From the NCBI GenBank assembly GCA_024244665.1, contig JAAEOI010000150.1, positions 29,620 through 93,619 on the forward strand: DNA of 64,000 bases. The letters are read 5' to 3'. The translations under genes were made by a program, and so were the position numbers. Below are positions 1 through 64,000 of the stretch, piece by piece. The DNA comes from Bacteroidota bacterium. GTDB lineage: Bacteria > Bacteroidota > Bacteroidia > Bacteroidales > GCA-2748055. The notes under the pieces were generated by a model. It was given only the letters and a program-made list of their open reading frames with translations. It searched no databases and was not told the DNA's origin. Position 1 is the stretch's first letter; every line of letters begins with the position of its first letter.

Positions 1-209
1 GCATGATCAATGCAGGTTTCTATGGGCATCGATTCGGGCGGACCGTTGAATTGCCAGAAGGAGTAGGTGGATACACCGATGGGATTGGGCCGTATGTTAA
101 CAGCAGGCACTTCCACGGGAGAGGTTTTTCCTTCTGAATTACAGCCAGTCAGGGCGGCTCCGGCTGTTGCGGCCGCCCCGGCTATTACAAATTTTCTTCT
201 GTTCATCAT
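1..209 (-). CDS. Tat-exported sugar phosphate isomerase/epimerase-like lipoprotein (partial, N-terminus)
   Basis: Only the first 69 codons are in the window; the rest lies beyond base 1. The start at 209 overlaps the stop of the upstream DinB-like gene in an ATGA arrangement, indicating translational coupling. The N-terminus has a twin-arginine motif (NRRKF), a short alanine-rich hydrophobic stretch and a lipobox ending in Cys23 (ALTGC), so it should be a Tat-translocated lipoprotein. The mature part begins with 'PIGVSTYSFW', which resembles the first strand of xylose-isomerase-like TIM barrels (sugar phosphate isomerase/epimerase family). Such proteins often neighbour Gfo/Idh/MocA oxidoreductases, as here. 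The family call rests on this short stretch and on context. Confidence 0.6.
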   Translation of the reverse strand, partial: MMNRRKFVIAGAAATAGAALTGCNSEGKTSPVEVPAVNIRPNPIGVSTYSFWQFNGPPESMPIETCIDH

Positions 210-700
210 AGGTCTGTATAATTGGTGTTGATCAGTGCTTCAATTTCATCAAGGTGTAATCTGAAATGCCCGGGAAAATCGTCCACCATCTCCTTTAATG
301 TAATCTCCTCCCCAAGGGCGGAAACCCATACTGCTTCCATTTTTTTATCATCCACCTGGCCGATTACATGTGCGATGTGCCTGTTGACTGCGCTCCACAA
401 ACTAACCAGCAGCACCCAGTCCTCCTCCTGGTAGTTCTGAATGGTAATCCACCGGTCGTTGTTTCCCAGGTTGGCATAATCGGGGTAGGATATGGGACTC
501 TCCTGGTATTGGAGATGGACAATCCGGTGGGTATTGTTGGAGGCCGAGTCGACCATATGTCCGACAATCTGTTTCACGGTGCGGCCCTGGCTATTCCGTT
601 TTTTTGTGATGGTTTCAGGGGATAAGCCTGTTAGCTTTGATTCCCATTCCTGGATGAGAATCAGTAATTCGCTTACAATATTTGGAAAAACACTGCTCAT
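206..700 (-). CDS. DinB-like four-helix-bundle protein
   Basis: A 164-aa cytoplasmic protein with the length and layout of the DinB/YfiT-like superfamily. Candidate metal-binding histidines are His48 (VGHMVDSASNN) and His145/His149 (GHFRLH), spaced as in the His triad of that superfamily. Members include thiol-dependent S-transferases, but most are uncharacterised, so no substrate is proposed. The start overlaps the end of the Gfo/Idh/MocA gene by 4 bp and the stop overlaps the start of the isomerase-like gene, so the three genes look like one co-translated operon. No signal peptide is visible, unlike in its two neighbours. Confidence 0.8.
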   Translation of the reverse strand: MSSVFPNIVSELLILIQEWESKLTGLSPETITKKRNSQGRTVKQIVGHMVDSASNNTHRIVHLQYQESPISYPDYANLGNNDRWITIQNYQEEDWVLLVSLWSAVNRHIAHVIGQVDDKKMEAVWVSALGEEITLKEMVDDFPGHFRLHLDEIEALINTNYTDL

Positions 701-2100
701 ATTCTCCTTGCTCTTGGTTCAAGATCACATAGTTCAGCGATGCGTACCGGGTGCCCCGACTCAATGCTTTTCCGTGCAGCGATGCCAATGAGGATTGACA
801 TGGCCCCGTCCCTGATGCCTGCTGCCCTGTTGAAGGGATCTTTCTTTCCCGGGGTGCGGAATACCTGGTTATGGAGCAGTTTATCACCCCCACCGTGGCC
901 TCCTTTCTGAAACTTCACGTTTTTTACTTCAAAGTCATCCCACAACTTGTGGACGATAACCGGTTCCGATTGGAGATTATCATCATGCTGCGACATCTCC
1001 ATTTCGTGCATGTCGGACTGACTGATATTTTCTCCCTTCATAAAGGGGATGTCTAGCCAGGCATCAATACGCCCCTCTGTCCCGTTGAAGGCAATTCTCC
1101 ATCCTTCGTAGGGAGAGTAGGTGGTCAGTGAGTAGTTCACAATGGTGTTGTCACTGTACTTAATCTGTGCCGACATCTTGTCGTAAATATTGATCTCCGG
1201 ACGGAAAAGGCAGCTGTCGCGTACGTAACCGTCGTGGTGCTCGTTGTTCACATAGAGGTCCATTGCCCGCTTGTCGCCTGTGATGTCCCAGTAAAATTTA
1301 CACTCACCGGTATGGGGACAGGTTCGGCACTTATCACTTCTGAATGGACCATTGGATCCATAGTGCTCCAGGTCCCCATAAGCAAATACCTCCTCCGGGT
1401 CGCTGTCAAGCCACCAGTTGAGCAGATCGAAGTGATGGGTGGCTTTGTGAACCCATAGTGTTCCTCCCGATTGCCTTAATCCGTGCCATCTCCTGAAATA
1501 GGATGCGCCGTGGTAGGTATTCAGGTACCAGTGAAAATCGACCGATGAAACTTTCCCGATGGAGCCGTTTTGCAGCAATTCCTTGATTTTTGTCATATAG
1601 GGCCCCCAGCGGTAGTTGAACCCTACGATTACCTTCCGGTTGGAGCGCCTCTCAGCATCCAGGATGGCCTGGCACTTATACTCGTCTGTGGTAAGTGGTT
1701 TCTCTGTAAGCACATCACAGCCCAGGTCCAGTCCTTTGATGATGAATTCATGGTGGGTGGAGTCTTTCGTGGTGACAATTACCAGGTCGGGTGTGGTCTC
1801 ACGGATCATTTTTTCGAAGTCAGAGAACCGGGGGCAGCTGACTCCCATATAATCGGCTGCATATTTCAGCCGGCCGGGGTTGTTGTCGCAGAGTCCCACA
1901 AACTCAAGGATATCCTGGAAATTTTCAACCAGGGTCTTGCCCCAGAAGGAGGTTCCGCGTATCCCGGTTCCCACCAGGGCAACTTTTATCTTCTTACCTT
2001 TTGAAAGTGCGTATTCAGACATGGGAGAGGCCATCAGGCTTCCGGCAACAAAGGCTCCCGCGGTACCCAGGAAAGCCCTTCTCTTAAGGTTGTTTTTCAT
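697..2100 (-). CDS. Tat-exported Gfo/Idh/MocA family oxidoreductase
   Basis: A 467-aa protein that starts with a twin-arginine signal (KRRAFLG, residues 6-12, then a hydrophobic stretch to about residue 25). It is followed by an NAD(P)-binding Rossmann fold ('VGTGIRG', about residues 43-49). The family signature EKP is at residues 133-135, and 'ATHHFDLLNWW' lies in the C-terminal substrate domain. A cysteine/histidine-rich stretch in the middle (CRTCPHTGECKFY) could bind a metal or form disulfides. The family oxidises or reduces sugar-type substrates; periplasmic Tat-dependent members are common in Bacteroidota. It leads an operon with a DinB-like protein and a sugar isomerase-like lipoprotein, suggesting carbohydrate catabolism. 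The substrate is unknown. Confidence 0.88.
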   Translation of the reverse strand: MKNNLKRRAFLGTAGAFVAGSLMASPMSEYALSKGKKIKVALVGTGIRGTSFWGKTLVENFQDILEFVGLCDNNPGRLKYAADYMGVSCPRFSDFEKMIRETTPDLVIVTTKDSTHHEFIIKGLDLGCDVLTEKPLTTDEYKCQAILDAERRSNRKVIVGFNYRWGPYMTKIKELLQNGSIGKVSSVDFHWYLNTYHGASYFRRWHGLRQSGGTLWVHKATHHFDLLNWWLDSDPEEVFAYGDLEHYGSNGPFRSDKCRTCPHTGECKFYWDITGDKRAMDLYVNNEHHDGYVRDSCLFRPEINIYDKMSAQIKYSDNTIVNYSLTTYSPYEGWRIAFNGTEGRIDAWLDIPFMKGENISQSDMHEMEMSQHDDNLQSEPVIVHKLWDDFEVKNVKFQKGGHGGGDKLLHNQVFRTPGKKDPFNRAAGIRDGAMSILIGIAARKSIESGHPVRIAELCDLEPRARRI

Positions 2101-2134
2101 TGTCGGATTATTTTGTTCATTGTTGGCACATCAT

Positions 2135-2166
2135 AAAAAAACTCCCGGTCTGAAACATACCGGGAG
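2135..2166 (-). terminator. Rho-independent terminator of the SiaC operon
   Basis: Read on the minus strand, a perfect 8-bp stem (CTCCCGGT at 2159-2166 pairing with ACCGGGAG at 2142-2149) encloses a 9-nt loop and is followed at once by seven T residues (2141-2135). It lies 38 bp after the stop of the SiaC-like gene at 2204 and before the Gfo/Idh/MocA start at 2100, so it separates the two minus-strand operons. Confidence 0.85.
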
Positions 2167-2203
2167 CGTATTCTGGGCAATTTTTTTTTATGTAAGGAAG
2201 ACG

Positions 2204-2575
2204 CTACTGGTATTCAATGAAATTGAATTTGATACCCAGTCTTCCTTCCATGATCTCTCCCAGCTCAAGTAGTTCCGGGTCATCAAACTCGAAGTAAAAG
2301 TTCACGGCCACCTCTTTGTTTTTCTCCTGCAGGGGCTTGAACATTCGCATAAGGTCGAATACACTCTGAACCGATGCCGTATCCACATACTCCAGCTTCA
2401 AATCAATAGTGGTCAGATCCTGCGGTTCCTGGACGTAAGTTTCTACCCAATCCACTATGGGTTTGAAGAACTTCCGGGGATCGGAAAGTATGGAGTTTCC
2501 CGACAACTTAAAGTAGCCGGGTGAACACTCAACTTCTAAAGATTTTTTGGTAGGCTCAATCGTGATATTATCCAT
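2204..2575 (-). CDS. SiaC family regulatory phosphoprotein (copy 2)
   Basis: A 123-aa protein of the DUF1987/SiaC type: an N-terminal 'I.PT..SLEV', a central 'SILSDPRKFFKPIVDWV' and a C-terminal 'FNFIEY'. In Pseudomonas, SiaC is phosphorylated by the kinase SiaB, dephosphorylated by the PP2C-like phosphatase SiaA, and controls a diguanylate cyclase and biofilm formation. Here 'VDTASVQS' (residues 64-71) lies where the SiaC phosphosite is expected. Neither SiaA nor SiaB is adjacent. It is the last gene of a three-gene minus-strand operon with a second SiaC-like gene and an unknown protein, and it lies next to a polysaccharide locus. The start is unambiguous. Confidence 0.85.
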   Translation of the reverse strand: MDNITIEPTKKSLEVECSPGYFKLSGNSILSDPRKFFKPIVDWVETYVQEPQDLTTIDLKLEYVDTASVQSVFDLMRMFKPLQEKNKEVAVNFYFEFDDPELLELGEIMEGRLGIKFNFIEYQ

Positions 2576-2618
2576 CCTTAAACTTTTTCAGGTACTCAAT
2601 TGATTTGCAGACATAATA

Positions 2619-3428
2619 TTACTCCTTTTCCAGTTCAATTCCAAACACCGAGATGATTTCATGTGCCTTGTTCAGATTCAGCTCATTAAGGAGGTCATTG
2701 TCGTTCTGAAGGTTCAGGTTTTTCAATTTTTTCATTACACCTCTCCAGGCAGAGGGGTCTTCGTTCAGGACCACTGTAATAAACTTGGCCAGATTGGGCA
2801 TCGTGTTGTCAGGAATCCGGTCCCTGAGCAGGTCGAGGATCCCCAGTTCATGCAACATGACAAGCTTCAGGTTAAACTCTTCGATTTTCCCTGGGATATC
2901 CTGATCATCGTCCACGGGGATTTCAAGTGCAACCTGGCTCCTCAGGTAATCCATCAGCTTCACATTGTATGTAAGGTTCACAATGTCGTTATAGATGGCA
3001 TAATCCTTGAAGAAAACAGAAGCGCTGACACTTTTGTTGAAGTAGTTGTAGATATCTTCAATCTTAAAGTAGTTGACGAACAGGTATTTCCAATTCTCAG
3101 ACCGCTTATCCTCCAGCAGACTCCTGTGATTTTCGATGTACATCGAAGCGGTGGAGTAGCATGTGGCCAGGAACTTGCTTTTGATATCCGAATTATCCTC
3201 GTTGTCGAACAGGAACCTTTCGATCTTGCTAACCTCATTTACTGCTTTTCCCCTGGATGCTCCATCTACCAGGAAATCAAACTCCCTGATCATCTTGTTG
3301 ATTTTCTCAATATTGGGAAGGAACATCTTGGCATTGGTAAAGGGATCTTTTCGTTCAATGACGATGTTCTGCTTCACACAGAGCTCCTCCAGTTCGGCCC
3401 TGGACAGCTTTTTTAAGTCTTCTCCCAT
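2619..3428 (-). CDS. hypothetical protein between two SiaC-like genes
   Basis: A 269-aa soluble protein with no signal peptide or membrane segment; I do not recognise a family. It is rich in acidic and hydrophobic residues and looks mostly helical, with an N-terminal 'LSRAELEELC' helix and a C-terminal leucine/asparagine-rich stretch. It does not show the kinase motifs expected for SiaB or the PP2C motifs of SiaA. It is flanked 43 bp downstream by one SiaC-like gene and 49 bp upstream by another, on the same strand. A role as a partner or effector of the SiaC proteins is therefore a context-based inference only. Confidence 0.7.
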   Translation of the reverse strand: MGEDLKKLSRAELEELCVKQNIVIERKDPFTNAKMFLPNIEKINKMIREFDFLVDGASRGKAVNEVSKIERFLFDNEDNSDIKSKFLATCYSTASMYIENHRSLLEDKRSENWKYLFVNYFKIEDIYNYFNKSVSASVFFKDYAIYNDIVNLTYNVKLMDYLRSQVALEIPVDDDQDIPGKIEEFNLKLVMLHELGILDLLRDRIPDNTMPNLAKFITVVLNEDPSAWRGVMKKLKNLNLQNDNDLLNELNLNKAHEIISVFGIELEKE

Positions 3429-3477
3429 GGATGGTCCTTTTAATGTAAGACCGAAATTAGGAAATTTTTCTTAAGAA

Positions 3478-3846
3478 TTAGTAGGTAATGTAATGGAATT
3501 CCACACCGAGGCGCTGTTCAATCAGCTCCCCCAGTTCTTTCATCTCCGGATCATCATCTTCAATGTACCAGTTTACCATGAAAACCAGCCCTTTCTTCCT
3601 GACACTATTCAGTTGCCGCAAGATCTGGTAGAGGGACTGTGTGGAGGAAGTGTCGATGTATTCAAGCTTTATATTGACCACTGTCTCTTCTGCAGGTTCC
3701 CTCATATATTTGGCTACCCAGTTGGTAATAGGTTCAAAAAAAATCTTGGGGTCTGTCAGGATTGACCTTCCTGTAAAGTTCAGAATTCCGTACGAGATGT
3801 CAACAGCCATCGACTTGTCTGTTGGTTTGATGATCAGGTCATCCAT
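3478..3846 (-). CDS. SiaC family regulatory phosphoprotein (copy 1)
   Basis: A 122-aa SiaC/DUF1987 protein and paralogue of the gene at 2204-2575. The two share the same frame of motifs: 'SIL(S/T)DP(R/K).FF.PI..WV' and 'LEY.DT.S.QS'. The stretch DTSSTQ (residues 65-70) holds several Ser/Thr residues at the expected phosphosite. It is the first gene of the minus-strand operon and diverges from the polysaccharide locus 300 bp away. Paralogous SiaC proteins in one operon could be phosphorylated differentially, or could compete for one partner; the sequence cannot decide between these. Confidence 0.85.
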   Translation of the reverse strand: MDDLIIKPTDKSMAVDISYGILNFTGRSILTDPKIFFEPITNWVAKYMREPAEETVVNIKLEYIDTSSTQSLYQILRQLNSVRKKGLVFMVNWYIEDDDPEMKELGELIEQRLGVEFHYITY

Positions 3847-4146
3847 AAGAAGAGGGTTTCAATTTGACAGACTTTCTTCAAAAAAGCTAAGTTAGCAAAG
3901 TTTGCTTATGGGCAGGGTTAAAAACTTATTAGATATTGACGAATGGCAAATTTTTAATGGTGAACTAACCCGTGGGAGTGAGCTATGGATGTGTTCTCAA
4001 AATCGCTTCAATTCTGGATTTGGGAAGATTTGGTCCACTTAAATATCTCATTGGGGAATGCAATCTTCCTCCTGGTCAAATTGTGCATAACGTTGCCATT
4101 TGTTTAGCGTATCAATTGGTAGAAATTGTCGAATTTAGCCTAACAG
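3847..4146. other. divergent intergenic region between SiaC operon and polysaccharide locus
   Basis: About 300 bp separate the minus-strand SiaC operon from the plus-strand polysaccharide locus, so promoters for both should lie here. The only obvious symmetry is AGCAAA-G-TTTGCT at 3894-3906, about 50 bp upstream of the SiaC start. No clear TAnnTTTG -7 box was found on either strand. There is no UpxY/NusG-like antiterminator gene of the kind that often heads Bacteroidota capsule loci. The short open frames here look like chance. Confidence 0.5.
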
Positions 4147-5610
4147 ATGAAACTGAAGAAAGAGAACCGCATGACACATATTTACAGCAAGATCAGGGAT
4201 TACCGCCTCAATAACAAAGGGAGAGCAAAAGGGTTTATCGATCTGGTGGAACTGATCCTTGTCAGTCTTACCTATCCCCTTTCCATCTGGATCGCACGAA
4301 CACTTTTCATTCCTGAGCTGGATGTGAAAGTATTTGAGGGGATACTCTTCTTTGCATTTATACTGATTTCATGGTTTGTTCTGGCCAGGGTCACAGCCAT
4401 GGCCAAGATTCCAAGGACCCAGCGCTTCATGACCATGGCTTTCCAGTTTGTAAGAGCGGCATTTATTATTTTGGTTGCCCTGCTGGCTGTAAAAGTGATT
4501 TTCAGGCTTATTTCACTGCCTGTTCTTTTCATTGTTATATATGTGACAATCATGTTTGGTGTCACTGTGTTATTCCGTCTGCTTGCATTTTTGGCCCTGA
4601 GAACCTATCGTTATTATGGCAGGAGTTCTCACCAGGTTATGATTATAGCAGATGCATTTTCCGATGGAGTAATTGAAAACCTTCTGAAACAAAGAGAGTG
4701 GGGGTTTAAGATTACTTCTATCATGACAGATTCAAAACTGATCAAGGCAAAATACGGTCCGGAAATTGAGATTGTCCCTTCCGGACAGGACGTGAAATGG
4801 GTGATCGACCACCAGATAATTGACGAGGTGATGTATTGCAAGAGGGATGTGGATGTAGACCTGATTAAAGAGATGGGTGATATCTGCAACGAAGTGGGTG
4901 TGATTTTTCGGTTCCAGTCCTCTGTTTCGCCACTTGATCCCACCGAATTCCAGTTGAAGACCCTGAATAAATCAGGCGATCTCTCCATAGTGGATGCACC
5001 ATCCAACAGTCTCTCCCTGATTCTGAAAACCATGGGGGATATTTATTTTTCCATTCTAGCCATTGTTATGCTGCTCCCGGTTTTTCTGAGCCTGGGACTG
5101 ATTATTAAAATAGGATCCAAAGGTCCTGTCTTTTTTAAGCAGGAGAGGATTGGGCTGCGTGGTCGAAAGTTCAAATTATTTAAATTCAGGACCATGGTGG
5201 TTGATGCCGAAGCCCAGTTGAAAAAGCTTCAGGCCATGAATGAGGCTGACGGACCGGTATTTAAGATCAGAGACGATCCGAGGATTACCAGGGTGGGGAG
5301 ATTCCTACGCAAGACTGGTCTTGATGAGTTACCCCAGCTGTTCAATGTGATCAGGGGTGAAATGTCATTGATAGGTCCCCGTCCACCCCTGGAGGATGAG
5401 GTGAACCAGTATGAACGCTGGCAGTTGAGACGGCTTTCAGTTAAACCGGGAATCACCTGCACATGGCAGATTGTACCCGACAGGCACGATGTTTCCTTTG
5501 AGAAATGGATGGAGTTGGATCTCCATTACATCGATAACTGGAACCTGTTTAAGGACTTAGGTCTTTTCTTTAAGACTGTGAAGACATTCTTCATGGCTGG
5601 TGGGCATTGA
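4147..5610 (+). CDS. undecaprenyl-phosphate sugar phosphotransferase (WcaJ/PglC-type polyprenyl glycosylphosphotransferase)
   Basis: A 487-aa inner-membrane enzyme that starts repeat-unit assembly by moving a sugar-1-phosphate onto undecaprenyl phosphate. The N-terminal half has about four hydrophobic segments and a CoA-binding-like domain (about residues 160-280). A membrane segment near residues 295-320 precedes the bacterial sugar-transferase domain. Diagnostic motifs are 'FKQERIGLRGRKF', 'LFKFRTM', 'DELPQLFNVIRGEMSLIGPRP' and the C-terminal 'KPGITCTWQI'. ATG 4147 or ATG 4171 could be the start; the second has a purine-rich stretch (GAAAGAGAA) just upstream. It is the first gene of the 29-kb locus. 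Confidence 0.92.
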   Translation: MKLKKENRMTHIYSKIRDYRLNNKGRAKGFIDLVELILVSLTYPLSIWIARTLFIPELDVKVFEGILFFAFILISWFVLARVTAMAKIPRTQRFMTMAFQFVRAAFIILVALLAVKVIFRLISLPVLFIVIYVTIMFGVTVLFRLLAFLALRTYRYYGRSSHQVMIIADAFSDGVIENLLKQREWGFKITSIMTDSKLIKAKYGPEIEIVPSGQDVKWVIDHQIIDEVMYCKRDVDVDLIKEMGDICNEVGVIFRFQSSVSPLDPTEFQLKTLNKSGDLSIVDAPSNSLSLILKTMGDIYFSILAIVMLLPVFLSLGLIIKIGSKGPVFFKQERIGLRGRKFKLFKFRTMVVDAEAQLKKLQAMNEADGPVFKIRDDPRITRVGRFLRKTGLDELPQLFNVIRGEMSLIGPRPPLEDEVNQYERWQLRRLSVKPGITCTWQIVPDRHDVSFEKWMELDLHYIDNWNLFKDLGLFFKTVKTFFMAGGH

Positions 5611-5703
5611 TATTACCTCTCCTGATAAGTTTTCCCATATGTAATTTTCTTTCCTCAGGTGTGCGAATGTTACTATATTTATCATAGTTTTAAATCAACT
5701 ATC

Positions 5704-6477
5704 ATGGTAAATCTGAAAAAACCTGTATGGATCCTGCTAATCATATTGCTGGCCGGATCATGTGTACCGAACCGGAAAGTTGTCATTGTTCAGGACAGTG
5801 ATGAGATGAAGGTTCAGCAGCAGGACAATATGTATTTTATCGATGAGCCCACCGACAACCTGATCCGTCCGGGCGATGAACTCTATATAAAGGTTTCAAG
5901 TGCCGATGAAACTCAAACCGCCTTTAATGATGACTCAAGGGATAGGATCAATGACCCTTCTGTGATCAGTTACGCAGTCAATGAAGATGGCTATGTCAAG
6001 CTTCCCTACGTGGCAAAGGTCAAGGTTTCGGGGCTGACACTGCTTGAGGCATCGGATAAGGTTGAAAAGGAGCTCGCCCAGTTTCTATACATGCCCTCCG
6101 TATTTCTTCGCTTTGTCAATAATAAGGTGACCATTCTTGGAGAGGTGAACAGACCGGGGGTGTATGTATTTAACTACAAGAGCATCAATATTCTTCAGGC
6201 CATTGGATATGCCAATGATATTTCCACCTTCGGTAACCGGAGAAAAGTTTTGATTGTCAGGGAGGAAGGAGACTACAGGTCAAAATTTGAATTGGACCTG
6301 ACCAGCGATGAGCTTCTAAGCTCCAGCCTCTATAATATTAAATCCAATGATATCATTTATGTGGAGCCGATGAAGAGCAAGAAGTGGGACCTGGCAACCT
6401 TCCCCTACGACCTGCTCTTATCAATTGCATCCCTTACAATCGTGGTCTTTACATTCTTTATTAATTACTATAATTAG
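5704..6477 (+). CDS. polysaccharide export outer-membrane lipoprotein (Wza-like)
   Basis: A 257-aa lipoprotein. I place the start at ATG 5704 because it gives a proper lipoprotein signal: charged VNLKK, a hydrophobic core, and lipobox AGSC with Cys20. An in-frame start at 5659 would add 15 residues ahead of it. The body contains the poly-export domain ('LIRPGDELYIKVS') and a SLBB-type domain ('VTILGEVNRPGVYVF'), with a hydrophobic segment at the C-terminus ('LLLSIASLTIVVFTFFI'). The role is the export channel for the polysaccharide, working with the Wzc-like protein encoded 18 bp downstream. Confidence 0.9.
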   Translation: MVNLKKPVWILLIILLAGSCVPNRKVVIVQDSDEMKVQQQDNMYFIDEPTDNLIRPGDELYIKVSSADETQTAFNDDSRDRINDPSVISYAVNEDGYVKLPYVAKVKVSGLTLLEASDKVEKELAQFLYMPSVFLRFVNNKVTILGEVNRPGVYVFNYKSINILQAIGYANDISTFGNRRKVLIVREEGDYRSKFELDLTSDELLSSSLYNIKSNDIIYVEPMKSKKWDLATFPYDLLLSIASLTIVVFTFFINYYN

Positions 6478-6494
6478 GTTCTGATCCAGTAGAT

Positions 6495-8936
6495 ATGACT
6501 CAATCCAACGATAGCATTGTAAAGCATCTTACCGACTTTATTCAGGATATTCTTAAGTACTGGTACGTTGCAGTTATTTCCCTTGGTATAACCCTTGGTG
6601 CGGCAATGTTCTATCTGAAGTACGCAGCCAGAACCTACGAGGTACAGGCTTCAGTTCTGCTGCACACGGAAAAATCCAATGCCTTCGGGGCCAAATCCGA
6701 AAACCTGATGAGGGTGTCAGAACTGATAGAAGTTGACAAAAACCTGCAGAATGAGATCTATTTCATGCAATCCACTCCGCTGATCAGGTCTGTGGTGGAG
6801 GAGATGGACCTCCAGGTGAGCTATTTTCTACAGGAGGACCGGATCCCCAAAGAGGCCGAGTTCAGCCTGAAGGACCTCTACAGGGATGCACCCTTTATTG
6901 TTATTCTTAACCAGGAGCATCTTCAGCCTGTGAATACACTCATCTATATAAGGGTTATTGACGAGGAGACCTTTCAGCTGTCGGCCCAGGATAAGTCCTC
7001 CTCTATTTTTGACTTTTCGGATGAAAGTATGGTTTATGAATCCACCCTTTTCAGGCTTTCAGGCATCCACCGCTTTGGAGAGGAGGTGAGCAATCCCTTT
7101 TGTTCATTCCGCATCCTGCTCAACTCAAATTATAACTCCAATGCTTACCAGGACAAAGATCTCTTCTTTCAAATCAATACCACCAGGCAGCTGACCAAGC
7201 AATTTAAAGGTGCACTCACCATTGAGGCCTCTGCTGTTGATGCCACCATTGCCCAGATGTCCCTGAAGATGGAAAATGTCACAAAGGGGATCGAGTTTCT
7301 CTCCGGACTCATTGAAAGGTATACCGACCATAACCTGGAAGAAAAGAACCACCTGGCCATAAAGACCATCGAGCATCTCAACTTTCAGCTCTCTGATATC
7401 TCCTCCTCACTGGGCTCATCCGAGCAGGAGCTTCAGAACATCAGGCATAGCTCCAGTTTGATGAATGTGGATGAGAAGGCAGGAAATCTCTATAACCAGT
7501 TACAGACATCCGAAACTCAGAAGGAGGAGATTGAACGAAGAAAGAACTACCTGGTCCAGATGGAGGAGTATTTCTCGTCCAACAGGGATTCTTCAGGATT
7601 CCTGGCACCCTCGGCCATGGGACTGGATGATCCGCTGTTAAGCGGTTTGATCCAGGAGCTGACCACCCTGACATCGGAACGTCAACAGATTATCAACAAC
7701 AACCAGTTGAGAAATCCAAGGCTCCGGACCATTGACATCAGTATCGGCAACCTAAAAGAGGTGATCCTGGAGAATCTCCAGTACAGCATCAGTGCAAGCA
7801 ATTCTGAATTGCGTGATGTGAACGGGAAAATTAACAATCTGAACAGCGATTATGCCAGCCTGCCCTATACCCAGCGCAAGATGCTTGGAATAGAGCGCAA
7901 GTTTAACCTCAACGAAAACATCTATATGTCCCTGCTGGAGCAGCGTATCCAGGCTCAGATCATCAAATCCTCCAACCAGCCTGACTGTGAGATTATAGAA
8001 CCTCCCCAGTATGCTTCGGTCCAATCGCCCAAGGGCATCATTGTTATGATTGCAGCTCTTTTTTTCGGACTGCTGATTCCATCGGCATTTGTCATAGGTA
8101 AGAAATTATTTACCAGCAAGGTGATTGACAAGGAGGAGCTGAGGAAATATACAGGACTTACACTGATCGGGAATATTCCTCAGAATAACAAGAACCAGAT
8201 CAATGTGATCAATGAACAGCCCAACTCCATTGTCTCAGAGGCATTCCATACACTTCGAAGCAATATCATTTATTACCTGATGGGCAAGAAGAACCAGGTG
8301 ATCCTGGTGACCTCCACAATGGAGGGAGAAGGGAAATCATTCTCCTCCCTGAACATTGCATCCAGTCTGGCCGTTACAAACAACAAAACGGTCCTGGTGG
8401 AGTTTGACCTGAGGCGCCCCAGTGAACTGTACTCTAAACTGGGTATCAGGGGACTGGTGGGAGTCAGTTCATTCCTGATCGACAAAGCCTCACTGGAGGA
8501 GATAACAATCTCCTCGGATGTGGAGAACCTTGATTTTGTCCTCGCAGGACAGATCCCTCCCAATCCCATTGAGCTGATATCCAGTGGGAAGACAGAAGAG
8601 TTGTTTGCCCGATTGAGAGAGAAGTATGACTATATCGTAATTGATACTCCTCCCTATGGAGTGCTGACCGACTCCTTTGTGTTGATGAAGTTTGCCGATA
8701 TCAAGATATATGTTTCCAGGCTAGGCTATGTGAAACGCAGGATTTTGCTCTCAAGCCTTGAGGATATTGAATCCAAGAATATCGATAATGTGCAGATACT
8801 TATCAACGGCGATACCCCCAAACAGGGTTCATACGGAAAATACTATACCGATCACGATATACGAAAGGGAATGCTTGCCAAACAGACCAGGAAAGGAGCG
8901 CGGGAGAAGAGTTCGAAAAAGACGGGAAATGCCTGA
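6495..8936 (+). CDS. Wzc-like polysaccharide co-polymerase with BY-kinase domain
   Basis: An 813-aa inner-membrane protein. It has an N-terminal Wzz domain with a membrane segment near residues 22-42, a long coiled-coil periplasmic region, and a GNVR-type region just before the second membrane segment (about residues 515-535). A cytoplasmic tyrosine autokinase domain follows: Walker A 'TSTMEGEGKS' near residue 605, Walker A-prime 'VLVEFDLRRP', and Walker B 'YIVIDTPP' near residue 715. Tyrosines cluster near the C-terminus (SYGKYYTD), as expected for autophosphorylation. The protein sets chain length and couples polymerisation to export. A 258-bp non-coding gap follows, so the next genes may have their own promoter. 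Confidence 0.92.
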   Translation: MTQSNDSIVKHLTDFIQDILKYWYVAVISLGITLGAAMFYLKYAARTYEVQASVLLHTEKSNAFGAKSENLMRVSELIEVDKNLQNEIYFMQSTPLIRSVVEEMDLQVSYFLQEDRIPKEAEFSLKDLYRDAPFIVILNQEHLQPVNTLIYIRVIDEETFQLSAQDKSSSIFDFSDESMVYESTLFRLSGIHRFGEEVSNPFCSFRILLNSNYNSNAYQDKDLFFQINTTRQLTKQFKGALTIEASAVDATIAQMSLKMENVTKGIEFLSGLIERYTDHNLEEKNHLAIKTIEHLNFQLSDISSSLGSSEQELQNIRHSSSLMNVDEKAGNLYNQLQTSETQKEEIERRKNYLVQMEEYFSSNRDSSGFLAPSAMGLDDPLLSGLIQELTTLTSERQQIINNNQLRNPRLRTIDISIGNLKEVILENLQYSISASNSELRDVNGKINNLNSDYASLPYTQRKMLGIERKFNLNENIYMSLLEQRIQAQIIKSSNQPDCEIIEPPQYASVQSPKGIIVMIAALFFGLLIPSAFVIGKKLFTSKVIDKEELRKYTGLTLIGNIPQNNKNQINVINEQPNSIVSEAFHTLRSNIIYYLMGKKNQVILVTSTMEGEGKSFSSLNIASSLAVTNNKTVLVEFDLRRPSELYSKLGIRGLVGVSSFLIDKASLEEITISSDVENLDFVLAGQIPPNPIELISSGKTEELFARLREKYDYIVIDTPPYGVLTDSFVLMKFADIKIYVSRLGYVKRRILLSSLEDIESKNIDNVQILINGDTPKQGSYGKYYTDHDIRKGMLAKQTRKGAREKSSKKTGNA

Positions 8937-9194
8937 TGTCTTTGTTTTTCTATCACTTTATTTCAGCAGTTTATCCTGGATTTTGCGCAGTTCGTAAAAC
9001 GAGTAATTTCACATGTAGTATTGGTAATGAATTATATAGGAAGTTTTGGGATATCCACAGGTGATTTCCCGGTGTTTATAAAAGGTATTTTCAGGAAATC
9101 AGCATTAGAGATATCTTGCAACCAAATGTAAACTTTTATTGTTTTGTTGCGTATAAGCATCATAGAAAACAGAAATCACTTAAAATAATTTGAC
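8937..9194. other. AT-rich intergenic region before the T9SS genes
   Basis: This is the largest gap inside the polysaccharide locus (258 bp). It is much more AT-rich than the flanking genes, particularly after 9000, which suits a promoter region for the secreted-protein genes that follow. No convincing terminator hairpin or TAnnTTTG -7 box was seen. Confidence 0.4.
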
Positions 9195-12100
9195 ATGAAA
9201 AGTAAATACAATTTAACAGTTATGATTGTTTTGCTTGGTTTGATATTGTTTCCGTCAAACCTGGTAAAAGGACAGAGTTGTGACAACCTCATCTCCCTGT
9301 GGAGGCTTGAGGAAAAAACGGGAAATACCTATACCGATCTTATAGGAGGGCACAATGCAATGGCCTATACATCTGCTCCCTCCCAGGATGTAGGGAAAAT
9401 AGGTAAAGCCCAATCATTTAACGGAACCAGCAGTTTTATCACTGTCTCCGATCATCCCGATTTTGATTGGGCCGGCGACCAGAGTTTCACCCTGGAGATG
9501 TGGGTGAAAATGAAGAGTATCTCCGCTGATGACAACATGATCTTTATGGGAAGGGATGCAAACGCCGGCAGTATTCACTGGTGGATTGGTGCAGCCAAGA
9601 ACACCGGTCAGTCCATGTTTACACTGATTAACTCAGCCGGAGTATCCAATATCTCTGTCGGGCCCAACCTGGCCATCGGAACCTGGTATCACATTGTGGC
9701 AGTACGGGATGCCGTTGCCAAAACAAACAGGTTCTATGTCAATAATATCCAGGTGGATATTGATGTGGTTGACTATTCAGGCGGTAATTTTGATACCGAT
9801 GCCACTATCGATATGGGCGTCTTGAATTTCAATGGTAATTATGACCGCTTCTTCTCACCCATAGTAATGGATGAGGTTGCTATATACAATACAGCGCTGA
9901 CAAGCGGTGATATTGATGCACACTTCGACAACGGTGTATTTGGAATTGGATACTGTGAGGATTACGCCCCATACTTCCTTTCCGAGCCCGATTCACTTGC
10001 TGTTGCGGGTGAAACCTTTACCTATGAAGCTTTTGCCACGGGTCTTCCCACATTGCAGTACCAGCTTGTTGAAGGACCTGGCAGTATCAACAGTTCTACC
10101 GGAGTATTTACCTGGACTCCTGCATCTGTGGCTGCGAGCGGAACAAATTTTACCATTTCGGCCACTAACTCACAGGGAACAGCTTTCCAGAGTTTCTATA
10201 CTTATGTAGCTGAGTCTCCGAGCTGTCCAAGTGGTATCCAGAACTTATGGAAACTGGATGAGACATCAGGCGCCCCCTATGACGATTTTAAAGGAGGAAA
10301 TGATGCGGATGCACTTGTTGCCCCCATTTCAACAGCCGGTAAATTCAACGGTGCGCTGCAGTTTGACGGCTCCAGCAGGGGAATCAATGCTCCCGATGAC
10401 GGCACATACAATTTTGCCAAGGCCAGCAGCTTCTCCTTTGAATTTTGGATGAAGACAGGAACAAAAGGAGCCTATGAGGTTTGTATGGGACGCCAGGGTA
10501 CCATCGGCGACAGCGATACCAGTGAGCTTCACATGTGGATTGGAATTGACAAATTTTCAGGTCAGGCACTGTTTGCATTGAAGGATGCTCACGGTAATGA
10601 GCCGGCTGAGGGCCATATTTCGGGCGGTCCGGACCTGACAGATAATGCATGGCACTATGTGGTGGCTGTCCGCGACGGCGTTACCAGGATGAACTACATC
10701 TATGTGGATGGTTCAGTTGTGGCTGAATCGGCAGTACCCTTCACCTATAGCAATACCTTTGGAACCCATGACGGGGATCCCTTTAATATTGGTTACCTCT
10801 CCAGAGCCAATGGTACCCCGGCCTATTTCTTCAGCGGAGCCCTGGATGAGGTAGCAATTTATTCCAAGGCACTTTCAGCTTCTGAGGTCTCAAACAATTA
10901 CCTCAGCTCATTTATCGGTGACTGGCATTGTCAGCCGGGTAACTATGCCCCGGTATTTACCACCGAGCCGGTTCAGACCGCACTCGAAGATGCCGTATAT
11001 ACCTATAATATCACCACCAATGACATTGACGAGTCTGATGTATTGATCCTCTCAGCTCCGCTTGTACCCGACTGGCTGACTTTCACTGACCTGGGTAATG
11101 GAAAGGGAACTTTGAACGGAACTCCTGTCGATTCTGACATTGGTCCCCATCCAGTGACCCTTACGGTAACCGATAGCAAGACATCTATAAATCAGTCTTT
11201 CACACTTACGGTAGACAACCAGAATGATCCGGCAGTGTTCACCTCATCACCTGTTACTTCAGTGGACGAGGACAGTCCATATACTTATACTGTAGAGGCG
11301 ACCGATCCTGATGTGGATGATGTGCTGACTTACAGTGCCATCACTATACCGTCATGGCTCTCCTTCAACCCCGTTACCCATGAGCTTCTGGGAACTCCCA
11401 CGAATGATGATGTTGGAGACCATCCCGTTGAGATTGAGGTGACAGATGGAATTTTTCCAGTTCCACAGGAATTCACGATTACGGTTGTGAATGTGAATGA
11501 TGTTCCCAGGATTACCGACCAGGGTGTAATCTCCACTGATGAGGATATTCCCTTTACCATTACTTTAACTGACCTTACAGTTTTGGATGATGATAATGAT
11601 GCAGTCGACTTCAGTCTGTCTGTTGAAGCGGGTATCAACTACACGGTTGACGGTGGCAGTATTGTTCCGGCAGAGAATTTCAACGGTATGTTGATTGCGA
11701 ACCTTCGTGTGAATGACCTTGAAGGAAGCAGTGAAGTATTTGGAGCAGAAGTGACAGTGATTCCGGTTAATGATGCACCGGTTATCACATCGGAGCCCAA
11801 TAAGAATGCTGTTGTCGGTTCGCTTTACGGCTACCTGATGACAGCGACAGATCCCGATGGGGATGACATTATCATGGCACCCATCTCTCTTCCGGGTTTC
11901 CTCAGTTTCGATGCCTCAACCGGTGTCCTGGGCGGAACACCTGGAGATGGTGATATCAAGGATCACATTGTGGCTCTGAAGGTGAGTGACGGTAAGGAAG
12001 AGACTCCGTTGAGCTATACGCTGACCGTTACAAAATGGCCCGTTGGAATTGAGGAGAACACGGGAGCAATCCTGAATGTTTACCCGATACCGGCCGACAA

Positions 12101-12305
12101 TCACCTGATCTTTGAGCTTAATCTCTCGGAGGATGGCGTAATCTCGGTTTATGATCTCACAGGGAAGCAATGGATTGAGAAGCGTATTTCGGTACGGGAT
12201 GACCAGGTTGAACTGGATGTGTCGGAACTTGGACAGGGCCTGTACATGTATAAGGTACAGACCGGTGATCAGGTAAGTGTAAAATCCTTTGTTATCAACC
12301 GCTAA
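9195..12305 (+). CDS. T9SS-secreted LamG/cadherin-like domain protein
   Basis: A 1036-aa surface or secreted protein. The N-terminal Sec signal runs to about residue 27 ('NLVKGQ'). Two LamG/concanavalin-A-like domains (about residues 30-255 and 345-575; both carry 'W.L.E..G..Y.D..GG.') are separated by an immunoglobulin-like linker. About four cadherin-like/putative-Ig repeats follow (590-940; 'DEDSPYTYTVEATDPD'). The C-terminus is a type A sorting domain beginning 'NVYPIPADNHL' and ending 'VKSFVINR'. LamG domains bind glycans, and no catalytic domain is visible. Its place between wzc-like and acylation genes suggests binding to, or attachment on, the locus polysaccharide. A strong terminator follows. 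Confidence 0.85.
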   Translation: MKSKYNLTVMIVLLGLILFPSNLVKGQSCDNLISLWRLEEKTGNTYTDLIGGHNAMAYTSAPSQDVGKIGKAQSFNGTSSFITVSDHPDFDWAGDQSFTLEMWVKMKSISADDNMIFMGRDANAGSIHWWIGAAKNTGQSMFTLINSAGVSNISVGPNLAIGTWYHIVAVRDAVAKTNRFYVNNIQVDIDVVDYSGGNFDTDATIDMGVLNFNGNYDRFFSPIVMDEVAIYNTALTSGDIDAHFDNGVFGIGYCEDYAPYFLSEPDSLAVAGETFTYEAFATGLPTLQYQLVEGPGSINSSTGVFTWTPASVAASGTNFTISATNSQGTAFQSFYTYVAESPSCPSGIQNLWKLDETSGAPYDDFKGGNDADALVAPISTAGKFNGALQFDGSSRGINAPDDGTYNFAKASSFSFEFWMKTGTKGAYEVCMGRQGTIGDSDTSELHMWIGIDKFSGQALFALKDAHGNEPAEGHISGGPDLTDNAWHYVVAVRDGVTRMNYIYVDGSVVAESAVPFTYSNTFGTHDGDPFNIGYLSRANGTPAYFFSGALDEVAIYSKALSASEVSNNYLSSFIGDWHCQPGNYAPVFTTEPVQTALEDAVYTYNITTNDIDESDVLILSAPLVPDWLTFTDLGNGKGTLNGTPVDSDIGPHPVTLTVTDSKTSINQSFTLTVDNQNDPAVFTSSPVTSVDEDSPYTYTVEATDPDVDDVLTYSAITIPSWLSFNPVTHELLGTPTNDDVGDHPVEIEVTDGIFPVPQEFTITVVNVNDVPRITDQGVISTDEDIPFTITLTDLTVLDDDNDAVDFSLSVEAGINYTVDGGSIVPAENFNGMLIANLRVNDLEGSSEVFGAEVTVIPVNDAPVITSEPNKNAVVGSLYGYLMTATDPDGDDIIMAPISLPGFLSFDASTGVLGGTPGDGDIKDHIVALKVSDGKEETPLSYTLTVTKWPVGIEENTGAILNVYPIPADNHLIFELNLSEDGVISVYDLTGKQWIEKRISVRDDQVELDVSELGQGLYMYKVQTGDQVSVKSFVINR

Positions 12306-12324
12306 ATAAAAGATGAATGAAAAG

Positions 12325-12365
12325 AGAGCCCAACTCAGCCAGTCCGGAAGTTGGGCTCTTTTTTT
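12325..12365 (+). terminator. Rho-independent terminator after the LamG gene
   Basis: A perfect 11-bp stem (AGAGCCCAACT at 12325-12335 pairing with AGTTGGGCTCT at 12349-12359) encloses a 13-nt loop and is followed by a run of T residues (12360-12365). It lies 20 bp after the LamG stop codon and implies that the next gene has its own promoter or depends on read-through. Confidence 0.9.
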
Positions 12366-12429
12366 AGTCAATTTGAAAACTGTTTGGGCTGGAGATTGTT
12401 ATCAGTAAGTATTTGTTTTTTTCTTTCAG

Positions 12430-14559
12430 ATGTTTAGAGCGATAAAAAAAGTAGTCATAGTTGCCTTTATTGTCCTGTTTCTCCTGCCCGGAACTGATAC
12501 CTGGGCGCAGACCCTGCGGATCCTTCCGCTGGGGAATTCCATAACCATGGGTACCGACGGGAACCCTCCGGCCGAGAGTCAGAGGATCGCTTACAGGTAT
12601 ACGCTCTATTCCCTGTTGACAGCGGCAGGATATAATTTTAATTTTGTGGGTCACCTGCAGAGCGGGTACGGGATCTTTCCCGATGCGGATCATGGCGGGA
12701 TACCCGGAACACGTGACCAGTATCTGGCGAGGCTGCTTCTGGACGGGTATGATGACCGGTGGAACGAGCAGATCACTGTGGGCAGTCAGCCCTACCTGGA
12801 TGTCTATCCGGCCGATATCATCCTTTTGCACATCGGTACCAATGATATTACACACGGAGAGGGAGCCAGTCCCAATTCAGTTTCAATGATCCTTGACCAG
12901 ATTGATGCATGGAAAGCAAGGTCAGGGGTTGATGCCATAGTCCTCGTGGCAAAAATTATTAACAGGAAAACATACAACTCAACCACCACGCAGTTTAACA
13001 ACAACGTGGCCGCCATGGTAAATGCCAGGAACGATGAGGATATCATCATGGTGGATATTGAAAACGGTGCCGGGATCGATTACTACACCGACATGCAGAA
13101 TGACGGTCTACATCCCTACGAGTCGGGTTATGTGAAGATAGGCCAGAAGTGGTTTGAGGCGATTCAGGATCTGAACAAAGGTCCCTCATTCAGCTCAATC
13201 CCGGTTACTTCAGCCACCGAAGGGGAGACATACTCATATACGGTAACTGTATATGATGAGAATCCACTGGATGACTTGACGATCCTGGCCGGGACCAAGC
13301 CCGACTGGCTGGAGTTTACCGATAATGGCGACCGGACAGGGCTGCTGACCGGTATACCCGGGGATAATGACGGCGGGACCCATCCTGTCTCCCTGGTTGT
13401 AACAGACGGAAAGGAGCTTGCGACACAGAAGTTCAGCATCAATGTGGAAAATGTGAACGATGCACCGGTAATCACCGGGCAGTACAGCCTTACAACCAGA
13501 GAGGATACTCCTTTTCAACTGACCAAGGATGATCTGATTATCGAGGACAGCGACAACGACATTTCAGAAATTGACCTGATCATCCTTTCCGGTGATAACT
13601 ATACCGTGCAGGGCAGCACCATTACACCTGCACAGGATTACTACGGAACACTCAGGGTGAATGTTAAGGCAAAGGATCCCCTGCTTGAGGGTCCGGTTTA
13701 CCAGGCACTGGTGACAGTCCTCCCGGTGAATGACCCTCCAGAGGTAATAGGGCAATCCACAAGCCTTGAGGTGAAGCAATTCGCTCCCCTTGAGATTAAA
13801 GTGAGCGATTTCTACTACAGCGATATTGACAACAATGTAAGTGATCTGTCAGTGCATGTACTTCCCGACCTGGATACTCTGTACAGTGCAGCAGGGGCTA
13901 CAGTAACTCCCGTGACAGATACTGTGGGACCCATCACAGTCAGGGTGGTGCTGGACGATGGTGAGGATCTCAGCGAGGAGTTCGCTGCCACGGTCAGGGT
14001 ACTCTCCCAGCACAGTCCCCCGGAGTTTACATCAAATCCGCCGCAGACAGCCATCGCAGGAGATCCCTATTTTTATATCGTAAGCGCAACTGATCCGGAT
14101 GAAGGTGATATCCTCACCTTTACTCCAACCATGCTACCCCACTGGCTGCAGTTTAATTCAGACATGAAACTGCTTGGAGGTGTTCCAGCTGTAAGCGACA
14201 CAGGAACAGCCTGGATTGGTATTGAGGTGAGCGATGGCATTTATACCAGGGAGCAGTTGTACCCTGTTGAAGTGAAGCTTTCCACCGGAATTGATCATGC
14301 CCCGGCCGGACAGGGTGGGATTATTCAGAATCTTTACCCGGTGCCTGCCGATGAATCTCTCTTCCTGGAGGTTATGCCAGGGCAGGATTACGACCTTCAG
14401 ATCATAAACAGCAACGGGAGGATTGTCAAACGGATGAGTCTTGATGCCTTTGCATCTTCCTTAACCGAGATAGAACTCAGAGAGCTTCCCACAGGAGTCT
14501 ATGTTCTAAAGCTCTTCTATGAGTCAAAATGTGAATACAGGAAATTTATCATCAATTAA
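12430..14559 (+). CDS. T9SS-secreted SGNH/GDSL hydrolase with cadherin-like repeats
   Basis: A 709-aa protein. A signal peptide ends near 'DTWAQ'. The SGNH hydrolase domain (about residues 28-250) shows block I 'LPLGNSITMG' with the nucleophile serine, block III 'HIGTNDITHGEG' and block V 'DGLHPYESG' with the Asp/His pair. About four cadherin-like/putative-Ig repeats follow, and the C-terminus (about 632-709, 'NLYPVPADESL') is a T9SS sorting domain. The family removes ester groups, often acetyl groups on glycans. An MBOAT acetyltransferase lies just downstream, so an esterase acting on the same polysaccharide is a reasonable inference. Its catalytic domain closely matches that of the 2652-aa protein at 45922. 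Confidence 0.88.
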   Translation: MFRAIKKVVIVAFIVLFLLPGTDTWAQTLRILPLGNSITMGTDGNPPAESQRIAYRYTLYSLLTAAGYNFNFVGHLQSGYGIFPDADHGGIPGTRDQYLARLLLDGYDDRWNEQITVGSQPYLDVYPADIILLHIGTNDITHGEGASPNSVSMILDQIDAWKARSGVDAIVLVAKIINRKTYNSTTTQFNNNVAAMVNARNDEDIIMVDIENGAGIDYYTDMQNDGLHPYESGYVKIGQKWFEAIQDLNKGPSFSSIPVTSATEGETYSYTVTVYDENPLDDLTILAGTKPDWLEFTDNGDRTGLLTGIPGDNDGGTHPVSLVVTDGKELATQKFSINVENVNDAPVITGQYSLTTREDTPFQLTKDDLIIEDSDNDISEIDLIILSGDNYTVQGSTITPAQDYYGTLRVNVKAKDPLLEGPVYQALVTVLPVNDPPEVIGQSTSLEVKQFAPLEIKVSDFYYSDIDNNVSDLSVHVLPDLDTLYSAAGATVTPVTDTVGPITVRVVLDDGEDLSEEFAATVRVLSQHSPPEFTSNPPQTAIAGDPYFYIVSATDPDEGDILTFTPTMLPHWLQFNSDMKLLGGVPAVSDTGTAWIGIEVSDGIYTREQLYPVEVKLSTGIDHAPAGQGGIIQNLYPVPADESLFLEVMPGQDYDLQIINSNGRIVKRMSLDAFASSLTEIELRELPTGVYVLKLFYESKCEYRKFIIN

Positions 14560-14582
14560 CCGAGTTTCATTGCCAGGGTAAC

Positions 14583-16022
14583 ATGCTGTTTAATTCACTA
14601 CAGTTTATCTTCTTTTTCCCCATCGTAGTAGCACTCTATTTTGTGCTTAAGCCGAAGTACAGGTGGGTATTGCTTCTACTGGCCAGCTACTATTTTTATA
14701 TGTGCTGGAATTACAAGTATGTGGTCCTGATTATCACGTCAACCCTCATTGACTATGTGTCCGGTATCCTCCTCTACAAGGCAGGGAGAAAGCGGTACAG
14801 GATCTTTTTTCTCCTGCTAAGCCTGGGAACCAACCTGGGATTGCTCTTCTTCTTTAAGTATTTCAATTTCTTCAGTGATAGCCTCAATGTTATTTTCAGT
14901 AAGCTGAATATCTTCTATGAGACTCCTACTTACAACTACCTGCTGCCGGTGGGGATATCTTTCTATACCTTCCAGACCCTTAGTTATACAATTGATATTT
15001 ACAGGGGAAAAAGGGAACCCGAGTACCACCTGGGTAAATTTGCACTTTTTGTCTCCTTCTTCCCACAGTTGGTGGCCGGCCCTATCGAACGCTCGGTAAA
15101 CCTGCTGCCACAGTTCTCCCGTACCTACAAATTTGAGTATGAGAGGGTGAAGAGCGGGATACTGCTGATGGTCTGGGGATTCTTTAAAAAGGTGGTTATT
15201 GCTGACCGGCTGGCCGAGTATGTCAACCTGGTGTACAACAATGCGTCTGATTATTCCGGGATTCAACACGGACTGGCCACGCTCTTTTTCTCCTTCCAGA
15301 TCTATTGTGACTTTTCCGGCTATTCTGACATTGCCATCGGGGCGGCCCTGATCATGGGATACAACCTGATGACCAACTTCAAGCGGCCCTACCTCTCCCA
15401 GAATATCGGTGAATTCTGGCGCAGGTGGCATATCTCACTTTCCACGTGGTTCCGTGATTATGTCTATATCCCCCTGGGTGGAAACCGGGTGGCAAAATGG
15501 CGGTGGCAGGTCAACCTGTTTATCACCTTCCTGGTGAGCGGCCTGTGGCACGGTGCAAACTGGACCTTTGTGGTGTGGGGCGGGCTTCATGGCTTCTACC
15601 TGGTTTTTGCCTTATGGATCAATAAGCTTACCACCGCATTCAACTCTTTTACACGGCTCGACCGTCTTCCGGAGCTGCACAGGGTCCTGAGGATTATTAA
15701 AACTTTCATCCTGGTAATCTTCGCATGGATCTTCTTCCGCGCCAACAGCCTTGGTGATGCCCTTCTGATCATTCAGCGAATCTTTATCTTTGAACCCGGC
15801 ACCGTTGTCAACCTGTATCAGTATAAAGCGGACCTGGTCATCGCCCTGGGCGGAATTGCACTTCTGGTATTTATCGAGGTGCTGGAAGAGCAGATCGGGC
15901 TTTATGCCAGGCTGAAGAAACTGGGGCGTCCTGTTAAATGGGTCCTGGTGATCTCTCTTTTGCTGCTTATTATTCTGCTGGGTAAGTGGAATGAGGCAGA
16001 TTTTCTCTATTTTCAGTTCTAA
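14583..16022 (+). CDS. MBOAT family O-acyltransferase (AlgI-like)
   Basis: A 479-aa polytopic inner-membrane protein with about ten to twelve hydrophobic segments. Hallmarks of the AlgI/DltB family are 'PVGISFYTFQTLSYTID', 'FPQLVAGPIER', 'EFWRRWHISLSTWFRDY' and the catalytic histidine in 'SGLWHGANWTFVVWGGLHG'. The family passes an acyl (usually acetyl) group across the membrane to a periplasmic transferase. Here the next gene, 10 bp downstream, encodes an AlgJ/AlgX-like protein, which completes the usual two-component system for O-acetylating an exported polysaccharide. Confidence 0.93.
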   Translation: MLFNSLQFIFFFPIVVALYFVLKPKYRWVLLLLASYYFYMCWNYKYVVLIITSTLIDYVSGILLYKAGRKRYRIFFLLLSLGTNLGLLFFFKYFNFFSDSLNVIFSKLNIFYETPTYNYLLPVGISFYTFQTLSYTIDIYRGKREPEYHLGKFALFVSFFPQLVAGPIERSVNLLPQFSRTYKFEYERVKSGILLMVWGFFKKVVIADRLAEYVNLVYNNASDYSGIQHGLATLFFSFQIYCDFSGYSDIAIGAALIMGYNLMTNFKRPYLSQNIGEFWRRWHISLSTWFRDYVYIPLGGNRVAKWRWQVNLFITFLVSGLWHGANWTFVVWGGLHGFYLVFALWINKLTTAFNSFTRLDRLPELHRVLRIIKTFILVIFAWIFFRANSLGDALLIIQRIFIFEPGTVVNLYQYKADLVIALGGIALLVFIEVLEEQIGLYARLKKLGRPVKWVLVISLLLLIILLGKWNEADFLYFQF

Positions 16023-16032
16023 GTAAGATTTG

Positions 16033-17106
16033 ATGAGCGAAAAACTTTTGAAAATATTGATTTATGTGGCCGGAGCAGTCTGTCTGTTCGCCTTCGTTGC
16101 CATCAGGTCATTACCGGTAATGAACAGCGTTCTGGTTGAGAAGATGATTCCCGAACACTGGGAATTTTCCAAATATGGAGAACTTTACTATTTCAACTAT
16201 ATATCCGAGTTTAAGGAAGTGCTACCCGAACCTGTCAGGAAATACAGGTTTTGTGAAAAGCATCCCGCTATGGAGCAGGCCGACATCCTGATGTTCGGTG
16301 ACAGCTTTCTGGATATCTCCAGGCAGTATACCCTTCCCGAAAGGTTGTCCGATTCACTGAACACGAGGGTCTTCTTTCACCGCTTTCTTGCTCCCCAGGA
16401 GTCCAATCCTTTCTGTCCCCTGCCTGAAGCCTTTGAGAACAGTGAGACGAAAATCCTGATCTATGAGACGGTTGAACGCAATATCCCAATGAAATTTGAT
16501 GAGGCATACGGGGACGCAGATTGTATCAGTGGGGAAACGGGGAGGATGGAGGCCATCTTGGAAAAGGTCTTCTATCAGAAAAACGAGGAGATGTACAAGC
16601 AACTGCTAAAGCGAAGTGTTTTTACTTCCGGGATTTTTGCGGTCAATGCCGGTGCCAAATTTAATATGTTCGGCTATGTATCATCTCAAACTCCCAGGTA
16701 CAAAACAGGGGATCAGCCCTGGCTGTTCCATCACAGACAGGTAAATGGTGAGCCGGGAAGCTTCTATTATCACCATAGTGATGAAGAGATCGGACGCTAC
16801 TGCGATCATATTGCCCTGCTTCAGAAGGAGGTAAAGGAGCGCCTGAATATGGATATGATCTTTCTCCCGGTTCCGAACAAATATACCATCTACAGTCACC
16901 TAGTTTGCAGTGATCCTTACGACAACTTTCTCCCAAGGCTATGTAAAGGACTGGAAGAGAGGAATGTGACCTTTGTGAGCCTGTATGATGATTACATCAG
17001 TGCCGAAGAGATTCTCTATTACGGGACCGATACCCACTGGAACATCCGGGGGGTTGATATTGCCCTGGAAAACCTGGTGGAGACTATAAACTCAATAAAA
17101 AACTAA
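16033..17106 (+). CDS. AlgJ/AlgX-like SGNH O-acetyltransferase, membrane-anchored
   Basis: A 357-aa protein starting at ATG 16033; the codon before it (TTG 16030) is a less likely start. A single N-terminal hydrophobic segment (about residues 8-26) should anchor it with the body in the periplasm. The catalytic signature is SGNH-like: 'MFGDSF' near residue 84 holds the nucleophile serine, and 'GTDTHWN' near residue 336 holds the Asp-x-His pair typical of AlgJ/AlgX. It is encoded directly after the MBOAT protein that would supply the acyl group. The acceptor sugar cannot be read from the sequence. Confidence 0.82.
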   Translation: MSEKLLKILIYVAGAVCLFAFVAIRSLPVMNSVLVEKMIPEHWEFSKYGELYYFNYISEFKEVLPEPVRKYRFCEKHPAMEQADILMFGDSFLDISRQYTLPERLSDSLNTRVFFHRFLAPQESNPFCPLPEAFENSETKILIYETVERNIPMKFDEAYGDADCISGETGRMEAILEKVFYQKNEEMYKQLLKRSVFTSGIFAVNAGAKFNMFGYVSSQTPRYKTGDQPWLFHHRQVNGEPGSFYYHHSDEEIGRYCDHIALLQKEVKERLNMDMIFLPVPNKYTIYSHLVCSDPYDNFLPRLCKGLEERNVTFVSLYDDYISAEEILYYGTDTHWNIRGVDIALENLVETINSIKN

Positions 17107-17124
17107 TATTTAAAGCCTGAAACA

Positions 17125-17907
17125 ATGAAAGTAGTTATTCTCGCAGGTGGTTTTGGAACCCGTATAAGCGAAGAGAGCGGGATTCGTCCCAAACCGATGG
17201 TTGAAGTCGGAGGAATGCCAATCATCTGGCATATCATGAAGATCTATTCCGCCCACGGATTTAATGAATTTGTAATCTGCTGTGGATACAAAGGATCTGT
17301 GATCAAGGAGTATTTCTCCAACTATTTCCTGCACAACTCGGACATCACTTTTGATATGCGCAACAACAGGATGGATGTGCATAAGAAGACCGGTGAAGAT
17401 TGGAAAGTGACCCTGGTTGATACAGGTGAGAGGACAATGACCGGCGGAAGGATCCGGCGCATCAGGGAGTTTATCGACGGCCCTTTCTTCCTGACCTACG
17501 GGGATGGTGTGACCGACATTAATATTTCTGAACTTCTCGGTTTCCATAAGAAACAGAATTCACTTGTGACACTTTCGGCTGTGCAGCCTCCGGGCAGATT
17601 CGGAGCTTTCAATCTTCCTCAGGATGATTCAAAGGTCAGCAGTTTCAGAGAAAAGCCGACCGGTGACGGGAACGATTCTGCCTGGATCAACGGTGGGTTC
17701 TTCGTTGTGGAACCAGAGGCCATTGACCTGATTGAAGGGGACCGCACGGTTTGGGAGCGAGAACCCATGGAAAATATTGCACGGCAAGGGAAACTGAGTG
17801 CTTTTAAGCATACTGGTTTCTGGCAGTCAATGGATACCCTCAGGGATAAAAATGTTCTTGAAGATCTCTGGAGTTCGGGAAATCCCCCCTGGAAAGTTTG
17901 GGACTGA
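17125..17907 (+). CDS. rfbF: glucose-1-phosphate cytidylyltransferase
   Basis: A 260-aa cytoplasmic nucleotidyltransferase, the normal length for RfbF. It has the nucleotide-binding 'LAGGFGTR', the sugar-phosphate motif '[10 protein letters not shown]', 'TYGDGVTD' at the metal site, and '[11 protein letters not shown]' near the C-terminus, all typical of the CTP-specific enzyme. It makes CDP-glucose, the entry point to CDP-linked deoxy and branched sugars. Five further sugar-modifying genes follow within a few bases of each other. No CDP-glucose 4,6-dehydratase is recognisable among them. Confidence 0.93.
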
Positions 17908-17941
17908 TTCTGATTTACAACCAATAGCTAAAACCAAAAAT

Positions 17942-18988
17942 ATGAAAATTCTTATCACCGGAAACCTGGGTTATGTGGGCTCCGTTCTTACAAAAAACCT
18001 AAGAAAACGTTATCCTGAAGCTGAACTGATCGGATTTGATGCCGGTTATTTTGCACGTAACCTTACAACACCTTTGCACACTCCCGAGGTCTACCTCGAC
18101 AAACAGGTCTACGGGGATGTCAGATCTTTCCCTGCGGAAATTCTTGACGGTGTGGATACAGTGATCCAGCTGGCGGCCGTATCAAATGATCCCATTGGTA
18201 ATAAATTTGAAGAGATTACCCTTGACGTGAACCACAAAGCGGTGGTTGATATTGCAAAGAAAGCCAAGGAGAGAGGTGTGAAGAGGGTTGTGTTTGCCTC
18301 CAGTTGCAGCGTATACGGGATTGCCGATAAGGATGCCAGGAGTGAATCTTCGGATGTGAATCCCCTGACAGCCTATGCAAGGAGTAAGGTCTTCTCCGAG
18401 AGGGACCTGAAGCCCCTGGCCGATGATAATTTCATGGTAACCTGCCTGAGATTTGCCACTGCATGCGGAATGAGCCAGAGGCTTCGTCTCGATCTGGTGC
18501 TCAATGATTTTGTGGCAGGTGCAAGCGCAACGGACCAGATCACCATCCTGAGTGACGGTTCTCCCTGGCGCCCGCTGATTAATGTGCACGATATGTCCAG
18601 GGCGCTTATGTGGGGGCACGAGAGAAGTACAGATGCAGGAGGGAATTACCTCGTGGTGAATACAGGCAGTAACCGCTGGAACTACCAGATCAGGGACCTG
18701 GCCTACAGTATTAAAGAGAGCCTTCCCCATGTGGATGTCTCCATAAACCAGAATGCACTACCCGATAAACGTTCCTACAAGGTGGACTTCGGATTGTATG
18801 AAAAACTGGCACCGCAGCATCAGCCTGAATATGAATTGGAGCAAACCATCAAGGACCTGTCCGACGGACTGAAAGCCATGGATTTTAATGATCCGGATTT
18901 CAGGGAGTCAGACCTGATCCGTCTCCATGTGGTAAATAAACTGATAGAGCAGAAGGTAATTGATCAGAACCTCTTTGTGATCCGCTAG
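17942..18988 (+). CDS. NAD-dependent epimerase/dehydratase (extended SDR)
   Basis: A 348-aa extended SDR. The start is ATG 17942, just before the Rossmann motif 'ITGNLGYVG'; the upstream in-frame extension overlaps rfbF and has no domain. The active site has YARSK (residues 145-149). At residues 120-126 it reads SSCSVYG rather than the T-D-E-x-Y-G seen in hexose 4,6-dehydratases, so an epimerase or ketoreductase role fits better. It lies 34 bp after rfbF and its stop abuts the RmlC-like start. It probably acts on a CDP-sugar intermediate; the exact reaction is uncertain. Confidence 0.85.
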   Translation: MKILITGNLGYVGSVLTKNLRKRYPEAELIGFDAGYFARNLTTPLHTPEVYLDKQVYGDVRSFPAEILDGVDTVIQLAAVSNDPIGNKFEEITLDVNHKAVVDIAKKAKERGVKRVVFASSCSVYGIADKDARSESSDVNPLTAYARSKVFSERDLKPLADDNFMVTCLRFATACGMSQRLRLDLVLNDFVAGASATDQITILSDGSPWRPLINVHDMSRALMWGHERSTDAGGNYLVVNTGSNRWNYQIRDLAYSIKESLPHVDVSINQNALPDKRSYKVDFGLYEKLAPQHQPEYELEQTIKDLSDGLKAMDFNDPDFRESDLIRLHVVNKLIEQKVIDQNLFVIR

Positions 18989-19540
18989 ATGAAATTCATC
19001 AAGACAGCTCTGAAAGGAGCCTTTGTGATGGAGCTTGAGCCTTTCCGGGATCACCGGGGGCTTTTTGCCCGGACCTTCTGTAAGGAGGAGTTCGGGGACA
19101 TGGGCCATGGGGGAGAGTTTGTACAGTTCAACCACTCCCATACCAACCTGAAAGGTGCACTCAGGGGGCTCCATTACCAGCTTCCCCCGTACAGCGAGAT
19201 CAAACTGATCCGCTGCATCAGGGGCAGTGTCTTTGATGTGATCGTTGATATTCGTGAAGGCTCTCCCACCTTCCTTAAACATTTCTGTGTGAAGCTTTCC
19301 GCTGATAACATGAAAAGCATCTATGTGCCTGAAGGTTTTGCCCACGGGTTTCAGACACTGGAGGACCATTCGGAACTGATCTATCATCACTCGAGCTACT
19401 ATACACCCGGTCATGAAGGAGCCATCCGCTACAACGATCCCATACTTGGGATCCGGTGGCCCCTTGAACCAACTGATATTTCGGAGAGAGATAACGAGCA
19501 TACTTTATTAAATCATCATTTTAAAGGAATAATCATATGA
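18989..19540 (+). CDS. RmlC-like sugar 3,5-epimerase
   Basis: A 183-aa cupin of the dTDP-4-dehydrorhamnose 3,5-epimerase family. The conserved 'ALRGLHYQ' contains the catalytic base His62, and 'VPEGFAHGFQTL' and tyrosines near 137-138 match the family. Members act on 4-keto sugars at C3 and/or C5. Because it follows rfbF and not a dTDP-glucose pathway, the likely substrate is a CDP-4-keto-hexose; this is inferred from context. Its stop overlaps the start of the methyltransferase by 4 bp. Confidence 0.88.
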   Translation: MKFIKTALKGAFVMELEPFRDHRGLFARTFCKEEFGDMGHGGEFVQFNHSHTNLKGALRGLHYQLPPYSEIKLIRCIRGSVFDVIVDIREGSPTFLKHFCVKLSADNMKSIYVPEGFAHGFQTLEDHSELIYHHSSYYTPGHEGAIRYNDPILGIRWPLEPTDISERDNEHTLLNHHFKGIII

Positions 19541-20769
19541 AATGTCGTCATTGTCAGTCAGATCTGAAACATATATTTGTTGATCTGGTCAATTGCCCCC
19601 CTTCCAACGCCATGCTCAATGAGGCGCAGCTGAATGAGCCGGAAGTCTTCTATCCGCTAAAAATATTTGTATGTGATCAGTGCTGGCTGGTCCAGGTGGA
19701 TGAAATGAAAAGTTCTCAGGAGATCTTTGATAATGAGTATACCTATTTCTCATCTTTCTCCACAAGCTGGCTGGCCCATGCCAAAAAGTATGTGGATTAT
19801 ATGACAGAGAGGTTTGGTTTTAACAGCGAATCCCAGGTGATAGAGATTGCCTCAAATGACGGTTACCTATTGCAGTATTTTAAGGAGAAGGGGATTCCGG
19901 TACTGGGTGTTGAGCCTACAGCCAATACTGCAGCCGCAGCTGCTGAGAAGGGGATTGAATCGATCGTGGAGTTTTTCGGAACTAATTTTTCACAGGAGAG
20001 GCTGGTTGACCGGGGGATAAAAGCAGACCTGATCCTTGGCAATAATGTGCTGGCCCATGTACCCGACATCAACGATTTCGTCCAGGGTATGAAACGTGCC
20101 CTTAAAGAGGAGGGGGTAATCACCATGGAGTTCCCCCACCTGATGAAACTGGTTGAGGAGAACCAGTTTGATACGATCTATCATGAGCATTTCAGCTATA
20201 TCTCATTTCACGCGGTCAGCAGGGTATTTGAATCACAGGGACTGGAGATGTTTGATGTCCAGGAGATCCCCACCCACGGAGGTTCACTGAGGATCTTTGC
20301 AAAGCACAAGGAGGATAAGACCAAAGAGATCTCTTCAAATGTTGCTGAGCTGCTGGCCAAGGAGGCGAAGGCTGGCATGACCACACTGGAATACTACGAG
20401 GGATTCCAGGAGGTGGTGGATAAGATCAAGTATGATGCATGGAGTTTCCTGATCGAACAGAAGAGAGCGGGAAAAAAGGTGGTTGGTTATGGTGCCGCTG
20501 CCAAGGGAAATACCCTGCTAAACTATTGTGGTATCAAGGGGAACGACCTGATTAGTTTTGTTTCGGATGCTTCCCCGCACAAGCAGGATAAATACCTTCC
20601 TGCTGCAAGGATACCGGTGCTTGCACCCGATAAGATCAGGGAGTATCAACCCGACTATGTAATCATATTCCCATGGAACCTGAGTAAGGAGATTGGGGAG
20701 CAACTCTCATATATCCGCGATTGGGACGGTAAATTTGCGGTATTTATTCCGGAGCTGACGATCTTCTGA
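19537..20769 (+). CDS. sugar C-methyltransferase (TylCIII/TcaB9-like)
   Basis: A 410-aa SAM-dependent methyltransferase. The N-terminus is a zinc-binding domain with Cys3, Cys6, Cys46 and Cys49. The SAM fold has 'EIASNDGYLL' near residue 105. The active-site signature YHEH (residues 215-218) matches the Tyr/Glu/His catalytic set of NDP-sugar C3-methyltransferases such as TcaB9. A C-terminal domain contains 'VGYGAAAKGNTLLNY'. It should add a C-methyl branch to a 4-keto CDP-sugar. It is coupled by ATGA overlap to the RmlC-like gene and is followed 2 bp later by the DUF4910 gene. Confidence 0.88.
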   Translation: MKCRHCQSDLKHIFVDLVNCPPSNAMLNEAQLNEPEVFYPLKIFVCDQCWLVQVDEMKSSQEIFDNEYTYFSSFSTSWLAHAKKYVDYMTERFGFNSESQVIEIASNDGYLLQYFKEKGIPVLGVEPTANTAAAAAEKGIESIVEFFGTNFSQERLVDRGIKADLILGNNVLAHVPDINDFVQGMKRALKEEGVITMEFPHLMKLVEENQFDTIYHEHFSYISFHAVSRVFESQGLEMFDVQEIPTHGGSLRIFAKHKEDKTKEISSNVAELLAKEAKAGMTTLEYYEGFQEVVDKIKYDAWSFLIEQKRAGKKVVGYGAAAKGNTLLNYCGIKGNDLISFVSDASPHKQDKYLPAARIPVLAPDKIREYQPDYVIIFPWNLSKEIGEQLSYIRDWDGKFAVFIPELTIF

Positions 20770-20771
20770 TC

Positions 20772-22079
20772 ATGCCGCTGAATTTGGATGAAATACGGAG
20801 CGGGGAGTTTGGACAGGAGATGCATGACCTGATCACCGAACTCTATCCCTTTTGCAGGAGCATTACCGGGGATGGCGTACGCCAGACCCTGGAGGTGGTC
20901 GGCAAATATATTCCCCTGGAGGTAAGGGAGGTCCCCACGGGCACCCCGGTTTTTGACTGGGAGATCCCCAGAGAGTGGAACGCCAGGGATGGCTGGATCA
21001 AAAACAGCAAAGGGGAGAAGATTGTCGATTTTAAGAAATTGAACCTTCACCTTTTGAATTACAGCAGTCCCATCCACCAAAAAGTGACCCTGGAGGAGCT
21101 GAAGGCCCATGTTTTTACCATACCTGATCAGCCGGAACTGGTTCCCTACCGGACCTCCTACTACAAGGAGATGTGGGGTTTTTGCATGAGCCAGAACCAG
21201 CTGGACGCCTTGGAGGAAGATAGTTATGAGGTTTTCATCGATACCACCCTGGAAGAGGGGCATCTGACCTACGGCGAATACCTGGTTCGTGGCGATTCTG
21301 AGGAGGAGGTGCTGATCTCCACTCATGTTTGTCACCCTTCGCTGTGCAACGATAACCTTTCGGGGATAGCAGTGGCCGCTATACTTGCCAGGGAACTGGA
21401 ACGGATCGGCCCGCTTTACTCCTACCGCTTCCTCTTTATCCCGGGGACCATAGGTTCCATAGCCTGGCTGAGCCTGAATGAATCCAATCTGAACCGGATT
21501 AAACATGGTTTGGTACTCACACTCCTGGGCGATGATTCCGATTTCACCTACAAACGATCCAGGCAGGAGGGTGCGGCGATCGACCGGGTGGCCGATTATA
21601 TTTTGTCCGGGATGCAAACAGGAGAACCGGTGGTGACAGATTTCATCCCCTATGGCTATGACGAAAGGCAGTTTTGTTCCCCCGGGATAGATCTGCCTGT
21701 TGGCTGTTTCACAAGGAAACCTTTCGGGGCATTCCCGGAATACCACACATCGGCCGATAACCTGGAGTTTGTGAAACCTGGCAGACTGGCAGAATCAATA
21801 CAGACAATAACTTCCATCCTGCAGATACTTGAAAAGAACGGAACCTATATCAACCTGAATCCCAAATGTGAACCGCAGCTTGGAAGAAGGGGGCTGTATG
21901 ACAGGCTCGGGGGTACCAACGACAGCAAAACCCTGCAACTGGCCATACTCTGGGTGCTCAATTTCTCTGATGGTATGCACGATCTTCTGGATATTGCTAA
22001 AAGATCCGGTATTGATTTTCAACTGGTAGCCCTGGCAGCTGAACAGTTGCTGGATGCACAATTATTAAAGGAGGCCTGA
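20772..22079 (+). CDS. DUF4910 (aminopeptidase-like) protein in a CDP-sugar cluster
   Basis: A 435-aa cytoplasmic protein with the DUF2172/DUF4910 layout: an M28-aminopeptidase-like catalytic domain and a C-terminal winged-helix-like region. Candidate zinc ligands lie in 'STHVCHPSLCNDNLSG' (His and Asp), 'YDERQF' (Glu) and 'EYHTSADN' (His). From memory of the family, such proteins recur beside RfbF, RmlC-like and TylCIII-like genes, but their reaction on sugars is unknown. The gene fits between its neighbours with 2-bp gaps, so it is almost certainly part of the same pathway. It might hydrolyse an amide or act in transfer rather than as a peptidase. Confidence 0.8.
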   Translation: MPLNLDEIRSGEFGQEMHDLITELYPFCRSITGDGVRQTLEVVGKYIPLEVREVPTGTPVFDWEIPREWNARDGWIKNSKGEKIVDFKKLNLHLLNYSSPIHQKVTLEELKAHVFTIPDQPELVPYRTSYYKEMWGFCMSQNQLDALEEDSYEVFIDTTLEEGHLTYGEYLVRGDSEEEVLISTHVCHPSLCNDNLSGIAVAAILARELERIGPLYSYRFLFIPGTIGSIAWLSLNESNLNRIKHGLVLTLLGDDSDFTYKRSRQEGAAIDRVADYILSGMQTGEPVVTDFIPYGYDERQFCSPGIDLPVGCFTRKPFGAFPEYHTSADNLEFVKPGRLAESIQTITSILQILEKNGTYINLNPKCEPQLGRRGLYDRLGGTNDSKTLQLAILWVLNFSDGMHDLLDIAKRSGIDFQLVALAAEQLLDAQLLKEA

Positions 22080-22081
22080 TC

Positions 22082-22801
22082 ATGATTGAACTTTTTGGAA
22101 AGACTGCTTTGGTAACCGGTGCAACCGGAGGAATGGGCAGGGAGATTACACTTGCGCTGGCCAGGGAGGGAGCCAGGCTGGTCCTTATGGACTACGAACA
22201 ATCGAGGCTGGATGCTTTGAAGCTCCAGATAGAGAAGGAGTACAGCGTTGATGTGAGGAGTATATGTCTGGACCTGTCGGGTCAGATAGAGAAGGAGGCG
22301 GCGGAAATTTCCGCTTCAACCGGGCCTGTTGATATCCTGGTATATACAGCAGGAACAATTACCCCGAATCTCCTGGAGGCGGTTGACAGCAAGGAGTATG
22401 AGCAGCAGTTCAATATCAATTTCCAATCGGCCTGGTACCTGGTACGGGCGATGCTTTCAGGCCTGAAGGAGAGGAAAGGGCAGATTGTGATGATCTCTTC
22501 CTCCATTATAATGAATGCAAAAGCTGATCTTTCAGTCTATACAGCGAGCAAACATGCCTTGGCAGGCTTTACAGAATCGCTGAGGCAGGAGGTAAATTCC
22601 CACGGGGTGAGGGTGGTCAATATTGTACCTGGCAAAACAGCAACCCCCCTGCTTGAGAAGCTTAGCAAGAATGCCGGGCAGGAGTATGATTCGGATAAAT
22701 TGCTTCAGCCCTACGACATTGCCTGCACGGTTCTGCATGTTCTGAAATTGCCCCTCACGGCGGAAATCACCGATTTGCACATCAGGTCCATGCGAAAATA
22801 G
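22082..22801 (+). CDS. short-chain dehydrogenase/reductase
   Basis: A 239-aa classical SDR: 'VTGATGGMGREI' for NAD(P) binding, 'YTAGTI' in place of the usual NNAG, serines before the active site ('MISSSI'), and the catalytic YTASK near residues 153-157. It ends the compact CDP-sugar block 2 bp after the DUF4910 gene and probably reduces a keto group of the branched sugar. The substrate is inferred from context only. Confidence 0.85.
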   Translation: MIELFGKTALVTGATGGMGREITLALAREGARLVLMDYEQSRLDALKLQIEKEYSVDVRSICLDLSGQIEKEAAEISASTGPVDILVYTAGTITPNLLEAVDSKEYEQQFNINFQSAWYLVRAMLSGLKERKGQIVMISSSIIMNAKADLSVYTASKHALAGFTESLRQEVNSHGVRVVNIVPGKTATPLLEKLSKNAGQEYDSDKLLQPYDIACTVLHVLKLPLTAEITDLHIRSMRK

Positions 22802-22816
22802 AGATCCAGAAAGAAT

Positions 22817-23755
22817 ATGATGAGTTCAGAACAAAAGCAAGCACTTGTAAGCATTGGAGTACCAGCCTACAACGGGGAGGCCTTCCTCAGGGAGAGCCTG
22901 GACAGTATCCTGAAGCAGAGCTATACCAACTGGGAGTGTGTCATAAGTAACAATTCCAGTACCGACCGTACCCCGGAAATTGCAGAGGAGTACTGCCGGG
23001 CCGACTCCCGGTTCAGGGTGGTCCATACCCCCGAACTGCTGCCCATTTCCGAAAACTGGAATTTTACTTTCCTGAACAGGAACACAGAATCGAAATATTT
23101 TAAGATCCTTCCTGCAGATGACCTTATCTATCCCTCTTACCTGCAGGAGATGGTGAATGTGATGGAGGGTGATCATGATGTGGGAATATGCACATCCTAC
23201 CGGCTGGTGGACAGGAAAGTCAGGGCCGATGGCCTGAATCCGGCAGAGGGAAATGTATTTGATGGAAAGAGGATCCTTGTGGCCCAGTTGAAGCGGGAGT
23301 TTGATCTGACCAGTTCCGCCAATGCCGTGCTTTACAGGGTGGAAGCCCTGAATAAAACAGAGGCATTTCCCCATATCTTCCAGGATAAACCCTACCACAA
23401 TGATACCTGGCTTTCATACCAGCTATTAAGTGAATTCAAACTGGGATTCGTGTTCCAGGTGCTGAGTTATACACGCAGGCATGAAGGGACGGTAACCAGT
23501 ACAGTGACACATAGTCTTGACACGCCCCTCTATTTTTGGGAACTGGCCCTGCATCGTTATATGGACCTGGATCCGGAGCTGAGCAAGGTGTACAGGGAAA
23601 CCCGGCTGAAATACACCAATTTGTTTTTGAGGAGTTGGTTCAGGACTAACAGGAAGGTGATTTCCTGGCATAAAGAGAGACTTGAACGCCCCATACGATT
23701 AAGTGAGTATATACATGTTTTAATGAGGAGGTTGACATTTAATCGGATAAAATGA
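22817..23755 (+). CDS. family 2 glycosyltransferase
   Basis: A 312-aa GT-A-fold glycosyltransferase. The N-terminus has 'VSIGVPAYNGEAFLRESLDS', the 'NNSSTDRTPEI' nucleotide-binding stretch, and the acidic 'LPADDLIYPSY' motif that holds the metal and donor. A histidine-containing 'YHNDTWL' lies where the acceptor base is usually found. It would add one sugar of the repeat unit on the cytoplasmic face. Its stop overlaps the flippase start by 4 bp. Donor and linkage are unknown. Confidence 0.88.
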   Translation: MMSSEQKQALVSIGVPAYNGEAFLRESLDSILKQSYTNWECVISNNSSTDRTPEIAEEYCRADSRFRVVHTPELLPISENWNFTFLNRNTESKYFKILPADDLIYPSYLQEMVNVMEGDHDVGICTSYRLVDRKVRADGLNPAEGNVFDGKRILVAQLKREFDLTSSANAVLYRVEALNKTEAFPHIFQDKPYHNDTWLSYQLLSEFKLGFVFQVLSYTRRHEGTVTSTVTHSLDTPLYFWELALHRYMDLDPELSKVYRETRLKYTNLFLRSWFRTNRKVISWHKERLERPIRLSEYIHVLMRRLTFNRIK

Positions 23756-25179
23756 GTTTTAGAAAGACACTATTTAAGAATATCATCATTCTGGGAGGGT
23801 ACAGTTATGCTTCTCAGTTCATTGGTTTTTTGGCAACCATCATCCTGTCCCGGCTTTTGCTTCCGGAAGAGTATGGTTTTGTGGCCCTGATTACTGTTTT
23901 TACCGGATTTGTACAAACCTTTTCCGATGCGGGGCTCTCCCTGTTAATCATCCGGAGTGATTACGGCCGGACCTTTCATCGCTCCATCCACTACCTCTCC
24001 TTCATCCTGGGGGTGATCCTTTTCATTATTGTGATGCTCCTGGCCTGGCCCATTTCTCTGTTTTATAAGGATTCGGCCCTGATCCTGCCAACCATGGTTA
24101 TGTCGGTCAACTTTCTGCTCCGGGCATTGTATACAGTGCCTTACGGGATTTTGTCCAAGAATCTGAAATTCAATGCTCTTGGATCGCTTGAGCTGATTGC
24201 CTCCACAGCCGAGGTAGCTATTATGATTGTCCTTGCATTCCTTGGGTTTTCTTACTGGGCCCTGATTATCCCTTCCATCCTTGGGAGTGTGGTAAGGGTA
24301 ATAATGTACTATGCCAAAATCAAGATCCCATTCAGGATACTGAAGAGGAAGTACCTGGTGGTTGGATTCAGGAAGGCCAAAAGTATTGTGAGTAATTACA
24401 CCGGCTTCACTTTCCTGAATTACTGGGCCAGGAACTCGGATAACCTGGTGATCGGACGTGTATACGGAGCCGACAGCCTGGGTATTTATAACAGGGCCTA
24501 CCGCCTGCTGAATATGGTCCTTTCCATTATGACAGGGCTCTTTGGGAGGGTGCTCTACCCAAGCCTGAAGGACCTGATGAATAAGGGAGGGGATGTAAAC
24601 AAGGAGTACCTGAACCTGCTGGGGATCATCAGCCTGATCAATTTTCCGGTTGCAGTAATTTTTATCTTTCTGGCCGATCCCTTTGTGACCGTTTTATGGT
24701 CTGAACGCTGGATCAAGGTTGCAGAACTCTTGCCCTATATTGGAGTGCTCCTCATGACCCAGACCCTCAATTCAACCACGGGGAATGTATTCATTCTCTA
24801 TGGGAAAGAGAAGATGCTGTTCAGGCTTGGGCTACCGGTGAACATTGCATTTATTGCGGCGATCCTGGTAGGGGCAATTTTTTCCTATGTGGATGTTCTC
24901 CGCTACTATTCTCTTGCCCATCTGTTGATCAACCTGCCCATGGTGCTCATCTTTGGCTTTAGGAAATCATTTGGATTCGAGTGGAAGGAAATCCTCTCAT
25001 TCTGGGTCCCGAAAATTGGCCTGTCGGTCCTTATGATCGTGGCGATATGGACCGGGTATATGTGGATTACAGCTTTACTTTCCCTGGTTTACCTGGTTCA
25101 CCTGGTAATCCGTCAGCGCGAGGATATTCAAAAAACCTTTTTCTTCATTGTGAAGAAGATTAAACCAGGCAAACGCTAA
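23752..25179 (+). CDS. polysaccharide flippase (Wzx-like, MOP superfamily)
   Basis: A 475-aa polytopic membrane protein with about 12-14 hydrophobic segments and the typical start 'GGYSYASQFIGFLATIILSRLLLPEEYGFVALI'-type pattern (first helix, Arg-Leu-Leu, Pro-Glu-Glu-Tyr-Gly). It contains 'NYWARNSDNLVIGRVYG' in the middle loop. It belongs to the polysaccharide-synthesis/MviN-like exporters that flip lipid-linked repeat units. Position within a locus that also has an initiating transferase, Wzc-like protein and polymerase candidate supports a Wzx role. Confidence 0.9.
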   Translation: MSFRKTLFKNIIILGGYSYASQFIGFLATIILSRLLLPEEYGFVALITVFTGFVQTFSDAGLSLLIIRSDYGRTFHRSIHYLSFILGVILFIIVMLLAWPISLFYKDSALILPTMVMSVNFLLRALYTVPYGILSKNLKFNALGSLELIASTAEVAIMIVLAFLGFSYWALIIPSILGSVVRVIMYYAKIKIPFRILKRKYLVVGFRKAKSIVSNYTGFTFLNYWARNSDNLVIGRVYGADSLGIYNRAYRLLNMVLSIMTGLFGRVLYPSLKDLMNKGGDVNKEYLNLLGIISLINFPVAVIFIFLADPFVTVLWSERWIKVAELLPYIGVLLMTQTLNSTTGNVFILYGKEKMLFRLGLPVNIAFIAAILVGAIFSYVDVLRYYSLAHLLINLPMVLIFGFRKSFGFEWKEILSFWVPKIGLSVLMIVAIWTGYMWITALLSLVYLVHLVIRQREDIQKTFFFIVKKIKPGKR

Positions 25180-25186
25180 TTCATAC

Positions 25187-26338
25187 ATGAAGTATAAACC
25201 ACCCATTGTAGTTGTTGGTTATGACAGGCCCGGATCAATGGAAAGGATTCTCGGATCACTGAAAGGACTGAAAAACATCTCCGGTGTAAAACTGATCATC
25301 AGTATCGATAACAAAGCACCGGATAATCATCCTGTCCGGGATATCGCTGAGGCTTATCAATGGCCATTTGGAGAAAAAGAGGTGATTTATCAGCCTGAAT
25401 CCCTTGGTCTGCGGAAACATATCCTACAGTGTGCAGGTTTTTCGCAGGAATATGGATCGGTGATTATCCTGGAGGATGACCTCTTTGTCTCTCCCTATAT
25501 GTATGAATATGCTGTTCAGGCCCTGGAATATTATGGCGATGATGCGAAAATTGGTGGCATATCACTCTATAATCAACCTGTACAGGAGATTGCTCAATAT
25601 CCCTTTTTTCCAATTAATGATGATTCGGATGTTCATTTCATGCAGTTTCCCTCATCACTGGGGCAGACCTGGACCAGGGATCAATGGGCGGAGTTTAAGT
25701 CCTGGTATGATACAGATCCGGATTTGGATATAATTGCCCTCCCGAATTATATCCGGAACTGGCCGGTCACATCATGGAAAAAGTATTTCTGCGCTTTTCT
25801 GGTTCTGAGAGATAAGTATTTCGTATTCCCGGGGATATCTTTTACCACAAACTTCAACGATCCAGGGTCAAATTTAAAGAGACGTGTTAACCATGAAGGC
25901 CAAACCATGCTCAGGCTCTTCGGGCAGCCTTACAGATTCAGAAGTTTCGTGGATTCGCAGGTTAAATACGATGTTTACCTTGAATTAGACACGGCAACGG
26001 TTAAACAGTTTAACCCGGCCCTCTCTTCATACGATTTTGAACTTGACCTATATGGTACCAAAGATATGGAGAATGTGAAGACTCCTCTTGTGATCACTTC
26101 CAGGCCTGCCCGAAATGCGATACGTGGATTCAGAAGAGCTATGAAACCCCATGATATGAATATTATTTTTGACCTTGAGGGAGATGAATTGATTTTGTGT
26201 AAAAAGGAGGATGTAGTAGCTGACAGAAATATTCATGTTCGGAGAGTCAGTAATTACAAGTATAATTACACGAGGAACATTCTTGGCTTAAAAACACACA
26301 TGTATAATTATTATCTGAAGTTTTTGAAAAGAAGATAG
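25187..26338 (+). CDS. glycosyltransferase, GNT-I-like GT-A fold
   Basis: A 383-aa cytoplasmic protein. The N-terminus 'PIVVVGYDRPGSMERIL' and the acidic metal-binding 'VIILEDDLFVSP' near residue 100 resemble the GT13/GNT-I-like arrangement (E-D-D rather than the D-x-D of classical GT2 enzymes). The middle contains 'SSLGQTWTRDQW', also like that group. The C-terminal 110 residues are more variable. It sits 7 bp after the flippase and 12 bp before the polymerase candidate. Sugar specificity is unknown. Confidence 0.75.
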   Translation: MKYKPPIVVVGYDRPGSMERILGSLKGLKNISGVKLIISIDNKAPDNHPVRDIAEAYQWPFGEKEVIYQPESLGLRKHILQCAGFSQEYGSVIILEDDLFVSPYMYEYAVQALEYYGDDAKIGGISLYNQPVQEIAQYPFFPINDDSDVHFMQFPSSLGQTWTRDQWAEFKSWYDTDPDLDIIALPNYIRNWPVTSWKKYFCAFLVLRDKYFVFPGISFTTNFNDPGSNLKRRVNHEGQTMLRLFGQPYRFRSFVDSQVKYDVYLELDTATVKQFNPALSSYDFELDLYGTKDMENVKTPLVITSRPARNAIRGFRRAMKPHDMNIIFDLEGDELILCKKEDVVADRNIHVRRVSNYKYNYTRNILGLKTHMYNYYLKFLKRR

Positions 26339-26350
26339 ACTTTTGTTGAT

Positions 26351-27562
26351 ATGGTATTGAATAGGTTAAACAACTGGGTGATCCTCCTGATCATTGTATG
26401 TTCCGCCTCCTTTTACAAGTTCTCTTTCCTGGGGAAACTGGATAAGGTGGCAGAATTAATCGGGATTGCAGTCATCGTGGTTTGTTCTCTTATCTACCTT
26501 ACCTATTCGGATAAGAAGCCTGGTAAACGTAATTTCACAGTTCCCATTTTACTGATCATTCTATCCGTTTTTACTAGCATTTTCATGGCATTCCTTGATC
26601 ATGGTCAGGGGCTTTTGGATTCTGTATTTGCGCAAAGAGCCCTGCTCTATTATCTTTTTTATTTTCTTCTCCACCAGATGAAAGTTGATCTCCGGGATCT
26701 GGAAAAACTCATATTTGGATTGGGGATTTTTTATGTGATCATATTTTATACCCAGTACTTTCTCTATCCAACGGTTATATTTGATGCCTATGTGAGGGAG
26801 ACAAGGGGAACCATCAGGATCTACCTGCCGGGTGCTGACTATATGGCATTGTCCATGTTCATGAGTGTTCAGGGATTTCTCAGGTCCAATCGTATCAGAT
26901 ACCTGGTTTTGACCGTTTTGTTTTTTTCCCTTTTTATCATGATGGGGGGACGACAGATGATGGCGATTATGATATTCGTGATTGTCATGTTTGTCTTTTT
27001 TGACAGGAAAGTGAAATCAAGGTTTTTCCTGATCTTCATGGGAGGGATAGGTGCTGTAGCCATGTTTTTTGCTTTTTTACCAATATTCCAGGCTCTGTTC
27101 GAAACAACCCAGTCAGATATGGGTGCCGGAGATGAATATGTGAGATTCAGAGCTGTCCGATTCTTTCTGACTGACTTTATGAATCACCCTCTTTCGTATG
27201 TTACGGGTAATGGCGATTCGTATTCGGGTGAGTATAACCGCGAAATGCAATATTATGCTGATAATTTTGGCTATTTCATTGGAGATATCGGATTGCTTGG
27301 CAACTATGTCCTTTACGGGATATTTTTTATCTTGGGCGTGGCAGGGATCATTATCCGGGTATTCAGAAGGAAGGTAGAGGAGCAGTATACATACGTCAAA
27401 TTCATGTTCCTGGCCATTATTCTCTCTCTCGTAACCGCCACCGGATTCGCTGAACCAGATACGATCTGTTATATTCTAATCATGCTGTATATTATCGATG
27501 TCTCCAATATTAGGCTGAAACAGGAGGATCATGACCTGCTTCAGCCGGCAATCAAATACTAA
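26351..27562 (+). CDS. putative O-antigen/capsule polymerase (Wzy-like)
   Basis: A 403-aa polytopic membrane protein with about ten to eleven hydrophobic segments and a longer non-hydrophobic loop near residues 250-315 ('FETTQSDMGAGDEYVRFRAVRFF' region, including Arg residues). Sequence conservation in Wzy proteins is poor, so the call relies on topology, the large loop, the absence of any other polymerase candidate and location between two glycosyltransferases. It could alternatively be a WaaL-type ligase. Confidence 0.7.
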   Translation: MVLNRLNNWVILLIIVCSASFYKFSFLGKLDKVAELIGIAVIVVCSLIYLTYSDKKPGKRNFTVPILLIILSVFTSIFMAFLDHGQGLLDSVFAQRALLYYLFYFLLHQMKVDLRDLEKLIFGLGIFYVIIFYTQYFLYPTVIFDAYVRETRGTIRIYLPGADYMALSMFMSVQGFLRSNRIRYLVLTVLFFSLFIMMGGRQMMAIMIFVIVMFVFFDRKVKSRFFLIFMGGIGAVAMFFAFLPIFQALFETTQSDMGAGDEYVRFRAVRFFLTDFMNHPLSYVTGNGDSYSGEYNREMQYYADNFGYFIGDIGLLGNYVLYGIFFILGVAGIIIRVFRRKVEEQYTYVKFMFLAIILSLVTATGFAEPDTICYILIMLYIIDVSNIRLKQEDHDLLQPAIKY

Positions 27563-27568
27563 AGAACA

Positions 27569-28489
27569 ATGAGTAAAATATCATTTGTAATACCTGTCTT
27601 TAACCGTCTGGAAAATAACAAGCAGTGCCTCCGGGACCTGGATAAGCACAGTGAAAGCAGGTTTTTTAAAGAGAATGAGGTTGTAATCATTTTTGTGGAT
27701 GACGGCTCCACGGATGGTACAGGTGAGTGGATCAGGGCCAATTATCCGGATGTTGTTGTTCTCAGGGGGGACGGGAATCTGTGGTACAGCGGTAGTCTCA
27801 ATATGGGGATGAAGTATGCACTGGAAGAACTGAACACTGATTTTATACAGATCTGGGAGAATGATATTGTAATGGGAGAGAATTATTTTGATCATACACA
27901 GGATATACTGGACCAGTGGGATGGGAACTCCCTGATTGCATCGAAGCTCTATTACCAGAACAATCCTGATATTGTATTTTCCGTGGGGGGAGTATTTAAT
28001 CCCAGAACAGGTCATAAGGGGCTGATCGGGAGGAACCAGAAGGATGGGCCTGAGTATGCAGAACCCAGGGAAGTGGAATGGTTTTCCGGTCAGCAGGGAC
28101 TGATTCACAAGGATGTTATTGAGAAGGTTGGTTACCTGGATGACAAAAATTTCCCCCAGTACCATGCCGACGTTGATTACTCGCTCCGGGTAAGAAAAGC
28201 AGGTTTTAAGGTTATGATCTACCCAACCCTGAAACTTTACAATGATTCTGAGTTGACCGGGATCAGTCAGTTGAAAAATAAGACCTTCAAGCAGTTTTTT
28301 GAGTCCTTTCGATCGATCCGGTCCAATACAAATATCCGGAAGGAGATCATCTTCTACAGGAAACATGGTGAAGGCATCGGGGTTTGGCGTGGATTTATCA
28401 GAAAGTATTATATCTATACAGGCAGTTTCATCAAATGGAAGGTGCTGGGCTGGTTCGGTGTAAAGAAGAAAGATGATGGATTACTCTAG
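27569..28489 (+). CDS. family 2 glycosyltransferase (rhamnosyl/galactofuranosyl-type)
   Basis: A 306-aa GT-A enzyme: 'ISFVIPVFNRLENNKQCLRDL', 'FVDDGSTDGTGEWI' for nucleotide binding, 'GDGNLWYSGSLNMG' and the metal-binding 'IWENDIVM'. The 'GQQGLIHKDVIEKVGYLD' and 'QYHADVDYSLRVRKAG' motifs (acceptor site and catalytic Asp) are as in many WbbL-like transferases. It starts 6 bp after the polymerase candidate and belongs to the same transcription unit. Confidence 0.88.
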   Translation: MSKISFVIPVFNRLENNKQCLRDLDKHSESRFFKENEVVIIFVDDGSTDGTGEWIRANYPDVVVLRGDGNLWYSGSLNMGMKYALEELNTDFIQIWENDIVMGENYFDHTQDILDQWDGNSLIASKLYYQNNPDIVFSVGGVFNPRTGHKGLIGRNQKDGPEYAEPREVEWFSGQQGLIHKDVIEKVGYLDDKNFPQYHADVDYSLRVRKAGFKVMIYPTLKLYNDSELTGISQLKNKTFKQFFESFRSIRSNTNIRKEIIFYRKHGEGIGVWRGFIRKYYIYTGSFIKWKVLGWFGVKKKDDGLL

Positions 28490-28500
28490 TTCCTGAGTAA

Positions 28501-29670
28501 ATGAATATCCTTGCCATATCCGGAATACTCCCTGTTTCTGATATCATTCCTCAGAATGATTTTGTATTCCAGATCTATTCCGGAATAATGGAGAAGAATC
28601 CCTCTGACCGGATTGTGATTATCAGGCCGGTGAAGTATGACCTGAATCCTGTCTCAATTTTAAAGGGGAGGGCAACGCTTACGCGCATGAAAAGGAAGCG
28701 CAGATGGGAACTGAGAGGCTTCCATGTGGAGATATTTCCATTCTTTTCGACCTGGAGATTAAAGAACCTCCATGCATTTATTACCCGTACCATCTACCAT
28801 GTAAACCGGAAGAGGATCAGGGCACTTTTTGAAGAATACGACTTTGACGTGATTCATGCCCAGTACGTTTACCCCGACGGATTATTGGCACAGATGCTGG
28901 GTAAACGTTACGGGATCCCGTATTTTGTAACCACACATAACGAAGCAGGTTTTTTTAAGCAACCATTATCCAGGAGGATTGCCCTGTCAATTTTCAAGGA
29001 GTCTGCAGGAGTCAGGCCGATTAATTACACCAATTTGCGTGTTTTTAAGAAGCTTGGTGCAGGCAACATTGAACTTTCCCCGCTGGGTTTCCACAAGGGG
29101 TTTATCCGGGACCAGAGGAATCCGGGAAACGGTACAGTCCGGATCCTGACGGTGGCAGAACTGATTCCGCTGAAAAATATAGATAAAGTAGTGCTTGCAC
29201 TTGGAGCATTATCGGACAAGTACGATTTCACATACACAATTATCGGGAAAGGTCCTGAGAAAAACAGGCTTGAGCTCCTGGTCGGCACTTTAGGATTGAA
29301 ACGGCAGATTGATTTTATCGAGTCCGTTCCTCATGAACAAATTGCAGATGTGATGTACGAACATGATGTATTCATCATGCCCAGCTTTTTCGAGACATTT
29401 GGACGCGTCTATTTTGAAGCAATGGCTATGGGGATACCAGTTATTTGTGCAAAGAATTCGGGAATATTCGGAATTTTCAGGGAAAAGGAGGAGGGTATAT
29501 CAGTGGACCATACCAGTGTCCTGGAGATTCAGATGGCACTGGAGTTGTTAATTACCAAGGAGGAGGTTAGATTGAGCATGGGAAGAAAGGGTAAGGCTCT
29601 GGTAGAAGAATATACCTGGGATCGGGTGGTGGAGAATTTAAGGGAGGCCTATCAGCAGGCAATCGGATAG
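28501..29670 (+). CDS. family 4 glycosyltransferase
   Basis: A 389-aa GT-B-fold enzyme. The acceptor domain carries 'HAQYVYPDGLLAQMLGKRYGIPYFVTTHNE'-type features (Tyr-Pro-Asp-Gly and Thr-Thr-His-Asn near residues 120-150). The donor domain has 'GKGPEKNRLELL' and the retaining E-x7-E motif in 'SFFETFGRVYFEAMAMGIPV'. It should be a retaining hexosyltransferase on the cytoplasmic face. It starts 11 bp after the GT2 gene; the stop is 17 bp before the asparagine-synthase-like gene. Confidence 0.9.
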   Translation: MNILAISGILPVSDIIPQNDFVFQIYSGIMEKNPSDRIVIIRPVKYDLNPVSILKGRATLTRMKRKRRWELRGFHVEIFPFFSTWRLKNLHAFITRTIYHVNRKRIRALFEEYDFDVIHAQYVYPDGLLAQMLGKRYGIPYFVTTHNEAGFFKQPLSRRIALSIFKESAGVRPINYTNLRVFKKLGAGNIELSPLGFHKGFIRDQRNPGNGTVRILTVAELIPLKNIDKVVLALGALSDKYDFTYTIIGKGPEKNRLELLVGTLGLKRQIDFIESVPHEQIADVMYEHDVFIMPSFFETFGRVYFEAMAMGIPVICAKNSGIFGIFREKEEGISVDHTSVLEIQMALELLITKEEVRLSMGRKGKALVEEYTWDRVVENLREAYQQAIG

Positions 29671-29687
29671 CATTATTTGATAGAGAA

Positions 29688-31175
29688 ATGGACAAAAGAG
29701 AAAAAGATAGATGTTTGTTCAGGAGGCAGTATCTCCTTGTTCCCGAGGACATAGACTGTCCTTTTTTGCATAAGACCATCCAGGTAGGAGAGTCATATAC
29801 ACTTTATATTCATAAGGATTTAGTGGTAAGTAATCTGGTATCAGAGGGCCGACAATTAATCCTTCTTGGTGATATGTTCGACCATGAAATGCCTGGAAAG
29901 AACAATCTGGATATTCTTAAGGATCTGTCAGGAACAGGCTTCGAACAATTTTCAGAATCCCTTGCAAAGTACTCGGGCAGGTTTGTTATTATCCGTATCG
30001 ATTTGTCAGGAATATTGCTTTTTCATGATGCCACTGCTTCAAGAAAGATCTTCTTCGGCGAGTCCAAGGGGAAGAACTGGTTTGGATCACAACCCTATCT
30101 TTTGTCTCTTACAATGGGATTGCAAGAGACAACCAATCCATCCAAACTGGCATACTACCAATCAGATGATTTCATCAGGTTGAATTGTTCCAACATTGGT
30201 GAAACAACCCTATATGATGAGATTTCACAATTAAGGCCAAATCATTATTTAAACCTCCATACATTAGAGATCAGAAGATACTGGCCCAATCAGACTACCT
30301 ATTTTAGGCCCAGGAAAGAGATAGCTATTCAGTTGGCGGAGATGTTTACAGGTTATATGAAAAGCATCACGAACAGGTATGACATCATGTTGCCTGTTAC
30401 TGCAGGAAAGGATTCAAGGATGCTACTGGCAGCTACAAAGGGGCATTCTGATAGTATTTACTATTATGTGAACAAGGATATGTCAATGCATGAAACTCAT
30501 CCTGACATCCGGATTCCCCGGAAGCTTTTGCAGGATGTGGGACTGGAGTTCCATGTCCATTCGCTTCAACCTGTTGAAGATGAAGAATTCAGATCAGTCT
30601 ATTTTCAGAATAATCCTTATGCATCAGAGTTTTTTTTGCCCCATGTCTATAATTATTATAAGGAGCATTCTAATAAGGTGAATATTCCTGGCAATATTGT
30701 TGGACGTAACTTTGGAAAGAACTATTTCAATAAGAGGAATATCACAGCTGAGTCGTTTGCAAAGTATTATGGGGTGAACAGGTATGATCATTCCATTAAA
30801 TCATATAACGACTGGCTTGAAGAGGCATTCCCGGTGTGCAAGAGATATCGTATAGATATCAATACACTTTTTTACCTTGAAGAGAGATTATTCAACTGGG
30901 GTGGACAGATACAGTTGGAGAAGGATATTGCTACGGAGGATTATAATTTATTCAACTCAAGGCTGATTATTGAGAAGTTTTTATCTGTTAAATCAAGATA
31001 TGCCACATTGCCGGTGCAGCCACTCCAACGTCAAATTATAAAAATATTGTGGCCAGAGTTAATGAATCAACCCATTAATCCGTCCCAAAGAAACTTCTAC
31101 TACCGGATCTTGTATTACCTAGGGCTGTACTGGACCATTCGTCGGTTGAAATATCGACTTACATCAAATAAATAG
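29688..31175 (+). CDS. asparagine-synthase-like protein lacking the N-terminal Cys
   Basis: A 495-aa protein that resembles asparagine synthetase B. The N-terminal ~200 residues have the shape of a class II amidotransferase domain ('FHDATASRKIFFG', 'ISQLRPNHYLNL') but begin MDKREKDR, with no Cys2 nucleophile, so glutamine hydrolysis is unlikely. The synthase domain has an altered PP-loop, TAGKDSR (residues 238-244), where SGGxDS is usual. It may adenylate a carboxylate of a sugar and amidate it with a free amine. The G+C content is lower than in the upstream genes, suggesting separate acquisition. A 34-bp gap separates it from the sulfotransferase. Confidence 0.75.
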   Translation: MDKREKDRCLFRRQYLLVPEDIDCPFLHKTIQVGESYTLYIHKDLVVSNLVSEGRQLILLGDMFDHEMPGKNNLDILKDLSGTGFEQFSESLAKYSGRFVIIRIDLSGILLFHDATASRKIFFGESKGKNWFGSQPYLLSLTMGLQETTNPSKLAYYQSDDFIRLNCSNIGETTLYDEISQLRPNHYLNLHTLEIRRYWPNQTTYFRPRKEIAIQLAEMFTGYMKSITNRYDIMLPVTAGKDSRMLLAATKGHSDSIYYYVNKDMSMHETHPDIRIPRKLLQDVGLEFHVHSLQPVEDEEFRSVYFQNNPYASEFFLPHVYNYYKEHSNKVNIPGNIVGRNFGKNYFNKRNITAESFAKYYGVNRYDHSIKSYNDWLEEAFPVCKRYRIDINTLFYLEERLFNWGGQIQLEKDIATEDYNLFNSRLIIEKFLSVKSRYATLPVQPLQRQIIKILWPELMNQPINPSQRNFYYRILYYLGLYWTIRRLKYRLTSNK

Positions 31176-31209
31176 AACAATTACACACAATACGAGGTAT
31201 AAGACAATT

Positions 31210-32016
31210 ATGGTAAAAGAAGTAATTAAAGATATTGCGAGGCCTATCTTAACTCCCCTGAGGCCGGGAAATATTTGCATGGTTCATATAGGAAGATGTG
31301 GAAGCACGGTGTTGTCATCCTTACTGCGACAACATAAGAATATATTCTGGGCATCGGAGTTCTACGTGCAGTATTTCCTGGAATGGGAAGCTCAGAACGG
31401 GGGCAGAGAGGTAAAAGGGACCATGCCAGGCGATGCAATTGACCTCGTCAAAGAAAGCATGAGAGAGGCCTTTCATAAATGGTATGGTATTGAAATCAAG
31501 CCTTTTCATTTGCGACTGATTAACTACTCAGCAGAACAATATTTTAATCAGCTCGAAGAACTGGGGTTTGATCATTTTGTAATCCTTGATCGCCATAACA
31601 GGCTCAGGAAAATGGTTTCAAGCATCGTGGCCCATAGCAAGAAGGACCAGTATCATGTGGAAGGTAAGTCGAAGGCGGACCTGAACAAGGTAATCATTGA
31701 TATTGAGAAGGTTGAGATTGATTATGAGTCAAAACCGCTTCTTGAATATCTTCAGGATTATGACAGGCAATTTGATCAGGTGAATGAACTTCTCCAGGGA
31801 AGAAAGCTGCTGAACCTGAATTTTGAGGAGCATATTCAGGAGGATCCCAGGGTTGCTTATCACCAGATGTGTGAGTTTTTGGGATTGAAACCAAAGAATG
31901 TTAGTGTAAAGCTTTCAAGAACCAATCCATTTCCGCTGGCGGAGATGATAGAGAACATTGATGAGGTCAAAAGTGTTCTGGAAGGTACTTCTTATGAATG
32001 GATGTTAAATGAATAA
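31210..32016 (+). CDS. sulfotransferase family protein
   Basis: A 268-aa protein with the 5'-phosphosulfate-binding loop GRCGSTVL (residues 28-35) directly after a beta strand ('CMVHI'). A probable 3'-phosphate site follows, 'LDRHNRLRKMVSS', with the conserved Arg and Ser of PAPS-dependent sulfotransferases. No signal peptide is visible, so it would act in the cytoplasm on lipid-linked or nucleotide sugars. Its presence in a polysaccharide locus suggests that the glycan may be sulfated; that is an inference. PAPS synthesis genes are not in the window. Confidence 0.8.
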   Translation: MVKEVIKDIARPILTPLRPGNICMVHIGRCGSTVLSSLLRQHKNIFWASEFYVQYFLEWEAQNGGREVKGTMPGDAIDLVKESMREAFHKWYGIEIKPFHLRLINYSAEQYFNQLEELGFDHFVILDRHNRLRKMVSSIVAHSKKDQYHVEGKSKADLNKVIIDIEKVEIDYESKPLLEYLQDYDRQFDQVNELLQGRKLLNLNFEEHIQEDPRVAYHQMCEFLGLKPKNVSVKLSRTNPFPLAEMIENIDEVKSVLEGTSYEWMLNE

Positions 32017-32028
32017 AATATCGAAAAA

Positions 32029-33024
32029 ATGTCAAAAATTATTGTGACCGGTGGTGCCGGAATGATTGGCTCTAATCTTGTGAAGAGACTTGTTGAAGAG
32101 AAGCACGAGATAGTGGTAATAGATAACCTGTGGAGGGGGAAACTGGAATATTTGAATGATGAAGTTACCGGCAGGCCTGTTATAGACCTGGATACCCGGT
32201 TTTTTAACATAGACCTGTCTAAAGAGATAAGTGATACTGCTCCTTTCGAGGGGACAGATTATATTATCCACCTGGCTGATGTGGTTGCAGGTATTGGTTA
32301 TGTCTTTAATAACCAGGGAAGCCTCTTCAGGCAGAACCTGCTGATTAACTCAAATACAATTGATCTTGCCCGGAAACTTAAGATTAAAGGATTTCTTTAT
32401 GCCGGTACTGCATGTTCATTTCCTGCGGAACTGCAGGACTCATTCGAGTATTCTCTTTTAAAGGAGGAGGAACTCTACCCGGCCAATCCCGAATCAGCCT
32501 ATGGCTGGAGTAAGCTTATGGGAGTTTATGAAGCTGATATACTGGGGATGGAATCTGATATTGAGGTGCTCTCCCTGTTGTTTCACAATGTATACGGAGC
32601 TCCCTGTGATTTTTCCATTGAGAAGAGCCAGGTGATCCCTTCCCTGATCAGGAAAGCTATTGAATTTCCAAAAGGGGGAGATTTTGTGGTGTGGGGAAGT
32701 GGAAAACAGGGCCGTGCTTTTCTTCATATTGATGACGTAGTGGATGGAATACTGCTGGGACTGGAGAAAGGTTTTGGCCATGGCTATATTCAACTGGGCC
32801 CTGACTTCAGCACTACCATAGCGGAACTGGCGGGAACAATTGTAGGTATCTCAGGAAAAGATATAGAAATTCAGTTTGACACAAGCAAACCTGAAGGCGA
32901 TAAGGCCCGTGCAGCTGACTATACCAAAGCCAGGGAAATCCTGGGATGGGAGCCCCGGGTTGCACTCAAAGAGGGACTGCAAAGCACCTATGACTGGATT
33001 GAAAAGCAGATAGGAGTGGATTGA
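32029..33024 (+). CDS. NAD-dependent epimerase/dehydratase (extended SDR), last gene of the polysaccharide locus
   Basis: A 331-aa extended SDR: 'VTGGAGMIGSNL' near the N-terminus and a catalytic YGWSK at residues 158-162. The stretch 'AGTACSFPAE' has the Cys-Ser arrangement seen in GDP-fucose-synthase-like and GDP-mannose 3,5-epimerase-like enzymes. It is likely to make one nucleotide-sugar donor for the locus; the base and sugar cannot be assigned. It starts 12 bp after the sulfotransferase and ends the 29-kb plus-strand array, facing the minus-strand FISUMP gene 69 bp away. No strong hairpin was found in that gap. Confidence 0.85.
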   Translation: MSKIIVTGGAGMIGSNLVKRLVEEKHEIVVIDNLWRGKLEYLNDEVTGRPVIDLDTRFFNIDLSKEISDTAPFEGTDYIIHLADVVAGIGYVFNNQGSLFRQNLLINSNTIDLARKLKIKGFLYAGTACSFPAELQDSFEYSLLKEEELYPANPESAYGWSKLMGVYEADILGMESDIEVLSLLFHNVYGAPCDFSIEKSQVIPSLIRKAIEFPKGGDFVVWGSGKQGRAFLHIDDVVDGILLGLEKGFGHGYIQLGPDFSTTIAELAGTIVGISGKDIEIQFDTSKPEGDKARAADYTKAREILGWEPRVALKEGLQSTYDWIEKQIGVD

Positions 33025-33093
33025 AGCTCGAAGCAAAAACGAGAGAGATGAAAAGAAAATCCTTGCCGTAGCTTCTCAAGGTGGACAGTGGAT

Positions 33094-35370
33094 TTAGTCC
33101 TTCACACAGCGAACAGAAAATCCAGCATCTTTATCGCGATAGCTTCTTCTTATTTGAGCATTTAAATTTTCAAGGAATCTAAACCAGGTACTTGTACTAC
33201 TTGCTTGTGTGGCTGACCACCAGTAGGTGTACTCATAAATGAAATCACATTCTCCTTTACCGGATATTTTACCAGCTGGCAATGCAGTAAAACCTTTAAT
33301 ATCTGTAGCACCTACATTTGGATCCTGCCAGTGGGAAGTTCCCACTTCTTTGAGCATTCCCCCCTCATCAGAGCCGCGAGAACCTACGTCATCAGCTTCA
33401 GAGGGAGTAAGTCCCAGTTCTATTTCAAGTTCCTTCCACTCTCTATCGCTGGGTAAATGCCAGCCCGAAGGACAGACACCTCTTACACCACTTGGGCTGA
33501 CATCAACAGAACCAGCCCCATTCATTGCAGCTGCCCATGTATAGAGCGCTCCATATTCATCTCCATTTGACGGATCGAATTTATAATAGCAATAAGCTTT
33601 ATCATTTATGTCAATTCCTGTATCCCAGGATATGCTATCAGAAATGTATTGAATTGGAGTTCCATCCCAATATTGTTTAACTTTCAGATTCTCCGCCATC
33701 CATGTCTGTTGCCCAATTTCAACAGTCCGGTAGACATTGCCGTCCCGATCAACAACAGTATTTGGATCGTCGCTTGTTGTGAACTCTTTTGTTAATCCAA
33801 AACCATCACCGGCAGAGTTTGTTGCGTATGCGATCACATAGTAGTGAGTCGATGGTGATAATCCTGATAGTGTTGTAGAGAAGGAGACAGTGCCGTCCTC
33901 AATCGGTACGATGGTTCCGTCTTGCATCAGATCAGATGTGATGCCATAGTAAATACCTTGCTCTGATACTGTGGCACCCCCATCACTGGTAACATTTCCT
34001 CCCACTGTAGCAGAATTTTCTGACACAGAACTGGGTGTGGTTGTTGAGACTTCTGGTTTCTCAATAGTCGATGTGGTTGAAAAGTTAAGGATTTTGCCAT
34101 AGGATGGACCGGCTGAATTGGTGGCGTACGCAACCACATAGTACCGCGTTGAAGGCGAAAGCCCTGAAAGCGTTGTAGAGAATGTGCCCGTTCCATCTCC
34201 AATGGGTAATGCTGTCCCCTCTTGCACCGGATCAGATGAAATGCCATAATATATGCCTCGCCCAAATACTGTGGCACCTCCATCCCTGGTAACAGTTCCT
34301 CCCACTGTAGCTGAAGATTCCATAACTGATTGTGGAGGGCTGGTTTCTACCTCCGGTTTTACGAATGCCTGACCGGTAAGAAAGGAATTTACATTGCCAA
34401 AAGATGTTCCTGCACTATTTGTTGCGAATGCAACAAAATAGTAGTCTGTATCATCTGATAATCCTGTTAGTGTATGGCTAAATTCCCCGGTCCCATCGCC
34501 AACGGTGATCTTAGTTCCATTGTTTGCAGGATCAGTTGATTCCCCATAAAAGATCCCCCTTTCGAATACGGCAGAACCGCCATTATTTAATACATTGCCC
34601 CCTACAACAGCTGAATTAGTCTCAATGGAGTCAGCGGAATTAGTGGATACACTTGGTTCCGAGTACTCCTGACCAGTCTCAAAATTTAAGGTAAGCCCAT
34701 AAGAGGTACCCGCACTATTTACCGCATATGCCACGAAGTAATATTCCACTCCGTTGAGCAGACCTGTAACGGTCGTTGAATAGCTACCTGAAGAATTCTC
34801 AATAGATAGTTTCGTTCCTGTTCCAATTGCATCGGAAGAAGTTCCGTAAAAAACTCCAGTCTCAATAATGGAGGCCCCTCCATCATTAGTAACCTCTCCA
34901 CCCAGAATCGCGCTGTTTTGTAAAACGGATTGTGCCGGTTTAGTGATTACACTTGGACCAGTCACATTGCTTCCAGTTAAGAAAGTCAATGAGGCACCGT
35001 AGGTAGTGGAGTCACTATTTGTTAAAAATGCCCGGATGCTGTAATTGGATGCCGGGGCTAATTCGGCTATGGACTGTGAATAATCACCTGTGGATGACGG
35101 TTCCCCCAATTCAACAATCCCATCATTATTTTCTTTTGTTGGCAACCGTTCAATGGCATATACAAAACCATGCTGATTGATCCCTTTTGTCCCTAGATCT
35201 ACTATGGTGGCATCTGCAGTCCATGTGGTTGGTGTATTCTCGGATACGCTATTCGTCTCGACCTTAAAAATTTTCTCTGGTTCAAATTTTTTACAACCGT
35301 CTATGGAAATTGATACTCCAAAAACAATGATTGAGATTACCCACAGTTTATATTTCTGACTCAACTTCAT
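33094..35370 (-). CDS. FISUMP-domain lipoprotein with five fibronectin-like repeats (cassette A)
   Basis: A 758-aa lipoprotein. I prefer the start at 35370 (MKLSQKYK) over 35385 because it gives a compact signal with lipobox IDGC. The body has five tandem repeats of about 95 aa, the first divergent, with the core pattern 'SATVGG.VT.DGGATV...GIYYG'. The last ~200 residues form a Fibrobacter-succinogenes-major-paralogous domain: 'DRDGNVYRTVEIGQQTWMAE' at its start, 'CPSGWHLPSDREW' in the middle, and 'GFSVRCVKD' at the end. It has the same domain order as the 750-aa protein at 43347. It is the last gene of a minus-strand cassette, after a caspase-like protease. Function unknown; probably outer-membrane. 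Confidence 0.85.
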   Translation of the reverse strand: MKLSQKYKLWVISIIVFGVSISIDGCKKFEPEKIFKVETNSVSENTPTTWTADATIVDLGTKGINQHGFVYAIERLPTKENNDGIVELGEPSSTGDYSQSIAELAPASNYSIRAFLTNSDSTTYGASLTFLTGSNVTGPSVITKPAQSVLQNSAILGGEVTNDGGASIIETGVFYGTSSDAIGTGTKLSIENSSGSYSTTVTGLLNGVEYYFVAYAVNSAGTSYGLTLNFETGQEYSEPSVSTNSADSIETNSAVVGGNVLNNGGSAVFERGIFYGESTDPANNGTKITVGDGTGEFSHTLTGLSDDTDYYFVAFATNSAGTSFGNVNSFLTGQAFVKPEVETSPPQSVMESSATVGGTVTRDGGATVFGRGIYYGISSDPVQEGTALPIGDGTGTFSTTLSGLSPSTRYYVVAYATNSAGPSYGKILNFSTTSTIEKPEVSTTTPSSVSENSATVGGNVTSDGGATVSEQGIYYGITSDLMQDGTIVPIEDGTVSFSTTLSGLSPSTHYYVIAYATNSAGDGFGLTKEFTTSDDPNTVVDRDGNVYRTVEIGQQTWMAENLKVKQYWDGTPIQYISDSISWDTGIDINDKAYCYYKFDPSNGDEYGALYTWAAAMNGAGSVDVSPSGVRGVCPSGWHLPSDREWKELEIELGLTPSEADDVGSRGSDEGGMLKEVGTSHWQDPNVGATDIKGFTALPAGKISGKGECDFIYEYTYWWSATQASSTSTWFRFLENLNAQIRRSYRDKDAGFSVRCVKD

Positions 35371-35413
35371 TATTTGTTTACTCATCTACTCGTTTTAATT
35401 TTATAGATCGAGG

Positions 35414-36559
35414 TTATTTCCGTATAAATATGAAATCTCCTCCCTGATCACCTACATTCTTAATCTCACCGTATTGTGGGTCTGCCTCGCTGTTATTAAG
35501 GACAGCAGTTCGAAGGCTGTAAAAAAGATCTGATGCTGCGTAATATTGATCTTTATTCTTCCGCAGTCTTTCCAAAAGGAATTTGGCAAATTGACTCTTA
35601 TCAGGTACTTCACTCAACCTTCCACTGGTCATTGCTTTTCTGCTAGGCAATTCATACAACTTCTCAATGGCCAGGGGAGCATCTGCAAAAGCGGCCCTGG
35701 TTGTGAAAATAGACCCACTGAAACATGCATCAGTAATGAGCAATGTGTGCTTTGAACCAATTTGCTTAATATAATCCACAAGCTGACTATTTCCAAACCA
35801 GTTTGCTGAGGAGATTTTTCTGGCATTTGAAGGTAACCAGTATCCAATGTTTGCATCTGCATCGAAGTTACCATGGCCGGCATAAAAAATGAGCAGATTG
35901 TCGTTGGAGCTTACTACACGAGACAAATGCTCCAGTGCGAGAATAATATCCTCACGTTTTGCATTCTCAATAAACTGGATATTGTCTTCCTCGAATGTAT
36001 ATCTTTCAGTTAAGACTTCATATAATTTCACTGCATCAGGTACTGGATTTTGCAAGGAGTTTAGGGCTGGATCTATGTATCTGTTGATTCCTATAATAAG
36101 CCCGAAATATTTCGATTCCTGAGATACTTTTTCAGCCAGCGATACTTCAATTGGAATATATTTGATGTTAAATCTCTTCTCAATAAATTCATTATTGCTA
36201 TCAATAGCACCTATAATAACCGTATTATTGCCAGGAAATAATTCGAGATGTTGAGTAAACTTTCCTTTCTCATTTGGTTCAATAAATTGAGAATTTATCA
36301 CAACAGATTCAAGCTGGTCCATACCAGAGATAGCTCCGTATATTAGCAAATCAGACTTGCTTGTTGTGTATTCGGATTGGCTATTGAGAGATGGGGATAG
36401 AATAATGATTTCTGGTGTTTTATTGCTCTCTGAACTAGGAAATGACACTTCCTTCTTCTCAATTTTCAGGTAGCCTTTTTCACTTTTGATTGTCTGGCCG
36501 TAAATACTCAGGCTGAAAATCAAAAGTATAAGGAGGATTGATAATTTCCGGTTTTTCAT
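35414..36559 (-). CDS. secreted caspase-like protease (cassette A)
   Basis: A 381-aa protein from ATG 36559 (a GTG nine bases upstream is the alternative). It has a signal peptide ending near 'IYGQ', a bacterial Ig/glucodextranase-B-like domain (about residues 50-135, 'FPGNNTVIIGAID'), and a C14 caspase-type domain. The catalytic pair is His229 in 'FYAGHGNFD' and Cys279 in 'ITDACFSGSIF'. The S1-forming stretches cannot be assigned by eye. Both residues fall at the same positions in the paralogue at 42156, so both copies look active. It should act in the periplasm or on the surface. It is encoded between a membrane protein and a FISUMP lipoprotein. Confidence 0.88.
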   Translation of the reverse strand: MKNRKLSILLILLIFSLSIYGQTIKSEKGYLKIEKKEVSFPSSESNKTPEIIILSPSLNSQSEYTTSKSDLLIYGAISGMDQLESVVINSQFIEPNEKGKFTQHLELFPGNNTVIIGAIDSNNEFIEKRFNIKYIPIEVSLAEKVSQESKYFGLIIGINRYIDPALNSLQNPVPDAVKLYEVLTERYTFEEDNIQFIENAKREDIILALEHLSRVVSSNDNLLIFYAGHGNFDADANIGYWLPSNARKISSANWFGNSQLVDYIKQIGSKHTLLITDACFSGSIFTTRAAFADAPLAIEKLYELPSRKAMTSGRLSEVPDKSQFAKFLLERLRKNKDQYYAASDLFYSLRTAVLNNSEADPQYGEIKNVGDQGGDFIFIRK

Positions 36560-36583
36560 AGTTGACACATTTTTTCAGATTAT

Positions 36584-37402
36584 CTAAAAGGTGTATCGAA
36601 GTGCAACCATTGGAGCCTTTAATTCAAATTCATAGTATGGCTCTACAGTGATAGAATTTTGTGCAGAGGATGATTTATTATTGAGTTTTGCTACTCCCAG
36701 AACATTCCAGGCAATATCAATGATCCATACCCCAATTGCTGAATATGCCAATGTTTTGGATAAATTGTCCTGCGATATGGATTTCTCATAGCGTAATTCT
36801 CGATCAGTGATATCAGAGGCTGACAAATATTCATTTGTGTAAGTTGAGTGAGCCATCCTGTTTAATACAATGGATCCACCAATGCATCCATATCCAACGA
36901 CTCCTTTAATCCAGTGTGGTTTACCTGTCACTCTTGATAATCCGATGCCTGGGAACAGAAGTGATTGCACCATAATGGAGGCGGTTTTTACCTGCGCATG
37001 GTTAGATGTGCTTTTATCCGTTTTAGTAACAGGAATACTTTCTTCCAATTCAGCGAAAACCTCAACAGATATACCCTCATCAAGGGCTATATTATCTGCC
37101 TTCGGATCCCAAATAATCTCTTTGCCTTTTCCTCCATCAACCTTATGTCCTATGTCGCCAGTTAAAGACCTGGCATTTAAAGAATTACCATTAGAGTCGT
37201 ACACTTTGATCCAGATATTATATTGATTATTATTACTGTGGCTATTGATATCATACCGGATACTAACCTTGTCCCCAATAAGTTGAAGGCTTGGGGTCGA
37301 AATATCTGCCGTATCCTGTCCATAGCCATTGAAATTTATACAAATCAAAAAGAGAATGATCTGTAGAAACAATCTTAAATTGGTGAGTTGTATTTGCCTC
37401 AT
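36584..37402 (-). CDS. envelope protein, first gene of caspase cassette A
   Basis: A 272-aa protein starting at ATG 37402 (MRQIQL), with a signal peptide ending near 'FNGYGQ'. Two parts are visible. One is a beta-rich domain (about residues 25-110) with 'SLTGDIGHKVDGGKGKEIIWD', a pattern I associate with other Bacteroidota envelope proteins. The other is a region with three or so hydrophobic segments beginning 'QSLLFPGIGLSRVTGKPHW'. The C-terminus ends in an aromatic residue (MVALRYTF), like the last strand of an outer-membrane barrel. It is clearly homologous to the protein at 41329. No function is known; its fixed position ahead of the caspase gene suggests a partner role. Confidence 0.75.
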   Translation of the reverse strand: MRQIQLTNLRLFLQIILFLICINFNGYGQDTADISTPSLQLIGDKVSIRYDINSHSNNNQYNIWIKVYDSNGNSLNARSLTGDIGHKVDGGKGKEIIWDPKADNIALDEGISVEVFAELEESIPVTKTDKSTSNHAQVKTASIMVQSLLFPGIGLSRVTGKPHWIKGVVGYGCIGGSIVLNRMAHSTYTNEYLSASDITDRELRYEKSISQDNLSKTLAYSAIGVWIIDIAWNVLGVAKLNNKSSSAQNSITVEPYYEFELKAPMVALRYTF

Positions 37403-37641
37403 ATGAATAAAATTGACCATAGATCAACCATTGAAGATACAAAAAAATAGAGGATAGCTAAGATGATCTGATTTAAGAATTTGATGAATCGTTTGTTGAC
37501 CCTGATTAATGAACCTGATGCTCAAAGCTTATTAGGCAACCAATTTTCCTAAAAATCAGTCATGTTTCTAATTAAATCAGAATCTAATATAAGATTGTTT
37601 TCTGTATACAAGGTAGTTGTAGAAGTTGAGTGCAATATTGA

Positions 37642-37733
37642 AACAAACTGAGGTCCTATTGCGTAACAAACTGAGGTCCTATTGCGTAACAAACTGAGGT
37701 CCTATTGCGTAACAAACTGAGGTCCTATTGCGT
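37642..37733. repeat. four perfect tandem copies of a 23-bp unit
   Basis: Units at 37642-37664, 37665-37687, 37688-37710 and 37711-37733 are identical (each starts AACAAACTGAGG and ends CCTATTGCGT). The array lies about 100 bp upstream of the lyase-like start, and 62 bp before a -7-like box. Length change in such arrays by slippage can alter transcription. Because 23 is not a multiple of 3 and the array is non-coding, an effect would be regulatory. It could also be an assembly collapse or expansion. Confidence 0.95.
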
Positions 37734-37794
37734 AATAATAGGTATTAAAAACTGAACGGAATATTGACAATACCTGAAATAGATAATATTTCTG

Positions 37795-37802
37795 TACTTT
37801 TG
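37795..37802 (+). promoter_or_regulatory. possible Bacteroidota -7 box of the lyase-like gene
   Basis: TACTTTTG at 37795-37802 matches the TAnnTTTG -7 consensus of Bacteroidota primary-sigma promoters, 33 bp before the ATG at 37836. No well-spaced TTTG -33 element is present; the nearest TTG (37764-37766) is 28 bp upstream. The tandem repeats lie further upstream. Confidence 0.4.
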
Positions 37803-37835
37803 TAAGTTCTGTTCAAAGCTTTTTTAGTTGTGAAG

Positions 37836-38339
37836 ATGGTGATATACAGGAGATATGTGTTTTTTCTCAGAAGTTTAATTCTGGGATTGTGCCTATTGTT
37901 GTCCGTCCCCGATCTGGTTGCCCAGAGGGACGATGGCGGCAGGCCTGATTTTTCTGTAATTATAAAAGAGAACGTGGAACCATGGCCTATGTCCAGCTTT
38001 GATGTCATTTTTAAGGCGGATATGGAAGAGGCCACTCCAGGTGGATATAAAAGGGATGAATGGCTTAACGCATGGGATCATCCACCCTATGAAAATCGTC
38101 TGGATCAGACGACTATTCTTGAGAAGGACGGTTCCCAGGTATTTAAATGGACCTATCCTGAGGGCACTTTTGGACCATCTAATGGCGGAGGTCAGTGGGA
38201 AGTTCACCTGGATGGACATCACGAGGAGATTTATATGTCATATAACATGCTCCTCAGGCCCGCATTTGATTTTGCACTCTCAGGTAAATTCCCAGGACTA
38301 AGGGCGGCCCGAATGAAGCGGGGCCTGGAGAGGGAGTAA
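37836..38339 (+). CDS. N-terminal fragment of a frameshifted polysaccharide-lyase-like T9SS protein
   Basis: A 167-aa fragment. ATG 37836 gives a signal peptide with a hydrophobic core and 'DLVAQ'; a GTG at 37830 is in frame. The mature part ('FKADMEEATPGGY', 'KWTYPEGTFGPSNGGGQW', 'FDFALSGKFPGL') resembles the first half of PL14-like lyase or related jelly-roll domains. After 'GKFPGLR' the frame goes off at a GGG run near 38302-38304 and stops at 38339. Adding one G there restores 'RGGPNEAGPGEGVTWDDGF' and continues straight into the next fragment, so the two were one gene of about 1060 codons. Confidence 0.8.
   Translation: MVIYRRYVFFLRSLILGLCLLLSVPDLVAQRDDGGRPDFSVIIKENVEPWPMSSFDVIFKADMEEATPGGYKRDEWLNAWDHPPYENRLDQTTILEKDGSQVFKWTYPEGTFGPSNGGGQWEVHLDGHHEEIYMSYNMLLRPAFDFALSGKFPGLRAARMKRGLERE
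38301..38304 (+). other. probable -1 frameshift site in the lyase-like gene
   Basis: The run AGGG followed by CGGCCC breaks the frame. One extra G restores an uninterrupted reading frame with the conserved-looking sequence on both sides ('KFPGLRGG' then 'VTWDDGFSNGLAFQG'). It may be a sequencing or assembly error, a true mutation, or a slippage site; the tract is only three G long, which argues against high-frequency switching. Confidence 0.8.
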
Positions 38340-38407
38340 CATGGGATGACGGATTTTCAAACGGACTGGCATTCCAGGGCAAAAACGATCCCAGGGGGAA
38401 CCTGTGC

Positions 38408-41014
38408 ATGTATCTCTACTATCAGGATATGATAGGAGGGTACGGGAATCTTTATAAGTGGAAGGATCCTTATTCCTCGGAGAATTTGTTTGTATTCAAT
38501 AAGGATAATATAAATGAAAGATGGTACAACATTACCATACGAATGGTTATGAATTCTGTCAACTCGGATGGAAGTGGCGGCAATGCCGATGGGCTAATGG
38601 AAGGGTTTATTGATGGGAAACTGATGTCATCATGGGGGGGCATAAAATTCAGGAACCATGATAACATTGGGATTGATGCGATGAAGGTTTATTCATTTTT
38701 TGGTGGGGGCGCGAACTCTTCTTCAGTCAGAAATGAGTGGGCCATATTCGATGATTTTTATCTTTTTACCTATACTGACGGTGTTGATGTCCCCAGGGGC
38801 CGCCAGCAAAGCCCTGATGGAAGGAACCTGAACCTTCCCTGGGTCAAAGGTGCGGATGCTCCTCCTCCTCCACTGAGTGAAGTTCCGGACACGGAAACGC
38901 CTGAGACTCCAACCAATATTGCCATCAATGACATAGGTTCCACCTCTATGACCCTTACATGGGACGCGTCAACTGATAATACAGGAGTAACCGGATACCG
39001 GGTTTTCGTTGATTTTGATCAGCCTGTCACTGTTACCTCCGGTACCAGTTATATATTGGAGGAGCTGATTCCCGGTACAAACTATGTGATGAATGTTACA
39101 GCCTTTGATGCTGCAGGGAACGAGAGTGAAAGATCTGCTACAGTCGAGGGGGAAACCACCTCTTTTGATGAGGAGCCCCCAACGGTTCCTGATGGCCTTG
39201 AGGTGGTAAGTTTTTCAGGTTACTCGATTCAATATGAATGGAATCCGTCATCTGATAATGAGGGGGTTGACATATACCGGATTTTTTTTGATGATGTATG
39301 GATCAGTGATCAGCCCGGAACTGGTTATACTGCACCTAACCTGGAGCCGGATACAGAATACAAGTTCAATGTCCAGGCTTTCGATGCAGCAGGCAATTTC
39401 AGCGCTCTGTCAGATCCGATTGTCCAGACTACCAGTGGACCAGACACTCAGCCTCCCTCCAGACCGGATGGTGTGGAGCCAACATCGGTTACTGAGACTA
39501 CAATTTCGATCCAATGGAATGCCTCAACTGATAATATTGGTGTCGAACAGTACCTGATTTACTTGAATAATGCACTGAAGGAGACATCAAACAGTACGAG
39601 CGAAACACTGGGTCTGTTGCAACCCGGTCTTGATTATTCCCTTGAGGTGAGTGCCGTTGATGAGGCTGGAAATGAAAGCACCAGGTCTGCTGTGATTATT
39701 GTGACCACAAATAATGACGATATTACAACAGAGCCCTCCTTACCGAATGTGGCCATATCCAATATCAAGGACAATACAATCAGGCCAAGTTCAGTCTCCC
39801 AGCTCAGTTCCTTGGGGTTCACGGAGTTGAAGAATTACGGAATAGAAATATATGAAAAGGATAATCCTTCGGTAGCGCCCATTGTTCTGAAAGGACTTGA
39901 AACAGATTCAGTGCTGAATTTAGGGAGGAGCACTGACGGTCTGGAGGTGTTATATAATTTTGCAGAGGGGGAGGGCAATATAGTCCATGATATTTCCGGG
40001 AATGAACCTGCCCTGGATCTGCTCATTAACAGGGAGGGAGTTACCACCGAATGGCTCACGGGGCAGGGGCTAAGGATCCTGGGAAGTACAATTTTGGAGT
40101 TCCCTGGAACACCTCAAAGATTGACCCAATCTCTCGCTTCATCCAATGAGATTACCCTTGAGGCATGGGTTAAACAGGAGCAGATAGAGCAATCCGGACC
40201 TGCAAGAATTTTCACGCTGTCGTCGGGAAGCTCGGCCCGTGCTGTAACCCTTGGGCACGAGGGCAATAAGGCTGCATTTGACTATGTAATCAGACTCAAC
40301 ACTTCCGGTTCCAGTGTAAATGGTATCCCCGAGTTAATAACTGAACTTGAATTTACCACTCATAGTTTGCATCACGTGGTTTTCACACGTGATACTCAGG
40401 GTGACGAGAAAATCTACATCAATGGCCTCCGGCTGGCCAATGGAATGAGGAGTGGTGATTTTTCCACCTGGGATGATGATTACCACCTGGCCATTGGAAA
40501 TGAAATTGATATGGGGCGCCCCTGGATAGGGATCATCTACCTGGCTGCCATATACAACAGGGCAATCAGGGAAAGCGAAGTGGAAGACAATTATGAATCA
40601 GGATTCGGGCGCATTGACTTTGTCAGTGAACTGGATACGCTTTCCGCAAATACCTCTTATGAACTGGTCCCTTTTGTCACCACCGATCAGGGCATCGTTT
40701 ACGGAGAAACCAGGGATTTTATATATAAGAATGTGCTGTTAACCGATTCCTTTATGGCTATATATCCCAATCCTAATGATGGGAGGTTCTTTATCAAGGT
40801 TACGAACAATGATGAGAACCTGAAGTCAGTTATCCTCAGGATAGCTGACTTTACCGGGCAGGTTCATTATACCGATGACCTCGATTTTTCAGAGGGCCTG
40901 GTGGAGAATAATTTCGAAATATTGTTGCCTCCCTCCTTATCTGATGGTATGTATTCCATCATGCTGATTGCAGGCAACAAGTCTGTCGCAGAGAAAATGG
41001 TGCTGCTCAGATAG
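38408..41014 (+). CDS. C-terminal part of the frameshifted lyase-like T9SS protein (fn3 ×3, LamG, sorting domain)
   Basis: An 868-aa piece; ATG 38408 is internal to the original gene, and coding sense in this frame runs back to about 38305. In order: the rest of the lyase-like jelly roll ('MYLYYQDMIGGYGNLYKW', 'GFIDGKLMSSWGGIKF', to about residue 150); three fibronectin III domains (about 160-440, each 'W.(A/P)S.DN.GV..Y'); a LamG-like domain (about 515-730, 'ITLEAWVKQEQ'); and a T9SS type A sorting domain ('AIYPNPNDGRFFIKV' to the end). Without the N-terminal fragment it lacks a signal peptide and should not be exported. It lies between two inverted caspase cassettes. Confidence 0.82.
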   Translation: MYLYYQDMIGGYGNLYKWKDPYSSENLFVFNKDNINERWYNITIRMVMNSVNSDGSGGNADGLMEGFIDGKLMSSWGGIKFRNHDNIGIDAMKVYSFFGGGANSSSVRNEWAIFDDFYLFTYTDGVDVPRGRQQSPDGRNLNLPWVKGADAPPPPLSEVPDTETPETPTNIAINDIGSTSMTLTWDASTDNTGVTGYRVFVDFDQPVTVTSGTSYILEELIPGTNYVMNVTAFDAAGNESERSATVEGETTSFDEEPPTVPDGLEVVSFSGYSIQYEWNPSSDNEGVDIYRIFFDDVWISDQPGTGYTAPNLEPDTEYKFNVQAFDAAGNFSALSDPIVQTTSGPDTQPPSRPDGVEPTSVTETTISIQWNASTDNIGVEQYLIYLNNALKETSNSTSETLGLLQPGLDYSLEVSAVDEAGNESTRSAVIIVTTNNDDITTEPSLPNVAISNIKDNTIRPSSVSQLSSLGFTELKNYGIEIYEKDNPSVAPIVLKGLETDSVLNLGRSTDGLEVLYNFAEGEGNIVHDISGNEPALDLLINREGVTTEWLTGQGLRILGSTILEFPGTPQRLTQSLASSNEITLEAWVKQEQIEQSGPARIFTLSSGSSARAVTLGHEGNKAAFDYVIRLNTSGSSVNGIPELITELEFTTHSLHHVVFTRDTQGDEKIYINGLRLANGMRSGDFSTWDDDYHLAIGNEIDMGRPWIGIIYLAAIYNRAIRESEVEDNYESGFGRIDFVSELDTLSANTSYELVPFVTTDQGIVYGETRDFIYKNVLLTDSFMAIYPNPNDGRFFIKVTNNDENLKSVILRIADFTGQVHYTDDLDFSEGLVENNFEILLPPSLSDGMYSIMLIAGNKSVAEKMVLLR

Positions 41015-41328
41015 TGATCTCCAACCTTATTTTTTGCAGATCATTCTTATATCAATGACCGGATTTTATATGTAAACGACCTGTTTCCGGTAACTGACAT
41101 TTTTTTAGCTTAGATGAGTACTGACTCCAATATCCGGAAACTCCCTTGGTAAAGACGTATAAAAGGCTTGTAATTAGCGGGTTATGTATAGAATTGTTTC
41201 TGCTTTCAAACTCTTTGCAACCATTGGTTAATTGATTGGTCAGATTGATCAAATATGTTCGATTCAGGTTGGTGTAATAATGCTGCTTATAGCTATCTTG
41301 TCCAAAATAAATAGAAACACATCCGGAT
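41015..41328. other. 314-bp intergenic region before caspase cassette B
   Basis: A non-coding AT-rich region. Its second half (41219-41282) resembles the region before the 2652-aa gene (45787-45852): both contain a CAACCA-type start, an ATGG/TTGG-rich stretch, the string GATTGATCAAATATGT, and then a TTGGT close to TAAT. This may be a shared promoter or leader element. No terminator or clear -7 box was seen. Confidence 0.5.
41219..41282 (+). promoter_or_regulatory. intergenic element shared with 45787-45852 (copy 1)
   Basis: A stretch of about 64 bp that matches the sequence upstream of the giant SGNH gene, with an exact core GATTGATCAAATATGT (TGATCA palindrome inside) and similar flanks ending in TTGGT-TAAT. 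It lies 47 bp before the first gene of cassette B. A common regulator or leader is inferred; the element is not a known site to me. Confidence 0.45.
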
Positions 41329-42132
41329 ATGTCACCTCCTTCCAGACTTGTTTATTCATTATTCTCGGTATGGCTGGTCATGCAATTCTCATTTGGAACA
41401 GCCCAAATCCGGTCAAACATCTCAGCACCACGAGTGTCTATCAGTGGAGAGGATATTGAGATTTTGTTTGATATCAGCACACCTGATGTTGTTGATTATT
41501 TCAGGATTTGGATTGTGGTAACGGATTCACTTGGTAAAAATATCAAGCCTGAATCCCTTCATGGCGATATCGGCCCACAGGTATCACCGGGAGCAGATAA
41601 GAAGATCATATGGAAAGGTGCGGTAAGGGATGTAGATCTGAGGAGTGGTGTTAATATTCAGGTGCAGGCCGAAGTGGCAGGATCCGATCAAAAAGATGAA
41701 GAACCGATACAGGAGGATGATCCTCAGGTAAAAATGGGTTCGGTCATAGCGCAGTCTCTTATTCTTCCAGGCCTTGGCCTCTCCAGAGCAACGGGGAATC
41801 CACATTGGATAAGGGGTGGGCTGGGGTACCTGGCTGTTGGATCAGCAGTTGTGTTTGATATATCTTCACAGAATAGCTATGATCAATATCTTCTGGAGAA
41901 CGATGTAGCTGAAAGAGATGCACTGTATAGCAAATCAGTCAGTCATGGCAATTTGTCAAAAGTTATGTTTGGCTGCACAGCCATGATTTGGGTTGGTGAT
42001 ATTATATGGAATGTTGTTGCTGTTAAAAAACTAAATGCCGTATCTGCGGAAAAGAGAATGGGATTATCAATATCACCCACCTATGAACCTGTGTCAAAAA
42101 CCCTCCTGTTTGCAGTTAAGTATAAGTTTTAG
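41329..42132 (+). CDS. envelope protein, first gene of caspase cassette B
   Basis: A 267-aa paralogue of the protein at 36584-37402. Signal peptide ending near 'SFGTAQ'; a beta-rich domain with 'SLHGDIGPQVSPGADKKIIW'; a spacer rich in Asp/Glu (about residues 118-132); then 'IAQSLILPGLGLSRATGNPHW', two to three hydrophobic segments, and the C-terminal 'LFAVKYKF'. Most of the conserved positions in cassette A are kept. The gene is 23 bp before the caspase gene. The family is not recognised; a role as membrane partner of the protease is inferred from the conserved gene order in both cassettes. Confidence 0.75.
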   Translation: MSPPSRLVYSLFSVWLVMQFSFGTAQIRSNISAPRVSISGEDIEILFDISTPDVVDYFRIWIVVTDSLGKNIKPESLHGDIGPQVSPGADKKIIWKGAVRDVDLRSGVNIQVQAEVAGSDQKDEEPIQEDDPQVKMGSVIAQSLILPGLGLSRATGNPHWIRGGLGYLAVGSAVVFDISSQNSYDQYLLENDVAERDALYSKSVSHGNLSKVMFGCTAMIWVGDIIWNVVAVKKLNAVSAEKRMGLSISPTYEPVSKTLLFAVKYKF

Positions 42133-42155
42133 CAAATCGGTATAAATCTACTGAT

Positions 42156-43301
42156 ATGAACTTTAAAATTTTTTCTATCCTCTTAATCACATTGTTGCTC
42201 GCCTCAGTTATGAGTGGCCAGACCCTCCGGAGTGAAAAGGTGTTTTTCAAGCTGGAGGAACCAAAACAGCGATCAGTTGAATCTTCGGTAAAGGAGGTTC
42301 CGGGAATCACATTCCTGTCACCCTCTGTTAACGAAAGTGAGGTTTTCGATACCGACCAGCCTGAAATCCAGATCCTGGCACAGATCAGTTCTTCCACCGG
42401 ACTAGAATCGGTTGTTTTGAATTCCCGGATTGTGGAGCCCTCAAGCGATGGAAAGGTTTCCCAACGGCTTGATCTCTTTCCCGGTGAGAATACCATAATT
42501 ATTGGAGCTCTGGCCAAGGGAGGCGGATATTCTGAAAAAAGGATGCGGATCAAATACTCACCCAGGCAAGTTTCTTTGGCTGAGAAAGTGAATAATGAGT
42601 CGCTGTATTATGCATTGATTATCGGAATTGATAATTATATGGATCCGGCCATTGCTTCGTTGGACAATGCAGTCAGAGATGCAAATCGAATAAAGGAGGT
42701 GTTATTGGCCCGCTATACTTTCAATAAAGGAACTGTTACTTTGCTTGAGAATCCCAGGAGAGAGGATATTATTTATGCATTGGAGAATCTTGCAAGGCGT
42801 GTGACTACCAAGGACAACCTGTTTATCTACTATGCAGGGCACGGGAATTTTGATAAGAAAGCCAATATTGGTTATTGGCTCCCGTCCAATGCAAGGAAAA
42901 TATCATCAGCAGAGTGGTTTAATAACAGCCAGCTGGTTGACTATCTGAAGAGAATTGATACTAGACACACACTTTTAGTCTCTGATGCCTGCTTCAGTGG
43001 ATCAATTTTTACAATGAGGACTGCATTTTCTGATGCTAGCATGGCTGTTGAGAAGTTATACGACCTCCCAAGCCGGAAAGCAATGACAAGTGGAAGAGTA
43101 GTCGAGGTCCCTGACGAAAGTGCATTTTCCCGGTATTTGATTGATCGCCTGGCAAAAAATAAGGATCTTTATTACTCTACCAATGATTTATTCAATAACA
43201 TCAGGACTGCTGTGATTAATAATAGCGAAACTGTTCCTCAATATGGAGAAATTAGAAATGTGGGTGACGAGGGGGGAGAGTTTATTTTCATCAGGAAATA
43301 G
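42156..43301 (+). CDS. secreted caspase-like protease (cassette B)
   Basis: A 381-aa protein, the same length as its paralogue at 35414. Signal peptide ending near 'VMSGQ', an Ig/glucodextranase-B-like domain (about 50-135, 'FPGENTIIIGALA') and a C14 caspase-type domain with His229 ('YYAGHGNFD') and Cys279 ('VSDACFSGSIF'). The two copies share long stretches such as 'IGYWLPSNARKISSA' and the C-terminal 'GG.FIFIRK', but differ at many positions, so the duplication is old. The enzyme would work outside the cytoplasm. No inhibitor or obvious substrate gene other than the neighbours is present. Confidence 0.88.
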   Translation: MNFKIFSILLITLLLASVMSGQTLRSEKVFFKLEEPKQRSVESSVKEVPGITFLSPSVNESEVFDTDQPEIQILAQISSSTGLESVVLNSRIVEPSSDGKVSQRLDLFPGENTIIIGALAKGGGYSEKRMRIKYSPRQVSLAEKVNNESLYYALIIGIDNYMDPAIASLDNAVRDANRIKEVLLARYTFNKGTVTLLENPRREDIIYALENLARRVTTKDNLFIYYAGHGNFDKKANIGYWLPSNARKISSAEWFNNSQLVDYLKRIDTRHTLLVSDACFSGSIFTMRTAFSDASMAVEKLYDLPSRKAMTSGRVVEVPDESAFSRYLIDRLAKNKDLYYSTNDLFNNIRTAVINNSETVPQYGEIRNVGDEGGEFIFIRK

Positions 43302-43346
43302 CTTGCAAATTTACTGAAAGGTATTGCTTTTATAACTGAAATTATC

Positions 43347-45599
43347 ATGAAAAGGATTACATCACTTCTGTTATTCGTTTGTTTACCACTTTTCATTATT
43401 GAATGCTCAAGGGAAGAGCAGGTAAGGGTAATGAAGGTTGAGACTCAATCTGTAAGTAACATAAGTTATTATTCATGTTCGGTTTCGGGTCAAATTATTG
43501 ACCAGGGCGATGAACCCAGCTTAATTTACGGTTTTTGCCTTGATGAGCTTGGAAATCCGTCACTTGAAAGTGGAAGAGTCATACAGGTTGATTCAAAAAA
43601 TTCTCAGGGGGAATTCTCAGCCGATATAAGCGGATTGATTTGTGAAACAGGCTACTCAGTAAAGGCATTTGCCAGGAACTCCAAAGATACGGTCTACGGG
43701 ATACAGAAAGATTTTTCAACACAGGAATGCATTTCTCACTCAGAGATTTCAACCAGTGCAGTGTCAGGAATAACCTATAATTCTGCTATTGGGGGAGGAA
43801 CCATCACCAGTGATGGAGGAAATGCCATTACTACCCGCGGGATCTGCTGGGGAACCTCCCCTGGCCCATCCTTATCAGGTAGTTTCAGCGTTGAGGGTTC
43901 AGGAACAGGATCGTTTACCAGTACCATGAACGGCCTGAACTGTGAAACGCTCTACTATGTCCGGGCTTATGCTACAAATGCCCTGGGAACTGTTTTTGGA
44001 GAACAACTAAGCTTTTCCACCAGTGAATGTCCTTCCAATTTGCCATCGCTTACTACCTCAGCAATTGGTAACATAACGGAAAATAGTGCGAGTGCGGGTG
44101 GGAATGTAACAAGTGATGGTGGAAAAGCAATCACTGCAAGAGGAGTATGCTGGAGTATGTCTCAAAATCCTTCCATATCAGATGCACATTCAAGTGATGG
44201 GGAAGGTACCGGGATCTTCAACAGTACATTGGACGGGTTAAGTTGCAAGACAGCATACTATGTAAGGGCCTATGCAAGTAATGAAGCGGGAACTGCATAT
44301 GGGGACCAGGTTTTCTTTGAAACAAGTGAATGTAGTGTTGACCTTGCCACTGTTACTACCTCTGGAATTACAAGTATCACTCAGACAACTGCTCTGGGAG
44401 GTGGATCTGTGTCAAATGATGGAGGTGCCTCAATAACGTCGAAAGGTATATGCTGGAGTACTTCGTCCACTCCGAGCACATCTGATTTCACAACGTCAGA
44501 TGGTTCAGGATCAAGTAGTTTTTCAAGCGTAATGACAAGTTTGAGCTGTGGAACTACCTATTATGTAAGGGCCTATGCTGTAAACAGTGCAGGGACCGGC
44601 TATGGTGATCAGCTAAGCTTCCAGACCACCTCATGTCCGGTTCCACCAACGGTGTCAACCGCTTCCATAAGCTCTGTAACGGAAACAACTGCAACAGGAG
44701 GCGGAAATGTAAGCTCCGATGGAGGCGCTCAGGTAACAGATGTCGGAGTATGTTGGGGGCTGACACATAATCCGACCCTCGATGACTACAATACCGATGA
44801 TGGATCAGGTGTAGGGACCTTCACAAGTAGTATAACAGGGCTTTCCTGCAGTGAGACTTACTATGTCAGGGCCTATGCTATCAATTCAGCGGGTACTTCT
44901 TTTGGTGAGGAGAAGGTATTAATTACTGAAACCTGTACGGTGACTGATATTGATAATAATGTTTATCCGACTGTAAAGCTCGGGGAACAAATATGGATGG
45001 CTGAAAATCTAAAGGTTACTCACTATTCTGACGGAACAGCCATATCTCTTGAATTGGATGACACAGCATGGGATGATCTTTCAGAGACTGAAAGGGCCTA
45101 TTGTTATCAGGAGGATGTCGTATCCAACTTGGATAATTATGGAGCGCTTTACAATTGGGCAGGGGCAATGAATGGTTCATCAAGCAGCAATTCTAATCCA
45201 AGTGGGGTCCAGGGGGTATGTCCATCCGGATGGCACCTTCCGAGTGATAGTGAATGGATGGAACTCGAAAGTTACCTTGGTATGACTTCCACCGAAAGAA
45301 ATAAAATGGAGAACTGGAGAGGTACTGATGAAGGTGAGCGATTAAAGATCACCGGGACCACTTACTGGGATAGTCCAAATTACGCCACTAATTCGACCAC
45401 CTTTTCAGTCCGTGGAGGAGGATTCCAAAATACTACTGGAATCTATGGCAACTTTAAAAGGAATGCAGATATTCATAGTTCGACAGATTCAGACTATAGT
45501 GTTATTTTCCGTGGATTCAAGCACGACCTCACGGGTGTATTCAGAGGAATCTATAGCAAAACAGCCGGATTCTCAGTAAGGTGCGTGAAGGATAAATAA
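43347..45599 (+). CDS. FISUMP-domain lipoprotein with five fibronectin-like repeats (cassette B)
   Basis: A 750-aa lipoprotein with lipobox IIEC (Cys20). Five repeats of about 95 aa follow, the first divergent, each with 'GG.V.SDGG..IT.RG.CW' and ending with a Cys-containing 'L.C.T.YYVRAYA.N..GT.YG' segment; these paired cysteines are absent from cassette A. The C-terminal ~200 residues are a FISUMP domain ('IDNNVYPTVKLGEQIWMAE', 'CPSGWHLPSDSEWMEL', 'GFSVRCVKDK'). It is the third gene of the cassette, 45 bp after the caspase gene. Possible roles are surface adhesin or protease substrate; neither is shown. Confidence 0.85.
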   Translation: MKRITSLLLFVCLPLFIIECSREEQVRVMKVETQSVSNISYYSCSVSGQIIDQGDEPSLIYGFCLDELGNPSLESGRVIQVDSKNSQGEFSADISGLICETGYSVKAFARNSKDTVYGIQKDFSTQECISHSEISTSAVSGITYNSAIGGGTITSDGGNAITTRGICWGTSPGPSLSGSFSVEGSGTGSFTSTMNGLNCETLYYVRAYATNALGTVFGEQLSFSTSECPSNLPSLTTSAIGNITENSASAGGNVTSDGGKAITARGVCWSMSQNPSISDAHSSDGEGTGIFNSTLDGLSCKTAYYVRAYASNEAGTAYGDQVFFETSECSVDLATVTTSGITSITQTTALGGGSVSNDGGASITSKGICWSTSSTPSTSDFTTSDGSGSSSFSSVMTSLSCGTTYYVRAYAVNSAGTGYGDQLSFQTTSCPVPPTVSTASISSVTETTATGGGNVSSDGGAQVTDVGVCWGLTHNPTLDDYNTDDGSGVGTFTSSITGLSCSETYYVRAYAINSAGTSFGEEKVLITETCTVTDIDNNVYPTVKLGEQIWMAENLKVTHYSDGTAISLELDDTAWDDLSETERAYCYQEDVVSNLDNYGALYNWAGAMNGSSSSNSNPSGVQGVCPSGWHLPSDSEWMELESYLGMTSTERNKMENWRGTDEGERLKITGTTYWDSPNYATNSTTFSVRGGGFQNTTGIYGNFKRNADIHSSTDSDYSVIFRGFKHDLTGVFRGIYSKTAGFSVRCVKDK

Positions 45600-45786
45600 T
45601 GATGGTAATCTAATGTGAATATGTTGATTTCATTGGTGAATGACTGATTTGAAGAGACTAAAGGATGCCTAGGATATTTCGTCCTGTCCCCAATTGACCT
45701 TGATGAAGATGATGTGATCGTCATAAGGGTCAATGAATGAGGGTTTTGGGTGATGAATTTCCCCAAGATTTCGTTATTGCTTCCCA

Positions 45787-45852
45787 TGCAACCAATTGGC
45801 TTAATGAATGGTCTGATTGATCAAATATGTCTGATTTTTGTTGGTTAATTAT
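45787..45852 (+). promoter_or_regulatory. intergenic element shared with 41219-41282 (copy 2)
   Basis: Contains the same core GATTGATCAAATATGT and similar flanks as the region before cassette B. It lies 70 bp upstream of the giant SGNH gene. It may be a regulatory or leader element common to both transcription units, or a remnant of duplicated upstream DNA. Confidence 0.45.
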
Positions 45853-45877
45853 GTCACTTTTGGCTAATTTATCTCGT

Positions 45878-45896
45878 ATATAGTTAGAAACTATAT
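45878..45896 (+). promoter_or_regulatory. inverted repeat upstream of the 2652-aa gene
   Basis: ATATAGTT (45878-45885) and AACTATAT (45889-45896) are perfect inverted arms with a 3-nt spacer, 25 bp before the ATG at 45922. It could be an operator or a weak hairpin in the 5' leader; being AT-only apart from one G-C pair per arm, it could also be chance. Confidence 0.4.
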
Positions 45897-45921
45897 CTTA
45901 ATTCGAAGGAAACCTGTTTTA

Positions 45922-48900
45922 ATGATGAAGAAATCTATCCAACCGATTATAATTATACTCGCAGCCCTGCTGCTTTTTTCACCTCAGCAAACCTTTTCCC
46001 AGGGATATCGAATCCTGCCACTGGGGAACTCCATTACCGTGGGTTGGAACGGCACAACACCTCCCGAGGCGGATGCCATATCATACCGGAATGAATTGTA
46101 TAATCAGCTGTCCGGAGCTTTATACACCTTCGATTTTGTGGGTCACGACAATGCCGGGTGGAGTATACTTTCTGATTCTGAGCATGGTGGGATCAGCGGA
46201 AGTCGTGGACAGTATGTAGTACGACTGCTTCAGGATGGATATGACTTGAGGTGGAGTGAGCAAATCACAACGGGAAGCCAGCCTTACCTGGATCAATTTC
46301 CGGCCGATATTATTTTGTTGCATATAGGGACCAACGATATTACGCACGGGGAAGGTAGTGCTGCAACAGATGTTGAAAATATTCTGGATGAAATTGATTT
46401 ATGGGAGCTCTCCAGCGGCACCCACGTTGCTGTATTTGTGGCCCAGATCATTAGCAGGACTGATAGTCCGGCCGACAGTGTACTCACTGAAACATACAAT
46501 GATAATTTGGCCACCATGATTGCCGGCAGGGGGGATGCCTCAGTTTTTGTAGTGGATATGGAACATGGCGCCCTGATCGATTATGCTACAGAGATGGAGG
46601 CCGACGGGATTCACCCCGGCCAGGCAGCTTATGATAGTATGGGTATTAAATGGTTTGCGGAACTGGATAAATACATGGGGGCACTGCCTGCGACCCCGGG
46701 TGGATTTTCACTTGGAGGGGAAACATCATCCTCAATACTGTTGACCTGGAGCGATGATGCTGATAACGAAAGCGGATATGAGATTGAGAGGTCAGCCAAC
46801 GGATCCGGAGGAACTTTTGCCCTGGTGCACACCACAGGGACAGGGGCAAGCTCCTGGACAGATACCAACCTTGACGATGAAACACTTTACTACTACCGGA
46901 TTCGAGCCATCAATGCCACCGGCCCTTCACTCTATACTTCCATTCTGAGCACAAGCACCCTGCTGGCTGTTCCGAATCCTCCCACGGTTCTAACCGTGGA
47001 GAATTTTTCATCCGCATCCATAGAGCTCTCCTGGACGGATAATTCGGATAATGAAAGTGGTTTTGAGATTGAAAGGTCCCTGACAGCTTCTCCCGGGGGC
47101 TTTTCCCCATTGATTACCACAGGAGCGGAGACAACAGGGCATACAGATAATAACGGGCTTGCCGAACTTACAACTTACTACTACAGGATCAGGGCCACTA
47201 ATGCCGCCGGGTCGTCGACCTACTCCAATGTGGTGAGTGCGACTACCACACAGACTGCGCCCGCAGCACCCACCGGTCTGGCTACCGGGACCATCACCAC
47301 CAGTTCCATTCAGCTTACCTGGAACGATATTGCAATAAATGAATCCAGTTACGTGGTTCAACGCTCACTTAGTTTTGGAAGTGGGTATAACACCGACTGG
47401 ACGATTGCTGCAAACAGCACTTCCTTTACCGATAGCCCCCTCCCCGAGAACACCCTTTACTATTACAGGGTATATGCAAGCAACGGTGCCGGAAACTCAA
47501 CTTACAGCAACGTGGTAAGCGCACGCACCCTGCTATCAATACCAGATGCCCCCACTGGTCTTTCAATAGGGGTGGTAACAAGCAGTTCCATTGCAATTTC
47601 GTGGGATGATAATTCGGATAATGAAAGCGGATTTGAGATTGAGCAATCGCTCCCTCCGGGCGATGATTTTAGCCTGATCCATACCACCTCGCCGGGTGTC
47701 CAGGGATATAACAATACCAGTCTGGATGATAATGTCACCTACTATTACCGTGTCAGGGCAATCAATACAGCAGGAAATTCCGCCTATACACCCGTTGCCA
47801 GTGCCACCACTGACCTTGCAGCTCCCGATGCTCCCTCAGCTCTTACTGTTGGTACAGTTACCAGCACTACCATCCAGATATCGTGGAGCGATGAATCCGA
47901 CAGCGAAACCGGCTTTGAGGTGGAGCGCTCGCTGAGCCTCACCGGGGGATATGGTTGGGTATTTACTACCAATCCTGATATCGAAACCTTCACCGATACG
48001 AACCTGGATGACAATCTCCGCTACTATTACCGTGTCCGCGCAGTAAATGGAGCCGGGGAATCTTCCTATACTTCTTCGGTATCTGCCCGCACCCCGCTGG
48101 CCCCTCCCGACGATCCCACCACCCTGATATTATCAGGAGTGACCACCAGTTCCATCTCCCTGATCTGGACCGATAACTCGGACAGCGAACTTGGCTTCCA
48201 GATCGAGCGCTCAACCGATACAAATGACAATTACTCAGTGATTCACATCGCTGGTCCCGATGTGCAGGCCTACACAAATATCGGATTGGAAGACAATACC
48301 CTGTACTACTACCGTGTCAGGGCATACAACGCTGCAGGTTTTTCAGGATATACAGCTGAAGCAAGTGCTACAACCCAGCTTTCAGCACCATCTGCACCCA
48401 GTGGACTGACTCTTGACAATATAAGCCACAACTCCATGAGGCTGAACTGGGTTGACAATTCGGACAATGAGACTAATTTTGAGGTGGAACGCTCTCTTAC
48501 TCCGGGTACCGGCTTCGTTCCCATTACCTCAACGGCAGCCGATATCACTACCTATACCAATTCGGGCCTGCTTGAAAATACGACCTACTATTACCGGGTA
48601 AGGGCCACAAATGCCTCCGGAAATTCACCTTTCTCAAGTGAGATCAGCGCCACCACTCTGCTGCTTGCCCCCAACGCTCCCTCCAACCTTGTGCTTAGCA
48701 ATATTACAGTCAGCACCATCGACCTGAGCTGGGTGGATAACTCCACCACCGAGAGCGGATTTGAGATTGAGCGCTCCCTGCGCCTTAACAACGGTTATCA
48801 ATTGATTTTTACTGCTGGGGCAGATGTTGTTACCTACGCCGACGTGAATCTTGATGACAATACGGAATACTTCTACAGGGTCAGGGCAATCAATGCCTCC

Positions 48901-51900
48901 GGTTTTTCGACATATACTCTTGTGGTAAATGCAACAACACTGCTAGATGTCCCTGATGCTCCTTCTGCCCTGGAGGCAGCGGTAACATCAGTCTGTGCCA
49001 TTGATCTGAAATGGACCGATAATTCGGATAGTGAAGTGAGATTTGAGATTGAGAGGTCACCTTCTGTATTAAACGGCTTCACTGTTGTGGGAACAACCAC
49101 GGCTGATGAAGTGACTTTCACCGACCTGACCTCTACGAATTTTAACCGTTACTATTACAGGGTCAGGGCATATAATGCATCCGGCTACTCTGAATATTCG
49201 CCCATCAGATCTGTTGCTGTAAACATTGTACTCTCTGGAGGAACCATTGGTGTTGACCAGGCCATCTGCCCATCCGGTGATCCGGAAGAGATCCTGAACA
49301 TAGTGCCCCCTTCCGGCGGCGGAGGAACATGGATCTATCAATGGCAGTCAAGGATCACCACCGGGATATTTACTGACATCCCCGGTGCAACCGGGCTCAT
49401 ATACAATCCTCCCATGGGTTTGGCTGAGACCACCGAATACCAACGGGTAGCCACCACCGAATGTGGTGTGGTTCTGTCAAATATTGTAACCATTACAGTG
49501 GAGGACAGCGAGCTTCCGGTGTTTACTTACTGTCCCAATGACACCACCATACTTATTGAGAGACATGAGACGACGGCTCAGGTCCTTCCCTCCAATCCGA
49601 TAGTAACTGACAACTGTGAGATTGTTGCACTGACCTGGTCTCTTGCCGGGGCCACCACTTCAGTTTCTCCTGCGACGGGTATTAACTATGTGGGCAGCCA
49701 GATATTTAATCAGGGCCTGACTATTGTAACCTACCGGGGTGAGGATATCTTAGGGAACATAGCGCAGTGCAGCTTTAATGTGATTGTTGAGAAGAAACGT
49801 CCGGAGGTGCTGAACGTTTCCATTCCAAACGGATATATGAAAATCGGTGATGTGATTACCGCCACGATTACCACCGGGAATGACGGAGAACTTGCCTATT
49901 CACTTCTTACTGGTAGTATAGGCGGGTATCCACTTACCAATTTTCAACGCATTAATGCGACCACTTACCTGGCGAACATCACCATTACTGAAGGTGGTAA
50001 CAGCTATGCGGCCGTCCAGGATATACCTGTGGAGAACCTGGTACTGTCGGATGGTTCAGCTTCAAGCCTTCCTTTCATAATTCCCATTGCTCAGGATAAT
50101 GACCTGCTTGATGCTATGAATCCGGTAATTGCATCTATGACTGCGGTTCCGGGTGCCTACAAGATTGGAGATGTCCTGCATATCGATATTGTTTCCGATG
50201 GCTTATACTATACCATCCATCCCAATTCGATTATTAATGGCATCTATCTTTTCTTTGAACAGGCAAACGTGGTGTTCAGCGAGACTGGTGGAGGTAACTA
50301 TCGCTTAAGTTATACCATTCAGGAGGGTGAACTTGATGTGGAACAGGGTGAGCTAAATGTCACGGTAATGCTGATTAAACCTTCCGGGAATATTGGTGAA
50401 CCCAATTCAACTGTGGGGAATACTAATGCTGTATCAATAGATGCACACTCACCTGCCCTCACAAGGCTTGAAGTGCCATCCATTGCAGTGGGTGTCGGAG
50501 GTACCGTACAGGTGACCATCACTTCTGATGGTGAAGGATACAACGTGGAATCGGGTACTGTGATTAATGGAATTCCCCTGAGCAGTTCCAGGGTAAGCTA
50601 CTCCGAACTCACGGGCGGACTCTACGAACTATCATATGTGGTTGCCAGCGGTGACGGCGCTGTAACACCAGGATTGCTTGAGGTCAGTCTTGTGATGAGC
50701 GATCCTTCCGGTAATATCAGTTCTCCCTATTCGGTGCTGCAATCTAATTCCCTGGAGATCTATACCGGTCTTCCCACAGCTAATATTGCAGGTGCTACCG
50801 AGTTATGTGAAGAGGAGCCCGCCGAATTGCAGGTATTCCTCAGTGGAAGATCACCCTGGTCGATCGAACTTTCAGACGGCACCACCACCACCACCTATGA
50901 GAATATCACTGATCCGGAATATGGAATCACCATTATGCCCACCCGAACCACTACCTACCTGGTAAGCCAGGTTACTGATGTAAACGGAGTGGTAAATAGT
51001 GGAAGCAATTCCCTGGAGGTGACCGTACATCCGAAAACGGATGTGGAGATTATTAACATGGAGAGCGGGTACGGGGTTGAGTCAGATCCGGTTCAACTTG
51101 AGGCCAGTATTTCAGGCGGGACATTCTCCGGACCGGGAGTAAGCAGTATCACGGGCATATTCAGCCCGGCCCTGGCCGATACGGTGGATTCGCCCCATAC
51201 AATCTATTACAAGTATGAGAATGACAATGGATGTATAAGTGTTGACAGTGCCCTTGTATTTGTCCTGGGAGCTGAAGGTGATATCTTTATCCCCAGCGGG
51301 ATTGTCTGTGATGACGGGGATGAATTTGATATCAGCGCATCGAATATTGCAAGTGCCACCGGTTCATTTGTGCTTCTCAATGAGAACCAGCAGGAAGTTT
51401 CCGGTCTGACCGATCACCATGACAATACTGCCACCGTCGATCCGGGAGTTTTGCCTGAGGGATTTTACACAATAGAATATGAGTACATTGATGATGTTAC
51501 TCTCTACCTGAGGGTCTCCTTTGTCGTGGAGTCGGTGGGTACACCGGTCATCACTTCTCAGATTGAGGACTCCTATTGTCAGAGTGATGCTCCCTTTGCC
51601 CTTGTTTCTGATATGCCGGGAACGGTCTTCTCGGGAGCCGGAGTGACAGGGAACGTGGCCGGTGGATTTATGTTTGATCCGGGTCTTGCCAATATCGGAG
51701 GCAACACGGTCATCTGTACCTTCGGCACAGAGAGTGGCTGTTCAAATAGTTCACAGGTGGATATTATGGTGCTCTTTGCACCGGAAGTCCTGTTCACTCT
51801 TAGCACAAACTGTATACCTGTTGAGGGCGGATATGTGACATTTGGCAATCTTACAAGCGGTAAGGTGCTGGTTGAGAGCTGGGAGTGGAACTTTGGAGAT

Positions 51901-53880
51901 GATGACAGCGGAGAAAATAACAGCAGCAACCTGGTAGATCCTTCACACTTTTACCAGGTTCCAGGTGAATACTCCATCGGGCTGACAGTAACCACAACGG
52001 AAGGTTGTGTCTCAAGTATGGTGGTGGATACTTTGCTCGCTTCCCAGCCTGTGGCTGATTTCACATGGATCAGTGATTGTTATGTGACAGGTGAAGAGGT
52101 GAAATTTATGGACAGGTCCTCCCTCGGAATTTCATTGATCGACTCCCTGGAATGGTCCTTCTTTACTGCCGGTGATCAACTGATGGGGGAGATCATAACC
52201 ACCTCTTCTATGGATTCAGTACGTTTTGCCTTTCCATCCCTGGACGATTATAAGGTCAGGCTGATTACCAATACAGGTGAGGGCTGTGTCGACACTGTAA
52301 ACAAGGTGCTGGAATTGCGCCCGACCATTGAACTTGACAGTGAGGGATACATAGAAGGCTTCAATGATTCTGAAGGATCATGGATGATCTCTTCCGATGA
52401 CCAGGTTGAGAGCTGGACATGGGATGTCCCCGATTTCAAGGGGTATGATCAGAATCCGGAAAACAAGGCCTGGTTTACGGCTCTGCCTGACGATGAGGTG
52501 GACTATCTGGAAAAGTCCTGGATACAGAGCCCCTGCTTCGATTTCAGAGGAATAGATAACCCCCTCATTAAACTGGATATCATGCGGAGTTTTATTCCCA
52601 GTATTAACGGGGCAGTACTTCAATACCGGGATGTTTATGAGGAAGGCTGGAAAACTGTTGGAGATCAATCGCCCGGAATTGAATGGTATAATTCTCATGA
52701 TATTACCAATAAGCCGGGGGGAAGTGTTTCAGGATGGACGCTCCAGGTATTCAATCCGGATAGCTTATGGGTTTCTGCCATGCACGACCTGAACCAGGTT
52801 GACGGCATATCGAATGTAGCATTCCGTGTAGCATTAGCCACTACCGGTGCACAGGGCATCGGAAACCAGGGTTTTGCCTTTGATAATGTGGCGATATCGG
52901 AGCGTTCGAAACGCACTGTTATCGAGTATTTCACAAACTCTTCCGATGTTAATTCGGCTACAACAGATGCGAAGATCGAGGCCATTACCAAAGAGTTCCA
53001 GGATGAGGTTATCGATCTTCATTACCACATGGATTATCCGGGACTGGATCCAATGAATGAGAACAATCCGGATCTGGTGTCGAATCGGTCAGACTTTTTT
53101 TACGGAGTTCCGGAAGTTCCCTATGCCATACTGGATGGAGGTGAGAAAGCTGAATATCGGTACAATTTCGCCGGGATATCCTCAGGGCTCATGGAAGATC
53201 ATCTCAGTCTTCTTTCACTGGAGATTCCATCCTTTGAAATTGAGCTGGAGGTGGAATGGCTGGAGTCAGGACTACTCGCAAGTTCTACAGTTACCTGTGT
53301 TTCACAGCACTACAGCGATTTCGTCCAGTTATATGTGGCTGTATTTGAGACTTCGGTCACCGCATATACCGGAGCAAATGGGAAAACTACTTTCAGGAAT
53401 GTGATGCTGGATATGCTTCCATCCCATGGCGGGAAACTAATAGGTGATAACTGGGTATACGGAGAGAGTGATACATGGAGTTATCCCTGGATCTACCCAG
53501 GACACGTGGAGGATGAGGGTGACCTTGCTGTTGCTGCCTTTATACAGGACAGGACCACATACCAGATCCTGCAGGCAGCTGTTGTTTATAAGGATCCGCT
53601 GGTGGGCATTGATGATCCAAAGACGGGGATAACAGAGCTTCATCTCTATCCAAATCCCGCCAGTGACCATTTCTTCCTGAATCTGGGAAACCGAACACAG
53701 GCAGAAGGCCGGGTTGAACTCCTGGACATGAACGGACGCCTGTTAATACATGAGATTGTTCCCCCCGGAAACCAAATTATCCAGGTGGATATCCAGGACA
53801 TTGATGTGGGCGTGTACATTGTACGGTGGACCGGTTCTGAGGGATCCCGCGGTTTGAGTAAGATTGTGAAAACCAGGTAG
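45922..53880 (+). CDS. giant T9SS-secreted SGNH hydrolase with nine fn3, HYR and PKD domains
   Basis: A 2652-aa protein. Signal peptide to about residue 27 ('QQTFSQ'); SGNH hydrolase (about 28-250: 'LPLGNSITVG', 'HIGTNDITHGEG', 'DGIHPGQAAYD'). Nine fibronectin III domains of about 94 aa follow (about 255-1100; each 'SI.L.W.D.SD.E.GFE.ERS' and 'YYYRVRA.N'). Then come an HYR-like domain (about 1195-1290), repeated beta domains (about 1290-1610), a PKD domain ('WEWNFGDDDSGENN', about 1990), a region resembling Omp28/jelly-roll domains, and a T9SS type A sorting domain ('LHLYPNPASDHFFL' to the end). The catalytic domain is close to that at 12430. Probably a surface esterase with a long adhesive stalk. 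Confidence 0.85.
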   Translation: MMKKSIQPIIIILAALLLFSPQQTFSQGYRILPLGNSITVGWNGTTPPEADAISYRNELYNQLSGALYTFDFVGHDNAGWSILSDSEHGGISGSRGQYVVRLLQDGYDLRWSEQITTGSQPYLDQFPADIILLHIGTNDITHGEGSAATDVENILDEIDLWELSSGTHVAVFVAQIISRTDSPADSVLTETYNDNLATMIAGRGDASVFVVDMEHGALIDYATEMEADGIHPGQAAYDSMGIKWFAELDKYMGALPATPGGFSLGGETSSSILLTWSDDADNESGYEIERSANGSGGTFALVHTTGTGASSWTDTNLDDETLYYYRIRAINATGPSLYTSILSTSTLLAVPNPPTVLTVENFSSASIELSWTDNSDNESGFEIERSLTASPGGFSPLITTGAETTGHTDNNGLAELTTYYYRIRATNAAGSSTYSNVVSATTTQTAPAAPTGLATGTITTSSIQLTWNDIAINESSYVVQRSLSFGSGYNTDWTIAANSTSFTDSPLPENTLYYYRVYASNGAGNSTYSNVVSARTLLSIPDAPTGLSIGVVTSSSIAISWDDNSDNESGFEIEQSLPPGDDFSLIHTTSPGVQGYNNTSLDDNVTYYYRVRAINTAGNSAYTPVASATTDLAAPDAPSALTVGTVTSTTIQISWSDESDSETGFEVERSLSLTGGYGWVFTTNPDIETFTDTNLDDNLRYYYRVRAVNGAGESSYTSSVSARTPLAPPDDPTTLILSGVTTSSISLIWTDNSDSELGFQIERSTDTNDNYSVIHIAGPDVQAYTNIGLEDNTLYYYRVRAYNAAGFSGYTAEASATTQLSAPSAPSGLTLDNISHNSMRLNWVDNSDNETNFEVERSLTPGTGFVPITSTAADITTYTNSGLLENTTYYYRVRATNASGNSPFSSEISATTLLLAPNAPSNLVLSNITVSTIDLSWVDNSTTESGFEIERSLRLNNGYQLIFTAGADVVTYADVNLDDNTEYFYRVRAINASGFSTYTLVVNATTLLDVPDAPSALEAAVTSVCAIDLKWTDNSDSEVRFEIERSPSVLNGFTVVGTTTADEVTFTDLTSTNFNRYYYRVRAYNASGYSEYSPIRSVAVNIVLSGGTIGVDQAICPSGDPEEILNIVPPSGGGGTWIYQWQSRITTGIFTDIPGATGLIYNPPMGLAETTEYQRVATTECGVVLSNIVTITVEDSELPVFTYCPNDTTILIERHETTAQVLPSNPIVTDNCEIVALTWSLAGATTSVSPATGINYVGSQIFNQGLTIVTYRGEDILGNIAQCSFNVIVEKKRPEVLNVSIPNGYMKIGDVITATITTGNDGELAYSLLTGSIGGYPLTNFQRINATTYLANITITEGGNSYAAVQDIPVENLVLSDGSASSLPFIIPIAQDNDLLDAMNPVIASMTAVPGAYKIGDVLHIDIVSDGLYYTIHPNSIINGIYLFFEQANVVFSETGGGNYRLSYTIQEGELDVEQGELNVTVMLIKPSGNIGEPNSTVGNTNAVSIDAHSPALTRLEVPSIAVGVGGTVQVTITSDGEGYNVESGTVINGIPLSSSRVSYSELTGGLYELSYVVASGDGAVTPGLLEVSLVMSDPSGNISSPYSVLQSNSLEIYTGLPTANIAGATELCEEEPAELQVFLSGRSPWSIELSDGTTTTTYENITDPEYGITIMPTRTTTYLVSQVTDVNGVVNSGSNSLEVTVHPKTDVEIINMESGYGVESDPVQLEASISGGTFSGPGVSSITGIFSPALADTVDSPHTIYYKYENDNGCISVDSALVFVLGAEGDIFIPSGIVCDDGDEFDISASNIASATGSFVLLNENQQEVSGLTDHHDNTATVDPGVLPEGFYTIEYEYIDDVTLYLRVSFVVESVGTPVITSQIEDSYCQSDAPFALVSDMPGTVFSGAGVTGNVAGGFMFDPGLANIGGNTVICTFGTESGCSNSSQVDIMVLFAPEVLFTLSTNCIPVEGGYVTFGNLTSGKVLVESWEWNFGDDDSGENNSSNLVDPSHFYQVPGEYSIGLTVTTTEGCVSSMVVDTLLASQPVADFTWISDCYVTGEEVKFMDRSSLGISLIDSLEWSFFTAGDQLMGEIITTSSMDSVRFAFPSLDDYKVRLITNTGEGCVDTVNKVLELRPTIELDSEGYIEGFNDSEGSWMISSDDQVESWTWDVPDFKGYDQNPENKAWFTALPDDEVDYLEKSWIQSPCFDFRGIDNPLIKLDIMRSFIPSINGAVLQYRDVYEEGWKTVGDQSPGIEWYNSHDITNKPGGSVSGWTLQVFNPDSLWVSAMHDLNQVDGISNVAFRVALATTGAQGIGNQGFAFDNVAISERSKRTVIEYFTNSSDVNSATTDAKIEAITKEFQDEVIDLHYHMDYPGLDPMNENNPDLVSNRSDFFYGVPEVPYAILDGGEKAEYRYNFAGISSGLMEDHLSLLSLEIPSFEIELEVEWLESGLLASSTVTCVSQHYSDFVQLYVAVFETSVTAYTGANGKTTFRNVMLDMLPSHGGKLIGDNWVYGESDTWSYPWIYPGHVEDEGDLAVAAFIQDRTTYQILQAAVVYKDPLVGIDDPKTGITELHLYPNPASDHFFLNLGNRTQAEGRVELLDMNGRLLIHEIVPPGNQIIQVDIQDIDVGVYIVRWTGSEGSRGLSKIVKTR
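46680..49220 (+). repeat. nine tandem fn3-encoding repeats of about 282 bp
   Basis: Within the 2652-aa gene, nine consecutive units encode fibronectin III domains, each opening with a Pro-rich 'P.APS.L' linker and containing 'DNSDNESGFEIERS'-like and 'YYYRVRA' strings. Similarity at DNA level is moderate, so copy-number change by recombination is possible but the units are not identical. Confidence 0.8.
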
Positions 53881-53898
53881 ATATTAAACTATTAATTC

Positions 53899-56800
53899 AT
53901 GTATGGACTCAGATACATAGGAGTCTTATGCCTGTATTTCTTTGCTCTGATCTCCGGTAACGGACAGGTCTATATCAATGAATTTCAGGCGTCTAACATC
54001 ACCACGGTGCTCGATCCGGATTTCGGTTATACCGAATGGATCGAGTTCTATAACGCTGGTGGGGCCACCGATCTGGACGGGTATTATTTATCTGATGATC
54101 TGTCCGATCCGTACCAGTGTGAGATAATTGACCTGCATATATCTTCCGGTAGTATTTCGGGGATCTGGCTGGTGGAGGAGTCTAATATACTATCAGCCGA
54201 ATTTAAACTGGACCCGGAAGGGGGGAGCCTCTACCTGTTCAGCCCCTCCATGGAAATGGTGGATTCGGTATCATACGGAAAGCAGTTTTTAGATGTATCC
54301 ATGGGCCGGAATCCTGCGAACATCAATACCTGGTCATATTTTCCTGAACCGACACCCTGGATGATCAATGGAACCCTGGCTGTAAATGATACTATACCCT
54401 CTCCCGGGATTATCTTCTCCCTGCCGGGCGGCTTTCATACAGGATCAGTCACTGTGGAGCTGAGTCCGGCCCTACCAGGATATGAGACCAGGTACACCCT
54501 TGATGGTTCCTGGCCGCTTCCCTCATCAATCCTCTATTCAGGTCCACTTGAGATCTCGGAGACAACTGTTGTCAGGGCCCGGACCTTCAGAACAGGAAAA
54601 ATTCCGGGAGAAGTTGTCACCAATACATACATTCTGAATGACAGCAGTTCATTTCCGGTGATCTCCCTCTCCACCGACAGTGAGAACTTTTTTGATGATG
54701 AGATCGGATTTTGGGTGGTTGGTGTTAACGGGGTCGATGGTAACTGTATTGAATATCCGGCCAACTGGAATCAGACCTGGGAGAGGCCGGTCAATATTGA
54801 GTATATTTCACGTGAGGGCAAGCAGGAGTTGAGTCAGCTGACCGGAGCTAAGATCAACGGGAATTGCTCCAGGAAAAGCAGTTTTAAGTCACTCGGGATC
54901 TATGCCCGGAAAAAGTATGGAGATAACAGCCTGGATTATCCTTTTTTCAGGTCCAAGGATATTGATTCATTTAAGGGGCTGGTTCTGAGGAATTCCGGAA
55001 CAGATGCCTATTTCTCCCTTTTCAGGGACGGTTTTATGCAGAGCCTGGTTATTGGGAAGATGGATCTTGATTACCAGGCTTTTGAACCGGCTGTGATATT
55101 TCTAAATGGGGAGTACTGGGGTATCCTGAATATCCGTGAAAAGCTCACCGAACACTATCCAGCCGTAAACTATGGTCTGGACAGTGATGATATAGATATG
55201 CTTGAGAGGGAGTTCTATATTAAGAGAAATGAAGTTATCAGTGGATCGGGAGAGCATTATAAGGAGATGATGGAGTATATCGAGGAGAATGATCTGTCGG
55301 AGCCTGCGAGCTACTCCCATGTGGAAGCAAGCATGGATATTAACGAATACATGAACTACAGCGTTGCCGAGATCTACTTCGGTAATTCTGACTGGCCCGG
55401 GAATAATGTGAAGTACTGGCGTCCCCATACAGAGGGTGGCAGGTGGAGATGGATTTTGTTTGATACAGATCATAGCTGGGGCTTATATGAAGAGGAAGGG
55501 TCCATGCTTGATGTGGTAACAACCCCTGCGCTTCATACACTGATTTTCCGAGGCCTACTTGAGAATGAAGGTTTCCGGGATGAGTTTATTCAACGGATGG
55601 CTGCTCACATCAATACAACCTTTCATCCCCAGGTGGTTACCGCCATTTTTGACAGCATAAAAGGCAGCATGGATGTTGAATTGCCCAGGCACAGGGAACG
55701 TTGGGGGAGGCCATCAGAATATCAATACCCCAGACATACCGAAAACATCATGCCTGCTTTTACTGCCAGCCGCCCCGATGAAATGAGAGAGGAATTTATG
55801 GATTTTTTCAATATCCCGGGGATGTTCAATCTCACCTCTGAGGTAAATGATCCGGATTATGGTGAGATCAGGGTTTGTGAGGTAAGCATGGTCTCAGGGC
55901 TCACCGGCTCCTATTTCAAGGAAGTCCCACTGAGATTGACGGCAGTTGCACGCAGCGGTTATCGATTCTCCCACTGGGAAGGGGCCGCTTCCTCCACGAG
56001 CAGTGAGGTATTCCTGGAGTTGTCGGCCGACAATTGGGTGAGGGCTGTATTTGAGCCTTCCGTTTCCATCGAAGGCGTTTTTCTCAATGAGGTATCAGCA
56101 AGTGATAAGAAGGATATTGTTGATGACTATGATGAAATGGAAGACTGGATCGAGATACACAACTCAAATGCATTTGATGTGGACCTGGCCGGATGGTACA
56201 TCTCGGATTCGGCAGGAGATGCCGGGTACATGATACCTGCAGGATATCCTGAAGAGACAACCGTTGCGGCTGGAGATTACCTGCTACTCTGGTGTGACGG
56301 GGAGATCCGTCAGGGCGCCCTACATACCAGTTTTAAGCTGCAGAGTGAAGGTGAGACTCTCTCCCTGTACCAGCCTGTGGGTACAAGCCTCATATTGAAG
56401 GAGACGATTACATATCCTGGTATACCGCGTGCGCTTAGCTATGGACGAAGTGTTGTGTCAGGCAGGTGGGAGTTCCTGCTTCCCACTCCCATGGCGGCCA
56501 ACCTGGTGGATGGCCCAAAAGTTTTACGCATCAATGAATTCCAGGCAAAAGCCGGGGGGTATAAAGATGAATGGGGAGAGGAAGAAGACTGGATAGAGAT
56601 TTACAATCCCACAGCAGATAGTATAGATCTGGGAGGCCTGTTTATTACAGACAGCCTTTCAAATCCACTTAAATACCTAATTCCCTCTGCAGATGCACTG
56701 ACCCTTATCCCTCCCTATGGATTTGCCCTGTTCTGGGCCGATGGTCAGCCTGAACAGGGGCCTATGCACCTTGATTTCAGGCTGGACAGCCGTCAGGAGG

Positions 56801-59800
56801 AGATCGGATTGTACCAGGTAGGAGTTGGGATGATCGATTCCGTGACCTATCTGAATGAATTCCGTGAGAGTGTTTTGGGACGGTTCCCTGACGGAGGCCC
56901 TGATTTCCGGATTGTCTCACCGACGCCTGGTGCATCCAACGGGTTGAGGTTCCTGGAGGGTATTTTTATCAATGAGTTCATGGCCGGAAACGGAAGCGTC
57001 CACCAGGATGAGTTCGGGGAGTATGATGATTGGATTGAGCTTTTTAATGGCAATGATTTCTCCATTGACCTTGGGGGGACTTTCATGACCGACTCACTGG
57101 AAGATCTGTCACAGTACCGGATTCCATCCGACGCCCCTGAACTAACCACGATCCCAGCGGGGGGATACCTGGTGTTATGGGCTGACGGAGAAGAGCATCA
57201 GGGTGTTTTGCACCTGGGATTTAAACTGAGTGCCGGGGGAGAGGAGATCGCCCTGGTTCAGCCAGACGGGGTGGGGATTATAGATTCGCTGATTTATAAT
57301 AACCTGGATGCGGACATCTGCCTGGGAAGGCTGGAGGATGGAAGTGATCATATCCAGATGGTCTCACCCACACCCGGTTTTGCCAATGAGGTGAGGTTTC
57401 TGCAAAATGTACATATCAATGAATTTATGGCCGGAAACAGGAGTACCTATGCAGATGAGTTCGGTGAATATGATGACTGGATTGAACTGTATAACGGCAA
57501 CGATTTCGCCATTGATGTTGGCGGAACTTTCATGACCGATTCGCTGGGTGAACCTGCCCGGTACCGCATTCCCTCATATGCTCCCGACTCTACCACCATC
57601 CCTGCAAAGGGCCACCTGCTATTGTGGGCCGACGGGGAGGAGCAGCAGGGTATAAGGCACCTGGGATTTAAACTGAGCACAGGGGGAGAGGAGATCACCC
57701 TGGTTCAGCCAGACGGAGTGGGGATTATAGATTCACTCATTTATACCGAGCTGGATGCGGACATCTGCATTGGAAGGCTGGAGGATGGAAGTGATCATAT
57801 CCAGATGGTCTCACCAACACCCGGTTATGCCAACGAGGTGAGGTTCCTGCAAAATGTACATATCAATGAATTTATGGCCAGTAACAGAAATTCACATCCC
57901 GATGAAACAGGCGAGTATGACGATTGGATTGAACTGTATAACGGCAATGATTATGCTGTTGATATTGGCGGGGCCTTCATGACCGATTCCCTGGGGGATC
58001 TGATGAAATTCAGGATCCCATCCCATGCATCCGACTCAACCACCATCCCCGCCCTGGGATACCTTATATTATGGGCTGATGGAGATGAGGAGCAGGGGGT
58101 ACTGCACCTGGGATTTAAGCTGAGCAGCGAAGGAGAGGAGATCGCCCTGGTTCAGCCTGATGGTGAAGGAATCATCGATTCTTTGCGCTATTCAGAAGCA
58201 TATCCAAATCAATCCCTGGGAATACTTGAGGATGGAACCGGCAGGATGGAGATTGTAACTGCATCCCCGGGATATAAAAACTTCCTGAATCCCACTGAGA
58301 AACTTCATATCTCGGAGATTGTAGCTTCAGGAAATACGGCTCTTGCTGATAAGTCCGGTGCATATGAAGACTGGATCGAGATTTACAATGACAATGATTT
58401 CCCTATTGATATCGGTGGACTATACCTGACCGACAGTTTGCAGTTCCCTACCAAATTCAGGATTGGGACAGAAACACCGGACTCTACCACCATTCCTCCC
58501 AAAGGGTGTATCGTTCTGTGGGCTGACAGTCAGCCTGAGCAGGGTTTATATCACCTTGGATTCAGATTAAACGGGAAGGGTGAGCAGTTGGCCCTGACAG
58601 GATTTAGCGGGGAAAACATTATCGATTCAGTCTCCTTTCCCGACCAGTACCGTAATTTTTCGTACAGTAGGGAGAATAGTACCGGAGAATGGAAGTTTTA
58701 CCCTCCAAGCCCCGGCGTCATAAATGATATTTCGCCGCTTACAGGGATAACTATCAATGAGTTTATGGCATCCAGCACAAGCATGACCGATGAGTTCGGG
58801 GAATTTGACGACTGGATTGAGATTTATAATAACAATGATACTGAGATAGATGTGGGTGGATTGTACCTCACCGACAGCCTGGGAAAGCCTGACAAGTTCA
58901 GGATCCCAAGTCATTCACCCGAGCTGACTACTATTCCGCCCGGGGGCTATTTCGTTCTTTATGCCGATGGTCAGAAGGAGCAGGGAGTGAACCACACCAA
59001 TTTCCGGTTGGGAAGAGAGGGAGAGCAGATTGGATTGTTCCATTATGATGAAGAGACTGTAATCGATTCACTGACCTATCCAAAGCAGTATAAGAATACA
59101 GCAAGAGGGAGGGATCCCCTGAGTAGTTCATGGGTATATATTCCCCCCACTCCGGGTGGACCCAATCAACTTCCCGATTTTTCTGTATTGCGGATCAACG
59201 AGGTGATGGGATACAACCGGACCATTTATCATGATGAGTATAATGAATATGACGATTGGATTGAATTGTACAATGAGGGAGATGAGTCATTGGATATCGG
59301 AGGTTTATTCCTGACCGACAGCCTGGAAGAGAGGACGAAGTACAGAATATCTAACGAGTATCCTGATTCCACCATCATACCTGCCTGGGGTTACATGATT
59401 CTCTGGGCTGATAACTCGGACGAAGATGGGGTGCTGCACCTGGATATGAGGGTTGCAAAAACCGGTGAACAGATCTACCTGTTTGACTATAACGGGAACC
59501 TGATTGATAGTGTTACCTATCCGTTTATCAGTCCGAATCTGTCCTGGGGCAGGGCCAGCGACGGAAGCAGGGAGTGGATCAGGTTTTATCATCCCACACC
59601 CAACAGGTCAAACCTGCGGACCGGAGCCGATGATCCAACAATAGAAAATGGTACTCCGCTCATCTATCCCAACCCGGCCCTGGATTTCGTCCAGATTGCG
59701 CTTGTAAACCCCGCTGAAAACGACGGAAGAATCGATGTAGTTGATATGGATGGACGGATTGTCTGCCAGGAGAATATTCCCATGGGAAGTGAAGACGTCA

Positions 59801-59898
59801 GAATCGAAATACCACAATTAAATGCGGGGATCTATATCGTGCAGTGGACAGATTCCAACCGCCGTATAACAATTGGGAAGTTCATTAAATCCCAATGA
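53899..59898 (+). CDS. giant T9SS-secreted CotH-kinase-like protein with nine lamin-tail domains
   Basis: A 1999-aa protein. Signal peptide to about residue 23 ('ISGNGQ'). In order: a lamin-tail domain ('VYINEFQASN'); a chitobiase/hexosaminidase C-terminal-like domain ('YETRYTLDGSWPLPSSILYSG' pattern, about 180-245); a CotH-kinase-like domain (about 250-620, 'GLVLRNSGTDAYFSLFRDGFM', 'WRWILFDTDHSWGL'); an InlB-B-like repeat ('GYRFSHWEGAASS'); eight more lamin-tail domains (about 720-1910, each 'INEFMA.N....DEFGEYDDWIE.YN'); and a T9SS sorting domain ('LIYPNPALDFVQI'). CotH proteins are atypical protein kinases in spore formers; the active-site residues here would need structural comparison. 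It starts 18 bp after the SGNH gene. Confidence 0.85.
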   Translation: MYGLRYIGVLCLYFFALISGNGQVYINEFQASNITTVLDPDFGYTEWIEFYNAGGATDLDGYYLSDDLSDPYQCEIIDLHISSGSISGIWLVEESNILSAEFKLDPEGGSLYLFSPSMEMVDSVSYGKQFLDVSMGRNPANINTWSYFPEPTPWMINGTLAVNDTIPSPGIIFSLPGGFHTGSVTVELSPALPGYETRYTLDGSWPLPSSILYSGPLEISETTVVRARTFRTGKIPGEVVTNTYILNDSSSFPVISLSTDSENFFDDEIGFWVVGVNGVDGNCIEYPANWNQTWERPVNIEYISREGKQELSQLTGAKINGNCSRKSSFKSLGIYARKKYGDNSLDYPFFRSKDIDSFKGLVLRNSGTDAYFSLFRDGFMQSLVIGKMDLDYQAFEPAVIFLNGEYWGILNIREKLTEHYPAVNYGLDSDDIDMLEREFYIKRNEVISGSGEHYKEMMEYIEENDLSEPASYSHVEASMDINEYMNYSVAEIYFGNSDWPGNNVKYWRPHTEGGRWRWILFDTDHSWGLYEEEGSMLDVVTTPALHTLIFRGLLENEGFRDEFIQRMAAHINTTFHPQVVTAIFDSIKGSMDVELPRHRERWGRPSEYQYPRHTENIMPAFTASRPDEMREEFMDFFNIPGMFNLTSEVNDPDYGEIRVCEVSMVSGLTGSYFKEVPLRLTAVARSGYRFSHWEGAASSTSSEVFLELSADNWVRAVFEPSVSIEGVFLNEVSASDKKDIVDDYDEMEDWIEIHNSNAFDVDLAGWYISDSAGDAGYMIPAGYPEETTVAAGDYLLLWCDGEIRQGALHTSFKLQSEGETLSLYQPVGTSLILKETITYPGIPRALSYGRSVVSGRWEFLLPTPMAANLVDGPKVLRINEFQAKAGGYKDEWGEEEDWIEIYNPTADSIDLGGLFITDSLSNPLKYLIPSADALTLIPPYGFALFWADGQPEQGPMHLDFRLDSRQEEIGLYQVGVGMIDSVTYLNEFRESVLGRFPDGGPDFRIVSPTPGASNGLRFLEGIFINEFMAGNGSVHQDEFGEYDDWIELFNGNDFSIDLGGTFMTDSLEDLSQYRIPSDAPELTTIPAGGYLVLWADGEEHQGVLHLGFKLSAGGEEIALVQPDGVGIIDSLIYNNLDADICLGRLEDGSDHIQMVSPTPGFANEVRFLQNVHINEFMAGNRSTYADEFGEYDDWIELYNGNDFAIDVGGTFMTDSLGEPARYRIPSYAPDSTTIPAKGHLLLWADGEEQQGIRHLGFKLSTGGEEITLVQPDGVGIIDSLIYTELDADICIGRLEDGSDHIQMVSPTPGYANEVRFLQNVHINEFMASNRNSHPDETGEYDDWIELYNGNDYAVDIGGAFMTDSLGDLMKFRIPSHASDSTTIPALGYLILWADGDEEQGVLHLGFKLSSEGEEIALVQPDGEGIIDSLRYSEAYPNQSLGILEDGTGRMEIVTASPGYKNFLNPTEKLHISEIVASGNTALADKSGAYEDWIEIYNDNDFPIDIGGLYLTDSLQFPTKFRIGTETPDSTTIPPKGCIVLWADSQPEQGLYHLGFRLNGKGEQLALTGFSGENIIDSVSFPDQYRNFSYSRENSTGEWKFYPPSPGVINDISPLTGITINEFMASSTSMTDEFGEFDDWIEIYNNNDTEIDVGGLYLTDSLGKPDKFRIPSHSPELTTIPPGGYFVLYADGQKEQGVNHTNFRLGREGEQIGLFHYDEETVIDSLTYPKQYKNTARGRDPLSSSWVYIPPTPGGPNQLPDFSVLRINEVMGYNRTIYHDEYNEYDDWIELYNEGDESLDIGGLFLTDSLEERTKYRISNEYPDSTIIPAWGYMILWADNSDEDGVLHLDMRVAKTGEQIYLFDYNGNLIDSVTYPFISPNLSWGRASDGSREWIRFYHPTPNRSNLRTGADDPTIENGTPLIYPNPALDFVQIALVNPAENDGRIDVVDMDGRIVCQENIPMGSEDVRIEIPQLNAGIYIVQWTDSNRRITIGKFIKSQ
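57241..57887 (+). repeat. nearly identical DNA repeats in the lamin-tail region (447-bp spacing)
   Basis: The block 57241-57440 recurs at about 57688-57887 with few differences, including long identical runs around the 'GRLEDGSDHIQMVSPTPG' codons. It is part of an array of lamin-tail units about 440-450 bp apart from 56965 to 59200. The close match suggests recent duplication or gene conversion between units. Confidence 0.85.
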
Positions 59899-59901
59899 TG
59901 T

Positions 59902-60633
59902 TTACTTCCTGGATAATATGTTACGGAAGAACCTGATATTCCCGATGAAATATCGCTTAAAAAGCCTTCCGGGTTCCTGAAGAAACCTGAAAAACCATTC
60001 CAGTCCCATCAACCTCAAAAATTTGGGTGCGCGCTTAAACTTTTGTGATAAGAAATCAAATACTGCACCGCCTGCAATAAGGATTTTTACATTTGGGAGG
60101 TTTTTCCTGTTCTCTTTAATCCAGAGTTCCTGTTTTGGAACACCCATTCCAACTATAAGAATATCTGTATTAAGAGCATTGATTTTTTCTAAAATCTGCT
60201 TTGCTTCGTCATCATTAAAATATCCTGAATTATAACCGGCTAATATGATGTCGGGGTAATTTTGCCTGATGGTATCAATAGCCTTCTTCACTACCTCGTC
60301 TAAAGCACCCAATAGAAAAACAGACCTGTGATGTTTCGTACTATAGTTCAGTATTCTGGGAATGAGATCGGTACCATTCATGTTTTCTTTAAAATGGATG
60401 CCTTTGAGAATTCCTCCCAGTTTTATGCCGATTCCATCATTTAATACTAAATCAGACTCATTAAGCGCTTCTTTATACGCTGCGTTTTCGCAGGATATAT
60501 TAAAGCAATGCGCATTAATGAAGAATATGCTTCTCTGTTTATTTTCACTGATACCTGTATCGATCCAGTTTAATACTTCATCGGTATCCTTGTCATCTAC
60601 CTGTAATCCGTAATATTCAATACGCATATCCAT
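59902..60633 (-). CDS. WecG/TagA/CpsF family glycosyltransferase
   Basis: A 243-aa enzyme. I set the start at ATG 60633, just after the stop of the upstream GT2 gene; ATG 60627 is an alternative and 60672 would overlap the neighbour. Family motifs are 'LVLNDGIGIKLGGIL' with the catalytic-site Asp, 'ENMNGTDLIPRIL', 'FLLGALDEV' and 'VGMGVPKQELWI'. Members transfer ManNAc, ManNAcA or related sugars to lipid-linked intermediates. It is the last gene of a minus-strand operon, 3 bp from the end of the convergent CotH gene, and may add a sugar to the same class of surface glycan as the main locus. Confidence 0.9.
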   Translation of the reverse strand: MDMRIEYYGLQVDDKDTDEVLNWIDTGISENKQRSIFFINAHCFNISCENAAYKEALNESDLVLNDGIGIKLGGILKGIHFKENMNGTDLIPRILNYSTKHHRSVFLLGALDEVVKKAIDTIRQNYPDIILAGYNSGYFNDDEAKQILEKINALNTDILIVGMGVPKQELWIKENRKNLPNVKILIAGGAVFDFLSQKFKRAPKFLRLMGLEWFFRFLQEPGRLFKRYFIGNIRFFRNILSRK

Positions 60634-60634
60634 T

Positions 60635-61552
60635 TCAGACAGATTTTTTGCGTTTAAGTATTTGAAATACAATAAATTCCTTATTCACGAAGCGTTTGCT
60701 AAGACTTTTCCATAACAATCCCCTTAATATAAGGATCTGATTTCTATCTAATATTCGTTTGGTGTTTGCTGAAAGAGCAGACCTGGTATAACCTATCATT
60801 AACGAACAAGCTCCCAGCAGGTATGGTTTTTTGAAAATATCGTGTAAGGCCCTTAGCAATAGATACCAGAAACTGTACCCCAACTGATAAGCCCCGATAC
60901 CATGATTAATTCTCCCGGTAATTAAGCTCGATTTACCACCTACTTTACGGTACATCAGGTAGTTTATATCCCTGAAAGCAGCTGTTTCCCATCCTAAGGA
61001 AATGGCCTTGATATTATCCGCACAGTCCCAGCCCAGATTTTTGTCAATTCCACCAATTTCATCCAGGCACAACCTGTTATAGATCTTAAACTGTCCATGT
61101 GAGTGCCAGGTTGGACTGAGTTCATAAATTTTTTTCCCGTTTTCGTTGTAATAGGGAGTCCCGGAAACAATTCCCATTTTATCAGACCTATCAATCTTAA
61201 CGCTGATTTCTTCCATAAAATCCGGATCAAAGGAAATATCAGCATCCATCTTTATGATATAATCATACTCAACTCCACTTTCTTCAATAACTTTTTTGCC
61301 CACATCAAATACACGCACCACATTGCCACCCAATACATATTTCTTCTCCCCTTCATTATGATAATAGTGAATGAATGAATGCTTTTTTTGATATTCTCTG
61401 ACTATATCCGGAGTTCTGTCAACAGACCCGTCATCAACGATCAGACAATAAGCCGGGGCTATTGTCTGTGCAATAACTGAGTCAATTGTATCTCTGAGGT
61501 TGGCTTCTTCATTCTTGGCAGGAATAACTATGGCATATTTAATGCTTGACAT
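60635..61552 (-). CDS. family 2 glycosyltransferase
   Basis: A 305-aa GT-A enzyme: 'YAIVIPAKNEEANLRDTIDS', 'LIVDDGSVDRTPDIV' and the metal-binding 'IIKMDADISFD'. 'GGIDKNLGWDCADNIKA' provides the acceptor-side motif. A hydrophobic stretch near residues 225-240 could be membrane-associated. Its start is 6 bp after the RsmD stop and its stop is next to the WecG start, so the two glycosyltransferases are expressed with housekeeping genes. Sugar specificity is unknown. Confidence 0.88.
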   Translation of the reverse strand: MSSIKYAIVIPAKNEEANLRDTIDSVIAQTIAPAYCLIVDDGSVDRTPDIVREYQKKHSFIHYYHNEGEKKYVLGGNVVRVFDVGKKVIEESGVEYDYIIKMDADISFDPDFMEEISVKIDRSDKMGIVSGTPYYNENGKKIYELSPTWHSHGQFKIYNRLCLDEIGGIDKNLGWDCADNIKAISLGWETAAFRDINYLMYRKVGGKSSLITGRINHGIGAYQLGYSFWYLLLRALHDIFKKPYLLGACSLMIGYTRSALSANTKRILDRNQILILRGLLWKSLSKRFVNKEFIVFQILKRKKSV

Positions 61553-61558
61553 GCTAAA

Positions 61559-62098
61559 TTAAGATTGAAAATTAAAAAAAGTGAAATTCACTCCACCATA
61601 TTTTCTTTGCTCAAGGAAGTAGTCGTGTGAGGTGAAGGAGTGGCTGCCGGGATGCTCAAGGATGAATACCCCCCCCTTCGCAAGGATCTCTGTACTGAAT
61701 ACCAGGTCGGGCAGTTTTTCCAGAAGCGGGTGGTCGTAAGGTGGATCGGCAAAAATTATGTCAAATGACTGGTAAGGCCTTTTAAGAAAGCGGAATACAT
61801 CGCCCCTGATTACATTTACCATCTCCATCTCCATTTCCTGGCAACTCTTTCGGATGAAGTTGTAATGTTCCTGTTCGCTTTCGAGGGCAAGTACCGTACG
61901 GGCTCCGCGTGAAATAAATTCATAAGTAATACTGCCCGTCCCCGCAAATAGGTCAAGCACATCCAACTCTTCAAAATCGTATTTGTTCAGCAGAATGTTG
62001 AAGAGGCTCTCCTTTGCAAAATCGGTGGTGGGCCTGGCTTTGAAATTCTTTGGAGGGCGAATCTGTTTGCCCCTGTATGTACCACTGATTATACGCAC
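61559..62098 (-). CDS. rsmD: 16S rRNA (guanine-N2)-methyltransferase RsmD
   Basis: A 179-aa SAM-dependent enzyme of normal RsmD length that methylates G966 of 16S rRNA in assembled 30S subunits. It has the typical start 'MRIISGTYRGKQI', 'RPTTDFAKESLFNIL', the SAM site 'DLFAGTGSITYE' and the catalytic 'FADPPYDHP'. It overlaps the end of the DUF3822 gene by 10 bp, an arrangement familiar in Bacteroidota. Confidence 0.95.
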   Translation of the reverse strand: MRIISGTYRGKQIRPPKNFKARPTTDFAKESLFNILLNKYDFEELDVLDLFAGTGSITYEFISRGARTVLALESEQEHYNFIRKSCQEMEMEMVNVIRGDVFRFLKRPYQSFDIIFADPPYDHPLLEKLPDLVFSTEILAKGGVFILEHPGSHSFTSHDYFLEQRKYGGVNFTFFNFQS

Positions 62099-62922
62099 TT
62101 GCTTCCCTCCGAAAGAATCATATAGTGGAGCATCTGTGCCCTGGAAAGCTCTTCCAGGTAGTAGGGAGTGGTTTTTACCTGCCGGATGTATTTCCCCAGC
62201 AAACCGAATAGTTCATGTTCCGGGTGTACTATGCCTGAAAGGTAAACAGGAATAGTCTCCCGGTCCAGTTCCAGCTGTTTCAGTGTATTCAGTGTATGGT
62301 AAATGAAATCGGAGGGATCCTTCAGGGCATAACGATTCAGGAGCCTTACCCTGTCTTCCTGGATGACCAGTATTTCAAGGGTCTGATTCTGAACTTCAGC
62401 CAGGATAAATCCCCTCTGGTGGTCACTGGCCTGGACCTGGTCAGAGAGCGATAACAAGCATTCCGATGTGTGTATAATCTGGACAGGGCCATTGATTTTC
62501 CCTTTAAGGTCGTCCATTTCGGCCGTGAGTGTATACAAAATGTTCAGGTCGCGATCCCCGATGTAACGGTGGCTTACCAAAGCAGATTCATCCACCTCAG
62601 CTGCTTTTGTCAGAAGTATCCTGGAATCAGATTCATGGAAGAGTTGTTCCGGGACTATCGTGGCAGAAAGGGAGTCAAGAATAATAACGGTTTCACCTTC
62701 AAAATCGAGTAATTGTATTTCGTCCAGAATGCGTCCGCATTCAGCCGGGAAGATGGATGCAGGGACCGAAGGGTCGTATACGTATTGTTTTAGGAAAACC
62801 GGTTTATAACTGGCATCAGAAACAAGAATAGAAAAACCATCCGCTGAGAAACGGATGGTTTGGTGACCTTTAAGTCTGATGTCTTGTGTGATGGGATTTG
62901 ATATAATACCCTCTACCTGCAT
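62089..62922 (-). CDS. DUF3822 family protein
   Basis: A 277-aa cytoplasmic protein with the layout of DUF3822, a Bacteroidota family with an actin-like/ASKHA-type fold suggested by pattern ('IRFSADGFSILVSD' at the start, 'IPVYLSGIV' near the C-terminus). Function is unknown; it is commonly encoded beside rsmD, as here. It starts 14 bp after the stop of the upstream hypothetical gene. Confidence 0.82.
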   Translation of the reverse strand: MQVEGIISNPITQDIRLKGHQTIRFSADGFSILVSDASYKPVFLKQYVYDPSVPASIFPAECGRILDEIQLLDFEGETVIILDSLSATIVPEQLFHESDSRILLTKAAEVDESALVSHRYIGDRDLNILYTLTAEMDDLKGKINGPVQIIHTSECLLSLSDQVQASDHQRGFILAEVQNQTLEILVIQEDRVRLLNRYALKDPSDFIYHTLNTLKQLELDRETIPVYLSGIVHPEHELFGLLGKYIRQVKTTPYYLEELSRAQMLHYMILSEGSKCV

Positions 62923-62936
62923 GGGTATCCTTGATC

Positions 62937-63572
62937 TTATTCCCAGTTTCCTGTAAGTGTACCCTCTTCCATCGAGCCGAATTTCACTCCTTCGAATCCA
63001 ACGATTTTCATCCTCTCGTCCTTGTAGTTTACAACCAGCTGCCGGTCCATTCCATTGAGCAGCTTATCAAACATTACAGATACCTCCACAACCTGAACGG
63101 TCAGATTGGATGAGGTCAGGATCTTACCCGATTCCATGTTGAATGTGACGCCCTCTGTAAAGGGGACATATTGCAGTGAATCTGAGTTAAACCCTTTCCC
63201 GAAAAGTGAGTCGAGAACAGGAACATGGGTAATGTCACGACTGATAATACCGTCGTCCAGAGCCTTGGTACGGGCCTTGTCAAAGCCCATTTCTTCGAGC
63301 CACTCCTCCGGGATGACTCCAATGGCTTTTACCACCTGAAATGAGGTAGTATCCAGGAAAGCTATCAGGGTGTCAAAACTTCCTGTATATTTCTTATAAA
63401 TGTCCTTATATGCTTTCTGTGCCTCCCTGATATTAACCAGTCTTTCGATGGTAGCAGATTCCCTGACTTCAACCTCCTGGTTGAAGCGGATGGGTTCCAT
63501 GATGCTCTCAACAATCAGATAACCTAAAACGATTATTATCAAACCAAACAGAATCTGTATTACTCTTCTCAT
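62937..63572 (-). CDS. hypothetical protein with N-terminal membrane anchor
   Basis: A 211-aa protein with one N-terminal hydrophobic segment (about residues 5-23, 'LFGLIIIVLGYLIVES') and a mostly hydrophilic body. 'IREAQKAYKDIYKKYTGSFDTLIAFL' resembles the start of pilin-like or other short periplasmic domains, but no family is certain. It is the first gene of the operon that continues with DUF3822, rsmD and two glycosyltransferases. Confidence 0.7.
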   Translation of the reverse strand: MRRVIQILFGLIIIVLGYLIVESIMEPIRFNQEVEVRESATIERLVNIREAQKAYKDIYKKYTGSFDTLIAFLDTTSFQVVKAIGVIPEEWLEEMGFDKARTKALDDGIISRDITHVPVLDSLFGKGFNSDSLQYVPFTEGVTFNMESGKILTSSNLTVQVVEVSVMFDKLLNGMDRQLVVNYKDERMKIVGFEGVKFGSMEEGTLTGNWE

Positions 63573-63589
63573 GGGGAATGCTATTTTAG

Positions 63590-63605
63590 TGTGCGCACAA
63601 ATTTA
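63590..63605 (-). promoter_or_regulatory. possible -7 box with overlapping palindrome upstream of the rsmD operon
   Basis: On the minus strand TAAATTTG (63605-63598) fits the TAnnTTTG -7 consensus, 26 bp before the ATG at 63572. A perfect 10-bp palindrome TGTGCGCACA (63590-63599) overlaps its end and could be an operator. No TTTG -33 element is seen at the usual spacing, so the assignment is weak. Confidence 0.35.
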
Positions 63606-63653
63606 GTAAAAAAAATAAATTATATATTTTTATATGCGCATTAATTATAAGCC

Positions 63654-64000
63654 ATGCTGAGAAAGTTTATCGCTGCCAAAATTCTTGAAAATCTTGCTTT
63701 TCAGCCTACTGAGGGGCAACTTGAAATGATTGACGAGCTTGGAGGGTTCCTGGCATCGGACGATCTCAGCGAATTAATGCTTGTCAGAGGCTATGCCGGG
63801 ACCGGGAAAACCACGCTGGTTAACAGTCTGGTAAAGACTCTGGCATCTATGAAACAGAAATGCGTCCTGCTGGCACCAACCGGGCGTGCAGCCAAGGTCC
63901 TCAGTGCTTATACCGGCAGTTCTGCATGGACCATTCATAAGAAAATCTACCGGCAGAAGTCAGGAAAGGATGGACTCGGTGAATTTGTACTGGATAAAAA
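63654..64000 (+). CDS. RecD/PIF1-like DNA helicase (partial, N-terminus)
   Basis: The first 115 codons run off the end of the window. 'FQPTEGQLEMIDELGGFL' is a Q-motif-like start, Walker A is GYAGTGKTT (about residues 49-57), and 'VLLAPTGRAAKVLS' is motif Ia of superfamily 1B helicases. 'SAWTIHKKIYR' follows as in RecD2/PIF1-like enzymes. Such proteins unwind DNA in repair and replication. It is divergent from the rsmD operon with an 81-bp AT-rich gap between. Confidence 0.85.
   Translation, partial: MLRKFIAAKILENLAFQPTEGQLEMIDELGGFLASDDLSELMLVRGYAGTGKTTLVNSLVKTLASMKQKCVLLAPTGRAAKVLSAYTGSSAWTIHKKIYRQKSGKDGLGEFVLDK

Follow-up and report, generated by a model that had tools for sequence, protein, structure and literature searches.

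Recurrent association of an exported caspase-family protease with a membrane-associated partner and a tethered lipoprotein in Bacteroidota: a candidate envelope proteolysis module

The window, which is the whole stretch of 64,000 nucleotides that was analyzed, contains two divergently transcribed sets of three genes (cassettes) on either side of a larger central gene. Each cassette consists of a gene for a predicted membrane-associated partner (E), a gene for a caspase-family protease with an export signal (C) and a gene for a lipoprotein (L). This layout was part of the original prediction, and all six open reading frames (ORFs) were recovered where it had placed them and on the same strands. 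The features are as follows.

33094..35370, minus strand: L1, lipoprotein with the tether CKKFEPEKI, five Fn3-like repeats and a FISUMP head (PF09603, 153.5 bits; lipobox)
35414..36559, minus strand: C1, predicted exported caspase-family protease with an N-terminal Ig-like domain (PF00656, 45.8 bits, cut-off 21.4; catalytic residues)
36584..37402, minus strand: E1, ORF, homologue of E2 (35%), in the E family alignment A3; anatomy by homology to E2: signal peptide, Ig-like domain, DUF5683-like helical hairpin, C-terminal beta hairpin, terminal Phe
37642..37735, no strand: 4.1 perfect copies of the 23-bp repeat AACAAACTGAGGTCCTATTGCGT, between E1 and the central gene; not claimed as a member of the module
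37830..41014, plus strand: central PL14/Fn3/LamG/T9SS-CTD gene, frameshifted; judged to lie outside the module
41329..42132, plus strand: E2, anatomy as E1 (ORF; alignment A3; AlphaFold2 model)
42156..43301, plus strand: C2, predicted exported caspase-family protease (PF00656, 65.8 bits; fold matches MALT1 and metacaspases)
43347..45599, plus strand: L2, lipoprotein with the tether CSREEQVRV, five Fn3-like repeats and a FISUMP head (PF09603, 127.4 bits; lipobox)

The genes of each cassette are closely spaced, with intergenic gaps of 15 and 28 nt between E and C and of 23 and 45 nt between C and L (longest-ORF starts), which fits two operons. Export signals had been predicted for all six proteins and were found in each of them: in the E and C proteins the signal peptide is followed by a Gln, and both lipoproteins have a lipobox. 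The five repeats and the FISUMP domain ascribed to each lipoprotein were likewise confirmed, the former as five Fn3-like repeats per protein with a custom profile, the latter as PF09603 matches over the cut-off. Between the two copies in the window, identity amounts to 35% for E, 58% for the caspase and 41% for the FISUMP lipoprotein, and the corresponding distances (C 0.43, E 1.29, L 1.70) show that C is by far the most conserved part. In the caspase tree C2 joins P0005 and P0006 (100/99), and C1 is added only after that (96/61). This separation of C2 from C1 indicates that the duplication in the window is old. The inverted pair was also considered as a functional unit in itself and rejected, as the only other divergent pair among the loci compared is L007.

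Both C proteins lie above the cut-off of the Peptidase C14 family (PF00656) with the scores listed above. His229 and Cys279, which had been named in both caspases, are present, and D175, H229, D277 and C279 are invariant in all 31 cassette caspases compared. The best Foldseek matches of the C model are MALT1 and metacaspases, with E-values down to 4e-10, at a modest model confidence (pLDDT 70.5) that is weak around the active-site Cys. D175 is aligned with a metacaspase Asp, and D175 and D277 are presumably the two Asp residues that form the basic S1 pocket of metacaspases. Due to the invariance of both residues and this presumed role, C is predicted to cut after Arg or Lys (P1). Against the model of the EACC1-associated caspase, NF047832, the two C proteins scored 70.2 and 76.9 bits, below its NCBIfam cut-off of 140, and PADLOC matched only the generic caspase model PDLC02987, over positions 3-139 of 453. 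No match of C to the LapG family was found with Pfam at an E-value of at most 0.1. C2 homologues number 3958. A regular expression for the Q-rule site, a Gln after a small residue at the end of the signal peptide, found it in 30 of the 31 aligned caspases; Gln is reported to be usually exposed by signal peptidase I in Bacteroidetes (PMC5837995). The export signals thus support the predicted location of the caspase in the envelope and not in the cytoplasm. In one E+caspase-like fusion (L285, 6045-7574) the catalytic Cys is apparently replaced by Ser (DASF), and this protein may be a pseudo-caspase.

Neither E1 nor E2 matches a Pfam family above the cut-off. DUF5683 (PF18935) gave weak matches in 8 of 19 E proteins at an E-value of at most 0.1 (best 1.2e-5), E2 being without a match. 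The AlphaFold2 model of E2, calculated from 19 sequences (pLDDT 84.5, pTM 0.45), starts with a signal helix, followed by an Ig-like sandwich at about 30-116 and a helical hairpin at 160-237, and has a beta hairpin at its C-terminus. Helix 2 of the hairpin is hydrophobic, helix 1 weakly to moderately so, and the loop between them is acidic. E ends with a Phe in 26 of 31 cassettes, and this terminal Phe is OMP-like. In E proteins fused to a protease the profile match ends at position 232-251 of 264, short of the terminal beta hairpin; among solo E proteins 91 of 101 rows reach position 259 or more, these rows coming from overlapping loci and being partly non-independent. The Gln column after the signal peptide is invariant in all 19 E proteins of alignment A3, even though the regular expression chose an earlier Gln in at least two of them (L005, L010). 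E and C therefore both appear to follow the Bacteroidetes Q-rule, and E is predicted to be exported and membrane-associated. PDB relatives of the E model were not detected by Foldseek at an E-value of at most 0.001, an absence that shows little, and the VIA-align rows for the model are Ig-like or generic helical. GGDEF and EAL domains were absent from Pfam scans of the 19 E proteins, E1 and E2.

The L proteins combine a lipid-anchored tether, a stalk of repeats and, often, a head. FISUMP (PF09603/TIGR02145) is above the cut-off in L1 and L2, and PF09603, a Fib_succ_major match, occurs in 29 of 61 cassette L proteins (E-value at most 0.001). Other heads are Laminin_G_3, SBBP propeller, Lcl_C, FGE-sulfatase, kelch and Kre9/KNH, with one to three members each. 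One L ORF has 0 repeats and the others have between 1 and 14. In eight complete L ORFs nothing follows the stalk, and seven of these adjoin an E+protease fusion; the 15 L ORFs beside such fusions comprise seven headless proteins, seven with a head-sized tail and one ambiguous case. The existence of headless L proteins shows that ligand sensing is not obligatory. T9SS C-terminal domains (CTDs) are absent from L1 and L2 and from the families listed for 61 L proteins (25 of 27).

A lipobox is present in all 57 cassette L proteins that have their own N-terminus, according to a custom hydrophobicity rule. The tether was compared between these 57 of 64 L ORFs (seven without their own N-terminus were dropped; alignment A4 holds 61 of the 64) and 12 of 21 FISUMP ORFs located elsewhere in the same genomes (nine without a lipobox were dropped). 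Counted from the lipid-bearing Cys, position +3 is Lys or Arg in 49/57 cassette proteins versus 5/12 controls, position +4 is hydrophobic or Pro in 45/57 versus 0/12, position +5 is Asp or Glu in 48/57 versus 5/12, and position +8 is Arg or Lys in 33/57, including both L proteins of the window, versus 1/12. The whole motif occurs in 22/57 cassette proteins and in none of the 12 controls (Fisher p 0.007), and the combination of +3 and +5 in 42/57 versus 2/12 (p 0.0004), but the cassette proteins share descent in the tether region and the counts are not independent. The tether C-x-K-hydrophobic-D/E is conserved among L proteins, unlike that of the 12 other FISUMP lipoproteins. It resembles the surface-lipoprotein export signal reported as C-X-K-(D/E)2-X (PMC5080379) without matching it, as position +4 is hydrophobic or Pro and not acidic.

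Co-occurrence of the three families was examined by searching 393 genomes of one order with the E profile A3 at an E-value of at most 1e-25. At least 53 E places were found in at least 36 genomes, and in a phylum-wide search of 395 genomes only the query genome matched among the matches listed; both counts, based on no more than 6 scored candidates per genome, are lower bounds. E was present in 7 of 28 genomes of the family of G001, the family-level searches around G433 and G549 covered three and four genomes, and a protein search with A5 gave two matches. A caspase domain lies on the same strand within 3.5 kb at 42/53 E places, three of these caspases being more than 2 kb from E (L173, L189, L196). 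The L stalk is found within 5 kb at 35/53 places and a FISUMP domain within 7 kb at 11/53. The predicted co-occurrence was thus found in other genomes, with both partners at 30/53 E places. Among the 32 places away from a contig edge, 27 have a caspase, 26 an L stalk and 24 both. The A3 set is not fully independent because A3 was mostly built from caspase-adjacent E genes; five of the 53 places are in genomes that were entered via caspase loci (G001, G011), and without them the E-anchored tally is 37 and 30 of 48. Of the L-stalk genes in 60 E-anchored loci, 46 are no more than 5 kb from E and one is at a greater distance; the corresponding numbers of caspases are 44 and one. The sequence compared amounts to 521 kb near E and 145 kb far from it. 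In L001-L080 a single stalk gene was found in 398 kb distant from E and C. Starting from caspases (80 loci and the window), E profile matches were obtained at 42/81, mostly in the gene directly upstream on the same strand or in the N-terminal part of the caspase ORF itself. Two or more E places occur in at least 9 of the 36 genomes. The conclusion that E, C and L form one unit is well supported.

Some places deviate from this composition. E and L occur without a recognised caspase at L152, L153 and L290, as judged from stop-to-stop frames in which only caspases were sought. Eight of the 53 E places have no recognised protease; six of them are flagged as near a contig edge (including L190), and at another, L150, the N-terminal portion of the caspase profile still matches. 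L154 was discarded as a caspase-less cassette, since an intact caspase frame is present. At L286, L291, L292 and L293, E-like genes adjoin lipoproteins whose tether, by eye, contains RDNP; a caspase is found only at L292, and the adjoining lipoproteins of L286, L291 and L293 (by eye) have no match to the stalk profile.

The original prediction held that gene order had been kept under selection. The composition of the cassette is indeed kept, but order and fusion state vary across genomes. The recurrent arrangements are E-C-L, L-E-C (L159, L160, L161, L170, L171, L175) and L beside an E+protease fusion (L156, L181 and L183-L185 among others), and the order E-L-C occurs at L189 alone. E is fused to the caspase in some loci, caspase and FISUMP form a single ORF at L080 and L248, and an E-type domain is joined to FISUMP in one ORF at L245. 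The single ORF of L248 (1520-3208) begins with a signal-peptide-like stretch. L151 was rejected as a further caspase+FISUMP fusion: it has a C-like start but no Pfam caspase match. The E part at L155 and L187 continues into TPR repeats and a trypsin-like domain (Trypsin_2, PF13365, 6.9e-23 and 3.6e-24), and that at L157 into TPR repeats and a retropepsin-like gag-asp protease domain (PF13975, 2.3e-10). The contig of L190 ends where, by eye, a trypsin-like domain seems to start, Pfam detecting only TPR there. The L stalk adjoins E at L155, L157 and L190, and at L187 the stalk profile matches no more than a fragment close to the contig end. With two trypsin-like domains and one retropepsin-like domain fused to E, the core of the module looks like E, L and a protease. 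The catalytic part appears to be exchangeable, the non-caspase types being represented by three loci. The cassette caspases themselves form clades that very long branches separate. E and L partners accompany every one of these clades, and some of the deep joins carry a risk of long-branch artefacts.

The distance matrices of the three parts are correlated over 31 cassettes (E-C 0.36, C-L 0.30, E-L 0.35; p at most 0.0009). In the 24 cassettes with the order E-C-L the correlation of E and C is 0.35 (p 0.03), and the other pairs have p values of at most 0.0007. Nearest neighbors agree between E and C in 15/31 and between C and L in 12/31 cassettes. Both the likeness of the tethers and the correlated distances could stem from common descent.

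A frameshift near 38300 divides the central gene into 37830-38339 and 38408-41014 and reflects either real decay or an assembly error. This T9SS lyase-like gene had been proposed as a partner of the cassettes. It was rejected as a component because it is frameshifted and represents no recurrent flanking family: each such family is confined to 6 or fewer of 69 loci, and a recurrent fourth gene was not found among them. Several neighbors were recorded on the side. An additional gene family is shared near loci of the L-E-C type (L159, L160, L171, L172, L175, L177); its member at L160 has a weak DUF4384 match below the cut-off, and further neighbors are shared by four to five of these loci. In the window, positions 4147-33024 by eye resemble an exopolysaccharide cluster (sugar transferase, chain-length protein, glycosyltransferases, epimerases, sulfotransferase), and a sugar transferase (PF02397) is likewise located downstream of E at L150 and L164. 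Downstream of L2 (45922-59898) follow two very large ORFs of 2652 and 1999 aa with signal-peptide-like starts, the 2652-aa ORF containing, by eye, many Fn3-like repeats. A crude motif look for signs of DGR control, limited to the ORFs of the window, revealed no RT-like ORF.

The reading preferred here, which is a tentative one, is an envelope-tethered module of regulated proteolysis that has L as its client and works in a Lap-like manner. The exported, membrane-associated E would hold or control an exported protease. This protease would usually be of the caspase fold and cut after Arg or Lys, and more rarely be a trypsin-like or retropepsin-like domain fused to E. The client would be the lipid-anchored stalk L, often carrying an interchangeable head of a ligand-binding type. 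L could be released or matured by cleavage close to its conserved N-terminal tether, and the basic residue at +8 may be guessed as the site after which L is cut; alternatively, L could be the trigger of the protease. In an E-C-L complex the interface is predicted to lie at the tether and the first Fn3 domain. The genome sequences show that the parts stay together, carry export signals, occur as fusions and can exchange the protease, and that the active-site residues are intact and the tether is conserved. Substrate, mechanism and direction of control are inferred, and the role of L as client is suggested by its tether together with the co-occurrence. Since the caspase can be replaced by serine and aspartic proteases on the same anchor, it seems to be proteolysis itself, rather than caspase signaling, that is kept by selection. 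More tentatively still, the retention of E anchor and L stalk and the exchange of head and catalytic part may point to a Bacteroidales-type general switch for surface release or surface sensing, with a caspase working outside the cytoplasm and with parts unrelated to those of the Lap system.

Part of the evidence also suits other explanations. A constant tether and stalk under variable heads would be appropriate for a processing recognition site, and all three protease types could serve a maturation or assembly factor in which E and C process L or neighboring secreted proteins constitutively, as PorU does, and no switch exists. Such a factor is nevertheless unlikely, given the L proteins found without a recognised caspase (L152, L153, L290) and the lack of a T9SS CTD in L1 and L2 and among the listed families of the L proteins (25 of 27). 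The diverse heads (FISUMP, FGE-sulfatase, Lcl_C, LamG, kelch, SBBP propeller, Kre9/KNH) and the genomes with two or more E places (9/36) would be compatible with a contact sensor, in which a ligand on the L heads activates C and the output is envelope cuts or cell death. Eight complete L ORFs are headless, however, seven of them beside E+protease fusions, PADLOC matches only the generic caspase model and a recurrent fourth gene is missing, which makes a contact sensor with a lytic or signaling output rather unlikely.

The E+L pairs at L152, L153 and L290 could in turn reflect a surface display unit of E and L that employs the protease for quality control only. This is improbable in view of a protease at 45/53 E places (42 caspases and three others), and of the eight remaining places six are near a contig edge and L150 keeps a partial caspase match. 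Caspases are numerous, with 3958 homologues of C2 and a report of 28 caspases in one Bacteroidetes genome (PMC3501461), so that chance neighborhood or hitch-hiking has to be considered as well; the contrast in density near and far from E, the fusions and the several orders of the same parts render it very improbable.

Bacterial caspases have been discussed mainly as cytoplasmic effectors of death or immunity. The cassettes place an apparently exported caspase family in a defined genetic context with recurrent membrane and lipoprotein partners, which opens its substrate and function to direct tests. The exchange of proteases and of heads, the fusion of E with C and the conserved tether go beyond what had been predicted for the window. 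In the open-access (PMC) literature, which leaves most subscription papers outside its scope, no description of the E-C-L module was found; no open-access PMC paper combines caspase, Bacteroidetes and FISUMP, and no two of the terms DUF5683, Fib_succ_major, FISUMP, peptidase C14 and caspase family protein occur together in one.

Among known systems, PorU and the gingipains (clan CD, T9SS) are exported cysteine proteases of Bacteroidota that act on surface proteins. C differs from them in matching PF00656 and not C25, and L1 and L2 lack a T9SS CTD. With ortho- and metacaspases C shares PF00656, the His-Cys dyad and the caspase fold. In a survey of caspase homologues, 30 of 671 were assigned to an extracellular category, 33 were joined to FGE-sulfatase, and varied operons were noted (PMC3501461); the fixed E and L partners and the replacement by other protease classes are absent from the part of that survey covered here. 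Orthocaspase-like domains are reported at the N-termini of cyanobacterial DGR variable proteins (PMC7517822), and Fib_succ_major is counted among DGR target domains (PMC4159848), whereas the cassettes encode caspase and FISUMP protein in two separate genes, both with export signals. The closest analogy is offered by the LapD-LapG-LapA system of Pseudomonas, in which a membrane regulator accompanies a periplasmic cysteine protease, and a surface adhesin is targeted at its N-terminus (PMC3032545); control of a periplasmic protease acting on an adhesin N-terminus by a membrane protein is also described in PMC4694147. E would correspond to the membrane partner, C to the exported cysteine protease and L to the adhesin as a lipid-anchored repeat protein. 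C belongs, however, to C14, E is without GGDEF and EAL domains, L is a lipoprotein with a putative cleavage, and no Pfam family is shared. The module may thus work like the Lap system without belonging to it, and, if this is true, would be the Bacteroidota equivalent of the control that Lap-type systems exert on surface proteins.
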